The position numbers and the translations under genes were made by a program. Below are positions 1 through 64,000 of a stretch of 64,000 nucleotides of DNA, piece after piece; positions within the stretch are counted from its first letter, which is position 1, and each line of letters begins with the position of its first letter. The stretch comes from Jaapia argillacea MUCL 33604 (lineage: Eukaryota > Basidiomycota > Agaricomycetes > Jaapiales > Jaapiaceae), in NCBI GenBank assembly GCA_000697665.1, contig KL197719.1, forward strand, positions 306,682 to 370,681, given 5' to 3'. The notes beneath the pieces were generated by a model that was not told the origin of the DNA, did no database searches, and saw nothing but the letters and a program-made list of their open reading frames with translations.

Positions 1-3000
1 AAGTTGTAAACTTCCTTTTTCGCTTGACTTGCTTCGTCATCCATCATTGGTTCTTCGCTGGGATACACGAGGCCGGATAGAATGTCGGCAATATAAGGAT
101 AGATTTTGTAGGCGTTCATAATGACGGATTCGATTCCCTCGACCCCGTTGGTCGTATCGGCCGATGGCAGCGACTCAGACGAATCCGCCTGGGTTTTGCG
201 ATATTGCATAACCCTTCGAATAAGACCAAGGAGCTCCACCACAGGAGAGACGTAGTCTCTGATGGCCCGAGTAAACACGTATATGAGGGCGTCGTAGAGC
301 CCGTGCTTCTGACAGAGGTTGATTGCTTGATTGATGTCCAGGCAATCAGGATCTATATGCCATATTATTCGTTCGGCCAAGTCTGGTCGTCCATCCCGTT
401 CGTGCATCGAAACGAGTCGTTGAGTGATTCGTGGGGGGACGTGTCGCAAGTCATTGTCCAATACGAGGAGCTCGAGCTGGACGAGGAATATAGTCGCGAT
501 ACCGGAGTCTTCATAGTACTGCCACAGATCCTCGAAGAGGAATTCATAGTCGTCTAATGCCTTGCATGCGCGGGCACAGGTTTGGACAAGGTTTTCGAAG
601 AGCGATGTTCGGTCCACACCGCGACCGTCTGGAGTGACATGAGTTCCATCGGTGAGCCGGTCATCTGAGAATGCATATCGGGCGGATGCGACCATCAAGT
701 CATGCATCTTGTGTCCAACCACATCCTTCAGCTGCTGGGGGTCGTCTGGAAGACCGTTCTTATTACCAGGAGCCTCGCCAACGTAGTAGGACCTGGTGAG
801 ATCAATTGCGCTAAGGAAGTCGCCATGCTCAACGAATGATAATATTCGGTCTGCCCATGTCAGGAGTGTCCCAACCGATACTTCTTGTCGACCCTGAGTA
901 AATGTTAGTATGAATGAGTGAGTGTCAGAATGAAGGATAACGTACCAGGAGGAACAGTTTGCCCTTGTATGCTCGGATACTATGGGCAACATCGCCTATT
1001 GAATCCGGATGGGCGGTGCTTGGCGTATGCGGAGGCGCCAGTGATATCAAAGTCGATGAGTTAAAATCGACGTGTTCCACCAGCTTCGAGGAGCGCACAT
1101 CATAAACCTCGATACTTGCAGCAGTGAGGGCAATGATTTGCTAAATGTCATACATGAGCGTGATGGTCGAAATATCAGAAGGTAGGACAAACGGACCCAC
1201 ATTGGAATTCAGCCACTGAAGAGCAAGAACATCTCCACCGGCTGACCATGTCCCACCTTCTTCATAGGTTATCATCCCCACTTCGACTGTCTTGGTCTTC
1301 CCATTTTTTGGATTGCGGCTTGTTTGAGATATCTTGGATTCGGAGACATAGAGCAAATGGACAGTCTCTCCCCATGAATAAACAAGCATCGGCTTGGTCA
1401 ATGCGACGGGGGCCTCTGCCTTCCCCTTAGCTGGTTTCTTCTTCGAGCCCTCCACATCAGCTTTTGTGACTGGGATGACACTCGGATACCAAGCCAAAGA
1501 GCCTGTCCACCGAGCCCTGGAGCCCTTTTCATCGACTTCCTCACGAAGACGTCTGAACCATGTTTTTGGAGTAGGTTTCAGGCCTACGACTACGAGCTTC
1601 GCCGGCGTTAACAACGCCACTACGTGATACGAGTCGGTAGGATGGGCGGCCGTGCCGAGTGGTAGAGGAGCCATGGCAAAGATGGTGTTAGACTTCTTCG
1701 ATCTACGTCGTCTGAAAGGCCAGGGTCGTGGGGTTCCATTGTGAGATATCTCTGGTGGAGCAGTTGGGTCGTCTTCAGGATATTTCCCCAGAATTCGCAG
1801 AACGTCGCTGGCATCGACGAAGAGAATTTTACCCAGGCTGTGATAAAAGGCGAGACCGTGCTCGTCCGCAGAAACGATTCCTGTATGCCTGCCTGCAACA
1901 AAACTGATTGCAACAATCCGCGACCCATAGATATGTCCCTCTTGCCGGCCAGCGAGGACTGCAGCGAGTGATGTAGGTGCGACTGATCGTGCAGGATTCA
2001 AAGGATTATTCAGATCGAAGAGTTGGATGTGCCCAGTGATGTGACCAGAGGCAACATAGGTATGGTCATGGGACAGGGCTAACGATGTCACAGGTCCGAC
2101 AATCTTGCCTTCACGGAAGATCAGTCCAGAGACCCCAGGTCACAGAGGAGTGAAACTGACCTGTCGCTTCACTACCACAAACACATTTCAACGTCTGCTT
2201 GAAGTCGAAAACTAGTATGCTCCCTGCTTCTGTACCAACGCATATCAACCCATTGGCAGCAATCACCGTAGGAGACCCGAAGGATGGAGATCCCAAGACA
2301 GCAGATGCCTTTTGTGACTTCTTTGGGAAGATGGAATCTTCGATAACCCTGAGTGGTGCCCAGCGGAACACTTCACGATCTGCGTCCTTCCCAGCCAAAC
2401 CCCTTCCAAGGCTGGCATCTGGGCTTGACGGCGTCGATGCGCGGGAAATGGCAGAAAAGTGGGAGGGTGCAGGTGATGCTGCATCATATCCCTGGGAATG
2501 GAAGCCACTACCAGAGCCAGAAGGCATGCGAGAGGCTTGAGGAGTGTATGATCGTAACCGAGAAATGGTTGGGTGTAAGAACGGACGGGGTAATTTGGAT
2601 GGGCTCCCGGGGGTACTGGATGGGAGCGGAGACAACATTCTCGGAGGTGTGAATGGGAGCGAATGGGGCAGAGAAGGGGACGAAGGCGAGTGGTCCGAAA
2701 GGATGATAGCGGGCTGAAGACAACATGCTAAGCTCATATGCAGGAAGTACACGTGCAGTAAACGCACCTTTGAGTCCTGGTCAAAATGCATGTGGCCATT
2801 TTCATCAGCGTCGTGGATCAGTGAGTTTTCAACTTCTCTCTCTTCCAACTCGTCATCGTCATCTTCTGTACCAAGAACATCTCGCAATTGCTGTCGGTAG
2901 TCTCCCACAGACTCTGCGTCAACCCCACTGTAAAGGAATCCCTCTTCGTCTGGTTCTTCATCGTCATCTTCATGCAACGGTTCCTTATCTTCGCCTTCGT

Positions 3001-3190
3001 CCTCCAATAGCTCCTCCAGACGCGAAGAATATGAATAGTCGACAGCATGGTCTTCAGGTTCATTGTCGTCGGTTTCGTTATCCGAGAAGTCGAGCATGGT
3101 TTGCCTCACGTCACGGAAGTCGGTCGTCGAAGCTGCACCCTGTCCATTTGTGACCCCCCAAACAGGCGGCGAGGAGGGAGGGCTGCTCAT
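1..3190 (-). CDS. VPS8: VPS8, CORVET tethering complex subunit (C-terminus beyond window)
   Basis: Minus-strand gene with exons 3190-2768, 2713-2161, 2108-1201, 1140-946 and 893 to the window edge, separated by 52-60 nt GT-AG introns. The start MSSPPSSPPVW opens a long acidic, serine-rich leader. A beta-propeller follows, with FRWAPLRVIEDS, GTEAGSILVFDFKQ and VASGHITGHIQLFDL, and later YDVRSSKLVEHVDF. The last exon reads as an alpha-solenoid (clathrin-heavy-chain-like) with WHIDPDCLDINQAI and CQKHGLYDALIYV. This order is that of Vps8, which brings the CORVET complex to Rab5 on early endosomes and vacuolar precursors. The RING-like C-terminus expected of the family is not in the window. Family assignment is from recognised motifs; splice sites are my reading, and all frames join without a stop. 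Confidence 0.9.
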
Positions 3191-3484
3191 AGAGCCGAAA
3201 GATATGGTGGGGTCAGACTCCGGGGACGTGTCAAGTCTTCAAGACTTCAAGTGACAAGTCCACAGCAAGAATTCAAGAAGCGATCTCGCCACGTGGCTGT
3301 ACCGACACCTGTTCCTCGTCGTTTCCAGAGAAACAGTGCATCGATTTAATTAATTGCTGTGTAAATGGTGAGCAACGAGAGATACTAAAACTATATGAAA
3401 GGAGACTATGGATACACCTAAGTAATCTATGCCGAAGTCAAAGCAATGAATATACAGGGCCCTCGAGCCCGCAACAGTCCAGTA

Positions 3485-6400
3485 TCATCTCGGTAGCAAG
3501 TCCTGAGCGGCGCGCATAGAGAGCAGAATTGGATCAGGCAAGATTGTGCGGTGGTGAGTGATACTTCCCGAACGCTGGCGAATGGGCGGAGTATCCACAT
3601 TTGAAGAATATGGGTGGGGCGGGATATATTGCCCCCATTCCTCCCACCTGTAGCGAGCATGTGAGGGGGAGAAGGTGTGAACAATATTGGAATGCATACC
3701 TGGGAGAGTTCCTCGCAATTCTGTCCTCGTTGAATGTGTGTCCTACATGCGCAGGTGGGGCAAATTCTTCATTCATACGGTGACGATGAACATCAGCCGT
3801 ATATCCTCCACCGGAATAACTTGGGCGATACGGAACTTCGTGTTCCAAGATATGTCCCTGCGGAGCCGGGGCTGTCGCATTGGACATTCGGCGGGACTGG
3901 CTAATCGACATAACCGGTTTGTCGGTTGAAATAGATGGTCGGCGATGATCTATCCCAGAAGACGAAGGTTGGTGGGCGGCTACTCTCGACTGCCGTGCTG
4001 AATGGCTGTAACGGCGTCGATTGTCGTGCCTCTGGAGTTCCAGTCGTGGCGCAAATGGGTATTGCGCTCCTGGATATATCGCACCAGCAGGTAGCGCAGG
4101 TGGTACATAGTTTGACGGGTAGACCTGTGAGGGCTGGGAGGCGGCAAACCACTCGAGTCCAGAAGGTCCTGCTGTAGGTCTCTGTTGTTGCGACGATCCA
4201 TCCGGGCCGTTTCGATCCGTTGGTAGTGTCAGCACCACTCTATTTTCGAAATTCAGGTGAGGATGTGCTGAGCTTCTGTCATAACTCGTGGGATGTTGTG
4301 ACTGAACCAGGGTAGAAGGAGATCCTCCCCCGCTCGCTGATGGTGATTCCCCAGAATTAGCAGGCATTGATTCTCGTATCTTCTTTCTAAACTCAGAGTT
4401 AGAAAGCAGTCGAACAGTGAGAATGCCGCTGAGAATACCCACATAATAAATCCCGCGTTCTCCCACCTAGGTGCGGCACACTGCAGAACCTTCAGGAACT
4501 TGTTAACGTCCGAGAGCATCATGTCCACGCATTCTGCCGACGGCTCTTTAGAGTCCTCCGGCGGGGCAACGACAACTCCGGCCTTCTGCTTTGCCAGATA
4601 ACTCCAGACATTCATGAGGATAATGCCGGAGCACATTTGCGCCACGTTGATGCATGCGGAGACGTTTGAGACCCCGTCTCTCAGCTGAGACTCGATGATG
4701 GCAACACATGAGCGTGCTGCGTTGTTGCAGATCGATAAGGCGGGGTACATCGGCTTGGAAGTAGAACGTGAGGTGTCGCGGTCGCCAGACATTGGCAGAA
4801 GGGGAGGGATGAACGGTCGATAGATCATGATTTGAGTCAGAAAATATATGGTGTATATTGTTGTCGCTTGATTTGCAAAGATTGGATTGTCCATTTTCGA
4901 GGACCATTTCACTGTCAACAGAAGCATTGATGGATTAAGACGAGGAAGAAGATTAACTTGAGGGAGCAGGACACACGGTGAGGAGGGATTGAGTCGATCC
5001 ACTCAGTCAGGGCGTCATTGAGCTCCTTCATTATTCGATCTCGCCAGTCAGGACCGACAAGTCCCAAGAATACTTTAGATTTATCGATTGCCCACTGCGG
5101 TGGCAGGCATTAGCATGAAGCTCACAGAACGGTGGCGCATACATACGAGGGTACGGAGGGCAAAGGCCTTGATTTGACTCAGTCGAACCCAGAAGTTGAA
5201 TGCAGTTACGAGAGAAGGCTTTCCAGGAGGCTGTTTGAAGGCCAAATCGGGGTCCTCATGTTCCCAATATTCGTCGTCGACCTCGAGAGGAAACTCGGTG
5301 TCGAAGCTACAATAGGAGAGTTAGCGCGGCAAAACACGGTCAAAGGCAACAATACTAACTCTTCCTCTCTTGTTGAACATGGGCGGCCAAGAGCAGAGCT
5401 CGTGATGGAGTCGAAGGCAACGAGATTCCACCATGCTCGTTTCCATAACTCTTCCTCAGTACTCGGCTTCTTGTTCTTACCGTACACTCTTCTTCGATGA
5501 ACTCCGACATCTTGCGCTTTTCGGATACCCATGCTGACGACAAGCCATGACACGACGAAGTATTTTGTGCCGCGCAGGAATGTGGCCAAGAGCTGAGCCG
5601 CCATAGGTATGAAAATTCAATTGTCAGCTCTATTTGCCATGAGCATAAAACGATTAACGTTACGCACTGAATAGGTCTGGATTTCGAACAGGCAAGCCGG
5701 AGTGAGAATCGACTTTCGTTTATAAAGAGTTGCTGGAACGAATATGAATGGCAATCAGGTGATGATCAAACAGTACGGAGGACTGATTATTCACTCATTG
5801 AAGCATTGAAATATTTCCATCCAGCTCTGTGCCATTTCCGGCTTTCATCTGGAGGGGGCTGACCTTCCGACCCAGATGGTCCGACCGAGAGGCCATCAGA
5901 TAATACTCGCTCGTCGTCGCTCCATCGACTACCGACAGCGAATAATGACATTGACAGGCAGGCAAACCACACATCCCTTGTGTGGAGTCCTGATGCCCAT
6001 TGTCTCTCGAATGTAGGGCGGTGTAAGAGTGGGAATTGAGTGTTGGAGTGGTGAAAGTACAGATCGATTAAGCTCTGGGCGAGATCGGGAGGAGGAAAGG
6101 CGTCGGGTAAGATTTGGGATATCTTCGACGGATGGTCATAATGGCATCCGTCCCATGCTTGTTCCCACTAGAAATTTTTGTCAGGAGTCGAGTCAGTAAT
6201 AGAAAAATTGATGGTGACGCTGGTGGCGATAAGTGAAATAATTCCTAACCGGTGGGGTAATCCAAAACTCTGGCCTCCTCTTGGCAGGCATCATGTGGTG
6301 CAGTGATTCGTCCTCGAACGCCAGCCCAGTCATCTCGTCCTCGCTATCCACCTCAGTCTTGACTTTGTTGTCCTTCCCTTTTCCGTTGACTTCGTCGATA

Positions 6401-7581
6401 TGCATTTGCTTCAGCAATCTCGCATGACCGGCCCATCTCACGGTACTACTCTTCCCATGAAATCGAGCTCGCGTATCCGTAAAGTTGGAAGAGTTAGGGC
6501 TGGCATGGGTTGGGTCGACTGGTACGTGGCCATCAAGCGGCTCGAATCCCCTCACAGTTAATCTGCGAGGGCCATTCGTGCGACTCACAGTGTGTATCGA
6601 GCGAGGCGCTTCTACCTCTGAATCAGAAGTGTATCCACTCGAGTCAGAGGCGGCATCATCGGATGCTAAAGTATCGGAAGGAGGGGTACTTCTCCACACT
6701 CCTCGTGGTCGCTGCCTTGAAGAAGAGGAAGGGCCATCAGAAATACGAGGAAAGGTGGTGGAGGAGGATGGAGGTAATGATGGCGTCGGGAATGATGAGC
6801 ACGGGTTGGTGGACGGCGAAACTCGGTTCAAGCCGGAAATTTTGGCGAGGGGCTGGTTCCGAGCAGCAGGAGAGATGGATTGTTGTGCGAGTTCTGATTC
6901 ATTCTTCCATGAGTCGCGCACGACAGGAGGTCCAAGGAGATCAGAAAAATCGGTCTCTGGACGTAGCTATGAGGGGAAATTTTTGGTCAGAACTGTCTTT
7001 TGTGTATTCATTGCAATGTGACAGCGGCCTCCCGATGGGGACACCGCAACGGGGCCCTCGACATGTCAACTCCCAAATGAAACGCAACGACCTCCGGGTG
7101 CAAATGAAAGTTACTCACCCGTTTCAGGAGTGCCTCCATCTTCTCGAGTCTATCTTCTAGTCCGGTGACATAGCTGAAAATCCGATATGAATGACTTTGT
7201 GATCCAACGAACATGATAACGATTCCACTCACGCCTTCGGGGGCCCGCGAGGTTTGGATGTTTCGCTGATCACCCGGGAGGGTCAGTCGGGCGCCGTTGG
7301 GAGAATATAAAAGAGGAGCAGAGGAAACCAAAAACATACACATATGTACAAGTCTTGCGGTTCTGAACGCAATTTGTACAGACGTTGGTCGCCGTCTTGG
7401 GACCGTCACATTTTGTCTTTCGGCGACGACAGAAATCGCAAGCCCGGTCCACCTTTCGACGCTTGGCTAGCGGCGGCCGGGTGCCAATATTTCCATTGGG
7501 GGAAGAGGCTTCATTTGAAGCGGAATCCTCGAGGCTGATGACATACGTCGAATAGTGTGTATGTGGGGTAGGTTCGTGCAT
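3485..7581 (-). CDS. Zn2Cys6 transcription factor with fungal-specific TF domain
   Basis: Twelve exons are read: 7581-7340, 7265-7233, 7173-7119, 6966-6250, 6167-5795, 5732-5668, 5592-5360, 5306-5147, 5094-4977, 4911-4443, 4386-3700 and 3647-3485, giving about 1104 residues in one frame. The N-terminus carries the binuclear zinc cluster CDFCRRRKTKCDG...CTNCVQNRKTCTY, then a dimerisation helix TGLEDRLEKMEALLKRL. A Ser-rich linker leads to the fungal transcription factor domain (middle homology), seen in FHHSNTQFPLLHRPTFERQW, RAWWNLVAFDSITSSALGRP and QIMIYRPFIP. The tail is Pro/Ser/Gln rich and disordered-looking. It should be a nuclear DNA-binding regulator, probably binding CGG-type sites; the target pathway cannot be told. 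An upstream in-frame ATG at 7671 would add 30 residues, so the start is uncertain. Confidence 0.88.
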
Positions 7582-10412
7582 CAAATTAAGTGGGGGATTG
7601 ACCAAAGCAATCTGGAAGGTTGAGGGAAACCACAGAGAGCGGACAGAGCAAGTGATGGTAACAGTAATCAAGAAAGGTGCTTAGATGTAGTCTGGAAATT
7701 GAGGTGCAAGTTTAGATATATGTTGTCACAACTATAGAAACGACGGCGAATCAAAGAACAGCAAGCAAAGGTGCGAGTTCTCGCGGGATGTTAGCAGCAG
7801 TGAAGGTGGGATAGGTCAGCACCCGTTACGTATGTGTTTCGTTTCTTGACACTGCGGAGTGAATTTCCCAAAACTTTGCGCTAACTCTGTTAAAGTTGGT
7901 TGCAACATAATCTCATCTCGGCCCCGACAGATCTGTGTAGCAGCATACATTCACCTCGCCCCTGCGTAGGTCTTGCCCTCCAACGTCGTTCCTCATATAT
8001 ACCAGTAGATACCTGTCAGACCCAGTACCCATGCCTTCTTTGATTACGGACCTCGAGGACACCTCATTTCGTGGCATTCATTTCAGAGCATTCATTCCCT
8101 CAGAAATCGACGAGCGGCATTCGGTGGCTTTCGTCATCTCCATCCGCGATATGAACCGTTTTACACACATGATCGACGGGTCTCGAATCTCGATCACATT
8201 TCGATCATGTCTCCGGCACTCTGCATGCACTGCGAGCTGCTTGCCTCCCAAAGTCACCTCCACTCCATCTGGTATCCGCGACGCTCCATCCTCCCCCTCA
8301 TCCGTGCCGTCAATTCTTTTTTTTTTACCAATGAAGTGGTATTCAGTCGAGTGAATACGTTGAGCCGGCTACAATAGGGCTGGAAGAAGCAGCATGGTTC
8401 TCACAAGTGTGCAACCTAGACTTACATTTATGGTCATTAATATAACCTGATTCTGTCGCTCCCTGCTTCTCATCTTATCTGATACGACCACTGAGACTTT
8501 CGCGAATAAGATCTCGAAAGTCGAAGGCGCTGCCAGTAACCTCCGTAAATCTCATGACCATCTCCACTATTTGGATTTTGTACAAGAACTTACAGAAGGT
8601 GTCAAACAGACGCGACTTGGCTAACGCCTTACGTTCGAGGGTGGGCTCGCCGCCCCCTAAACAACAGTCTGGGGATAGATAGTGAGAAATACATCCGTTG
8701 CCAAACTATGTACGAATGCGACGTGTGTACGCCAGGATGAAGAGAGTCACGCGTATACCACATTTTCAGGGAATGCCAAATAATCGGACCGTGACAGTCA
8801 TCCCCCGCCCTTTCCATGCCCCGAAGGCGCAAGCGTGCGATAATAATGACGAAACGGTGGGTAGGAAGGGGACCTTGGCGATGACGGGGTGGGATGGAGG
8901 ATGTCTAACAAGATTGTCTTACCCCACCAGTGGAGTCGGGGCATCGGAACCGGCATGCGCAGTTCTTACTTAGCCAAAACTCTGAGGGTTGCACGAGTCG
9001 TACCTGGTTTCGAAGCAAGGCTCCGCATCAACTTGGAGACTCCGCGCCGGAGATGCTCGAAAGAAGGATGCGCTTGGAAGGATGTCATTTGAACAAAATG
9101 TATTTCTGAGATGGTATAGTCTGTGGAGGCCCCCGAAGGCGGTCGGGTGCGAGTTTGTTTTCTAATCAAGTGTACCGTCAGGCATTTCCGCCGTTGAGTG
9201 ACACCGAGAGCTTGCAAATGTGAGACCAGGGCGAGCTTCGATTCTTCTCCGACTATCACCGTCTATGGGCGGAGAGGCATCAAGAGACATATCAGGACGC
9301 AAGGCGAGAAGTGATTGCATCTGGTCATACCCGGGCGTCCTGCACCACCATGGAAACGGCTAAAGGTTACATGTTCTCCCTCAGCAGATGGGGTCGATGA
9401 AATGAGATATCACATGCACCTCACCGATAGACGGAGATGTATGAAGGGGGAAAGGGAGACCGCACCGGTCCCTCAAGGAGATACCATTACCCATGAATAT
9501 CCAGGGTCAGGATGGTGATAGTAACTGGTGAGTGTGACAGGATCATCGCCATTGCGGAATGAGGAGACTTACAGAACGAGACAAAGGCCAGATGGATTTT
9601 AGGTTCCCTAAAAATCTTCTGGACGCGGGAACGCGTTGATATCGATCTGCCAAACGAGGTCGCAGGTCTGGAGGGAAAAGGTGTGTAAATACACAGTCGT
9701 GCCTGACATCTGATGGTATAGGTTCGTGCAGGCGAGAGTCTGCCAAGCCTTGACCTACAAAACATGCGGGGGTGAACAGATGGAGATTCACAACCCCAGC
9801 TCAAGTTTCAGCAACGTCTCAGAGCTGGCAGGGAAGCCGGCCAGTCGTAACATAAAGTTCAGTGACCCTGAACTGTGGTTGCAATGATCGAAGAGAAATG
9901 ATAGGCACATTTCTTTCCGCCGGCAAACGTAAATTCGCGATCGGTTTTTCGAGGTGACGTTGCAAATTTTCAGTTGTCGAAAAAGCGAATTGAACGCGCC
10001 GACGGTAACCAAGGGGTTGATGGTGCTAAGTGCTTTTGACCAGGTGTGATGCGGGTGCTGAAGCGCTGACATCGAGGACTCGGATGAAAAGTATCGCAAT
10101 ATTGACGTCGATGCAGATTGTAGTGGAAGCGGTGGGACGACATACGCATGAAGGTCTTCCTCCAGACTTGCGAGTTGAGTTCGAGGTGGCTGTGCTCTAG
10201 AAGCACCGGTTTCCTCTTCGGCCTTGGCCGGACGCCAGACTTCAGCACAACTTACAGCACAAGCAACAGTACAGCATCTCCCGAACCTTTATAACGACAG
10301 CGCCGGAAACGACCAAGAATACCATGTAATCCTACAAATACAAGCTGCGTAAGAAACGCCCGTGTCCCCGCTCCACCTGAAAGGTCAACCAACCCCGCTT
10401 TCTCAATCGCTC
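7582..10412. other. Gene-poor stretch, no confident gene
   Basis: No recognisable protein family is visible. A plus-strand frame at 8031-8354 starts with an ATG but has no domain. On the minus strand, roughly 10250 to 9490, several short frames look coding by composition and are bounded by plausible splice signals (for example a TAG acceptor upstream of 10025). I could not choose one model because two or three frames are equally open, so no gene is called. The left part (7672-8030) is the upstream region of the zinc-cluster gene and holds nothing I can name. Confidence 0.4.
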
Positions 10413-10799
10413 TCAGAAAGTTACCTCGAATCTATAACCATGCTTTGGCGTGTTCTCAGAGAACCCCTTCCCTTTGATCCCCTTCAACTCTCCTGTTCCA
10501 CTTCCCTCGACAACCTCGAACGTTCCTGTCGCCTTATGCTCCTTCCCGTCCCAGATTCCTGAGCCCTGCACGATAAAACTCCCCTTCTTTCCATCGAAAT
10601 CCTCCGCGGTGATCGTCTCAGCGTAGACGTAGGCTGCGTTGCCGTCAGGCAAGTGGCTCATGATAAGCTCCGTGGCGGTTTTGCCTTTGACTTCGGGGAG
10701 GTCGAAGATGGCGTGGGCAGGGGTGACGCGGGGGGTGTCTTCGATCGTCTGATCTTCGTCCCACTTATTCATGACAGTCGAGGTGTAGATGGAGGGCAT
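10413..10799 (-). CDS. DUF3224 family protein
   Basis: A single-exon gene of 128 residues starting MPSIYTSTVMNKWDEDQ. The match to the DUF3224 family is by its spaced signature: TATELIMSHLPDGNAAYV, then GKKGSFIVQGSGIWDG, then GTFEVVEGSGTGELKGIKG. The family is a small beta-barrel fold common in bacteria and present in fungi, and its biochemical role is not established. Length is usual for the family, so it looks complete. An upstream in-frame start (10901) would lengthen it by 34 residues, but the chosen ATG lies just before the conserved region and about 90 nt downstream of a TATA-like box, which fits better. Confidence 0.85.
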   Translation of the reverse strand: MPSIYTSTVMNKWDEDQTIEDTPRVTPAHAIFDLPEVKGKTATELIMSHLPDGNAAYVYAETITAEDFDGKKGSFIVQGSGIWDGKEHKATGTFEVVEGSGTGELKGIKGKGFSENTPKHGYRFEVTF

Positions 10800-10885
10800 G
10801 ATGTTATTTCGTGAGGGTGAGTGAGAGGTAGTAGATGGTTGAAGCGGCGAGTTTTTGGTGTAATTTGACCAGCAAAATACCACCT

Positions 10886-10892
10886 CTTTATA
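10886..10892 (-). promoter_or_regulatory. TATA-like box of the DUF3224 gene
   Basis: On the minus strand the sequence reads TATAAAG, about 87 nt upstream of the chosen ATG at 10799. It is the only good TATA match in the near upstream region. Its position supports the shorter start over the one at 10901, which would lie upstream of the box. Confidence 0.45.
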
Positions 10893-11210
10893 CTGTACCA
10901 CACGGCACCGATTCCATCAATTCACCTGGCGACGAGCTACTGGCATCGCTGAAAGGAGGGCATCTGCGCCGCCCTCCGCCCTCGGTACCGACCCTTGACT
11001 GCGTTTGACTTGTCAAGTGTGAGAATCGCCGCTCGATTACCTCTTATGATCGTCCTCTTCAAGTAAGGCGGAACGCCAGTAGTTTGGCCAGCCACTGTAT
11101 GGTTTGCTCATCTGACAGGGGATCATGGATAGCGAGCACGTTCCATCGATACATTGCAGTAGACCCTGCACATTACCACACGAGAACAAGGCCTCAAGGG
11201 TTCAACATTA

Positions 11211-12355
11211 CGGACTAGGCCATCCCTGTGCATACAGAAGACCATCGAACGTCAGAAAACACGCAGTAACCATTAGCCTAAGACATGTGTACTCACCGAA
11301 ACTCTGTTCAATCCTAAGCTTACCCAAGTACATCGCCGTGCGGATTCGGACTGTGGGTAATGGTAGTGAAAGATATCCCTTTCCCAACTTGTCTCATACA
11401 ATAGTAAAGAACTCGACCTCCTAGTGCGTAGACATTGCCATGAGAGGCTAAAACCAGTGCACCGCCATTCTGGGTCATGGGGTTCCTGGCATCGACGAAG
11501 GGTCTCGAGGATGACAGGAGCGGCCTTACGTCCACCTGAGCTAAAACTCACTTAGTCGGTCGGCTGGGTCATGATTGAGTAACGCCAATAACCTTGCATT
11601 CATCTCCAGGAGGAGGGAGGTTCGGTGTGTTAAGCACAGCACGTCCCTAGAGTGAACTCTGGCACTGCCGAGCCGAGACACACGTAATCATCTTCTTGGA
11701 CAGAGGCTTAAGAGATAACATTGCTTGGGGCCGAAAGAGTCAGCGTTAGGGCAGTAAGATTGAAGGAGTTTTGCTGTGGTACCAAGGTCACTTTGCGGAA
11801 ATCGGACGTTAGCTCCACATGAAAAATGCTGGCGAGTACATGCGAGGAATCGCCCAGAGCCGTACAATAACCTCGAGATCGAAATGAAAAACTCACTCAG
11901 AAAGCCGAAAAGATAACGTTGGATATCTGCCAACCCAACGATGAAGTTGGGGTTCGATACAGTGGTGGAATTGATCACCAGCCCACCAAATAGGCGTAGT
12001 AAAGTCCACGTGAAAGGAGACATCTGGGCGCAGATTTTCTTGAGTCCCGGGAGAGCAATGCTGGAATTGTTGGGGAGGATGGAACCTACTGCCGTCCATG
12101 GTCTGCACTACAGTAGTTCTTGAGTGCACCGTAGATGGGGTCATTTGAGAGAAATAGCGTACCCTGAAAGGTCATCTGCCGGTGGCGGTTCCTACCAGTC
12201 AACAGGAGGTACTTCCCGTCAGCTTGGCGTTGTACTAGGCTGCGACCGTGGATGTATAAAAAAGGTCCTGTAATATTAAGAGGATCTGGAAAGGTTTTGG
12301 GAACAATAGGAGGCAGTGAGCCCGCACAACGGGGCAAAGACCGGAGACAGAATTT
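11211..12355 (-). pseudogene. Decayed copy of the GH43 arabinanase gene
   Basis: Fragments aligning to the intact neighbour appear in the same order: [11 protein letters not shown] and SLVQRQADGKY near 12300-12210, then SILPNNSSI near 12080, [28 protein letters not shown] near 11480 (split here over two motifs, FVDARNPMTQ and [12 protein letters not shown]), and the terminal GGATGGCC exon near 11230. The ATG region of the intact gene is replaced by CATAAATTCTG, the aspartate of the HDPS motif is lost (reads HGRS), and about 80 nt of the central exon is missing, so it cannot encode a working enzyme. It is the left unit of the tandem duplication. Confidence 0.85.
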
Positions 12356-12596
12356 ATGAAGGCTACCGGTACAGAGGTGGGTAGCTTCGAGATATCTTGT
12401 CGCCCGTTCCACCTGTCAGCTTGAAGGTTTCTGCCTCCACCACACCAGCATCGTCGGATGGGTGAGCGAAAAAAGAAGGCCTGCAGACCTGGAGTTTGGG
12501 TATGGGAAAGTCCTGAGAAAAATCAATTCTGAGATAGCGAGCCACTCAGATGACGATTGACTTCTCAAATCTGAGGACAGAAGATCTTCAATGCGG

Positions 12597-12797
12597 GGTC
12601 GTAAGTGCCGTTGCCCTCAACAGCACGCTCCTCACCTATGCTCACTCCCAATCGTCAGCCCCCTCCTCTACTCGCCGAATTCAAATGAGAACTCGAAGCA
12701 CTAGTGTGAGTGGCCCAAACACCGCCCTCTTGTCCATCCGATAGAGCGAGATTCAGAGGCTCAACTAGCTTGGCATCCTGACGCACCGAGACCGCTT
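12597..12797 (+). pseudogene. 5' relic of SDHAF4
   Basis: This stretch matches the first half of the intact SDHAF4 gene at about 14715-14948, including CTCAACAGCACGCTCCTC, the tract around GTCCATCCGATAGAGCG and the tract around GAGGCTCAACTAGCTT. It contains small insertions and deletions and lacks the entire conserved C-terminal half, because the duplication boundary cuts the gene. It is therefore a dead by-product of the segment copy, not a second assembly factor. Confidence 0.8.
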
Positions 12798-12924
12798 CCT
12801 TCAAGTCAGGTAGGGCGCCAATAGCTCGGCCGGACATGGTGCGGTTTGCTTGATGCAGGGGGACACGTTCCATCGATATATTGCACATGTCAACACACGA
12901 GAACGAGACCTCGATGATTCAAGG

Positions 12925-14231
12925 TTACAGACTAGTCAATACAGGCCATCCCTGTACGAAAGACCATCAAACGTCAGGAAAGACACCCCAACAGACGAGC
13001 TAAGAGAATGTTTACTCACCGAACTCCAGTCAACTCCGTTTAATCCCAAGCTCGCCCAAGTATCGCTGTACGGATCCGGACTTTCAACGGGGATGTAATG
13101 ATAGTAGAAAATATCCCTCTCCCACGTGGTGTCGTAGTAAAGACCCTGGCCGCCTGGTGCGTAGACATTGCCATGAGAGGCTAAGACCAGCGTGCCGCCC
13201 GTTTCGGTCATTGGGGTTCCCTTGGCATCGACGAAGGGTCCCGCGGGTGAGATGGAGCGGCCTACATACACCTGAGGTAACATCAGGCTAGTTGATCGAC
13301 TGGGTGAACGGCTTCAATTACCTTGTATTCATCTCCGGGAGGGGGGAGGTTCGACGCATTAAACCCGCAGCATGTTCCTGGAGCGAGCATAGAAAGTCAG
13401 CGTGGAGTTCAGGTACAAGGAGAGGCGTAGGACACTCACCTTCGCTGAGGAAGAGATAATAATATTCTCCGTGCTTGTACACGAAAGAGCCCTCCTCAGC
13501 CTGAGGAGCAGTGCTGTTGAAGGAAATTTGCTCAGGTACCGAGGTCACGTTTTGGAAATTGTACGCGAGCTCCACTTGGAAGATGTCGGCCTGTCCATGC
13601 AGGAAAACATTCAGCACCTCGGGATAACCTCGAGATAGAAATGAAATGTGGAACCCACCCAGAAAGAACCAAAGGACAACCTTGGAACTCCATCCAACCC
13701 AACAATCAAGTTGGGGTCAATGCAGTTGTAATTGTCGCCAGTGGTAGAATTGATCACCAATCCGTGATCGAACCAACTACCAGGCTCCATCGTGTAGCTC
13801 GTGGCCAGTCCGATCCCGGAGTCTTGAGAACCAAAGGTAGAGACGGAGTAATAAGCGTAGTATTGTCCATTGTGGTACGAGACATCTGGGGCCCAGATAT
13901 CATCGCGTCCCGGGAGAGGAATGCTGGAGTTGTTGGGGAGGATTGAGCCCACTTCAGTCCAAGGTCTACGGGTTCAATAGTGTCGTGAGTGAGTCGTACA
14001 GAATCTGATTTCGAAAAAGGTAGCGTACCCTGCAAGGTTATCCGCGGTGATGATCCCCGCTTTGTCGTGGGTGGTAAACAGGAAGTACTTCCCGTCAGTT
14101 TGGCGTTGTACTAGACTAGGATCGTGGACGAAGAAAAAGGGTCCGGTAATATTGAGAGGATCTGGAAAGGTTTGGGACACAACGAGGCCGCACAACGCGG
14201 CAAAGACCAGAGACAGAAGTTCTACGCGCAT
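12925..14231 (-). CDS. GH43 arabinan endo-1,5-alpha-L-arabinosidase, secreted
   Basis: Six exons (14231-14029, 13965-13659, 13590-13440, 13377-13322, 13271-13020, 12951-12925) give 331 residues. A signal peptide [20 protein letters not shown] is followed by a five-bladed propeller domain. The GH43 catalytic set is visible: the base aspartate in FVHDPSLVQ (about residue 37), the pKa-tuning aspartate in [13 protein letters not shown], and an acid glutamate in [18 protein letters not shown] and [16 protein letters not shown] are also typical of the arabinanase subfamily. The enzyme should cleave alpha-1,5-arabinan side chains of pectin outside the cell. It is divergently transcribed from SDHAF4 with about 450 bp between starts. 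Frame and stop are consistent across all exons. Confidence 0.9.
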
Positions 14232-14687
14232 TTTGCTCAAGGTTACCGCCAGAGATGAATAGCTTCGAGATATATTGCTCACGAACGGCCCGCTCCGCCA
14301 GTCAGCGGACCAGGCTAATGGGAAGGCTTGAGAAGGACACAAGGTTGGTTTTGTTCTAGGGATGGGGGATCGTCAGATGGGTGGGCAAAAGAAGGCTTTG
14401 TGCTCGAAGAAGGTAGGATCATCAGACTTCGGCCAGGTTGTGAGAGTACAAACGGTTGACCAGGAACTTGGTGTAAGCAGAGAAAACATCTGAGATCCCA
14501 AGCCCCTGGAGACGTTGATCAGCCAGACTTGAGGGTAGAAGATCTTGGCGGAACTGGGCGAAAGCGCATACGGATGAGAAATCCTTGACGACGGCGGGAG
14601 GGGAAAGAATCTCGTCGGCAAAAATCGGCCCGCTCCAATTCTGTTCCCGACCCGTCCACAAGTTTGCTCAACACGTCTGCCACGAAA

Positions 14688-15080
14688 ATGTTCTCCTCAA
14701 TGCGCAAAGTCCTTTCAAAGTCGTCCTCAACAGCACGCTCCTCCCGTTTCCCATCCTCTCCCACTATCGTCCTCGCCCGGCACCTATCATCACCTCCCCT
14801 CTCCCGACCGTCACCTCCTTCTCTACCCGCCGAACTTCAACGGGAATTCGAAGAACTAGTACGAGCAGCCCAAGCTCCCCTCTCTCGTCCATCCGATAGA
14901 GCGGAATCAGAGGCTCAACTAGCTTTACATCCCGACGCACCGATACCGTTGAAACCTGAGTTCGAGGGGAATGTTAATCCGAAGACGGGAGAGGTTGATG
15001 GGCCAAAGAGGGAACCTGTGAAGAGGTACACGGAGGATGAGGGTGATTGGAGTTTCAAGGGCAGGGTGTCAGACTTTTAG
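14688..15080 (+). CDS. SDHAF4: Succinate dehydrogenase assembly factor 4 (DUF1674)
   Basis: A single-exon gene of 130 residues. The N-terminus is rich in Ser and Arg (MFSSMRKVLSKSSSTARSS) and looks like a mitochondrial presequence. The C-terminus carries the family signature: NVNPKTGEVDGPKREPV, then GDWSFKGRVSDF, ending exactly where SDHAF4 proteins end. The factor binds flavinylated Sdh1 in the matrix and promotes SDH assembly. The start is the first ATG upstream of the presequence; no in-frame ATG lies further upstream before non-ATG codons. It shares a bidirectional intergenic region with the GH43 gene. Confidence 0.9.
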   Translation: MFSSMRKVLSKSSSTARSSRFPSSPTIVLARHLSSPPLSRPSPPSLPAELQREFEELVRAAQAPLSRPSDRAESEAQLALHPDAPIPLKPEFEGNVNPKTGEVDGPKREPVKRYTEDEGDWSFKGRVSDF

Positions 15081-15458
15081 GAGTGTTCCGAGTGGTTCTT
15101 CGCTGCATGGGCGTGTGTTCGGTGGTTTGCTATCTGCACATAGCTGCACATCCCCACTCTGGATACAGGGGGTTTTCAAGCCGCGCAATGATACGAATAT
15201 GCATGCTGTACATGGCTCAGCGCTCAACCGATATATCTATCGATACCAAATTGACCGAGTCTGATGAATGAGACTGCCAGTATCCTCAACGGTGTCGAGA
15301 ACACAGTCCGACGACGAACCCGATGATCCTCCCATCAACAAGCCTTACTCAAGATATCCATTCTCTCTCACTCGATATGCAATTCATCGTCCAAAGCGCC
15401 CGCCCACATCCCCATTTCGACACTTCTAACCACGCACGGACAACCTCGCCCCACTGGC
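15081..15458. other. Intergenic, nothing recognised
   Basis: About 380 bp between SDHAF4 and the hemerythrin-like gene. It should hold the SDHAF4 3' end and the promoter of the next gene. I see no conserved element or coding frame in it. Confidence 0.5.
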
Positions 15459-16579
15459 ATGCGACGGGTCTTCCAATACCGGTCTATCCGGCATATCAAT
15501 ATTGGTCGTCAGGTCCACAGTACTAGTCGTGTCACTCCCCGACGGACACCATCCTCAGCCTATTCTGCGACTATAGCAAGAAGCAGGATGTTCGGTTCAT
15601 TGACGAGTGGTAGTAAGTCGCGAGAGGAGTATCGATGGAATCGGGTATGTCAAATTTCGTCCCTCGTCCACAGAGACTGGGGATGTAGAGTTGAATTTGG
15701 GTTGCATTTGGGGGTAGTTGGGCGATACCATGGCTCATTTCCATGCCTGGTTCAAGCAAGAATGTGAGTGTCATTTTTGGATGCGAGGGTTCTTGCTTCT
15801 CGTCGGTATGGCGTGATACTGATCATAATGTCGTTTTTGACTCCCAGTCAATTCCGTATACGAGGTGTCGAAATCTGTTCCACCTATCCATGTAACCTAG
15901 ATCTAATCACTGAGGAATGGACGTTCGTGCGTTTAGCTTGCAGATGGGTCCTTCAACGCTCGTGGAATGTCGCTCAGACAATACCTTCGGCAAGCAAAGT
16001 CTCTGTCCACCCGTTCGTCTCCATCAATCTTCCCCAGCCCACATCGCAGATTGTTGACTTGTTTCTATTGGTGACAGATCTAACTTTCCATCACTCTCTT
16101 GAAGAGCGTCACATTTTCCCAGTCCTCGCCGAGAAAATGCCCCAATTCGATCACGCAGCTGATGGAGAACATATCAAATCCCACAAAGGAATACACGACG
16201 GTCAGTCTTAAATCACTTCCATCATACTTTGTTTAACTGACAAGCGGACGCCATCTTCTTTACCGATTGTATGGTTTTGGTACTCATTTCGAGTAGGACT
16301 CGACGAACTGGACGCCCTGATCCTGAAGTGGACAGAGAACCCTTCGGAGTACTCGCCGGTGGAGATGCGGGAATGTTTGGATGGCTTTCGAGAGGTGTTA
16401 TTCAGGCATCTTGATGAAGAGGTCTGTCCTACCATCCTATCATCGCCGATACCTTCTTGCAAGAGGGTCAATGGCACATTTGAACTGAGAATGCTCTCTT
16501 TTTATAGGTGAATGATCTGAAAGGGGAGAATATGAAGAAGTATTGGACGTTGGAGGAGATGGAGAGGATACCCATGTGA
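15459..16579 (+). CDS. Hemerythrin-like HHE cation-binding domain protein
   Basis: Seven exons (15459-15644, 15718-15763, 15848-15864, 15937-16012, 16078-16200, 16297-16421, 16508-16579) give 214 residues in frame. The four-helix HHE bundle is recognised from its metal ligands: MAHFHAWFKQEF, then LTFHHSLEERHIFP, then EHIKSHKGIHDG, then LFRHLDEE. These match the H...HxxxE...HxxxH pattern of di-iron hemerythrin domains. The first 50 residues are basic and Ser/Thr rich with no acid residues, which could be a mitochondrial presequence; an internal ATG at 15588 is an alternative start. Fungal single-HHE proteins are thought to bind iron or oxygen species, but no reaction is established. A 17 nt microexon (third) is notable. 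Confidence 0.85.
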
Positions 16580-17075
16580 TGAGCCTCGATATATTCTGAA
16601 GTGGGAATGGCGCCTGCCCGTTGTGGGTGTTCTTCTATCCTCCCGTTCACGATATTGACGGCGTCTAGATGTAATAATCTAATCTCCTTCCATCGAGCTT
16701 ACAAGATCGAGTCATAGACAGCTTGCGTTACTGCATTGCTGAAGCGGTCATCCAGCTGATTTGCAAGCCATGGTACACTTGAAATTGAATATTCATCTTC
16801 GGATCCTCGCGCACCTGCTTGTGGGATGGCCTTCTGATCCTTCGCTTTCTCATCCGAATTCCAGGTGTGTTGGATACTTGCTGCAAAAGTGATTTTCTTC
16901 CGCTCGTCGGGGTCGATTCCGAGTGCACAGCCACCTCCGAGATTGAATTAACGTTTGATCCGTTTTCTTTGTATCCATAAAAGGCAATTCTGTTTCCTCT
17001 TTCTGTGGAGTGGTTGACTTTGCGTGTTTTCCGCACTTTTTGTCCTTGGCACCATGCGCAGAACCACGAAACCGA
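16580..17075. other. Intergenic, nothing recognised
   Basis: Roughly 500 bp between the hemerythrin-like gene and the promoter module of family gene A. A minus-strand frame runs through it (17108-16728) but has no family signature and overlaps the promoter of gene A, so it is not called. Confidence 0.5.
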
Positions 17076-17171
17076 TGTCAGCCATGAAAGAAGTCTCCCC
17101 TGGTCCATAACAATCGGCCGTTGCCCATCGAGACTGGTCGGGCGCTGGCTGACATCCGCCTGGGTTATATC
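17076..17171 (+). promoter_or_regulatory. Promoter module of family gene A (inverted 9-mers + TATA)
   Basis: A distal TGTCAGCCA (17076-17084) and a proximal TGGCTGACA (17146-17154) are exact reverse complements, 61 nt apart. TATA follows 11 nt after the proximal site (17166-17169, in TTATATC), and the ATG is at 17216. The same order, orientation and TATA spacing recur upstream of paralogs B and C. A factor binding the 9-mer as an inverted pair is inferred, not shown. Confidence 0.6.
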
Positions 17172-17215
17172 TACACAGTTTCGATTCTCTTCCTCGCTCG
17201 TACAGCTCGACCATA

Positions 17216-18471
17216 ATGTTGTCGCTCATCAAATTCGTAGCCTCCATCTTTGGAACTGTACGCCAGTCTTGGACTTCGATCACGTCCCTCCGCGCCTTGC
17301 GTCCTGCAAAATCAGCTGCAGTCACCAGGACCACCCCCGTCGAGTCTACTCCGCTCAAGTCCATTCTCGTAAAGCTCTCCACCTCCATGACGGTTAATAT
17401 CGATGTCCAAGAGTCTTCTATCTCACATCAGCTCCGTATGTTCTTCCTCCGACCGTGTCACTCAGGCCGCGATTGACTGACATGCCATAGCGTCAGCCGA
17501 TATTTCATCCCCTTCCCGCTCTAGGAAGGGAATGCGTATGTTGCCGGCCAGGCCTAAGAACTGCATGCTATCACCCAAGACGCCAACTCGTCTACCCCGT
17601 TATCTGTCTTGTTCCAAGTCGTTACCAGGGCATATCGAAGCGTTAGCGATCCCCGACGACAAGTCGGTTCAAGGTCTACAAGACGCTACCATTGCCAGCA
17701 TCCGCGATAGTGTGTGAACATTGTTTTCGGTCTTGATTTATGTTGACATCCCCTCAACCAGGTTTTACCCGCCAAAGCGATTTTATTCCAAAATCACCCC
17801 CATCTCCTACCCCCTCCGACTCTTCAACAACCTCCTCGTATTCCAGCGAGTCCACCACTCCTCCTACCACACCCCCAGCCACGTCCTTCGACATCCCCGA
17901 TCCTATCATCCACATTTCCAGAGGTCAGAATAATGAAGACCTCGATATCACCGACGAGTACTACCGCAATGGATTTCATTCCAACGGCATCGTCGAAGAA
18001 GACCAAATCCAACACTCCATCCTCGCCGCCTCAGCCATCATCACCAACTCGACCTCACCCAATTCGTTCCGCCCGCTTCCGATAAGAGTACCCAGCGCAG
18101 CTGAGAAGATGAGAATCCAACAACAGCTCGCTAAATCGTCGCAGCCACGGCCGAGGTCGGCCTCCCGATCAGGTGATTTCGATCCCAAGTGCGATGAGGA
18201 GCTTAAGAAGAAAGCGAGGAGGATTAGTGGGACTTTGAGACCGCTGTTGCTGCCTATGGTGGTGGAGGCTAAGAGGGAGTCGGTTGAGTGGGGGAAAGGC
18301 TTGAAGGGAAAGGGGAGGCGGATATCTTGTATGGGAGGGGCGCCGGGCTTGGGGTTGAGTCTTGCAAAGGTGGAGATGGGTTACCACCAACAGCTGGAAA
18401 GGAGGAAGGAGAACGACCGTGACTTTGGTGATTGGGATGAAGAGGCTTTCATTGGAATGTATGTTTTATGA
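17216..18471 (+). CDS. Unrecognised paralog family, member A
   Basis: Three exons (17216-17435, 17491-17709, 17762-18471) give 382 residues; both introns are phase 1. No known domain is recognised. Visible parts, in order: a hydrophobic/amphipathic N-terminus (MLSLIKFVASIFGTVRQSW), a linker with TTPVESTPLKSILVKLSTS, the exon 2/3 junction reading ASIRDSFTRQSDFIPKSP followed by PSPTPS and a serine tract, DLDITDEYYRNGF, IQHSILAASAIITNS, RVPSAAEKMRIQQQLAKSSQ, a basic stretch, the block LRPLLLPMVVEAKRES, and a C-terminus WDEEAFIGMYVL. Each block has a counterpart in member C and several in B. The Pro-directed Ser/Thr sites suggest a phosphorylated, largely disordered protein; function is unknown. 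Confidence 0.85.
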
Positions 18472-19745
18472 GGAGTGTCGTGGCAGGAGGGCGGGATGCC
18501 TTTGAGTTCGATCTTCAGACTGCCGGCTGTATCATTTATTCTGTAACGTCCAGTCCGTCTTCGTTGTTCTTTCGTGGTTGGATGTAGAGTCTGCGTATTC
18601 TCTCGTCGACCGTATGTTTTTTAGCCGTTTTGCATGCTGTATTGGTTTGGATGATGATCGTCACGTCTTTTATGAATTTATGACCCTTATTTGTTACATC
18701 CTTCCGGAATATCTGAAGATGGGGGGCCCTGGTTCCGCCGATTGTTCAGATGTTCTTCTGTAATGACCCAAACTCCACCCATAGTCGAAGCGTCGGCATC
18801 AGGCTGAACACGTCCCGGAGCGCCTCTGAGCAGGTTCTAGCCAGAGAATTCCAACTCCCATTCGCGGGTTTGAGTGACTCGAGGGAGTCGACATGGGCCC
18901 TCCCACGTTTGAGCCGTCATCGTCGAATACCATAAATCGTTGTTGTATCCCTGCTATCTCCCTCTGAGCCGTTTCAGTTCTCTCCCCTTGTCTTCTACCA
19001 AGCACATTGTTGACCCGAACGCGATGTGCGGAGAAACGAAGGGTGGATCAACAGGGGGCTCGGGAATCCCAAGCCTACTGGGAGGATCTCTTGCAGATCC
19101 GCAGAGATTCGCTCATCACGAACCACACACCCTCGAGAATGTCCTTTGAACTTGAAGTTCCTAGTATCGAAAGCTTGGCGTGGGGACGTTGATCAACATC
19201 TGCTAAAGCGCCAAGGATTCGATAGGAGTCCGAGAGATGCGTAAAAGTTACCGGAGATGGAGATGGGGTGATTGGATTTGGGTGTACAAAATTACACCCA
19301 GGTTGAACGTTGAACAGCGATGGCAGAGCGATTGTGGTGTGAGAGAAGGGACCAGCTGGAAAGGCTTATAACTCTTCAGGTTCTGGGGGTTCCGGTATTT
19401 GCAAGTTTTATTGCGAGTAGCGGTAGACGAGAATGTACGACTTTCATTTCTACAATGTTGTCCTGTCAAGTTCCCGATTTGTTAACTACTGAATATCGGG
19501 GATATCAGCAAGGGAATCGGAGCAAGAGCATGGTGAACGAGTCGAAGGACGGTGTCACCGCGTGGATCCAGCATGAATGTGTCGAACATCGCGCTCAATG
19601 GACGGAAGTAATCAAGATACCGCACAAGACAAATAGGAAAAAGTACAATATCCTTGTACGTGTAAAGACCAGAAAAGAAACCGGCCAAGACGACGTCGGG
19701 AACATCCCTACAGACACTCAGAATCTCAACTCTACTCTCCTCAAC
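18472..19745. other. Intergenic between A and B, no confident gene
   Basis: Genes A (plus) and B (minus) converge here. Short frames on both strands lack any signature. The longest, plus strand 19320-20012, runs antisense into the third exon of B and is best explained as a shadow. The GGTTGAACGTTGAAC tract near 19300 is the only repeat noticed. Confidence 0.5.
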
Positions 19746-20881
19746 TCACTCCCTCGGCAAACCCAACTCCAAATCAATCCCCTCCCTCCTCGTCTCCACC
19801 ACCATCGGCAAGAGCAACGGGTGCAAAGCGTCCACCTTCTTGACCCTCTTCACCTCATTCTGTCCCAAGTTCTTGTACATCGTGTTTTGGCGCCCAATCG
19901 GTCCTCCTGCAAGACGCGAGGACTCCAAGTCTGTTGTACCAGGCACCTTAGGAAAAGCAGCGAGGATACTTCTAATCTTGTCGTCGTCATCTTCTGCGTT
20001 ATAGGTCAGTGAGAGACGGGAAGACTTCTTGGTGCGGGTATGAGGGATGTTGCTGCGAATGGCGGATGGTGGTAGGTCGAAAGACAAGTTGCGAGGAGTG
20101 GTTGGTGAAGCGGTGGAAGTAGTGGAGCACGAAGACGATGAAGACGTGGAGAGGGTGGGCGAAGGGGGGGAGTTTGGCGAGTAGACAGTCTTCTGAGTGT
20201 TTTGACCTAGGATAGTTTAAAACAGATTGAAGATAATTAGAGTGTTGGGGCTTACCGATATGAAGTTTCGTCAAGGCGGGATGTTGAATAATATTCACGT
20301 TGGTAGGAGGTGAACGAGCGGAAGGAACTTTGGGTGGAGTAACTGTCTTGGCGGTGCGGACGACGTTCGGTTTTGGAATGGGGAAGCTCGGGTTCCTGCG
20401 CAAGCTTCGCTTGACCCTCTTCGGGATCGGAGTAAATATATCTGCAGGAGCTGGCAAACAATGTCACCTCACAGCCATTCGAGGTAGTCAAGAGCAGATA
20501 CTGACTTGGGGGAAGGGAAGGGGAGACGTAAGGCAGGTTTGCTTCGAAGTCATCCTGGATCGCTCTCTGTTTGGCGGCTTCTACGACGGAGTTGCTCGGT
20601 GTTGCTGATTGCTGGCTGACAGTGGCCACTGTGGATAACGATGGAGATCCCACATTGGTGGCGGCAATGAGACCGATGAGTGAGGCAGCAGATGCGGGAG
20701 TAGGCACAGTGGTCACCGGGGTTGATGGCGACGCAGAGCACTGGGAGGGCGTAGAAGCAGTGGCTTGTAAATGCAAAGATGACTCCTTGGGGCGAACACA
20801 GAGAAGAGATAAGAGTGAGGAGCAGATCATTCGAACCGAGCTGAAGAGCGACCCGAAGAATGTGGTGGTGGTGAACATCAT
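19746..20881 (-). CDS. Unrecognised paralog family, member B (divergent, shorter C-terminus)
   Basis: Three exons (20881-20506, 20450-20256, 20206-19746) give 343 residues with the same two phase-1 intron positions as A and C. Shared blocks: a hydrophobic start (MMFTTTTFFGSLFSSVRM), DDFEANLPYVSP before intron 1 (DLEAGLPYLSP in C), TPADIFTPIPKRVKR after it, PNSPPSPTLSTSSSSS at the start of exon 3, KIRSILAAFPKV, and LHPLLLPMVVETRREG near the end. It lacks the terminal WDEE.FIG block and the DITD.YY block of A and C. N-terminal half is unusually rich in Ser, Thr, Ala and Val. No known domain; function unknown. Confidence 0.82.
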
Positions 20882-20920
20882 GGGAGTAGGCCGTTAGAGA
20901 TAGAGGAGCGCATTGCTGCT

Positions 20921-20962
20921 CTTATATTCCCTTGGGATGTCAGCCAGAAGGTATGGCTGACA
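20921..20962 (-). promoter_or_regulatory. Promoter module of family gene B
   Basis: In gene orientation the distal site is TGTCAGCCA (20962-20954), then 7 nt, then proximal TGGCTGACA (20946-20938). TATA begins 11 nt later (20926, in ATATAAG), and the ATG is at 20881. The order and orientation match A and C; only the gap between the two sites differs. Here the two sites form a near-perfect interrupted palindrome. Confidence 0.6.
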
Positions 20963-22431
20963 CTCACGTCGGTTCAGAATAAAATCATTTCCCATTGCGA
21001 AGGGTCAAGACTTTACGAAGTCAACTGGAGGAATGCGCTCTCGGGGCGTCCGGCAATTATTTCCCGTGCGGAACCATTGGTTGAACGAGAGTCTTGGATA
21101 ACTCGAATGGTGGGGTCGAAAATCAAGCGGTCACAGATTGTGAAACAATCTGCAGAGGAATACATAGTAGTGTTCTCCGATCGCGAAGTTAATTCCGTAT
21201 GCATTGCCGCAGAGTCCAGAGATGTTCTTGGGCAAAGTCAAAGAGGAGGAAACACGAAGGAACATCGTTGCCCGCTGAATCGTGCCGTGGCAGTTGACCC
21301 GAAGTAACCACGTGAGTGGCGGGAGGCGCGTCGGGATCACGTTTTCTCACGATCATCATCCTTGTGACCGTCCAGCGACCAACCAGCGACAGGACAAGCA
21401 GGAACAAGTTCCCAAGTTATTATACCGCTCGTCCCCTCCTGATGTCTCCACATTTCACTCGGGATGGAACTCAATGTGCACCAGCTGATAGCAATTCTTC
21501 GGTTCAAAAGTCTGCGATCTCTTCAACCGAGAGCTGAAGCGGTGGCCCTCCGCATGGATGATGGGGATTCACCCCACGCTTGGCGTTTCAGTACTTCACT
21601 TCCAGCGGAGACGATCCTCGATTTGACGCTCGTCAACTTCGTTCACGCTTCTCGATCGTGTTCCCCACTTTGGCGTTTAGATCCACAGCACAAGCTCCTC
21701 TGGAACATATGATACGTATATGTCACCGCCGGCTCTCCTGTTGCACCCTACGACAGCTCTCACCGGGATTCGTCATGTTCGCTCGGAGATGGCGGACCTC
21801 CCCGAACGGAGTGCTCGCCCACTTCATCTCATGATCAGGGTTATGTACGGACACTCTCCCAGACCCTGCATCGAACCTGGTTGCCGCCTCGATATTACCG
21901 AGTTATCCCCTGGGATCTTGTCTACCGCATTTCTGTATCCAAGCGACACGCGCTGAAATCTTATATTCGCCGCTCTCTTGAACTCGTCTCCTTTTTCCAG
22001 CACCATCTGTCCATGCCAAGCCCAGTGAATGATCGTATTTCATCACAATGACATCTCATCACCACCGACGAACGACATCCTCCAATGATCCACCGGCACC
22101 TTCCTCAAGAACCCTCCACCAAATCGTTAGAGCCGCAGAAGACCACCCCCAACCAATTTGCGAACGAATCAATTCGGAAGCCCATTTTATCGAGCTACAA
22201 ATGGAAGAGGTACTACAAAGTTGTGTATAATACTGCAGATAATAACGATGCTAATACGATAGTGGTAACACTAGAACGACACTAAGATAGAGGAAACCCG
22301 AACTAAAGGCGATACAGTAGATAACTCGTACAAAAGCGAGACAGTTAATGAAGCATACAGTAGAAGCACATATCCAAGTACAAACCGATGAGAAACCCTC
22401 ATGGTCGAAATCAAAGCGCTCCGTCGAGATC
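20963..22431. other. Intergenic between B and C; possible unassigned coding stretch
   Basis: B and C are both on the minus strand. The plus strand between about 21441 and 22047 holds several overlapping open frames with coding-like composition and possible splice sites, for example one ending with SKRHALKSYIRRSLELVSFF before a stop near 22047. No family is recognised and I could not settle a single model. A second short plus frame (22048-22230) is also unassigned. Confidence 0.35.
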
Positions 22432-23797
22432 CTAGAGGGCGTATGCTCCAATGAACTCCTCTTCATCCCATCCTCCAATCCCCTCTTCCTCATCCCACTC
22501 TTCCTCCCCCTCCCCCTCTATGCATATACGAACACCATCTTCCAAGCCACCCAACGCCAATCCCAACCCAACCAAACTCTCACAGCTCTCCTTCACCTCC
22601 TTCCCCGAACCAACCGACTCCCTCTTCACCCTATCCACCACAATAGGCAACAACAAAGGCTTCAACGAGCTCGTCCTCTTCTCTTCCTCTGTCATCTGAG
22701 ACCCTTGGAAAGGGTTGGGATTCTTGAACGTATTGTGTGGTGGCGCGAGGAAACTCGGGCCCGACTTTGGCTTCAACTTTGGTTTGGGGACGAGGAGAGT
22801 GCGGAGAGAGGATGATTGGGAAGTTTTGGCAAGTTGTCTTTGAATCCGAATCTTTTCAGATACGGTAGGAATCTTGACAGGATAATGTCTGAAAGCTGCA
22901 GGAGTCTTGGAGGCGTTCATAATATTGTTTCTGGTTGTGGATCGAATACTATTCGAGACCATAGCCGACGCTACGAGGATGGAATTTTGGATTCCCTCTT
23001 CTTCCCCTATAGTGGAGTAGGATGCGTAAACGGGGATGGAGAAATGGGAACGGGTTTGATAGTAGTGGTCTGTAATGTCTTGGTCTTCGTCCGAATGGAT
23101 AGTAGGAGATGTTATTTCGAATGAGGGGGTTGGAGGGGTAGCTGGTGGGGACGAAGAGTTGGATGACGATGAAGAGCTTGATGGTGTCGGCGAAGGGGGT
23201 GACCTGGGAACGAATTCGTTCATCTGGGCAAAGCCTGTGTGGTTTTAAGTCGTCGTCGGCTGCGACGAGAGGCGAGGAACTTACTGTGACGGATGCTGGC
23301 GTCATCGGGGATGTTGAGGGAGTGAACGTACTCTGACGATGCCGCGGAAAGCAGAATGCTCGATGGCGGTTCGGCAGCTAGGTTTGCAACGCGGCCAAGA
23401 ATGTGCTCATGGGATCGCTGTTCGTGAGCGCCGGGTGAAGACTTTGGAGGAGTCTTCTTGGGCTTGTGAGGCGTAGGAGTCCAGATATTTGAAGCTCAAG
23501 TGACAAGTCAGCTACGAGCAAGGATAGCAACGCGAAAGAACGCTTACGAGGGGAGAGGTAAGGGAGGCCGGCCTCGAGGTCGCGTTCCACGGTCTGTGAC
23601 GTTGTGACGTTAACCAAGATCGGTTTGACGGGGGTGGTCTTGACTGGTGAGGTGGAGGAGCCAGTAGTGGAGACAGAGACGGAGACAGGAAGACAGGTGT
23701 CCTTATCGGCGGCGCGGAACAAAGAGTGAGAGACGAAAGATGACCAGGCAGCACGAACAACGTCGGCGACGGTGGCGAAGAACTTGGCAAAGAACAT
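22432..23797 (-). CDS. Unrecognised paralog family, member C
   Basis: Three exons (23797-23548, 23494-23285, 23234-22432) give 420 residues; both introns are phase 1, as in A and B. Blocks shared with A: KTTPVKPILVNVTTSQTV, IPDDASIRHSFAQMNEFVPR, SPPSPTPSSSSSSS, DQDITDHYYQTRSHF, IQNSILVASAMVSNS, KIPTVSEKIRIQRQLAKTSQ, LKPLLLPIVVDRVKRES, and a C-terminus WDEEEFIGAYAL. The start is the ATG of MFFAKFFATVADVV; an upstream TTG is not needed. The last 40 residues before the terminal block are very acidic (EGEGEEEWDEEEG). No known domain; A and C are closer to each other than to B. Confidence 0.85.
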
Positions 23798-23846
23798 AGT
23801 GGTCAAATGCTAAGGTTGGGAGATGCGACACGGATGGGAAGTGGAG

Positions 23847-23970
23847 TTATAAACAGTGGCGATTGTCAGCCATGGTGGAGAGCTCGGTGACGATAGAGTG
23901 CAAGTGGGTGACACCCGCCGACAGTTGACGCCGCCCAAATCGCAAGAAACGGGCTTCTCTCTGGCTGACA
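23847..23970 (-). promoter_or_regulatory. Promoter module of family gene C
   Basis: In gene orientation: distal TGTCAGCCA (23970-23962), 89 nt gap, proximal TGGCTGACA (23872-23864), TATA 12 nt later (23851, in TTTATAAC), ATG at 23797. The arrangement matches the modules of A and B. Confidence 0.6.
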
Positions 23971-25880
23971 GCTTCTTTCATGGTTGAGTTTTATTCCTTG
24001 TTGGTTCTGCGCGTGGCTGCTGCCAAATAAGTCGAGCTCAAAATGTGCGATTCCAGTTGGAATTGGGAAGGAGACTACCAAAACCAATTCAGCGTCGATC
24101 AAACGTCGGAGTGGACCAGGTGGCTGTGCAACGTTATCGCGAAACGGCAATTCACTGGAACGGAAAAACAACGTCGAAGGAAGGAGAAGGGTTGGAGAAC
24201 GCACAGATTACGACTCCAACAAAGAAGGTGGCTCTTCGTGATGTCGGACTCATGATTTGCATACAGGTGGGCATCGGGTTTCTTTCATAACACCGCGAGC
24301 TCATGACCATCGACCGATTGATGTCCGTCACGGCGTTGCACATGGACAAGGAGGGCACTTGGGGTCATCCGAACTACCACACAATGCAATTTCGGCGAAA
24401 GTTGGGGATTTGAAACTGAAGGCAGGTGTAAGCTCTTGAGCCCTTCCCAACAGCGTAGCTTCGCTGATGAATCGGGCCCAAGGTCTCAACCTTGTCACGA
24501 CCCAGAGCCTTGTAAAAATATTCAGCTGTCCTTGGATGGAGCTCGACGGGGGCAATTTGGTAGCGCGGGGGAACGTGAATCAACTCAGAGAAGCTAATTA
24601 AGGACGGGTTAGATACTTAGCTCTTTTCGTGGATCTAGCATCCGGGTTGGTGGTGGGTATCCATCGATTGGCAGGAGTCTTAAGATCCGGATGGTTGCCG
24701 GGAGTCGAGTTGAACAGCTCGCTGATCAAACTCTCATTGAGTAGATCATCCTCGACACGGTGTTCCGCTGGGAGGGCGGCCAGGCCCGGCTATACAAGTC
24801 AGAGATAAGTGTTCAACCACTGTGGTTAGTTCTGCTTGGGTGCTAAGTTAATGACGTCGGGAAGTACTCGTCTGCTTGAACGAAGACTAATATCTCCATA
24901 TGCATTGACTTGGTCAACATTACGTTCAGCTGAAAGGAGTCCAATAGCAAGCCCACCTAAACGTGTCTAGGAATCCAGGGCTGCCCTGTCCCTTGTACTA
25001 TTGTGAGCCTCGTCGTCGCCTCGTTGGTGGATGGAAGTTCTGCTCTTGGAGACCCAAGGTGCCAAGACGACCTGTCTAGCGCTAGCCTCTGGCAGTCTAC
25101 CCTCTTAACACCTCCTTGCTCGCGCATTGCATAATAGCTGCCCCTTGAACGGTGTTTAGGCGTCTCACGGAATGCTCTCGAAGTGGACGAGTACGCGAGA
25201 CGAGTACCTCGCTCAAAACTCAGACTCACACCAAGGGAAAGTGTCCAATAACCTGGACGTTTTTCGGGACTTGTGTCATTTACGTCTGGGACCAATTGTC
25301 AACCTCAGCGATACCGAACTGACGAGAAAAAAGCAGAGTCACTTGCCTGATATTCTTCGCCTTGCAAGGAGTATCTGTCCCACAGTCTTGTACTGTTGTA
25401 CGAGCGCCCCTTGTCGCTTCGAACGGAAGATCGTATACTCACCGGTACTCAGAAGATCATCAATCTCCTGAGAGAGACACAGCTTCATGGCTGCGGGCCC
25501 TTCCCCATTGCACGCCCAAGTCCAACAAAGTCAGGCAAGAATGCAACGTGTTGGATGTCGTCAACCTGATTGAATTGGAAGCTTTTGATAACGTTCAATT
25601 TGCGATGTCCCATGTCCCATTCGCGCAATGTGTTTGACACGACACCCTTGATCCAATTCCGACCCTTGCAAATCCCCCCTACCCGAACCTCGCTTTCTGG
25701 GCTTCCATAGCATGGGAATCGCCTCTATATCATGGGGCCATCCTTTTTCCTCGAAGCAAAATATTCTTCCCTCCTGCTGTATTCTTGGACTTGATCGCCC
25801 ACATACCCTCACCTGCTGTGCTTCGTTGCGCGTCTTATCAACCAAACGACCCACCTTACCATCGTTGCAACGATACCACC
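23971..25880. other. Gene-poor stretch with one coding-like region
   Basis: No family is recognised. On the minus strand, about 24800 to 24374, two adjacent open segments look coding: one with ESLISELFNSTPGNHPDLK and RWIPTTNPDARSTKRA, the other with HVPPRYQIAPVELHPRTAEY and GRDKVETLGPIHQRSYAVGK. A stop-containing gap of some 25 nt, too short for an intron, separates them, so this may be a gene relic. The remainder, including the 5' flank of the hydrolase gene (25640-25880), shows nothing I can name. Confidence 0.35.
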
Positions 25881-27125
25881 ATGCCCGTCGCGACGATAAA
25901 CGAAAAGGGCACTCAATTCTTCTACGAGGATAGTGGTATCCCTGCCGGATCCTCGGTGTACACGACCGTTGTCATTCTGCATGGGACTAGTTACCACCTC
26001 GGTGAGCCTTTCGCCCCTCTGGCGTCCTCCGGTGAAACCTTGACAACTGGTGTTTGACGCGTATCCAGGAACATTCCGTCGTCTCATCCCCTACGCTGCC
26101 CAACATAACCTCCGTCTCGTACTCGTGAATAGACGTGACTACCCTGGATCAAGCCCCACGAGCCCAGACGAACTTGGAAAGTTGGCCAGTCCTGACAAGG
26201 ATGTCCAAGCTGAAGGAATGAAGGATATGGGTCTTGAGATTGCGGCGTTTTTAGAGTGGTATATCAAAAATCAAGACGTTCCCCGGCTTTCTAGGAGTCG
26301 AGTCGAAGGTGAACACGATTCTGGTGGAGTCTCGTTGTTGGCTTGGTCTTCAGGAAATGCTACGAGCTTGCCTATGCTCGCTCACGTTGATAAGTTGTCG
26401 GAGGAGTCGAAGACGTTCTTGGCTGGTTATCTGAGGACTTTTGTTATTTACGGTGAGCCTTCCCCGCATTCCAACCATTCTCCAATCTAAGCCACCACAT
26501 CTAGACGCACCATTGTACGTCCTCGGAATCCCCGATCCCCCAAACCTCTACCACCCCCTCAAAGACCAATCCCGCCCAATGGAAGACCGAATCCCAATTT
26601 TCAACACCTGGGTATCCTCCTACTACTCTCACCCCTCCCTCTCCTCCCGTTCCCTATCAGGTCTCTCCCAATACCCACCCCCAAATCCCCTCCCCTCCAA
26701 AATCCCCACTGCAGCCCGTATCTCTCCCACCGAAATGTCCGAAATCACTTACCCACAAGCCGTCCTCCGAGCCGAGAGTTTTGTGCGGTACTTGAATCCC
26801 CAAGTGTATCATGAGAATATGAGGAGGTGTGTTTGTGATGAGGAGGTTGGGAGTGTGCTGGGTGAATGGAAGGTTGTGCAGATTTGGTGCAAGGAGAGTA
26901 TTTTGGAGACTGCGTGGGGTGCGTTTGAGGTTGAGAGGATGGTGGAGGAGTATAAGAAGAGTGGGGGTAAGGGGAGGGAATATGAGGTTAGGGAGATGGA
27001 TGGGAATCATTTTGTGAGTGTTGTGGTCGGGTGGATCGTCGGCTAATGTTGTTGACCTTCACGTTTGGTAGGCTCATTGGGATCAGCCCGAAGAAACGAT
27101 GCGATTCTTTGCCAGCGTTGTATGA
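25881..27125 (+). CDS. Alpha/beta hydrolase fold protein
   Basis: Four exons (25881-26001, 26069-26452, 26505-27013, 27072-27125) give 355 residues. The fold is seen in the oxyanion-loop region VVILHGTSYHLG, the strand-turn LRLVLVNRRDYPGSSPTS, the nucleophile elbow LLAWSSGNATSLP (Ser in a variant G-x-S-x-G) and the C-terminal histidine in REMDGNHFAHWDQPEETM, which the last intron interrupts just after the His-Phe. These fit the catalytic Ser-His pair of the family. No signal peptide is seen, so it is probably cytosolic. The substrate cannot be inferred. Similar NRRDYPGS-type proteins are common, uncharacterised hydrolases in agaricomycetes. Confidence 0.85.
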
Positions 27126-27341
27126 TTTTGGTTATCTTCGGGACAGCTGCCCGTGTCATCGCGCTGAGACACTAGGCTCTACACGTCGAACGCATATACC
27201 TAGGAGTTGAGACTTCTACTTATAATAATCTGCGATATACATTATTGCTATCGATACATTTGTGCAATCCGAGGGCATGATGAATCTATGATGCGTTGTC
27301 CAAGTCTAGGTATGCTCTATTGGAGTGATGGACGTGTCGAG

Positions 27342-28209
27342 TCAAAGGGAAGAAAAGCCTTGCGATTTTACCCCACGGACTCGTAAGCGTTGTCTCCTCT
27401 CAACTTCTTGCTCTGCCTTCTCCCAAATCCCATTCCGACCCCTCGAGGTCTGCTCCCACTGGCGGACAGTGGATAAAGGAGCTTTCTCGACCACAAGTCT
27501 TATATCGCCATTCTCCGACGTGGCGAATGCATTCAAATCGACAATCTCTCGTTCATGAGAGGCTGTCGACGTGCCCACAACTTGGACGAGGAGAAGTGAC
27601 AAGTCAAGCTCCTGAAGGAGAGCGACCAAGGGAGCGAGGGCTTGTCGAAGAAGCCCTTGTCGAAGGACAATCGCGAGATGGGTCACGGTCGAGAGTTGTC
27701 GAAGTCGGTCGATGGGCTCAGATGTGAGCTGATTTCCGGTAATGTGAACGCGAAGGCGGGTCACAGAGGACCCCACAAGCGCCGTATCCCACCCATCCCG
27801 ACACGACAACCCAAGGAGGTGCTGCTCTCGAGGGCCCGCGAACAGTATCGCATCCTCCAATCCTCGCGTACCATGGCAAAGGAAACCCGCATGCAAGACT
27901 CTTGACGCCAGAGCACGCAGAGATGACCCTGTCGATGGTTTGTATGGGGCCCATGGTGAATATGCCAAGGTTTTGAATTCGGGTTTGGACAAACCGAGTA
28001 GGTTTGTGGGAAATGGCGAGTAGGAAGTTTGTCAAGGCACGAGGGGTTTCTAGGAGGACTGTATGGTATATGATAGGATCTGTCCATTGGCGCGCCCAGC
28101 TTGAGACTAGGGCGATTGAAAGAGCCGTCCTGCGGTCGTCTATGGCAGCGAGCTCGAAGATATCGCGTAAAATTTCGGTGGGGAAATTGAGGCAAGAGCT
28201 GGATTTCAT
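27342..28209 (-). CDS. F-box-like protein (gene model has a frame problem)
   Basis: The N-terminus reads LNFPTEILRDIFELAAIDD followed by ALSIALVSSWARQWTDPIIY, the usual basidiomycete F-box-like opening, then a leucine-rich-like body. The body continues in another frame with LFAGPREQHLLGLSCRDGWD and SVTRLRVHITGNQLTSEP to a stop at 27342. Joining needs either a 73 nt intron from GTCATC (near 27925) to TTGGAG (near 27853), which removes a coding-like ISACSGVKSLACG segment, or a one-base frameshift near 27870. So it may be a real spliced gene or a recently broken one. If intact it would recruit substrates to an SCF ubiquitin ligase; many fungal members have no shown target. Confidence 0.65.
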
Positions 28210-29129
28210 GATTCGTCTATTGAGAATTCTGGTATGAATGCCTCAATTGAATATTGAATCTGTGAACAATATGTCAGAGGATGCAAGGTAGACGTAGTTC
28301 AATGGACTGGCTCACCTAGTTGTCAACGACAGGCGCTCACATCTCAGGTTATCTGCGGGCTGTTCTTATAAAGGTCGCCGCTTACGCTGACTCCAACAAT
28401 CGTTGTCTCCACTCCGACCCTCGTTCGCCTACAGTATGACTTCGAGCGAAGTTCTCTGACCTAAGGAGCGGTGGAGTGAAGTACTTTTAGGGTCCTCTCC
28501 AGAAATGCCGTTGGTGGCGTCATCGACAGAGCCGAGCTTAGCGAAACCCATATGTGCCGGGTGTTCGGAATTTGAGAACGGCGTCGGGGAACGTGCTGGA
28601 AGATGCAATGCTCACTGTCGGTGGTGTTGGCGACAGCGGAGAGCTCAAAAGTTCGGGATGAGATCATGTCGATCAGGCACCTATCATCTCGACCATGCAT
28701 ACGTCATGGGAACTCGCCACTGAAAATATGGCGAACGTCGAAAGCGGCACAACATTGAGCACACTGCCACCCTTCCTCGCTTCGATACACCCAGCACTAA
28801 TGTTGACGACACTAAGTGTGCTATTGGTGGGACAAGAGCCGTAAGTCTGTGAGACAAGATAAGCAGGCTGCCACAGGAACGCCAGAAACCGGAAGGAAGC
28901 TATCGCTGAGCATTCTGGGCCATGCCCCCGCAGCAGGGGGTTTCTTTTGGAAGGACAAGCGCGGTAGGTAATATCGCACCCATGACGGGTCAACTCACAC
29001 CAGATATATCTGTGAGACGTAGGTTGGAAACTGTTTTAATGGACAGGAAATAGCGATGAGCACGACAGTAATAATGATAGACAAACGGCGCAGAAGAAAA
29101 TAAAGAACGATAAAAAAGATATCAACCCT
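28210..29129. other. Intergenic, nothing recognised
   Basis: About 920 bp upstream of the F-box-like gene and downstream of the GLTSCR1-domain gene. Minus-strand frames (28700-28461, 28993-28673) are open but have no signature or consistent splice partners, so none is called. Confidence 0.5.
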
Positions 29130-30631
29130 TCAACTGGGATTCGACGGCTGCGTACCATTACTACCCATATTCATACCGTGCACTAGACTGGCTGTGGCGG
29201 CCGCGTATGACGGTAGTCCAGCGGTATTTGAAACAGGCGTCGAAGGCATCGAGAGCGGAGTGGACGTCGCGCTCACTCCCCTTGACACCAAAGAGTTCAA
29301 CAGCAGAGCCAACCCACTCATCTGCGTTGCCTGGAGCAAACTGATGTTTACCTCCAAGCTGAGCATCGTCCCGTTCGAGGTGTAGCCTCGAAGAATAGCA
29401 GATGGTTGTGGTTGATCAGGAGGAGGAAGGGCGGACGCAGGGACAGGGTTTATTCCGATCTTCTGCAGTTCGGGTAGGGCTGTTACTGGGAGTTGAACGG
29501 GTATCGATCCAGGAGGAGGTTGCTGAGGAATCAATGAATCTGGTGTAGAGGCAGCAGGAGTGGTGTATGAAGACGAGGGATAGGTCTGTGGAGCGGAAGC
29601 TCCGTATGCTTGAGTGTACGGTTGAGTGTACGTCTGGGCGTAGGGGTACACATAGGGTCGGTAATGGTAAGCATAGCCTGACGCATAACCTGCCGACGGT
29701 GCTGTGGTTTGGGGAGTATAGAAGGTGGTACGAGGTGGCATAGACGCCAAGCGTTTTTCGCGCTCTAATCTGTCCAGAGTTGATCGAGATGTGCGTAGTT
29801 CTGAATTCATAGCAGAATTTTCGGCTCGCTCCTGCTCGAGAATTGTTTGTGCAAGGACGTACGCCTGATCGTCGGGCGATTTGCGCTACATCGGCTTCGT
29901 TTGTAAACTGCTTCGGTAATACAGGTAGAGCAACGAACCTTTCCAGACTTCAGCCTGGCTTTTTTCAACCGATCCTCCAACCTTTTTCGCCGGTGGAAAC
30001 ATTCCAATGCAAACTTCGTATCTATTTGGATACGAGTTGAGCAGAGTGAAAAAAAGATGGAATGGTCACTGACGAGCGATTTCCTCCTTGAGTAGATCTG
30101 CTTCAGTAGCTTTGGCTTTTCCTTTCCGAGCACTTCCACCCACTGCCATATCTTCCTTAGGGAACTGAAATATGTGGTACGGTAGCAAACGATTGACAAC
30201 ATCGACGGCGTCCACAAAGGGTGTGTCCACGTCTGGATATAACGACGCTATGTGATCTGCCGCCAAAGACGAGGAAACTCTGAAAACCGAAAAGGAGAAT
30301 TTGCATGAGCACAAGGTTGAAGGAGATAATAAAAGTAGACTCACCTAAGTGCTGCCTCCTTGACAGTTTCATTTTCCTCCACAGTACGAATTTTCCGTGT
30401 CGCACCCGTCTTTGCATCACTATCGCTTATCGGTAAAGCCTGAACATAGCTCTGAATCCACGAGGGATTTGGCGGGACACCCGATGCGCTCGACGGAGTC
30501 AGGGACCTTGAATCAGGGGGCCAAGGTGACGGAGTCGAAGAAATTGGGGGCCCAGAAACAGTTTTCAGCGTCGTGAGATGTCGATAGTGAGTTGAATTAG
30601 GAGGAAATGAGCAGCCTGACGATTCTGACAT
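29130..30631 (-). CDS. GLTSCR1-domain protein, putative SWI/SNF-type remodeler subunit
   Basis: Four exons (30631-30345, 30279-30074, 30021-29939, 29885-29130) give 443 residues. The conserved GLTSCR region spans exons 2-4: LYPDVDTPFVDAVDVVNRLL, PYHIFQFPKEDM, then EIAHTKFALECFHRRKRLED, RLKKARLKSGKRKSPDDQAY and LAQTILEQERAENSAM. In animals this region defines GLTSCR1/GLTSCR1L, subunits of the non-canonical BAF complex, and fungal homologs accompany Swi/Snf-type remodelers. The N-terminus is Ser/Pro rich and the C-terminal 200 residues are Tyr, Pro, Gln and Ser rich (YAYHYRPYVYPYAQTYTQPY), a low-complexity tail likely to be disordered. Nuclear role is inferred from the family. Confidence 0.87.
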
Positions 30632-30836
30632 TTTCTTGCCGTTTGTTGGGCTTTGCCTTGCTACGCCTCGTGACCGCGTGAACCGCTGGCTGAATGCACT
30701 TTAGGGCGGACCTTAGTGGACTTCGTATTATCATCCTGTTATCATCCCGCCAAACGGAATTACTTCGCCCTTGGCACACGAAGTAAATTTACCAACGAGG
30801 TCCCAAAAATACAAGAGAGACTATGAATGGAATACA

Positions 30837-33307
30837 TTAAGCAGAGGCTGCGACGGGTTGTGTGGAGGGTTGAGACACATTGGGCTGTGTCTGTGCCTGT
30901 GCCTTCTTGTCAATCATCACTTTCAACTTCTTCAGCATCTCGGCTGCCTGAGTCACTTCCTCAGCGTTGCTCAGAGCCACTCGTTCCAAGTACTCCTTCG
31001 CGAGGCTGAGATCTCCACCGCCCAGATACATGTGGTATCGGGCGACGTACATGCTGGACTTCGAGAACTCTTGCACTTGTTTCTCTGGAAGAGAATCGGT
31101 CAGTGTGAGGGTCCAAATAGTATCGCAAAGGCACTCAACGATCAGCTCTGGACACCTCAACGATGCGCCTATGATACGCTGCTGCTTCGGCGTATTCCTC
31201 AAGGTCATTGTGAAGTTTCGCCAGCTTCGCATTGATCGTCGTCTCGTGGGTATCTGCACCGAGCAACGCGTGCTTGAGGCATTCGATGGCTTCTCGAGGA
31301 CTACGACTTGTGAGAAAGATTCAACTGCGGCGGTAAATCCAACTTACCGTCCTAAATCTTCGTAGCACATACCCTGAGACTGCCACAATCGGAAGTCGTA
31401 TGGCCTGAAAATAGAAAGATGGGCTGCAAATAAGCCAGAGCAGACAAGGAATGACGTACCTCAGGGCAGTAGCACGCTGATAATAGTACAGTGCATACTG
31501 ATGCATATTCAGCAATTCGTAGGCTTGTCCAAGACCGTACCATGCCCGGTAATCTTTGCGATTAGCATCTACGATCAACGGTAATCAATACATATAGAAG
31601 TACAATGAGAGGGTCGCAGATAACATACCGACAGCTCGTCGATACGCTTCGATGGCAGCATGCGAATTCTTCATCTCCACATATTCATGTCCCATAAGCG
31701 TCCATGCAGAGAGATACGTTCGGTCCAGTTGAGTAGCTCGCTTGAAGTACTTAACCGCCTTCTCATGTTCGGCACGCAAGGAATAGTGATTCCCTAGTGC
31801 GGTTGTGAAAATTCGTCGAAATCAAGCAGTAGGAAGAAAACTTGCCAACGAGACAGCAGACTTCGGGCCGATCTTTATCTAGCGCCAGGTATTCGTGAGC
31901 GAGCTTTGACAACTTTGTGCGATTATCAGTCACATAAAGAATATTCGAATAGATGTCGATGTCGTCTATCCGGTAAGGATCCAGCGCAAGAACTTTCTGG
32001 AACTGAATTTCAGCTTGTCCGAAAGCTGGTAAGTTCGGGTCAAAACGAAAGCTAATTAGAGGAGGCGAGAGGGTCGTACAATGAAGGTGATACAGGGCAC
32101 AAGCCCTCTGACTCATGAGCCACAGACTATTGGGGAAGAAATCGGGCCCCAGAAGTCGATCGCACAATGCGACTTCATGATCTGTCGGGACATGAAGCTC
32201 GTTCAGGGTCTTAAACTGGAGCATTTGAACTAGGGGATGGGTTGGGGGTAGGGGTATCAATGGCAACAAGGAGGATAGCTGTGAGGCCGATCACAGATGA
32301 TCAGACGATCTGGATGAGAACATGGAGGGTAAACTCACTTCTTCCGTGTCTCCTATACATGTACCCAGCAACAGCCAGGCGGACCAGTTCCAAGGGTAGC
32401 TTGCCATCGACAACAAGATACATTCAATAGCCTCCTCTCGTCTGGCCATGCGGGAGAGGAATAAACCTTTGCTATGTCATGACAAGTTATCAGGAGAATT
32501 GATGTTGAGCGGTTGGGAGGGCGCTTACAGAAACAGAAGAAATGGATCTGTTACATTTTTGACCATCTCGAGTAGATCCCTCAAGGAAGAATTTACGGGG
32601 ACTGGTGGCTGGTGACGGTTACCTGCCTCGGTGTCAAATGACAGGTAAACAGACCGCCGAACAAACACGCACTATCCAGGCGATGCCAATCTTTGAGAGC
32701 CTTCTTCTCACTTGCCTGAAGCATCGAAGTCAGCGATAGTAAAATTTTCAGCCGATTCCATACCATAAACTGGCTGTAAATATAGAGAAATCGAGCTTTA
32801 GAGCTTCGGCAATCTTTCAGAATGTGGACGGCTCGCAGAAACTCCTTGCCGTCGACGTAGGCCTTCGCAGCGAAGTAAATGTCTTCATCCTGCAACTCCC
32901 TTTCTCGTTCAAGAGCTTGCATCTCATCTGACGGGGGACGGAGACGGGCTCCATATAGGTGACTTGCGGGAGTGCTCGCCGTAGCAGTCTGACTGGAGGT
33001 TGGTACAGGTGAAGGATGCGCAAAGGACAAGGACGGCCTAGGCGAACGAGAGCGAGCAGGGGTAGAGGTATGGAATGTGGATTCCGAGGCGTGTGACTGA
33101 GATTCATGGCGTTTCGCTTCTGGTACAGATAACAGCAGCTCCGACACCCTGGTGGCGTCCACTTGGGATGGTAAGGCACACGACGTGAAATAGGATTTGA
33201 GCAGCTCACCACTTCGAAGCGACTGTGAGACCTCGTTCAGAACAATCTTTCACCGCCTTTCTCATGGCGGCCACCATATCAGAGTTCACAGCATTGACAG
33301 TGGTCAT
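30837..33307 (-). CDS. CDC23: APC8/CDC23, anaphase-promoting complex TPR subunit
   Basis: Twelve exons (33307-33210, 33148-32764, 32715-32673, 32622-32529, 32471-32339, 32278-32080, 32025-31846, 31793-31629, 31568-31460, 31404-31348, 31300-31156, 31082-30837) give 617 residues. The opening [20 protein letters not shown] and later [59 protein letters not shown] and [18 protein letters not shown] are the tetratricopeptide repeats of Apc8. The protein is a scaffold of the APC/C ubiquitin ligase. An 80-residue Ser/Pro insert follows the first helices. The intron at 31794-31845 uses a GC donor (GCAAGT). The last intron must end at the second AG of CCAGAG to keep frame. Divergent from ALG14, with 433 bp between starts. 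Confidence 0.93.
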
Positions 33308-33740
33308 ACCTACGGTTTCGTAAAACCCTGTTCGAAGAAAAAGATTTCTGAGATGTGTTCCGCGTCACCACTCGCTGATGACTTGCGTGAACCAAACAAT
33401 GATGAAGATACGCTCAGCGACCGAGAATTCGCGTCGGCAGAGTCTTGCCCAGAGCCTGTCAAGTTGGACGAGGACTTGGAGAGAGATTCCTTGATCTGGA
33501 CAAGAATCGCGCTTGTGGCGTACCGTCCTAACTTTTCCCACAACCTTTACACCAACTCCGTTATGTTCCTTCATTGAAGTTGATTGACAAGGATCATCAA
33601 CAAATCCCGGCCTTGGATTTGAGAATATACCGCAAGCATATCGTCAAGGCTCTGGGAATACTTGCGCAAGGAACTTCGCAATTTATCAATCTTCGTTTCC
33701 TCGCAGTCCTCTCCGTCACCGAGCCCATACAGGAACTGTC

Positions 33741-34701
33741 ATGATGTCTGTCACGTCTTGGTTTGTCCTTGCACCCCTGGCTACTCTCTTCTGTCTATTT
33801 CTTCGATTGTACTTCGTTCTGCCCCCATCTCGAACCCGACAAGCTCGGAAACGCACGGAGCCATGCCATACAGCCGTGTTCTTGGGTTCTGGTTCGTCTG
33901 TTCCAAAGATTTCCTGACACCTATATGTTGATATTTGATCAGGGGGACATACAAGTGAAGCGCTCATGCTCATGTCTGCACTCGATTTCTCTCGTTATTC
34001 CCCACGGACCTACATTATCAGCGAAGGGGACAGTCTAAGTGCTCAGAAAGCCATAGACTTGGAAAATCGCAAGGATCTGGTCCGATTGTCATTGACGGTG
34101 TGTCGTCATCCAGCCTTTTCCCATACTTTCCTACTGATTGGCAGCGGCGGATCACAGCATCGAGCCCCCGATAAATCTTACACGATTCTGACCATTCCCC
34201 GCGCTCGTCGTGTCCATCAATCGATCATCACGACCCCACCCACAGCATTATGGTCCCTCTTGGCCTGTGTCTACCATGTGACCATCGTACCCTTTCTTTC
34301 ACGTTCTAGCCACGGGCCCATTTTCGCAGACGTGCTGATTCTCAACGGGCCCGGCACATGTTTTGTTTTGTGCTTGGCCGTTTACCTGAACAAAGTGGGT
34401 TTTCCCTCGATATCCACCCACCGATCGAGGGGGAATAGCCATTGGCTTCATTTTGACATGCTTTTGTTTCGTCACAAGTGCTTCGGCCTGCCATCACCGA
34501 AATTGATTTATGTTGAATCCTTCGCTCGAGTGCGTTCCTTGTCACTTTCCGGAAAGCTGCTTCGTCCATTGGTCGACAGGTGAAGACATTATGACTCTAC
34601 CATTCTGAATTTGATCTATTGACCTTCGTAGGTTCGTCGTCCAATGGCCAACTATCCTGAATGATGGAGGAAGAGGAGACTACCGGGGCTGGCTCGTTTA
34701 A
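33741..34701 (+). CDS. ALG14: ALG14, UDP-GlcNAc transferase membrane-anchor subunit
   Basis: Five exons (33741-33891, 33943-34097, 34158-34394, 34479-34579, 34632-34701) give 237 residues. An N-terminal membrane anchor (SWFVLAPLATLFCLFLRLYF) precedes the signature VFLGSGGHTSEALMLMSALD, RYSPRTYIISEGDSLSA, ADVLILNGPGTCFVLCLAVY and KLIYVESFARVRSLSLSGKL, ending FVVQWP...YRGWLV. Alg14 anchors the catalytic Alg13 to the cytosolic face of the ER, where they add the second GlcNAc to the dolichol-linked precursor. Length and C-terminus are usual for the family. The splice choice after DLVRLSLT (donor at 34098) is the least certain junction. Confidence 0.92.
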
Positions 34702-35293
34702 AGTTGATTCTCGCGACTGGTCGCACTCTTCCTCGCTCCGTGTATTTCCTTCCAGCAAATTGTGAAGTGGAATTGCTCCAAGTTCTTCGATGGATCTACT
34801 CGTCTAACATCCTTCCAAGGTGATGGGATAGCTTCGCACCAGGGTCGTCAATCCTCCCGAATTCCAGATACATCTCTATGAGGTCATTGACTTCTCAGGT
34901 TGTGGTGTCGGGTTGCGTTCTGTACCCATCAGAGCGCCTATCTGTGACCTGTCGTCTTCCTCCTTCCCTCGAGATCAGGGATTACCCATGCTGCACGACT
35001 CGCAGCCTCCATGCAGGACAGAGCCCGAGAGATCTCAGACGGCCTCAGACAGAACTTGCTGTGATGTCTTCGATCCGTTTCCCAGGGAATGAAGCACATA
35101 ACCTCCCGGTTCACACACGCGTCACTTCGTTTCACCGGGACGAAATGAGGGGGGGCATCAAAGGAACCAGTGATCGTGGATCACGAATATCTCAGATAAC
35201 AGAGGTTGCATTGCGAGCGACGATCGAGATGAGCATACAATACAAGGGATGGGAGGAACGGTCCCAACGGCCTCCACCCACCGGACCGGTCGG
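34702..35293. other. Intergenic between convergent ALG14 and U2AF35
   Basis: About 590 bp where the two genes converge, holding their 3' ends. A plus-strand frame runs through 34878-35636 but its right half is antisense to U2AF35 and its composition reflects the repeat there. No gene is called. Confidence 0.55.
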
Positions 35294-36265
35294 TTACTTC
35301 CTAGTCCACCTGTCCTCTCCATCTCCCTTCCTGGACCATCGGTCCTCTCCGTCCCCTTTCCTCGTCCATCGGTCCTCCCCGTCCTTTGCCATCCCCCGTC
35401 CTGGGCTGGCGCTGCGATCCCGCTTACGAGGTTCCCACCCACCTCCACCGCCCGTGGTTTTCTGGGGGTTCAGCCTTCGCTCCAGACGCTGTCCGTGCCG
35501 CAATTGCCGAGCCAATTCCTTGGACGGCAGTCGCAAGTGCATGAAGTTACAAAAACCTCCTCTGTTACACTCGCCATTTTCATTCTGGCGACAACAAGCT
35601 TCACGGAAGTCTGTGACAGGGGATAGTTCAGCATAAAGAGGGCGACCTGAGTGTTCTTTGGTTAGTAACTCAGCGCGTCGGAAAATTGATGGATACACAC
35701 CGGCATACCAACGGTCATTTAAGTTGTCGACTGCGGCTTGCGCTTCCGTCTCCCACTCATATCTAGCATACACATTCCCAATTAGATGGTCACCTACGTT
35801 GTCGCATACCTAGTTTTCAGACAGTTAGCGCTGGCCAAGGAGCACAGGAGATAAAGCCTCAAAAAAAACTCACGTGCAACTCCAACAAGTGTCCAAACTT
35901 TGAGAGCTCGCAGTAAAGGTCTTCGTACACTGCATCAAACCCATCTTGTAACTCTTGTTCGGTCAACTTGCACACGGGATCGTGCGCGGGGTTATGGTAA
36001 ACGTTCGGAAGTAAAATCGTTTGCGAAAACGAGGGTTTGATATGCTTTCGAGAGCAACGGTCGCCGTGGCGGCATGCACCAATCTATGAACGTGTGTTAG
36101 TAGCCAGCTTCGGCATATGGAAGATTGAGAAAAGGCATACTTTGTAATAGAAGGAACAGTTAACGCGATCCTGTTCAGTTCCGAAGATGTTTGCCTGTCA
36201 TAGCCAGAGTAAGCCTTCGCATCCCGCGTGTCTAAAAGGTGTGCACTCACCAAGTGCGAAGCCAT
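35294..36265 (-). CDS. U2AF small subunit (U2AF35), 3' splice-site recognition
   Basis: Five exons (36265-36251, 36194-36141, 36083-35874, 35809-35701, 35646-35294) give 246 residues. Order of parts: N-terminus LANIFGTEQDRVNCSFYYKI, first CCCH zinc finger CRHGDRCSRKH, the UHM (RRM-like) domain with YEDLYCELSKFGHLLELHV, GNVYARYEWETEAQAAVDNL and RWYAGRPLYAELSPV, second zinc finger CRQNENGECNRGGFCNFMH, then a short basic tail. The protein contacts the 3' splice-site AG and pairs with the U2AF large subunit. The first exon codes only five residues. The usual Arg/Ser tail is replaced by a repeat of about ten residues (DGEDRWTRKG), see the minisatellite entry. Confidence 0.93.
35304..35393 (-). repeat. 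30-bp coding minisatellite in U2AF35
   Basis: Three units of 30 bp encode DGEDRWTRKG, DGEDRWSRKG and DGEDRWTRK at the extreme C-terminus. The units differ at a few bases (for example CTCTCC against CTCCCC), so they are not brand new. The unit length is a multiple of three, so copy-number change keeps the frame. Confidence 0.85.
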
Positions 36266-38375
36266 GTTGCGGTCGTCAATGTAGTTGCAGAGCAAAAGCT
36301 GGATGTCGTTGGCGTCGTGTTGGTGGTCGGTTCAAGCTGTGCTGAGTCAGCAGCTGTGACTGTGCATAGTCACGCGTCACTATCGCAGCTGCTCCTCGAC
36401 TTCGAGGACAGCTGGCTTCACGCCTGACGATCTTCCTGAAGCTGAATTTCCTCTGTTTTCCTCATACTCCCAAAATATTGATTCATCAGACCTTCATCAG
36501 CTCGTTGAATCTCCCATGAACATCACACAGCAGATTTGAAACAGGCGTTCATCTCCACTATCACTGCCACCAGTATGTGGAAGCGATGTCAAAGTCTACC
36601 GTGGACAATGACATTGGTTTCATATGTTTTAAGACCGTCTGATATCATCTCGACAGGATTCATCTCACCTATTCGGTTCTGCTCCACATCGCACTCCGCT
36701 TGTCTGATACGGCGCTACTTGTCTGATAACTACCTCATCTGTTCCTCAATCTCTTGCCTTCGCTTGCTATCAAGCATTTTTACCTTGTCTCTCAGGTATG
36801 TATCCTGGCTTGTCTGATACCACCTTGTTTGACGGCTTCCGACCGATAACGATCGATTCCTTCTCAAGAGCACCACACCGCTTGTATTTTCCTCCATTAC
36901 CTCAGTCCAGAAGGCTTTTAATATCATATGCTCTCTTTTCCTACCAACACGTTCCCTGTTGCTTCAATCCTTCAGATGACTTCATGTACGTTCGACTTCT
37001 CTTTGGGGATCGAGGGAGCAGTATTGCCAGCCCTCCAGGGAATTATCTGCCCTCAAGGGCTCAATATCAATTCTAGGTCGTATCCTGGTCCTAATTTTGT
37101 CCCTGCATCCTCCCCTCGGTATCTGTCTAGGTCGCCGGGATGGTGGGAGCGTCGACCTGCGTCCCTCAAGATCGTCCGTTTAGATAATATCTCCGGGGTG
37201 CGTCCCATTCGAAACCCAAATTATCTGATAGAAAAGGAAGAGCATCCTCCAGTTCTTGATCCTTCGGCGAAATCTAACTGGGCTCGCCCAATCCTCGGCG
37301 TAGTGAATCGCAATGTTGCTGCTCTTTCCCCTGATGCCTGGTTTCGACACGAAAGGCTCTGGACCGGTCAGAAAAAATGACGGATGCACTCGTCGACCGG
37401 GTATTGACTTTCTCTTGGCCTTGCTCCGCGACTATGCACGACGAAGCCATGTGGTCAAGATCGGGCACCTCTGGTGAGAATCGATTCTTGCTGCGCTCCC
37501 GGTGGCACCCGAATCCACAGTTTCTTCCCTGCCTTCCTGTTCTGGGAGATGGTCTTTGACTTTGGTTGATTTGCCGGATAAGAGCCTTCTGCCACTGCTC
37601 CATATGCCCCTTACAAGCCAATCTTCTCATACCTTGTCAAACATCTCTCGCTTGGCTGCCTTCTCGAGGGAGCACCATCACTTTAGAGCTTCTTGACCAT
37701 GGTTCTCCCTGGAACTCGCACACCTTTACGTCACCGGCAGGCAGGGCGAGGAAGTGAGAATGGCCGTGCACACCCCAAGTTTTATCACGCAACACTGGAA
37801 CAAGCATGCGTGGAGGGAAACACGCGTAGCACCACTTGGTTCGCCAATACGGAGACATCGGACTTGGTAAACCATAATTAAATCTACAGCATCCGCTATT
37901 CCACCCATCTCCGAAGCGAACGCCACAAAGCTGTTGGGCCAAATTGGGTATAGTACATTTTCCTCTTATGTTACGGGCCCCTTCCTCACCATTTCACTAT
38001 GGTCAACATCGAGAATGGGATTGGGCAATTTGCGCGGCCCCCATTATTTGACCTCTACGGTTGGGCAATTGCGTGTGCTGTGACGTATGAGGAGGGCTCT
38101 CCTCTCAACTTCCCCTGGTTACTAGTGGGTTGAAGAGTTCGGGAAAATTCTAAGCCAAGTGGTATTTTTTGCGTGAGGGGCCTTCAGAGTGGAATGATTC
38201 AGGCAAACGAACGCTGAAATGCCATAAAATCTACCTATCAACGTTATGCTTTGTACTAATACAATGTGTGCGTCTCAGCAGCAAATAGATATTCTATCAA
38301 TACAAGTGCAGAATAACCAGAATACATGCGATATTTTCTGAATCGTGGAACCATCTACAACACCTACTGGGGTTG
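36266..38375. other. Gene-poor stretch of about 2.1 kb
   Basis: No family is recognised on either strand. A plus-strand frame at 36928-37380 is open for 150 codons with no signature. The segment 36630-36830 repeats TGTCTGATA three times (near 36700, 36719, 36812) plus a CGTCTGATA variant, spaced irregularly; this could be chance or a small binding-site cluster. The region lies upstream of U2AF35 and downstream of the second zinc-cluster gene. Confidence 0.45.
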
Positions 38376-39916
38376 TCACCGCTGCGCCTCCCAAGGCATG
38401 AAGGAGGAGGAGTCATGCCAAACAGGAACAGTTTGAGAAGGGGAAGGCCAAGGACCATAAGGTTGAAGGGACTGGGGTGAGATCGTGGATGCGGGTGCAG
38501 AAGGTGTTGGTCGGCATGCAAGTACATTTGCCAATGTATGTGATAGAGCCTGCTGGCCTTGGGGCGAGGAGGCTGAGCGATATGCGTCTTCTTGTGGTGA
38601 GGGAGTACTTCCCAGTGTGGTCCTGGAGTGGGCGAGGCGATGTTAGAGAAAGTAGGGAACAAGAAGATGTTGAAATGCTCACGCAATGTAGCTGTCCAGT
38701 TCAGTAATTAATTGGCGAAGGAGGCATGCAGAGCCGCTGCGATGCTTGGCTGAACGGGCGAGAACGTCGGCGGCTTTACGCAGTCGGAAGGTGAGTTCAA
38801 GAACGGCGTTATATGTGGTAGGTTCGCTCAAACATCCGCAGTGACCGTCACAATGGTCGAAGGGTTGGTTATTGGCGGTGCACAGCTCAAACGGTTGGCT
38901 GCTCTTCGCAACCTCCTCCCGGAGCATGCGATCGAGTAGGTCTCCGAAAGCACCGTCATCAACCGTGCCTAACTGGTGATATGACTGAGAGAACATGGAG
39001 GAGAGGTTGACGTCGTTCGAATCATCGCTCAGACCGGGCAGAGCCGCTGTATGAACGTCATCTCTGGGGGTTGATACCATGGGAGATGGAGTGTCGAGAG
39101 GGGAGCTGAGGGACGATATGTAGGATGACGAAGCTGACGTAGTGTCGAGGTGTTCCGAGGGCCGGAAGGAGTTGTGATTGGTCATTGACGGTGGATGTGC
39201 GAGAGTGATGCTATCGCCAAATGACCCCGAGTCCCCGCCCTCGGACCAGGTTTCCGACGACGGCGATGGTGAAGTGCTTTCTTCAACAGATGAGCCTTTG
39301 TCGCTGACTTCGGCTGAACGAGATCGGAAGCGCCACCGCTCCGACCCTTCAGTAGGGTTACTGCCAGATTGAACCCATCTGGGATGGGGTTTGTTTTTCA
39401 TCTGGTGGGGAAGGCTTAGAAAGATATGCAAAGGTGGACCCGCATGACAACCAACCTCTCGAATCACGCCTTCTAATTCTGCGACACGCTTTTGAAGCCT
39501 GGATTTTTCGTCCTGATCCTCACTCCTGTGAAGTTGTCAAGTCAGCTCCTTCCAAGTCAATAGGCCAAGAAGTGACGACGCTTACCTCTGACTGGGATCG
39601 TCAACTTCATATACACACAGCCCCGTCTTTTAAAGTGTAAGTAAAGGGCGGTACGATGGACTAATAGGCCAACTTACGAGACCGAGTTGCGTGCAACGAC
39701 CGCAAGGACGCTTTCGGTCACACTAGAGGATATATTAATTAATGTCAGGGGTCAAAAGAGGATGAGGAAAGGTCTAACCATCCTCTTGGAAGTATGACAG
39801 TTGAGGCAGGATTGAGTTGTCCGGTTACGCCTGCGTTTACGGTGATCATCGTCAGGTGTGCGGCTGGAGGTCTCAGCGGCATTGCGCTTCTTGCGAGAGG
39901 TGATTTCGGCTGCCAT
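38376..39916 (-). CDS. Small Zn2Cys6 transcription factor with coiled-coil
   Basis: Six exons (39916-39779, 39722-39678, 39626-39586, 39525-39456, 39401-38683, 38622-38376) give 419 residues. The start sits in ACCATGG. The zinc cluster is split over three exons: CLNCHTSKRM, CDRKRPCGRCTQLGL, TGLCVYE, preceded by a basic stretch RKRRRNRTTQ. A heptad-like segment DEKSRLQKRVAELEGVIREM follows, as in dimeric zinc-cluster factors. The rest is Ser/Pro rich, with a Cys/His-containing segment CTANNQPFDHCDGHCGC and helices ELTFRLRKAADVLARSAKHR, ending SFMPWEAQR. It lacks the large fungal transcription-factor domain of the other zinc-cluster gene. Targets are unknown. Confidence 0.87.
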
Positions 39917-42900
39917 GGTACAATAGTCGGAGGAAACAAGATCAGTGTCCTTCACCTATTTGTAGGGTCATTGTCTGGTTCCCAGAGATCGGTACCACAA
40001 AGAAGCGAGAGGTAGAAGTCACGATGAGAGGCCGGCGAGTGCAACTCAACATCAGCCCGATGAGGAAGTCCGACGTCCATCGAACGTTTATACGATAATA
40101 GGCATATCTGGGAAGCGATAGCAGAAACAGTCACCCGAGGCAGCGTTTCATCACGTTGGAGGTGTTGCAAACCCATGAGAATAAGTCGACAAAGGGGAAG
40201 TCCTTACGGCTCGTCGAACCTACAAACCGTGTGAATTCCAACATCATCCACAACCGCGGACACCCAATTGTTTCCTCCCATCCGGTACCTTCCTGTCAAC
40301 TCTGAGTCGACGCTTTGCATATACTCCACGAACCTTTGGGGAACCCGGAAACTTGCATATCTGATATCGTAAATAAAACGATACGGCATCGAGATCACTC
40401 CATGGGAACAAAGTGCTCCCTCAGTCTTTTGGCACGCGCGAGAACATTTCCCTGAACCCCACAAAGTCCCCGCGATCCATCAAATGTGGCTGCGTGGCAG
40501 GCAAGGGGCTCGAGGTGATCAACGATTAGTACATTTCCAGTCCTTTGCCTACCACACTCATTCAAAACCTCTGATCGACTCGACCGACAATGCTGGGAGC
40601 TTCGGAGGGATACTGTTGGGCGTATTAATATCAAGGCACGTAGCTTCACATCGCTACTTCAGCGAGCAATTTTTGTCACATGTACCAATCTTGAATCACG
40701 CCATCTGATTAGATGAAATATTCGGAGAATTTATCTCAAGTAGCAGATCGCTCTCCCTCGCCAAGCGTTTACTCTGGACTGGAGTGAATGACATCCACGA
40801 AAATGGTATGCGAAGTTTTGCGAGCTCGTGTACTCCAAAAACCCGAGGTCACGACTCAACGGGAATTTTCAGCCGTGCAATGCACATCTGACGTTCCTTT
40901 GGGTACACCAACAACCCCGCAATACTGATTTCTTTCTCTGACCGTTTCCCCCATTTTCCCTCGGGCTAGATAACTTTGCTTGAGGCTTGGTGTCTTTACT
41001 ATCAAATATTCCTTTAAGGGGAGATCGGACCGCTTCGAAGGTACACCCGGTGTTTAACTTTGTATGCCGATATCGACCAAGGATGCCTTTGGTCATCAAA
41101 GTTAAATGCAGTACGTACCCTTTCGCTCATTTATATAAATATGCACCCAGGCGGCACCCTGTCCCTCACTGTCAAGGAATGTAGTTGAAGTGCCGGTGGC
41201 CATCACACAATTCATTCGCAAGACTCGCAGATCAATATTCGGTTGACAATTGCCTCCTCCCCCCAGGACATTCAACTGCCTCGTCACGTAGAGGACCTGC
41301 GTTGCCCGAGAATTGACCGCACACCCGCCCGTTTGTTCTGCTCCACCTGGAGAGGGGAGCCAAAATCTAAAGTTGTGTCGAGCCTGTGAATTACCCTTCG
41401 CACCGACAGCGCACAACGCCCGCTCTCAATTTCATTATCCATCGCGGTAGATCAACGACGCCCTTCTAGTCCATGTATGCACAGCTTATTCCACGCTTGG
41501 CTCCGGTAGTCAATCATGTTTCCGATGCATCCATCTGCGAATCTGCGAGCATGGTGCCAAAAGCAATACTTAAACTCCCAAGGCGTGTGCTAGCGAAGAA
41601 TTGGATTCGGCATCAATCCTCCATACATATCACCCTTCAGGGGATAAAGCCACAGCCATCGGTGCACAGAACTGTCAATATGGAGTTTGGGTGACCACGA
41701 AGGAGGTTACGGATACTAATAGGACGATCGACACGATATCTGAAGTCCAGATGTCCGGTGCTGTTCTCGCCTGACCATCCCTGGTCAGGTTGTTATGCGG
41801 CAACAAGGGAGGCAACATCCGATTTTTGGAATTTAGTAGTGATCATGGGATCACGGGGAAAGATTTAACATACCACTGTCGAAGAAACCGGTCGATGGTA
41901 ATCTTCTGACAATCCGAACGTTTGGAGTTGTTTGAGCTGTCGGAGTTGTGGAGGAGATTTTGATTCAATGCAACACCAAAGGGAGTATATTCGTGCCTGC
42001 GTCCTGCGAATGAGAGGTTCAACCTAGGCAAACCTAGGAACATATTGGTTCGGTTTTGGATGGCTAATCCTGTCTGCGAACCGCGTCCCATTGGCGGGTG
42101 AGGGGGAGATGCAGATGCTTATTTGGACCACCTTCATGGCAACCTTCGTGGGTGCGAAAACCTTTGATGCTCTGGCAGCACGCAATATCTTGTTAATCGA
42201 AGTGTGATACACGTACATCGGCGTAGTATAACCCGACGACCACAATGACCATCAATCCTGTCAATTCCCGCCTGAACGTTCAGTGGAATTGGGGTTACCG
42301 CTGGTTCTCCATCCTAGTGCCACAGACCCCGCTGATGGCCTGGAACGCTTGCTTAACAGATCATAGACATATACACGCCCAAGATCTGTTCATCTTGTCC
42401 ATCACGGTGTCCTGCGTCTCCAATCGGAAACACTCGGTCCTGAGAGTCTGAACGAGATAATACACGGATGATAGGCTCCACAAAATGGCAACTGTTGAAA
42501 GACTCCCACAAGAAGGTCAGCAAGGCAAGTGTGTAGAACCAGGACGACCCTCAAACCGCCGAGACCGAATTTCCATACATGGCAAGTGAGTAGGAATAGA
42601 GGAGGGAAGGGGAACCCTACTGGTACTACGACTCAGATGCCCTCTGCGATATGAACGCAACAGAGGGCCCACCTTTGAAGCTAGCTGTTCCCCAGCTCTC
42701 ATAGTATACAGATCATACGTGCAGGGCAGCCAGCCAGTTGCATGTGCATGTATCCCGAAGAACTACCACCGCTTTCGAATTTCCGGGAGTTATTGATGAT
42801 TGACCACGATAGACATCGATTTCGCATCGATAGCATTGAGCGGCAATGAGCCTTCGAAGCTCGTCGAAACTTCGGCTGTGGAGCAGAGACCTGAAGGAAG

Positions 42901-43062
42901 ACAGTGTACAACTGCTGCACGTGAACATATTTCCACAACGACACCTTAGATCACATTTAGGTCCGTAACTAGCCAGCGCAGATCGGGAGATTGTACGACG
43001 GCTCAATTATACAACACTTCCTCTCCTTCGTAAACAGCCCACACCCTACACAAGGACAAAAG
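39917..43062. other. Gene-poor stretch of about 3.1 kb
   Basis: I find no gene I can support. Minus-strand frames at 40649-40395, 41416-41102, 42091-41843 and 43006-42713 are open but lack signatures, starts or partners. No repeat ends, target-site duplications or transposase motifs were recognised, so a mobile-element origin is not supported from what I can see. Confidence 0.45.
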
Positions 43063-44264
43063 TTACGACGAAGCAGCGCCACCGAGGCCCGCCAACATCG
43101 TTAACCACCAAGCTCGGTACAATGCTCTCCACCCCTCTTCATTCAGAATCTGTTTGGCACAGTCGACCATGCCTAGGTATGGATCTTCCTCGCTTCGCAG
43201 ACTTTGGCAGGCATAGTAACCATGTGAACTCCACCAGAACATGAGGATAGACTCACCCGATAACATCCTCTTCGGCACCAGAAAACTCTGCAGTTTCTTC
43301 GCTATCCCCCTCTTCCTCTTGGGAGACTGAGTTGAATTCGGGAGAAGCGTGATTGCGTTGTATCGCGAGTCTTGTGGCGATCACTTGCAGGGGAGTGAGA
43401 ACTGCGGTGGACACAAGTACTAGGACGAAGTACAGGCCCCACCGCAGGGGAGAGAATTCAGGGAAGGGGCTGTCCGGTTGTCGTGGGAGTATCAACTTGG
43501 TTAATGGGCGCAGACAAAGAACCACAAAAGCAATCTCGGTAACCTGAGTGGCCAATAGGCCAGGAGTGAGATATAACATCCATGGGCGACGTCGCTCCGT
43601 TGGGGTAAGGAGGATGCGAAGAGAGGATAAAGCATTGAAATAGGGCAGCTTGTGGGGGGTTGTAATCGAGCTGTCGGTAATTCAGAGACAGAGCCACGAT
43701 CGGCTGAGCGAAATGACGCACCGGCAAGTGATGATGACAGCTGGAAGCGACACCAGCATGTCAACACTGCTGTATAGCAACGTTTTCAAAGGGCCCACTG
43801 AAGGCCCATGATAGAAGCCAGCACGGCGTGGGTTTGCAGCCGACTGATCAAGGAAGGCAACGGAGAATATTGTCAAGACAAGCGCCGATAATAGGGTGGG
43901 CACTGAACGGATGAATTAGCCCTTCATTTCAACATTATTGGAGGTGAGATGTGTTTCCTCACTCAACCCCTTGTACAAGCCCGGCCATCCCTAAGGCAAG
44001 AATCCCTCTCAATTAACCAGTTAAGATAGAATTCAATCTACCACTCACCTCGATTTTCCACACTCGTTTCATCATTCCAAAGTAGGTCGAGACGACAGGA
44101 CCAGTGTGTGGTTGAACCCCTCCTTCCCCATCCAAGCGCAGACCCTTGGGGTTGTAATTCGCTCGAAATCTCACGAGCGTCCCGCTCAAGGGAACCGTAA
44201 ACAAGAGCAAGATGCCCAAAGATGCGAGCAAGATGAGAATATCGTATATCCCCAACAGAAACAT
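43063..44264 (-). CDS. Mitochondrial-carrier-like membrane protein
   Basis: Five exons (44264-44049, 43990-43963, 43902-43722, 43670-43257, 43201-43063) give 325 residues. Several hydrophobic helices are visible (YDILILLASLGILLLFTVPL, LLSALVLTIFSVAFLD, GLYFVLVLVSTAVLTPLQVI). Half-repeats carry degenerate carrier signatures: VRFRANYNPKG...GMMKRVWKIEGWPGLYKGLM near the start, split here at the intron, and CAKQILNEEGWRALYRAWW at the end; LTPLQVIATRLAIQR resembles the P-x-[D/E]-x-[I/L/V]-x-T-R motif with the acid residue replaced. This looks like one of the diverged fungal carrier-family proteins. Transported substrate is unknown. The true start may be upstream: the segment before 44264 encodes PPLKYLFKLYT in another register. 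Confidence 0.75.
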
Positions 44265-44513
44265 GATAGCGGTTCAGAGATATTTGTGAGGCGTTAGGAG
44301 GTATACAACTTGAAGAGGTACTTGAGCGGCGGCGCCTTGCTACGGCACAGCAGTGGCGGCGCAGCACTCGGCTGAAGGCTGCGCAATCAAGCTCCAACAC
44401 ATGCCACAACAAAACCATTCTTGAACTCCAACCACCACTTTCCCTTACCCTCTGTTGTCGTTCATCTTCTTGGACATCAGAAGCCATAACATGGCAGCTC
44501 CCTGGACATGGTG

Positions 44514-45023
44514 CTACATACTAAGCAGACGGATTGTACGTGTGCTGGGTTGATACACTGATTTCTGCACGATTGAAACAAAGCCTAAAGGGACTCCGAA
44601 ATGGTTTGTTGATGACACATCAGCTGAAGTTGAATCTGAGTCCAACGAAATTTGCTGGCAGTTCTGGGCCGTAATGTCTTTCTCTTCTGCTCTGCCACCT
44701 TCAAGCTTATACCTCCCCTGGGCGATTTTCCATCGCTCCAGTGAGTGAAGGTCTTGGAGAACTTTGCTCTCGAACTCATATTGAGCGAGTATGTTTGGGT
44801 TGTCATCTTCTCTTTGATGATGGGGAGTCAGCTCTAGATGTTCGCATAAACACTCCAGGTATTCGCGGGAGCGACTGCTGTACCAGATGTGTGGAGAGAA
44901 TTTCTCAGGTGCGGATTTCATGCTGAGTTGTCTTATTGATTCTGCACCGATTCTACGACTCTTCTCATTGGGAATCTGCTTTTTTAATGTCGCTGCTCGT
45001 TTCCAGCAGCAGCACTGCATCAT
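44514..45023 (-). CDS. Hypothetical protein, 169 residues (weak)
   Basis: A single open frame starts with ATG ATG at 45023. It contains a moderately polar sequence with KFSPHIWYSSRSREYLECLC and YEFESKVLQDLHSLERWKIA, and has no recognised domain. It lies between the carrier-like gene and Fun30. Support is only the open length and a plausible start; it could be a spliced gene cut by introns or not a gene at all. Confidence 0.35.
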   Translation of the reverse strand: MMQCCCWKRAATLKKQIPNEKSRRIGAESIRQLSMKSAPEKFSPHIWYSSRSREYLECLCEHLELTPHHQREDDNPNILAQYEFESKVLQDLHSLERWKIAQGRYKLEGGRAEEKDITAQNCQQISLDSDSTSADVSSTNHFGVPLGFVSIVQKSVYQPSTRTIRLLSM

Positions 45024-46312
45024 TGCTTGTTGTCCCCCTCATCTCGCTTGCCCTTGCCTTCAATTACTGCGTCTTGTTGTCCTCGATGTTCCTTTTCCTT
45101 CGCACCTCGATGATTCTTCTATCGAGTGTTGCAGAGCCATAGTTGGGGATCTCAGCATTGTTTAAAATTTCACCCCGGTATGATGCCACACACGACTGGT
45201 TATCCCCGGAGCGAATTCCGATGTGCTGACGCTGTTGAGATACTTCTTTTCACGTTTTGTTACTCCTTTCCTACGCCCATATGTCGCCCTGATATGGCGT
45301 TGGGTCCAAGTTACCAAAGGAAACCTCGCAATGTCACGTCCTTGTTGTTGGGTGATTCTATCTACATGGTTTCCATTTCGGCTTCCATACCTCTCCATTC
45401 ATCTGCCCACTCCTGCTGCCACCTTTCGGGCTACGATACTTATATCGGTGTATCGCGTCGCTCATTCACCTGCCTATCGGGTTGATCAGCTCTGTTCACA
45501 TCTGTCGTTGCTGTTGATCAAGTCCCTCCCCCATCACCTAGTGTCTATCCTATTATATTTCTCACATTGATCATGATCATTCCTCAGCATTGTAATTGTG
45601 GCAGGAACGTTTGTCGCGATTCACATGTCAGAAAGATTGTACGCTTGCAAAGGTTGCGACTCTTTCCATTGGACCAATACCAGCGCGGTTTTTGTTTCCT
45701 CCTCTGCCAGTCCTTTTCCCTCGTATTGACTAGAAACCCCCAACCCATCACGTTCGGTCTGTCCACCCTTGGTGCAGTTGTCTGGTTTCTGGGTTCTGAC
45801 CACACGCACTCCACCCTCCCGCTCACTATCGTTAACATCCATTCCAACTCTACCGCAAGCATGCACTATGCAACTTCGTCACTTTCCCCAGATCCCCCTC
45901 TCCAAATGTCGGCTACACCCCCATAGTCTTCCAGTCAACCCTGCCTTGACCCATTTCTTTCCCTTTGTAAATTTGTGGGCCTTTCCATGTACTCCTTACA
46001 CAATAGATGGTTTTTCAGCCACACAGTTTGACTCTCCGACGACGGCATCACTACGACAGTTTTCTCCCTTGTTTTACTTACTTGCTTATCATTGCCCGCC
46101 GCCGCAAACCCGACGTAGACTTCGATCGTTACTTGATATAATCCTACTAGCAATGTCCTCAACATCTCTTGCACGAGATGCTGAGGCAAACCGGGTTAGT
46201 TGCACAGAATGTTTAGTTTGTCGTCGCCGTTCTCACAGGCGCCTTTCCCGCATGTCAGAAGGCTGCTCTTAACCAACTGAAGTTTCAGAAAACTTTAAAA
46301 CCACAGACACCA
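45024..46312. other. Intergenic, long upstream region of the Fun30 gene
   Basis: About 1.3 kb, pyrimidine-rich on the plus strand. Frames are open on both strands but none has a signature. It may contain untranslated exons or the promoter of the Fun30 gene. Confidence 0.5.
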
Positions 46313-49300
46313 ATGCAAGATCCAACTCCTTCAACGGCGTCATCTTCCATGAATGGTCACCAGCCAGCCTACAATGCCCCACCAACCCAGTCCCGCGATG
46401 CGACGATGCAATCACACTACTTCACGAACCCGGCGTTCACCTTCGGCAATGTTCTTGTCCCAAGCTCAAGTCCACTACGCCCCGATCCTTACTATCAACC
46501 ATTTCAACCGTATCATCACCATAGACCCGATGACGTTGCACATGTGCCGGGCCTGATGCACTCGAATCAGTGGGCGCCGCCGCATGGTACATCGAACGTC
46601 GATACACTCTCCCTTCCCAGCGGCTTCGTGCAGAATACCGGCGTGTCTCACGCGTCTGTTACGCGCCAGTGGAGTGGCCAGGTTAGAGGGATAGCGGAGG
46701 TTGAGGGTTCGGGCGAAGGGGAGCGTCCACGGAAGAGATTGAATTTGGGATCCCCGGCTCAAGATCCTCTTGACTTGTTCAATGTTCCTGGCTCGCCTGA
46801 AGTGTCGCGCCCAGCTCGCTCACGCAGAGTCGCTCCCGAATCTGGCGGCTCCTCGGACGAGGACATGCCCGATATTCGGAGTATCCTCAATGGCCCAAAT
46901 TCGCGGATCGTTCGCGGTCGTCCCAACTCACCTGATCGTCCACCTTCGGAAGCCTCACAGTCAGAAACTGAGGATCCTCGTCTGACTCGTTTCGTCCTCA
47001 CAATGCCTATTCATCCCCCTGTCCGGGTAAAGGCAGCGTACCAGGAATCAAATGGGGATGTAAAGCAAGCCACTGCTCTTTTGCAAGACCCTAGCTGGAA
47101 CCCGAAACCTGTTGCTAAACCTCGACCTGCCGTCACTGGCAGGGTGAAGGAAATAGAGGAAACATTGCGCGCAGAAAAGGCGGCCACGAGGGAGAAGGCC
47201 AAGAAGTCCATGATCTATGCTAATCGACCTGCTCTCCCCCCTCGGAAGGCCACACCGCCCCCGTTGAAGTCGGAGGTCGATATTGTCGCATCTCCTACCA
47301 CTCCCGTCATCGCTCCTCCTCGTCGAAAGCGCCTGAAGAAAATGGTGATCGATTCCGATGAAGAGTCTGACAGTGGTGTCAAAGAAGCAGGAGAGAGTTC
47401 TAGGATACGGCGAGCTCCAGAAGACGTCTCTGAAGAAGGTCGAGCACTCCGATATTTCAACACGGCTGCGAAGGAGGCTCTGTCCGAATTGACAGGTAAA
47501 TTCGCCACCCTGACTGCCTCGCGTCGCCTAACTCCCTATTCGCAGGCTGCACGCCCGTACAGGCGGATAAGATCATCGAGTTACGACCCTTCACTTCCGC
47601 CGACGATCTGCGATCGAAGCTTAGCCAGGGCAAAAAGAAGGCTGGCCCTGCTGGGATTAGCCCTCGGATGTTTGAAGACTGCACTCAAATCTTCGCTGGG
47701 TACGGAGCAGTCGATAGCGTACTCGAGGATTGCGAGCGTATCGGCGCGTCACTGAAAGCCGCTATTGCGTCTTGGACTGCACCTTCTTCCAAGGGCAAAG
47801 AACGAGAAGCCTCAGTTCAATCCAACTCTCGTAATGGCTCAGTGCTCGGCGAAGATGCTGTAGAGGATGGTGCCCTAAGTTTGCGAACCGTGGCATCTGT
47901 GAAAGCCAGGGACTACATCTCTTCTCAACCGTCCTTGTTATCGGGGGACATTCGACTGAAAGAATACCAGCTCCTCGGAGTGAACTGGCTGTCGCTCCTG
48001 TTCCGAAGACAGCTAAGCTGTATTCTGGCTGACGAGATGGGTGTGTATCTTCTCTGCAATACTAGTTCGTCCGTCCTCATTTTTACTTCCCGGCAGGTTT
48101 GGGTAAGACGATACAAGTGATCAGTTTCTTTGCTCATCTCAAGCAACAAGGGAACAAGGGCCCCCATCTTATCGTTGTTCCGTATGTCGTATCCGACCTT
48201 TGTGTTGCTTGGTACTCAATAGTCTTTCATACAGTTCTTCTACTCTGGAAAATTGGTGTCGCGAGTTTGCCCGCTTCGCCCCGTCAATATCTGTGCAAAC
48301 GTACTATGCAGGCAAAGAGGAACGGCCGATGTTACGCCAAACCTTGACCGATACCCAACGCCGTAGGACTAATGATGGTTGGGAAGTGCTTGTGACTACA
48401 TATAACCTGGCTCAAGGTGATGAAAGGGATCGTAAATTTTTCCGTAAAATCGATTGGGAGGTAAGTTTTGTTTCGTCTGCTCCATTTTGGCGTATCCAGC
48501 TGACACACCCAGACGTGTGTATTTGATGAAGGGCATGTTCTCAAGAACTTCCAATCGCAGAGATATCAAGCATTGCTCAAGTACGGTTCCAAATGGAGGC
48601 TTCTGTTGACGGGAACTCCTTTGCAAAACAATCTGCAAGAGCTTGTTGTATGTCTTCCCATCCCTCTCTGGAATTCAACTTGCTGATTCCCCTCGAAGTC
48701 TTTAATGAATTTCATCCTTCCTGATCAATTCGCCGATTCTATGGATTCACTACGCGCTATCTTCAAGGCCAAAGGAGACTCTAAAGTTACCATGCTAGCA
48801 CAAGAACGCGTTTCCAGAGCCAAAAAAATGATGACGCCTTTCGTTCTGCGTCGTCGTAAAGACCAAGTAAGTAGCCTGCTTGGATTTGTGGGGACTATAT
48901 TGAGCCGCTTTCACAGGTTCTCAAAGATCTGCCCAAGAAGACGGAACGAATCGAATGGTGCGACATGACCCCACTACAGAGGTCGATATACACAGACGCT
49001 ATGCAGCGGTCCCGTAAGACCATCTTTGACGTGCCACCACCCGATTCCAGCGAGGCGCCCACGCCCGCCACTCCTGCCAGCGGGGGAGGCAAGCCTGCGA
49101 AGAAGAAACCTCGACCGAAGGGAAAGGACAAGGTTTATATCGAAAACAGTTCCAACGTTTTAATGGATCTGAGAAAGGCCTCGAGTCATCCTATGCTCTT
49201 CCGACGTCGATTTACGGATGAGACGTTGTCTTCGGTCACCAAGCTTTTGTTGAAGGAACCGGACTTCAAGAAGAGGAATGCTGTATTTCAATATGTCAAG

Positions 49301-50160
49301 GAGGATATGGAGGTGATGACTGATGCGGAGTTGCAACTATTCGTCGCAACTTACAAGGTTTGCATTCATCTGAGAAGCTTCTGTCGTTGCCCTGTCTGAC
49401 ATTGAATGTCCAGTCTACACGGAAGTTCCTGTTGAATGACGACTGTTACCTAGAAGCTGGTAAAATCAAGGCCTTGATGAGACTTTTGGAAGACTATCAG
49501 AGTCAAGGGCGTCGCGTGTTGATATTCTCTCAGGTATATTTTCGACTCATCTCGCATTCCGTTGTACTCACGAAATTTGAATAGTTCACTCAAATACTTG
49601 ATATTCTGCAAGCGATTTTGAAGCAGAAATCGACCAAGTACCTCATCTTGACTGGTTCGACTCCTGTGGACGTTCGGCAAGCTTTGGTAGACGAGTTCAC
49701 TGAGGACGAATCAATACCTGTGTTCCTGCTCTCTACGAAGGCTGGAGGCATGGGTATCAACTTGACTGCTGCCAGTGTCGTTATCATGTGAGGACGCCAT
49801 GTCTCTTTACCACAAAGTTTTCCTGACATTTGTCCCAGGTTCGACCAGGACTTCAACCCACACAATGACCGACAGGCTCAAGATCGTGCATACCGTATTG
49901 GTCAAAAACGGGACGTCGAAGTCGTCAAGCTCATAACGAAGGGCACAATCGAGGAGGACATGCTGAGATTGGGTGAGACGAAGCTGGCTTTGGACGAGGC
50001 TGTTGCGGGTGACATCGAAGAGGTGGAGGGGAAGGGTGAGACGAAGGTTGAGACAGAGATGAAGAAGTCGTTGATGAATGTGTTGAGGCATAAGTTTGAG
50101 ACGGAGCAAGCTGATGGGGATGGGGAGTTGGATAAGGTGATGGGTGATGCAGACAGTTGA
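46313..50160 (+). CDS. FUN30: Fun30/SMARCAD1-type SNF2 chromatin remodeler
   Basis: Ten exons (46313-47495, 47546-48040, 48097-48181, 48235-48460, 48513-48647, 48699-48866, 48917-49357, 49414-49533, 49585-49787, 49839-50160) give 1125 residues. The disordered N-terminus contains a CUE-like ubiquitin-binding segment ([20 protein letters not shown], about residues 240-265). A helix-hairpin-like [20 protein letters not shown] follows. The SNF2 ATPase shows motif I DEMGLGKTIQ (split by an intron), Ia [36 protein letters not shown], and helicase C motifs [34 protein letters not shown] and [14 protein letters not shown]. Fun30 acts in heterochromatin silencing and DNA end resection. All frames join. 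Confidence 0.95.
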
Positions 50161-50346
50161 CGTCTGCCAGAGGGAGAATTGTTGGGCCACTCTTTAGAAT
50201 TGAATGGATATCTAGGGATTTCTTTTGCATTTTTACCCTGAATATGTAGGGCCATACCACACTTGTACTCCAGAATAATTGCATACCGCATACATCCTGT
50301 TCACTCCACACGGGCTCAAGGCGACAATCGTAGATAGAATAGAGAA

Positions 50347-51135
50347 CTATGGGAACACCGACAACCCCTTCACCAGTCTGTCTGTATTTGCTCGGAAGTA
50401 TTCGTTATCTATACCCCTCTCCTTCGAGTCCATGATAACGAGTGGATTCCGCACGACAAAATCGAGGAAGGGACCGTTGTAGATCTGACGAAGGACAAAT
50501 CGTAGAGAGTCTGTGTTTGGGTCACTCAACATGACGAATTTATACCCGGAAAGTGTCTCGTAGAGATGGAGTTTATATGTAGACGTTCGGTAGTTGGTGA
50601 ATTGTTCGTCTCTGGTTCGGTATCTTGAGGGAAACGACATACATTCGGATAAAGAGGGACTCACCGTCCAGAGATCCTCTTGATCATGTTTCTGAGCGAC
50701 AGTATAACACCATAAACCAACTTGGCTTCTTCGTCAAATGCTAACCCTGATGTAGATGGTGGTGGGTTCGCTTGAGTTTGCTGGTGAGATGGAGGTGTTT
50801 GGTACAAGCCAGGTCCTGGTGAGATGGGTTCGTTAACTGCGATGACAACTCCTGAAGTCGACGTCAGGGTATTTCTTGGGCTGGTAAACGTCGATCCGGC
50901 ATTTGAATCTGCTGGAAGAGGTTGTGGAGTGATGGCATGGGAGACCGCAGGCAGTATTCCGCCTTCTACAGCTGGTTTTGGACGTTTGGTGCGATGCCAG
51001 TCTTGGTAGTAGACACAGGTGCAGTGTCTGTGTGTTAGACGATTGTTGTCAAGAGGTCCGGGTCAGATCAAGGGAATATTGTTTGAAGAGTAAGAGTGCG
51101 TGCCTGTCGAAGATGTACAAGCTGTAGATTGTCAT
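50347..51135 (-). CDS. BET5: BET5/TRAPPC1, TRAPP complex subunit
   Basis: Three exons (51135-51104, 51027-50665, 50611-50347) give 219 residues. The longin-like start MTIYSLYIFDRHCTCVYYQDWH and the end YKLHLYETLSGYKFVMLSDP, VLRQIYNGPFLDFVVRNPL, GIDNEYFRANTDRLVKGLS are those of Bet5. TRAPP is the exchange factor and tether for Rab1/Ypt1 in ER-Golgi traffic. Between the two conserved parts lies a Pro/Ser/Thr-rich insert of about 70 residues (about 35-105), which makes the protein longer than yeast Bet5. The first intron (51028-51103) has a GC donor (GCACGC). Convergent with Fun30, stops 186 bp apart. Confidence 0.92.
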
Positions 51136-51763
51136 GGTGGTGGTGCAGGAGATACCAGAGGGGGGACTTGCTCATGGAACCAAAGGCATGATGTCAGACT
51201 GTCAAGTTGTTGACTTCATGGCTGGGGCTTTGATGGAGAGGTACCTTCCACGTCCGTGCTCTCCCTCCTCCCCACGGGGACTGGCAGCTTTTGTGGATGT
51301 CGGCAAATGTGTTGCGTAAGAGTGGGGACACGCTGGCAGCGCTCATCGACACCCGGTATAAACACAAAATGAATTAAACTATGCTAGTTACCGTTCAACG
51401 AGCAATCGTACAAACAACCATAAAGAATTAGATATGAAGTCCCAAAGGAATGGCAGCATCGAGAGTCATCTAGACTCGCATGCTAAGATCAGCAAACCGC
51501 TTCTCTTGACGGGGCGTAAAAATTGGGTGGTACCCAATAACGCTCAAATGGGGCAGTCCTGGTTTGCGTTTCATTTGAGGAGTGTAATCGTCAAGAGGAG
51601 CGTTGATATACTGTGGAATGGCATGCGCCTATCAGATAGGGAGCTCAAACTGGAACCCTCTAGTTGCTTACCGTAGGCATATAGACATCGGGATGGAAGG
51701 TCGTTGGAGGCCTTTCGCGAGGAACTGTGATGGTGAGTACCTGGAGGTAGTGGCGATGAGATG
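51136..51763. other. Intergenic, nothing recognised
   Basis: About 630 bp between the BET5 start and the stop of the small membrane-protein gene, both on the minus strand. It should carry the BET5 promoter. No conserved element seen. Confidence 0.5.
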
Positions 51764-52464
51764 TCAAAATAGAGTCAAGCCGTAATCTGCACGAACAATG
51801 GAGGGCCTAAATACGCCGGGAGTCTTGACTTTCCAGACTGGAAGCGAGACAGTAGGTCCTCTAAGGACTCGATCTTCTTTAGCCCAGTCCTGAAGCATGG
51901 TTCTGACGCGCCTTGCGCCCTGCAATAAAATAGGATGAGTCGTCTAACGAACGTATCTGAATGGAGAGAAATAATATACAATGTATTTCCAGATGACGAT
52001 GGGCAAAAAGAATAGCGGAATGATGCCGACAAAAATACCGAATCCGATTGCACGGGCTTTGAGAGTGTAGTTGATATCCGGGTCTCCATCACGGTCAATG
52101 GCCTGATAGATCATGTGATTCAAGGTCAAAGGAACCACAAACATGGATCTGCTCATAGTTTGAGGGAACTGGGCAGATATGCACGGGAGATGTCTTACAT
52201 GAACCCCAGGAGCAACCACATCTTCTCCAAGGTTGGCTTGTAATACTGAGAGGCGACATGCACTATGTTGGGAAGGCGTACAGCCCAAGCAGATGCGCTG
52301 ACATAGTTGGTCAACTCAAGAGGAACTGGTGGCGGGGGCTGCGAGGGGGAGAGAAACTGAAGAATCGTTCGTTAGAGGTCTCCTTTGTCGATCGGAGGAT
52401 GGCTCACCAGGACAATACTGTCGACTGTCCTGCGTGGTCTGTAATAGCGAGGCTTAGAGAACAT
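51764..52464 (-). CDS. Small two-helix membrane protein, unrecognised family
   Basis: Four exons (52464-52408, 52338-52199, 52148-51980, 51919-51764) give 173 residues in frame. It starts MFSKPRYYRPRRTVDSIV, a basic Arg-rich head, then a Pro stretch. Two hydrophobic helices are visible: MWLLLGFISMFVVPLTLNHM (about residues 60-80) and GFGIFVGIIPLFFLPIVIW (about 100-120), separated by a short acidic loop DRDGDPDINYT. The tail is basic with ARRVRTMLQDWAKEDRVLRG. The topology suggests an organelle membrane protein with both ends on the same side. I do not recognise the family and assign no function. Confidence 0.75.
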
Positions 52465-53096
52465 GCGCTTTGAAGCACTGCTCGGAGAGTATTGGAGCGG
52501 TTGGCTGATGTGCAAGTTGGGTAATTCGCGGGACAACTACCAGGTCGTCCAGCGATGAAGAAAGAGGGCAAAAAAGAGGGTGAATGAGGCAGTCAAGTCG
52601 AACCGGCGACGAAACTGAGAAATGGGGGACGAAGAGGGACGAAGAGACGAGTCGGAACAGAAGTTCATCTTTGTTTCCAGTTGCCGTCTCAACTACAGTT
52701 GCAATTTGAAGGAGGCGAGAGCTGCAAGAGTCAATCTAGATTTCGGACAACATATGGTTCTTCCGATCCAAGGTCGGCAGTTGCCGTTGATGGTGACGTT
52801 TAAGCGTTTTCAAAGTTTGCTGGCTTCAACTCCTGCAAACCCCTGCAGTATTGGAAGTGGTAGCGCTGCACGAGTTCTTCCCGTCAGGCGAACGTCAGCG
52901 GACCCTGGCAAATATTCTGGTATATTTGTGCTCCTTCTGATCTCCCATGCACAATGAAATTCTGGGTCCCCCATTTGCCATCGGCTTCCCTTCTCCAACA
53001 CCTATTCTTGGGCCTGATAAGGAGGCTCAAACCGCTGCCACCCCCCTCGAGCGTATCTCGTTCAATTCACCCAGCTTTTCAATAGAATTGTAGAAT
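52465..53096. other. Intergenic, divergent promoter region
   Basis: About 630 bp between the small membrane-protein gene (minus) and the first deacetylase (plus). No coding frame with a signature. It should hold both promoters. Confidence 0.5.
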
Positions 53097-54746
53097 ATGC
53101 CAAGAAGAATCCTCGTCGGATTCGGTGTCGACGTCGATGCAGTTGCTGGATGGTGCGTCAATGATCAGCTCTAACAGATCAAGCCCAACTCATGGTTACA
53201 TGCAGGCTTGGATCGTACGGGGGTGAAGATTCGCCTTTGGATATATCAAGGGTACCTTTCTCTCTCTCTGAAGAGTGAATCCTGGGTTGATCTTCTCCAA
53301 GGGGATGTATTCCGGAGAGGTTGGAGTCCCTCGTCTCTTGAAAATGTTCGATAAATACAAAATCAAGACGACTTGGTTCATTCCCGGTAAGCTAGTATAT
53401 ATGCGTTCTTCTTGTTCTTATTTCAGTTTTCCATGGCAACAGGCCACAGCTTGGAAACGTTCCCTGAGCAAATGGCAGCAGTCAGGGATGCTGGACATGA
53501 AATGTAAGTGGTTCGTCGCCACATCCGTATTTGGATTGGCAATAACTGGGGATTCATCATTCAGCGGACTCCATGGATACTCGCACGAGGTTCGTCAACC
53601 TTTTGGCTGTTCTAGTATCGCCACCGAGTGTCTCTCCCACAGAACCCCGTTTCCATGACCTTCGAGCAACAGAAGGACATATTGGATCACACGTATGATC
53701 TACTCACCAAGTTCAACAATGGCGAACCTCCCAGAGGCAGTGTCGCTCCTTGGTGGGAGACCAGCAAGGAAGGGACAGAGCTTCTGCTGGATAAGGGTAT
53801 CGAATACGGTTCGTAAGGCATTTATTGTGGGCGCTCGTAAAGCTCATTGAAATCTTTACAGACCATTCGAACATGGCTCACGAGTGCGTATCCTTTTGGC
53901 AACTACATTGTCTTCTCAGTCACGAAGATTGAATAAATCGCTTCCAGCTCGCAGATGTACTATCTTCGTGACCAGGACAAGTGGACGAAGATTGACTATT
54001 CCGCACAAGCCCACTCGTGGATGAAGCCGCTGCAACGAGGGAATCAGACTGGTTTAGTTGAGATTCCTGCTAATTGGTCAGTTCTGCCAGTGTCGAAATG
54101 CATCTTCGTTGCTGGAGCTGAAACTTCAATACGGCTGAAGGTATCTTGACGATTTACCTCCGATGATGTATGTAAAGTCAAATCTCTCGTGAACTTTGGT
54201 GTCGCTCACGAATTGTATTGGGCAGGTTCATCAAGTCCAGTTCTAACTCCCATGGCTGGGTATGCAAAATGTCTGTCGCACAGTAATATTGCCTATTGAA
54301 CATATTCTCTTCCATAGGTGAACTCGCGAGACGTTGAGCAGTTGTGGAAGGACACCTTCACCTACCTGTATAGGTAATGATATCCTCGCTGTGTCCATGT
54401 GTGAACAGCGCCGCTCACAATTCGTCACGTAGAGAGGAAGAAGATTTCGTTTTCCCAATTACCATCCATCCTGACGTCAGCGGGTAAGTGCCTTCAAACC
54501 TCCCTAGCCAACCTTTCCCGACGCTGAAGATCCACAGTCGTCCTCACGTTCTTCTGATGCTGGTACGTCGTACCTCAATTCTGACTTGGTGATGTTCTGA
54601 CCTGCGAACAGGAGCGTTTCATTGAGTGGGTCAACACTCACGAGGATGTTCATTGGGTCCGTATGATCGATATGGCACGAGAGTTCAGGTCCAAGAACAA
54701 ACCGGTTGCGGGGGCAAGGATGCCAGCTGGTTTCAAGGCAGACTAA
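53097..54746 (+). CDS. PgdA/HP0310-like polysaccharide deacetylase, copy 1
   Basis: Fourteen exons (53097-53152, 53206-53251, 53302-53386, 53443-53503, 53565-53589, 53643-53808, 53862-53883, 53948-54076, 54141-54167, 54226-54259, 54318-54373, 54433-54483, 54538-54562, 54612-54746) give 305 residues. It is a carbohydrate esterase 4 (NodB) fold: the motif [13 protein letters not shown] holds D12 and D14, and GLHGYSHE holds H86 and H90, the expected Asp-His-His metal triad plus catalytic Asp. VAPWWETS and [15 protein letters not shown] are further family blocks. The whole sequence resembles the cytoplasmic-type deacetylase HP0310 of Helicobacter more than fungal chitin deacetylases. There is no signal peptide. 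The natural substrate in fungi is unknown to me. Confidence 0.9.
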
Positions 54747-55200
54747 GCGCTCTTTTGTCAATAGGCTTAAATCACTTCATCAGTAGGCAAATACAAACAT
54801 TTAGCAAACTGCATTAAAGTTTGCGTGATCCATGTGTGGCCACTCTGGCTGCGAAGTCAATCCATCTGGCTTTCCATTGAAGGAGTCGACACCCGGTGTC
54901 GATTGACAAGAAGAGCTGTGACCGTCCACTCGCATCCCGTTGCTGTGTATTAACCTCACGCGCACCATTGCATCCAATAGTGACATCTATCGTTCCCAAA
55001 GGAAGGTCGACGACGATATTCTGATATAATTCTTCTGTTCTAAGCTGGTCGTTCGGTCTCCCATCCATTCGGGAATCATCAAATTTCTCCTGTCTTCTGC
55101 TCTGGCCACCGGCTTTTCTACTCTATTCTTGTCATTGATAAGGATAGGTGTGTGCCCAAAACGCACATACCCCACCTCCACCCATCAACTTGTGAAAAGC
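54747..55200. other. Spacer between deacetylase copies 1 and 2
   Basis: A 454 bp spacer. It shows only weak resemblance to the upstream region of copy 1 (for example around ATTCTTG...TGATAAGGA), so the flanks have diverged more than the coding exons. Confidence 0.5.
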
Positions 55201-56868
55201 ATGCCAAGGCGAGTACTCGTTGGATTCGGTGTGGACGTGGACGCAGTCGCAGGATGGTACGTCGATATTCCGGGCTATATGAATGGTCAATTAATTGGGA
55301 TTTTCTCCAGGCTTGGATCGTACGGAGGTGAAGATTCTCCTCTGGATATATCAAGGGTATTGACAGGTTTACTCCTCGAGTGACTGGATCCTGACTTGAC
55401 CTGTCGCTAGGGAATGTATGCTGGAGAAGTTGGGGTTCCGCGTCTCTTGAAGCTATTCGACAAGTACAACATAAAGACGACGTGGTTCATTCCGGGTACG
55501 CCGCTCCGATTGCTTATCTGCGCCATTCTGGTTCTTATTCTTGTGGCGGCATGTCTAAGGCCATAGCTTGGAGACGTTCCCCGAGCAGATGGCAGCTGTA
55601 AGGGATGCTGGCCACGAGATGTGCGTCATACATATCCATACCAGTTCCACACTGACTTCATGCTTTCCATCTAGCGGCCTTCACGGATACTCACACGAGG
55701 TACAATACAGCATCAGGTAGGTAGGCAGGAATCGTCGCTGAGCCCTTGTTTCCTAGAATCCTGTCTCTATGACCCTTGAGCAACAAAAAGACATTTTGGA
55801 CCATACCTACGATCTCCTCACCAAGTTTAACCACGGTGAACCCCCGAGAGGCAGCGTCGCCCCTTGGTGGGAGACCAGCAAGGAAGCCACAGAGTTGATG
55901 TTGTATAAGGGGATCGAATACGGTTTGTGCATCGCTATCCGATTTATCCGACGCTCTCTCTGACACCCTATAGATCATTCAAACATGGCTCACGAGTAAG
56001 TCTCGACTTGGTCGGACCGTTTTCGAGATTCGAGAGTACTCAACAGCGGTGTGTTTGTCAGCTCACAGATGTATTATCTTCGCGATCAGGATAAGTGGAC
56101 CAAGATTGACTATTCTGCACAAGCCAACGTGTGGATGAAGCCTTTGCAGAGAGGAAACCAAACTGGTTTGGTTGAAATACCCGCTAATTGGTTCGTTTGA
56201 TGCAAATTATGTTGATCCCACTGATAATATGATAAACCCTCGCGCAGGTATCTTGACGATCTGCCTCCTATGATGTAAAACAAATCTCATTGTTTCATAT
56301 CTTCGTGATCACTCAAGGCTGCTCTTTCGATAGGTTCATTAAGTCCAGTGCCAACTCGCATGGCTGGGTGAGTTTAAGGTGCGGCGCGCATCTGAGCTTC
56401 CCTCGGTAACCTTGAATATCCTGCAGGTCAATTCACGAGACGTAGAGCAATTGTGGAAGGACACATTCACTTATCTCTACAGGCACGGGTCTCCTTGAAG
56501 CTGCCGATTTTTGCCCATCCTGACCATTGGTTTTGTAGGGAGGAAGAAGATTTTGTTTTCCCCGTATCTATCCACCCTGACGTCAGTGGGTAAGTATGCG
56601 TAGCTCCCTCCAACCTATCAACCCTCCATATTGAAATTTTATAGTCGTCCTCATGTCCTTTTAATGCTGGTAAGTTCAAGTTGCACCATATAACAAGGCT
56701 CATCTTGAAGTCACTCTGACGCTCTTTCCTCAGGAACGTTTCATTCAATGGATCAACACTCACGACGATATCCATTGGGTTCCTTTGATCGACATGGCTC
56801 GAGAGTTTAGGACGAAGAATAAACCCGTCGCAGGGGCGAAGATGCCATCCGGTTTAACCGTACAATGA
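55201..56868 (+). CDS. PgdA/HP0310-like polysaccharide deacetylase, copy 2
   Basis: Fourteen exons of exactly the same lengths as copy 1 (55201-55256, 55312-55357, 55411-55495, 55560-55620, 55675-55699, 55757-55922, 55974-55995, 56062-56190, 56248-56274, 56334-56367, 56427-56482, 56539-56589, 56645-56669, 56734-56868) give 305 residues. The metal and catalytic residues D12, D14, H86 and H90 are conserved, as are SVAPWWETS and [12 protein letters not shown]. The intron at 56483-56538 starts with GC (GCACGG) where the other copies have GT. The C-terminal end (PSGLTVQ) differs from copies 1 and 3. Copies keep coding length but introns differ in sequence. Confidence 0.9.
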
Positions 56869-57297
56869 GTTGTCTTTTAGCGCTATTATTGGACAATCCA
56901 ATTGCGACGTGAGGAAGTAACCTGCTCTGTAGAAAAACTAAGAAGCAGATTCGGACCTCGCGTTTCAACGCCCCTCAAGCCTCAACCCTCGTGCCACTCA
57001 ACTTGTCCTATCTATTGGTTTCAAAATTAGGGTGATACTTTCCCATCGAATTATGAAGTTCCGTATCTATTTTAACCACGCTCACCGTGGCTCGTACGGT
57101 AAGCGTGGTGTGTTCTTGGCGGCGAACGTCCACTTGCTGACTTCGGCCATCCCAGGAGTCATCTGATCTCCCGCACCAGATAATCAGAAATCCCCAGCTT
57201 GCCACCGGCTTTGCTCTATCTTCGGACTGGCAAATTCTATCTCTCCCACTGATAACAACATCTCGGGTATATCTCTACTTTCATTCTGTGATAAACA
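56869..57297. other. Spacer between deacetylase copies 2 and 3
   Basis: A 429 bp spacer with no coding frame of interest; it should carry the promoter of copy 3. Confidence 0.5.
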
Positions 57298-58914
57298 TGA
57301 GTCGACGAGTGCTCGTTGGCTTTGGTGTGGACGTAGATGCAGTCGCAGGATGGTATGTCGGCGCCCAATTATGCATTCGTAGGTAGTTGACCATTGAATT
57401 GATGTTAGGCTTGGGTCATATGGGGGTGAAGATTCGCCCCTGGATATATCACGGGTATCAATACACGTCTGGTACTCTGCTGATCGACCTAACTTGTGTC
57501 CAGGGAATGTATGCTGGAGAGGTTGGTGTCCCCCGCCTCTTGAAGCTTTTCGATAAGTATCAGATTAAGGCAACATGGTTCATCCCTGGTATGGCGTTCC
57601 ACTTCTGCTCCATCTCCTTGTTCATCGCCGCGAAAGGCCATAGCTTGGAGACATTTCCCGAGCAGATGGCAGCCGTAAGGGATGCCGGTCACGAAATGTA
57701 TGTTTTCAATCAGTCGCGGACAGATGAATAAGGTGTTGAGATCCCTCCGTCCAGCGGGATGCATGGATACTCGCACGAGGTTAGTCGAGGCTTTATTGCT
57801 ATCTTGTAGTGTCTCTAAAGATACCGTACAGAATCCTATATCGATGACACCGGAGCAACAGAAGGTTGTCTTGGACTATACATATGATCTGCTTACCGAG
57901 TTTAATAACGGCAAACCTCCCAAGGGCTATGTAGCCCCTTGGTGGGAAACTAGTAAGGAAGGGACAGACCTTCTATTGGATAAAGGCATTGAATATGGTG
58001 AGTTGCAGCTATCGAGGCCATATAAAGCTGACAATTCTCCTAGACCATTCAAATATGGCTCACGAGTACGTGTTTCGAGGGTTCTGGGTTCGAAGACCAG
58101 AAATACTAGAGCACTCGTGATCAGCTCTCAGATGTACTACCTGCGCGATCAAGACAAGTGGACGAAGATCGACTACTCGGCACCGGCTCATACATGGATG
58201 AAGCCGTTAGAGAGAGGGAAACAAACTGGTTTGGTTGAGATACCAGCTAATTGGTCCGTTCAAATCGCTCACTGCAACTGTCAGCAATTCAATGCTATGC
58301 AGGTACCTGGAAGACATGACACCGATGATGTAGGCTGGGTCTCCCTGTTCATACTCATCCTACCAATGTGATCTGCTGGCGGACAGGTTCATGAAAGCCA
58401 GCCCTAATTCTCATGGTTGGGTAAATGTGTCGCTCATGCAAACTACCGACGAATGTCCTATAGCTAACCTTCGGTACAGGTTAATTCGCGAGACGTGGAA
58501 CAGCTGTGGAAGGACACGTTCACATACTTGTATAGGTGGGAATGTCTCCAACATGCTTGGTGGATACGTCGTCCCTGACTATCAGTTCCATAGAGAAGAG
58601 CAGGATTTTGTTTTCCCCCTATCAATCCATCCTGATGTTAGCGGGTGAGTTCCTACAACTAGTCCAGTAGTGGCTAACCCTCCGTTACTGAAATTTAATT
58701 CCCAGACGTCCCCATGTTCTAATGATGGTCGTAGGTAATGATTTACTCGTGTTTGGAAGAAAAGTTGAAGTCTGCAAAGGAACGATTCATCGAATGGATC
58801 AACACACATGAAAATGTTCATTGGGTCCGCATGATCGATATGGTTCAAGAGTTCAGGGCGAAGAACAAACCCGATGCCGGGGCCAAAATGCCTGCTGGTG
58901 TGAAGGCAGAATGA
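57298..58914 (+). CDS. PgdA/HP0310-like polysaccharide deacetylase, copy 3
   Basis: Fourteen exons with the same lengths again (57298-57353, 57409-57454, 57504-57588, 57637-57697, 57755-57779, 57832-57997, 58044-58065, 58125-58253, 58303-58329, 58387-58420, 58480-58535, 58594-58644, 58706-58730, 58780-58914) give 305 residues. D12, D14, H86 and H90 are kept ([20 protein letters not shown]). It is the most diverged copy: the otherwise fixed YLDDLPPMM block reads YLEDMTPMM, the helix after the second motif reads [19 protein letters not shown], and VLLM near the end reads VLMMV. It may have shifted in substrate or be under weaker constraint. Confidence 0.88.
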
Positions 58915-59046
58915 CCTGCACTTTCACTACTGGATAACAGAAGGGATCACGGCTCTTGACGAAGTTACCTTGTTCTACGACTTCTCAATGGCAGTCTCTC
59001 TGTCGCGATCTTGTCCATTCTAAGGTGTCGCCTTGACGAAGGGAAA

Positions 59047-60687
59047 TTACATTTCTCTTATAATATCATTCACTGCGTCGCTGATGAATAGCTTCTGCGA
59101 CGCCAAGTCGACTCCAAATTGCTCCTCCAACCGGTTTCGAACAACTTTCTTCGTGAGCGTCTGCCAATCTGAGTCGCGAACAATGGCAAGTATTTCTCGT
59201 TTCAAAGTCAAAGGCGAGAGGAGGTTTCTTTCAAGGGAGTCTGGGTAGTCATCGGCAGGGGTGACACCGTTGTGGGGTGGACCCTCCTGAGTAGCTCCTT
59301 GCGGCAGATATTAGTTACGGGGATGAAGAACTGAAGATGTCATACCGGTTTCCTGTGAGGAACTCAAGTCTTCGTTTCTGTTTACATTGTCGAATCCTTC
59401 CTCGACATCCCCAACCGCCGGGCTACCGTCACAGGGAGGAAGGGTATCAGATGTTTGAATGGCCGGTCTCCTGCTCCCTTGCTCTGTATCAACCACTTCC
59501 CCTATTTGGGAACGAGTTGGCGGATTTGGAGAACACCCAGGGGAAAGTGGCCTGAGTTTCGTTTCGAGATTCGACGGGCCGAACTTTATCTCCAATTGCC
59601 AGCGGAGGCTCTCTGATACTCGTAGCCTTTCCTCGACTACGCGTCGGGCATCCTGCTCGATGTCAAGAAATGCTTGTAGGCGCACCTCTGAAGCTCTGTC
59701 GTTGCGCTCCTGGATTGCTGCAAGTTTTCTGAGCTCCAGCTGACTCTCCAGCTCCACACACCGACGCTCAGAGTCTAGCAATCGGTCCGCTAAGACACGC
59801 CGAGCATTCGACTCTTTCTCATAGGTTGCCCTCATAACATCCACCCGCTTCTCCAATTCGACTCGAGCACGCGCCATTGCACGTAATTGGTCTTCCAAGG
59901 CACAAATCTGCTGTCTCTGCCCTTCCAGCTCTTGCTCAAATTCAGCATTGGATTTTGCCATGGGTCTCTCCAGTTCGAGACTCGTACGTCTTTCCAAGTG
60001 TAAGTTGAAGGTAGCATCAATCTTCTCTGATGCCGCCTCGAGCTGGCCCTTCGCCTCAGCTGCCTGCGTCCCATATAGGCGCTGAAAAGCAGCCAGGTGC
60101 ACATACTGCTGTCTCTGCGCAAACTGGATAGCATCCATCCTTTCTATTCCGTGCCCGGTGGCACCTTCAAGGGCACGAAACCGAGAAGTGTTGGCCGGGA
60201 TAGTTTTCGCAAGGTTTATCCACAAACGAGCGGTGAACCACCAACAATTGAACGTGTAGACATTGTACAGGTTGGCAGTCTTGAATATGATGTCGAGGAG
60301 AAGAACGAGGTGCGAGAGACAACTGTCAAACGAGCTGGTGACGAGAGTCGCGACCACTTCTGCGTCTGGTTCGATCAGGTCGTGAGGGTGATCGGATATC
60401 GATATGGTGTCTTTACAGGCGGAAGAGTAATCGGGGCTGAGTAATGTTCTCCAGGAGTCGGTATCGCGTTCGAGGCGGAGTGCAAAGGTGCCGAAAGTTA
60501 ACACAAGGTATTCATGGGAAGGTCGACCTGGTTTCTTGCCCCATCGCATTTCGCTCAAGGAAATCTGATCAACACCGTCCATACATGCCTCTTCCGAGCT
60601 GGCCCATTTGATGAATGTGTCCACGGGACTCTTTCGGGTGAGCTTATGCTTTCGAGCAGAGGGAAGGTTAAGAAGTGGTCTGCTCAT
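59047..60687 (-). CDS. Coiled-coil protein with C-terminal DEK_C domain
   Basis: Two exons (60687-59346, 59297-59047) give 530 residues. The N-terminal region (about 1-170) belongs to no domain I know; it contains TFGTFALRLERDTDSW and YNVYTFNCWWFTARLWI. A long coiled-coil follows (about 200-370), rich in Glu, Arg, Ala and Leu. After an acidic, Ser-rich linker, exon 2 encodes LKREILAIVRDSDWQTLTKK, VVRNRLEEQFGVDLASQKLF and ISDAVNDIIREM, the three-helix DEK_C fold found in DEK, chitin synthases and SWIB-associated proteins. The domain usually binds DNA or proteins. The start at 60687 is uncertain: an upstream segment MAQQLLPLQNLTTNELAG near 60802 ends in a good donor but joins no frame cleanly. 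Confidence 0.75.
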
Positions 60688-61362
60688 TGGCGGCGATCAT
60701 GGACTATGCACAGGGGGTCAGTGTACGTCAAACAATGATCACTCACCGGCTCCTGCAAGTTCGTTTGTAGTGAGGTTTTGTAGAGGCAGTAATTGCTGTG
60801 CCATTTGTCTTGGCGGTGTGTCGGGAAGCTAAACCAACCTGGGAAATAGCCCGGATCCAATACTTAACTTGCCCTCGCTTTTCCAGGCTTATAAGTTCTG
60901 TAGATCTAATAACTTGGGAACAGAGATTTGCCGCCAGCATTACTGAGGTCATTGTCCCGGGACCTCAGGGAATTGAACCCAAAAGACGGAGGTGGGGGAC
61001 CACCGCGACATAACGTTTCGACATTGCAGATGATACATTGAACTTGTCGACATTCCCATTCTTGGACACACACGACCACCGAAGCCAACCTCTTCAACAG
61101 TGGAGCTACTTTTCCTCCTCAATGGAAAGCTCAAACGAAACCATGAGCCAAGACAATTTATTACTTGCTTGTTTACACCACTTGACTCTTCCGGAGATGT
61201 TCGCCGCCTTCATAAGTATTAAACAGGTACGGCACCTGTGCGCTGATTGAATGTGGGCGACGGGGCATCTGCACAGCCTGTACCAGTACTGTCATATCCA
61301 CTCCTCCCTACTAATAGCGCGCTCTCAGTCTCCGCATCCCATCCCCACGTCCCAATCCTGCG
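60688..61362. other. Divergent promoter region with possible upstream exon
   Basis: It holds an ATG-led minus-strand segment (60802-60742) followed by GTGAGT, which may be a first exon of the DEK_C gene. The right end (61220-61362) recurs upstream of the second ULD gene (63735-63907), sharing GCACCTGTGCGCTGATTGA-like and CGCATCCCATCCC-like tracts, so it is part of a duplicated unit. Confidence 0.5.
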
Positions 61363-63059
61363 ATGTCCTTCTCCTTCGCTTTTGGATCCTTTGGCGACCT
61401 CGTATCCCTCGCCAACATGGCGCTGCAAATCGCAAAAGCCTTGAACGACAGCACCGGCGCGTCGTATGGATGCCAATGTTTACTTGTCGAGCTAAACACC
61501 TTGTCAGAAGCCCTCAAGTTGGCGGATTGCGCGATGAAGCTCGCACCTCTTCCTCCTGAAGTGGTGAACTGTTTGATTCACGAGACCGATCGTTGTCGAG
61601 AAACCATGGAGGAGTTCCACGACCAGATCAAGGGATATCAGAAGGCGCTTGCGTCAAGTGGTTCGAGTGGTGGCATAAAGGGTAAATTCAGTAGCTCTTG
61701 GAGGAAGATTTGTTGGGGGTTGTTCAAGAAGGGTGATGTTGTGGCTTTCACGGACAAGTTGTGTCGACATCGCGCGACGGTGCTGATGTTCTTAATCTCT
61801 TCCAGCTTGTTCGTTCTCATACTGTCCGCGCTAACGCCATTGCTGATGCCGATATGATCCTCTCCATGTCTCTCCTATCCACTCTTACCGAGGAAGGGCG
61901 ACACACGGGGCTATTGCTCGCTGGTCTTGTCGAAGAGATACGTCGGAATGAGTCATCTGCACGGGTCACTCTGGGCGAGATTCATACGACGATACGACAG
62001 CTCCCCGCTTTCGTTGGGTATACTCTGGACAACGCGGTTCAGGTAGTGGATCTCTTGGGCAAGACCATCACCGTACCGTTGCAGTTTTGTGCAACAGAGG
62101 AGTTCAGTATTCTATAATCGGCAACTGTCTCGTTTTGACGTTACAATTGTTGGTAGCTATTCCATGCACACATGCAACTCTATTTCAAAGATCGTGCCGG
62201 AAAAAGACCCATTGAAATCAAGGGATACGAAGTCGTTGCTGACGACGATGAACGACACGTCCTTTCGAACGATTGGGCTATGACGGTGAAGTCTGGAATG
62301 ACTCTCCAGATGGGAATTGTCTTAAGGCAGCACGGAGTGATTGACTGGCGCCGTTGCCCTCGATGTTTGTATGTACAGGATGTCGACGAGCTAAGGCTTA
62401 ACAGCTGGGTAGAATGGTAAGAATTCCCATCTACACAGTGATCCCATTTGATCTGTGCCAAGACAACTTTGCTTCTCACAGTCGGCGTTGTGATGGTTGG
62501 TATTACGCTTACAAGTCTGCCTTTCTCATTGACCCTGATGTTTGGCCCTCCCCGTAAGTTCTCCTGTATAAATGACGGCGGGGAGGCAAGCTGATGGCGA
62601 GCTAGCCCAGAGGGCGTTGCTAACGTCAACGCCATCCACGTGGATCCATTAGCGGATGGTGAAGAAGTGGTAGAAGAATTGGTAGAACCTGTTGCCTTGT
62701 TCCACAGAATTCGTTTGTATTCTCCAGGTATGTGGGCTACTTTACAAGTCAAAAATTATTGAACCGAGGGTACTTATGTGCAGGAAGAGTCACGTGCTTT
62801 CTGTACAATCTACTCACCTACCGGGGCGAAAGTCACCTCCTTCAAGCCGAGTACCTCCGTACTAAATTTTTCAAGTGGATTTGTATCATGTACTGTGCGT
62901 GGCCTATTCTAGTCGCGGGACAGTTACTGATTAGCTTATACAGACGAAGGGATCAAGTGTGGCCGCGGTGTGGGGCCGACGAAACTTGATGCCAGAGAGG
63001 AGGCTGCCTATCAAGCCTCTTTCACGATGATGGATGAGATGTTGACGCATGAGGGCTAA
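61363..63059 (+). pseudogene. ULD (ubiquitin-like domain) family gene, apparently frame-damaged
   Basis: The N-terminus MSFSFAFGSFGDLVSLANMA is the basidiomycete STAND-N/ULD-family opening. The ULD itself reads VVDLLGKTITVPLQFCATEE, LYFKDRAGKRPIEIKGYEVV and MTLQMGIVLRQHG. The C-terminal part is well spliced: SWVECRRCDGWYYAYKSAFL, then EGVANVNAIHVDPLADGEEV and LLTYRGESHLLQAEYLRTKF, to a stop at 63059. But the frame changes without any intron of usable size near 61780 (after FTDKLCRHRAT) and again near 62100-62157, where the best intron leaves a one-base misfit. Either the gene is recently broken, the sequence has errors, or I misread two junctions. Function of the family is unknown. Confidence 0.6.
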
Positions 63060-63907
63060 TGAGTCTGTTTTGTGGGAGCATGAGATGGTTTGCCAGGGTT
63101 CGGGAGCTCGAGGAGCACCGTTGCCACCTTGTCAGGTAGAGTCGGAGTTGAGAATCGGAGTTTTCGGTGTAGAATAACTTGGGTTATACACTCTTCACTA
63201 CCAAGGCGTTCTCAGGCGGAGAGCTTGGACATTGGGCAATGGTTGAGAAGTGAAGTCAATCGGTGGAGAAAAGTGGAAGAATAGCTAGGAAAATCATATA
63301 GTTGACGTGCGCACTCGCGGGCACCCCTTGTTCACTACGCATTGGCCGTTGAGCCAAGATTGAGGCACAGTTCAACGTTCAACGTTCAACGAGTAGGTTA
63401 GGGTCCGAGCCGATTTTCTTATCTAATTTGTTATCTCCTCATTATCGCTCAACGCTTGTCAGATCCGAGTCCACGAGTGCACTGGAGCGGTTAAAGGTAT
63501 GCCACTCTATCTATCTCTGCTAATAATTACGGGATAAAGTATGTTGTTGACTCCTTCACCCTGCCTCAACAGCCGCACCACGGAAGTCGCTGCGTGAGCA
63601 AATATGGTCGTTGCTCCTCTCCGCCGTCCTCATTTCGCTTCAAGTTATCCGAGTCCCTCGTGCTCCACTTCTATCTCCATCTCAAATGCCTCCAATAAAG
63701 CAACAAAAATACCCAACTAACTATCTAAACTCTAAAGTGATGCGGCGCCTGTGCGCTGATTGAGCAATGAGCTTAGGCGCTTCCTGTACCGTGACTGCAC
63801 AGCGTGCACTGCCATATTCGCTCCTTCCATAACAGCAATCCCACGGGACAGCTTATGTTCTGCATCCCATCCCATCTCACCCTCCACCCCCACTCCCAAT
63901 CCCTGCG
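63060..63907. other. Intergenic between the two ULD genes
   Basis: About 850 bp. The tandem TTCAACG tract near 63375-63395 (three units) is the only simple repeat. The right end (63735-63907) repeats the upstream region of the first ULD gene. Confidence 0.5.
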
Positions 63908-64000
63908 ATGCCCTTCTCCTTCGCTTTTGGATCCTTTGGCGACCTCGTGTCCCTCGCCAATATGGCTCTTCAAATCGCAAAGGCCTTGAATGACAGCACC
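63908..64000 (+). CDS. Second ULD-family gene, 5' end only
   Basis: Only 31 codons are in the window. They read MPFSFAFGSFGDLVSLANMA and then LQIAKALNDST, almost identical to the first 31 codons of the gene at 61363. The nucleotide match is close too, differing at a handful of mostly third-codon positions. The upstream region is also shared, so it is a tandem copy in the same orientation, cut by the window edge. Confidence 0.85.
   Translation, partial: MPFSFAFGSFGDLVSLANMALQIAKALNDST

Follow-up and report, generated by a model that had tools for sequence, protein, structure and literature searches.

A small promoter module is shared by three paralogous genes (A, B and C) in the 64,000-nucleotide window that was analysed (the whole stretch of DNA, C11:306682-370681) and, with single mismatches, by a fourth family member on another contig. 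It consists of a 9-bp site in one orientation at a nearly constant distance from the TATA, with at least one further site in the opposite orientation at a variable distance upstream. The module is real and has probably been kept by selection. We read it as a family-private cis-regulatory module on which one putative factor would act about two helical turns upstream of the TATA, and we put the probability of this reading at roughly 0.8. Co-regulation of the family by such a factor is likely. This kind of gene control is ordinary and known, and the family is a clean example of it.

Genes and promoter sites

Gene models were drawn by eye and are approximate. Gene A (17216..18471, + strand) has about three exons and its ATG at 17216, gene B (19746..20881, - strand) has its ATG at 20881, and gene C (22432..23797, - strand) has its ATG at 23797. 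A strict intron pattern detected no intron in gene C. A Pfam scan covering four exon pieces from A, B and C (the last exon of A included, the first exons of A and C left out) gave no match at E <=1, and a family profile likewise had no match in the PDB at E <=1. The last exon of C, modelled with AlphaFold from three sequences, is predicted to be mostly disordered (mean pLDDT 48, with 181 of 263 residues below 50). Short protein motifs common to the family are LKPLLLPMVV and WDEEEFIGAYA, the latter being absent from B, the most diverged family member within the window.

Queries made from the final exons of C, A and D were run against the genome, and this family search returned two more members, D and E, located in tandem on contig C3. 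Matches beyond the five members had E-values of at least 0.0785. B was recovered with A as the query (E 0.0075), whereas neither C nor D retrieved it, and its assignment to the family by sequence similarity is weak. Since B was weak in the protein searches, an equally diverged further member could have been missed.

The 9-mer TGTCAGCCA was present in seven exact copies in the window against 0.63 expected, and none of 100 shuffles reached seven. Six of the copies form three inverted pairs, one 5' of each of A, B and C, where in gene orientation the distal site is TGTCAGCCA and the proximal site is TGGCTGACA. In A, on the + strand, the exact distal and proximal sites are at 17076..17084 and 17146..17154, and the TATA core (17166..17169) lies 50 nt before the ATG; the reverse complement of the distal site including its flanks is CATGGCTGACATC. 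In B, on the - strand, both sites are again exact (distal 20954..20962, proximal 20938..20946), with the TATA core at 20923..20926, 45 nt before the ATG. The exact sites of C, also on the - strand, are at 23962..23970 (distal) and 23864..23872 (proximal), with the TATA core at 23848..23851, 54 nt before the ATG. A middle site with one mismatch, TGTCACCCA (23905..23913, - strand), has the orientation of the outermost sites and aligns with the TGTCAGCCT of D inside CGGGTGTCASCC. The proximal sites of A and B have CTGGCTGACATCC in common. The seventh exact copy of TGTCAGCCA (20613..20621, - strand) falls within the coding sequence of B and is probably incidental.

The inverted pairs had been reported in a preliminary description of this DNA, and all six sites were recovered at the positions just given. 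Re-measurement also returned its spacings for A, B and C, namely 11, 11 and 12 nt from the proximal site to the TATA and 61, 7 and 89 nt between the distal and proximal sites.

The promoter of D was examined in the same way. D was identified through protein similarity alone and not through the motif, so the sites found there bear out a genuine out-of-sample prediction. Three sites with one mismatch each were present, TGTCAGCCT (-137), TGGCTAACA (-106) and TGGCTGACC (-79), two of them in the TATA-proximal orientation. The proximal TGGCTGACC ends 11 nt before TATATAAA, which comprises two overlapping TATAs, the second beginning 13 nt from the proximal site. By eye, the two copies in the TATA-proximal orientation sit in an apparent tandem repeat of ~27 bp.

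Sites were present in four of the five family members, as exact pairs in A, B and C and as one-mismatch copies in D. Their position relative to the core promoter is constrained, with 11, 11, 12 and 11 nt to the TATA in A, B, C and D, respectively. Across these four genes the site nearest the TATA reads TGGCTGAC(A/C), and the outermost site (<=1 mismatch) reads TGTCAGCC(A/T).

In E, the similarity to the family shifts from frame 3 to frame 2. No GTRNG donor was found between the two frame stretches and an intron is not evident; from its sequence, E seems to be either a broken copy or the product of an assembly error. No TATA was present within the 260 nt examined, and the best site matches had two mismatches (GCTCAGCCA at -170 and CGGCCGACA at -81).

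An inverted pair could also act in RNA, as a hairpin in the 5' leader. In the minimum-energy folds the arms of all three genes are indeed paired, and the fold of B, which has a 7-nt loop, is unusual in its stability (z -2.6; equalled by 3 of 200 shuffles). The folds of A (z -1.1; 26 of 200 shuffles as good) and C (z -0.9; 36 of 200) are not unusual, and the pairs lie upstream of the TATAs, which would leave them untranscribed from those TATAs. With unusual stability in B only and not in A or C, the hairpin was judged very unlikely.

Selection and inheritance

In the preliminary description, the flanking promoter sequence was said to be otherwise unlike, and this was taken to suggest that the site is under selection and was not copied recently. 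Flanks were compared with the sites masked. In a permissive alignment, A-C outscored all of its 200 shuffles and C-D outscored 197 of 200, and the remaining eight pairs among A-E did not stand out; the start of C was set 2 nt off in this test, and the shuffles were unmasked, which makes it conservative. Under stricter scoring, with the TATA masked too, 3/400 and 0/400 random segments of the window scored as high as A-C, and 52/400 and 87/400 as high as C-D, the latter not being significant. No flank pair involving B went beyond chance under the stricter scoring. The unlikeness of the flanks thus holds for most pairs, including those of B, and fails for A-C, which share a block, with C-D being marginal. 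The A-C block, TTGGCA...CCA.GCGCAGAACCA, is directly upstream of the distal site, and GAGCTCTCYACCA, common to C and D, adjoins the proximal site.

Fourfold degenerate third positions of the last exons agreed at 16/50 for A-C, 12/48 for C-D and 20/43 for A-D. Over all ten pairs the agreement was 95/263, against 0.26 by composition. Neutral sequence has come near saturation without having reached it fully in every pair. As fourfold agreement is little above chance in most pairs, the retained 9-mers point to selection. Their conservation exceeds the neutral level, fourfold agreement being near random in the A-C and C-D comparisons and higher in A-D, and the masked flanks mostly not aligning beyond chance. 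The claim that the site has been selected and not recently copied was supported by the near-random A-C and C-D values, by the restriction of the inverted pair to A, B and C in the genome search, and by D, which keeps both the site and its 11-nt spacing.

The partly shared A-C flank indicates that the module was in part inherited and not gained independently. The promoters of A-D are inherited copies and so do not count as independent observations. The sites might then be passive remnants of one ancestral promoter, copied along with the genes and having no present function, a reading which we regard as unlikely. The adjoining A-C block and the C-D GAGCTCTCYACCA are what such remnants would leave, and fourfold agreement is partly above random, being highest for A-D. 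Against this, unselected 9-mers should not persist intact in three genes at the near-random fourfold agreement of A-C and C-D; B has the sites with no significant shared flank; and the spacing to the TATA is held while the gap between sites ranges from 7 to 89 nt. Under the preferred reading of a selected regulatory module, the duplicates would have inherited it; most of the surrounding sequence would then have decayed, with selection preserving the sites and the distance from the proximal site to the TATA.

Occurrence in the genome

The genome searched comprised 43.7 Mb in 95 contigs, a size which, together with the short introns, suggests a fungus. With the pair relaxed to 8-mers (TGTCAGCC-N3 to 95-GGCTGACA), three matches were obtained, at B, A and C, and the reversed-pattern control of this relaxed pair gave 0 matches in the 43.7 Mb. 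For exact 9-mer pairs, as distinct from 8-mer pairs, ~0.12 would be expected at a gap of 0-95, calculated from 233 + 232 single exact sites. When the three 200-bp promoters were dinucleotide-shuffled, 0 of 1000 shuffles shared any 9-mer. The exact combination TGGCTGACA-N11-TATA had two occurrences genome-wide, those of A and B, the spacing of C being 12.

Short inverted repeats near several genes could also be the terminal repeats of a small mobile element. This is extremely improbable, given that all three pairs recovered genome-wide at a gap of 3-95 belong to one gene family, that their gaps differ (7, 61 and 89 nt) and that the sites keep a fixed distance from the TATA.

The preliminary description had named a background frequency of the 9-mer in unrelated promoters as evidence against co-regulation. 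With promoters pooled with all other sequence, 465 copies were counted in the genome against 359-481 expected, which is background. The expectations came from Markov models of order 1, 2 and 3 (426, 359 and 481, respectively), whose training sequence included the window and the sampled loci and which are therefore biased slightly upward. The reversed control had 224 copies. Of these 465 sites, 28 were sampled (8 + 20), all on contigs C1-C3, and each was the sole exact copy within 1-3 kb.

TGGCTGACA-N4-20-TATA gave 14 matches against 13 in the control; of these, the three of the family alone have 11 or 12 nt in between. A site at N11 from a TATA, with <=1 mismatch, was found 42 times against 35 in the control, near background. 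The pattern TGGCTGAC-N10-14-TATAWA, to which the promoters of A, B and C do not conform, returned six rows, corresponding to five distinct sites, against 0 in the control. D was one of the five, and the other four had no second site (<=1 mismatch) within -500 to +300. One of these four, L063, precedes an ORF that by eye resembles a transporter. Among the matches listed, 13 of 14 loci had a single site, the exception being D.

Relaxing the pair to 7-mers at a gap of 3-33 gave 10 places against 2 in the control, and only at B was there a TATA within 40 nt. A possible reason for this excess is that the 9-mer has about double the copies of its reversed control (465 vs 224).

No genome-wide regulon, with the site enriched in many unrelated promoters, was seen, in view of the background frequency of the 9-mer, the 28 sampled sites, all single, and the 42 vs 35 matches of the site at N11 from a TATA. 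The background frequency speaks against a wide regulon read through the exact 9-mer, and not against a family-private module; a regulon may be read through a degenerate motif. With the 9-mer at its Markov expectation and the TATA-spaced site near background, no further targets support a factor.

Mechanism and candidate factors

Protein binding, contact on one helical face and co-regulation are inferred. A sequence-specific factor would bind TGGCTGACA, held in one orientation and with its start 20-21 bp upstream of the start of the TATA. This distance is about two helical turns and could let the factor contact, from a fixed face, the machinery bound at the TATA. The further site or sites, in the opposite orientation and at a variable distance upstream, would probably add occupancy via a second molecule.

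The accessible part of a study of A. nidulans places the majority of TATA motifs at 30-45 bp upstream of the transcription start site (TSS) and describes two putative motifs with a maximum near -70 (PMC4046813). Taken together, these positions make a site ~20 bp upstream of the TATA a plausible geometry. The two motifs, CACGTG and ACCGCC, resemble the present site in lying near -70 from the TSS with the TATA near -45, a comparable distance from the TATA; as far as that part of the article goes, they are other sequences found in many promoters, whereas the module here seems family-private (PMC4046813).

The cis-element is small and sharply defined, and the family provides natural variants of it (gaps of 7, 61 and 89 nt, spacings of 11 and 12 nt, and E without the module). 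This natural variant series opens the way to direct tests of how TATA-phased sites persist after gene duplication. The module can also serve as a probe for the factor and for the condition that switches on an uncharacterised gene family.

Factor sites close to the TATA form an existing class in co-regulated fungal gene families and clusters. The present module shares with these a short site repeated in several promoters, one copy being at a fixed distance from the TATA, as well as extra copies in the opposite orientation at variable distance. It differs in that it seems confined to one gene family; in the comparison with this class, a second target set was not found and no known factor was matched. 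A tentative extension, which we consider possible though improbable, is a near-dedicated factor whose high-affinity targets in the genome would be only this fast-evolving, largely disordered family, the sites having been lost as E decayed. Recognition would in that case be of the inverted 9-bp pair with a TATA-phased proximal copy.

As a subtype of the preferred explanation, the putative factor might belong to the TALE class of homeodomain proteins, with a TGACA core, for example a relative of the mating-type HD1 proteins, acting on inverted sites. This attribution, made through resemblance, is doubtful. TGACA/TGTCA is common to all of the exact sites. TALE sites, as described for human proteins in the available part of the source (PMC3132772), share the TGACA core and occur in multiple copies, often inverted and variably spaced. 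In contrast to the TGACAG half-site given there, the sites here have an additional conserved TGGC preceding TGACA, outside the half-site, and the sixth-base G that completes TGACAG is present in only 1 of 6 promoter sites (the distal site of C). The proximal site of D, TGGCTGACC, is moreover without TGACA.

A literature search with the 9-mer in both orientations gave, among the matches listed, articles that appeared unrelated by title and the start of the abstract. TGACA was not found as a whole word in the available part of PMC11006913. A GGCTGAC string in the Aspergillus promoter literature lies, in the portion of text available, within a primer.

Protein family of A, B and C

The paralogs A, B and C (window 17216-23797) belong to an uncharacterised family whose proteins are predicted to be largely disordered. 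The motifs SPPSPT and LKPLLLPMVV are shared between the paralogs, and WDEEEFIGAYA is present in C, with a similar stretch in A. Four exon pieces of A, B and C were scanned against Pfam with zero matches (E up to 1), and the family profile had zero matches in the PDB at the same limit. Elsewhere in the window, an ORF at 57682-58371 matches the solved peptidoglycan deacetylase 3qbu (E 2.1e-22).

Tandem copies D and E

The D promoter (L015:7825-7892) contains what looks by eye like a tandem repeat of ~27 bp in which the site occurs twice, as TGGCTAACA and TGGCTGACC; this suggests site gain through local duplication. In E, the other tandem copy on contig C3 (L015:3873-5070), the protein similarity jumps frame, no TATA was found in the 260 nt examined upstream, and the best promoter site matches are two-mismatch only; a pseudogene or a misassembly is the probable explanation.

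Further sequences elsewhere in the genome

Each of three loci (L075, L079 and L080) holds a short near-palindrome built as GTCAGCC-spacer-GGCTGAC, with no accompanying TATA. The sequence beside the near-palindrome looks alike by eye in L075 and L080; blastn at 1e-5 among ten loci including these two gave zero matches. A one-mismatch genome search (site-N11-TATA) returned near-identical stretches at C3:404012 and C3:405974, two kb apart and both ending CCTTGTGCCCATATA.
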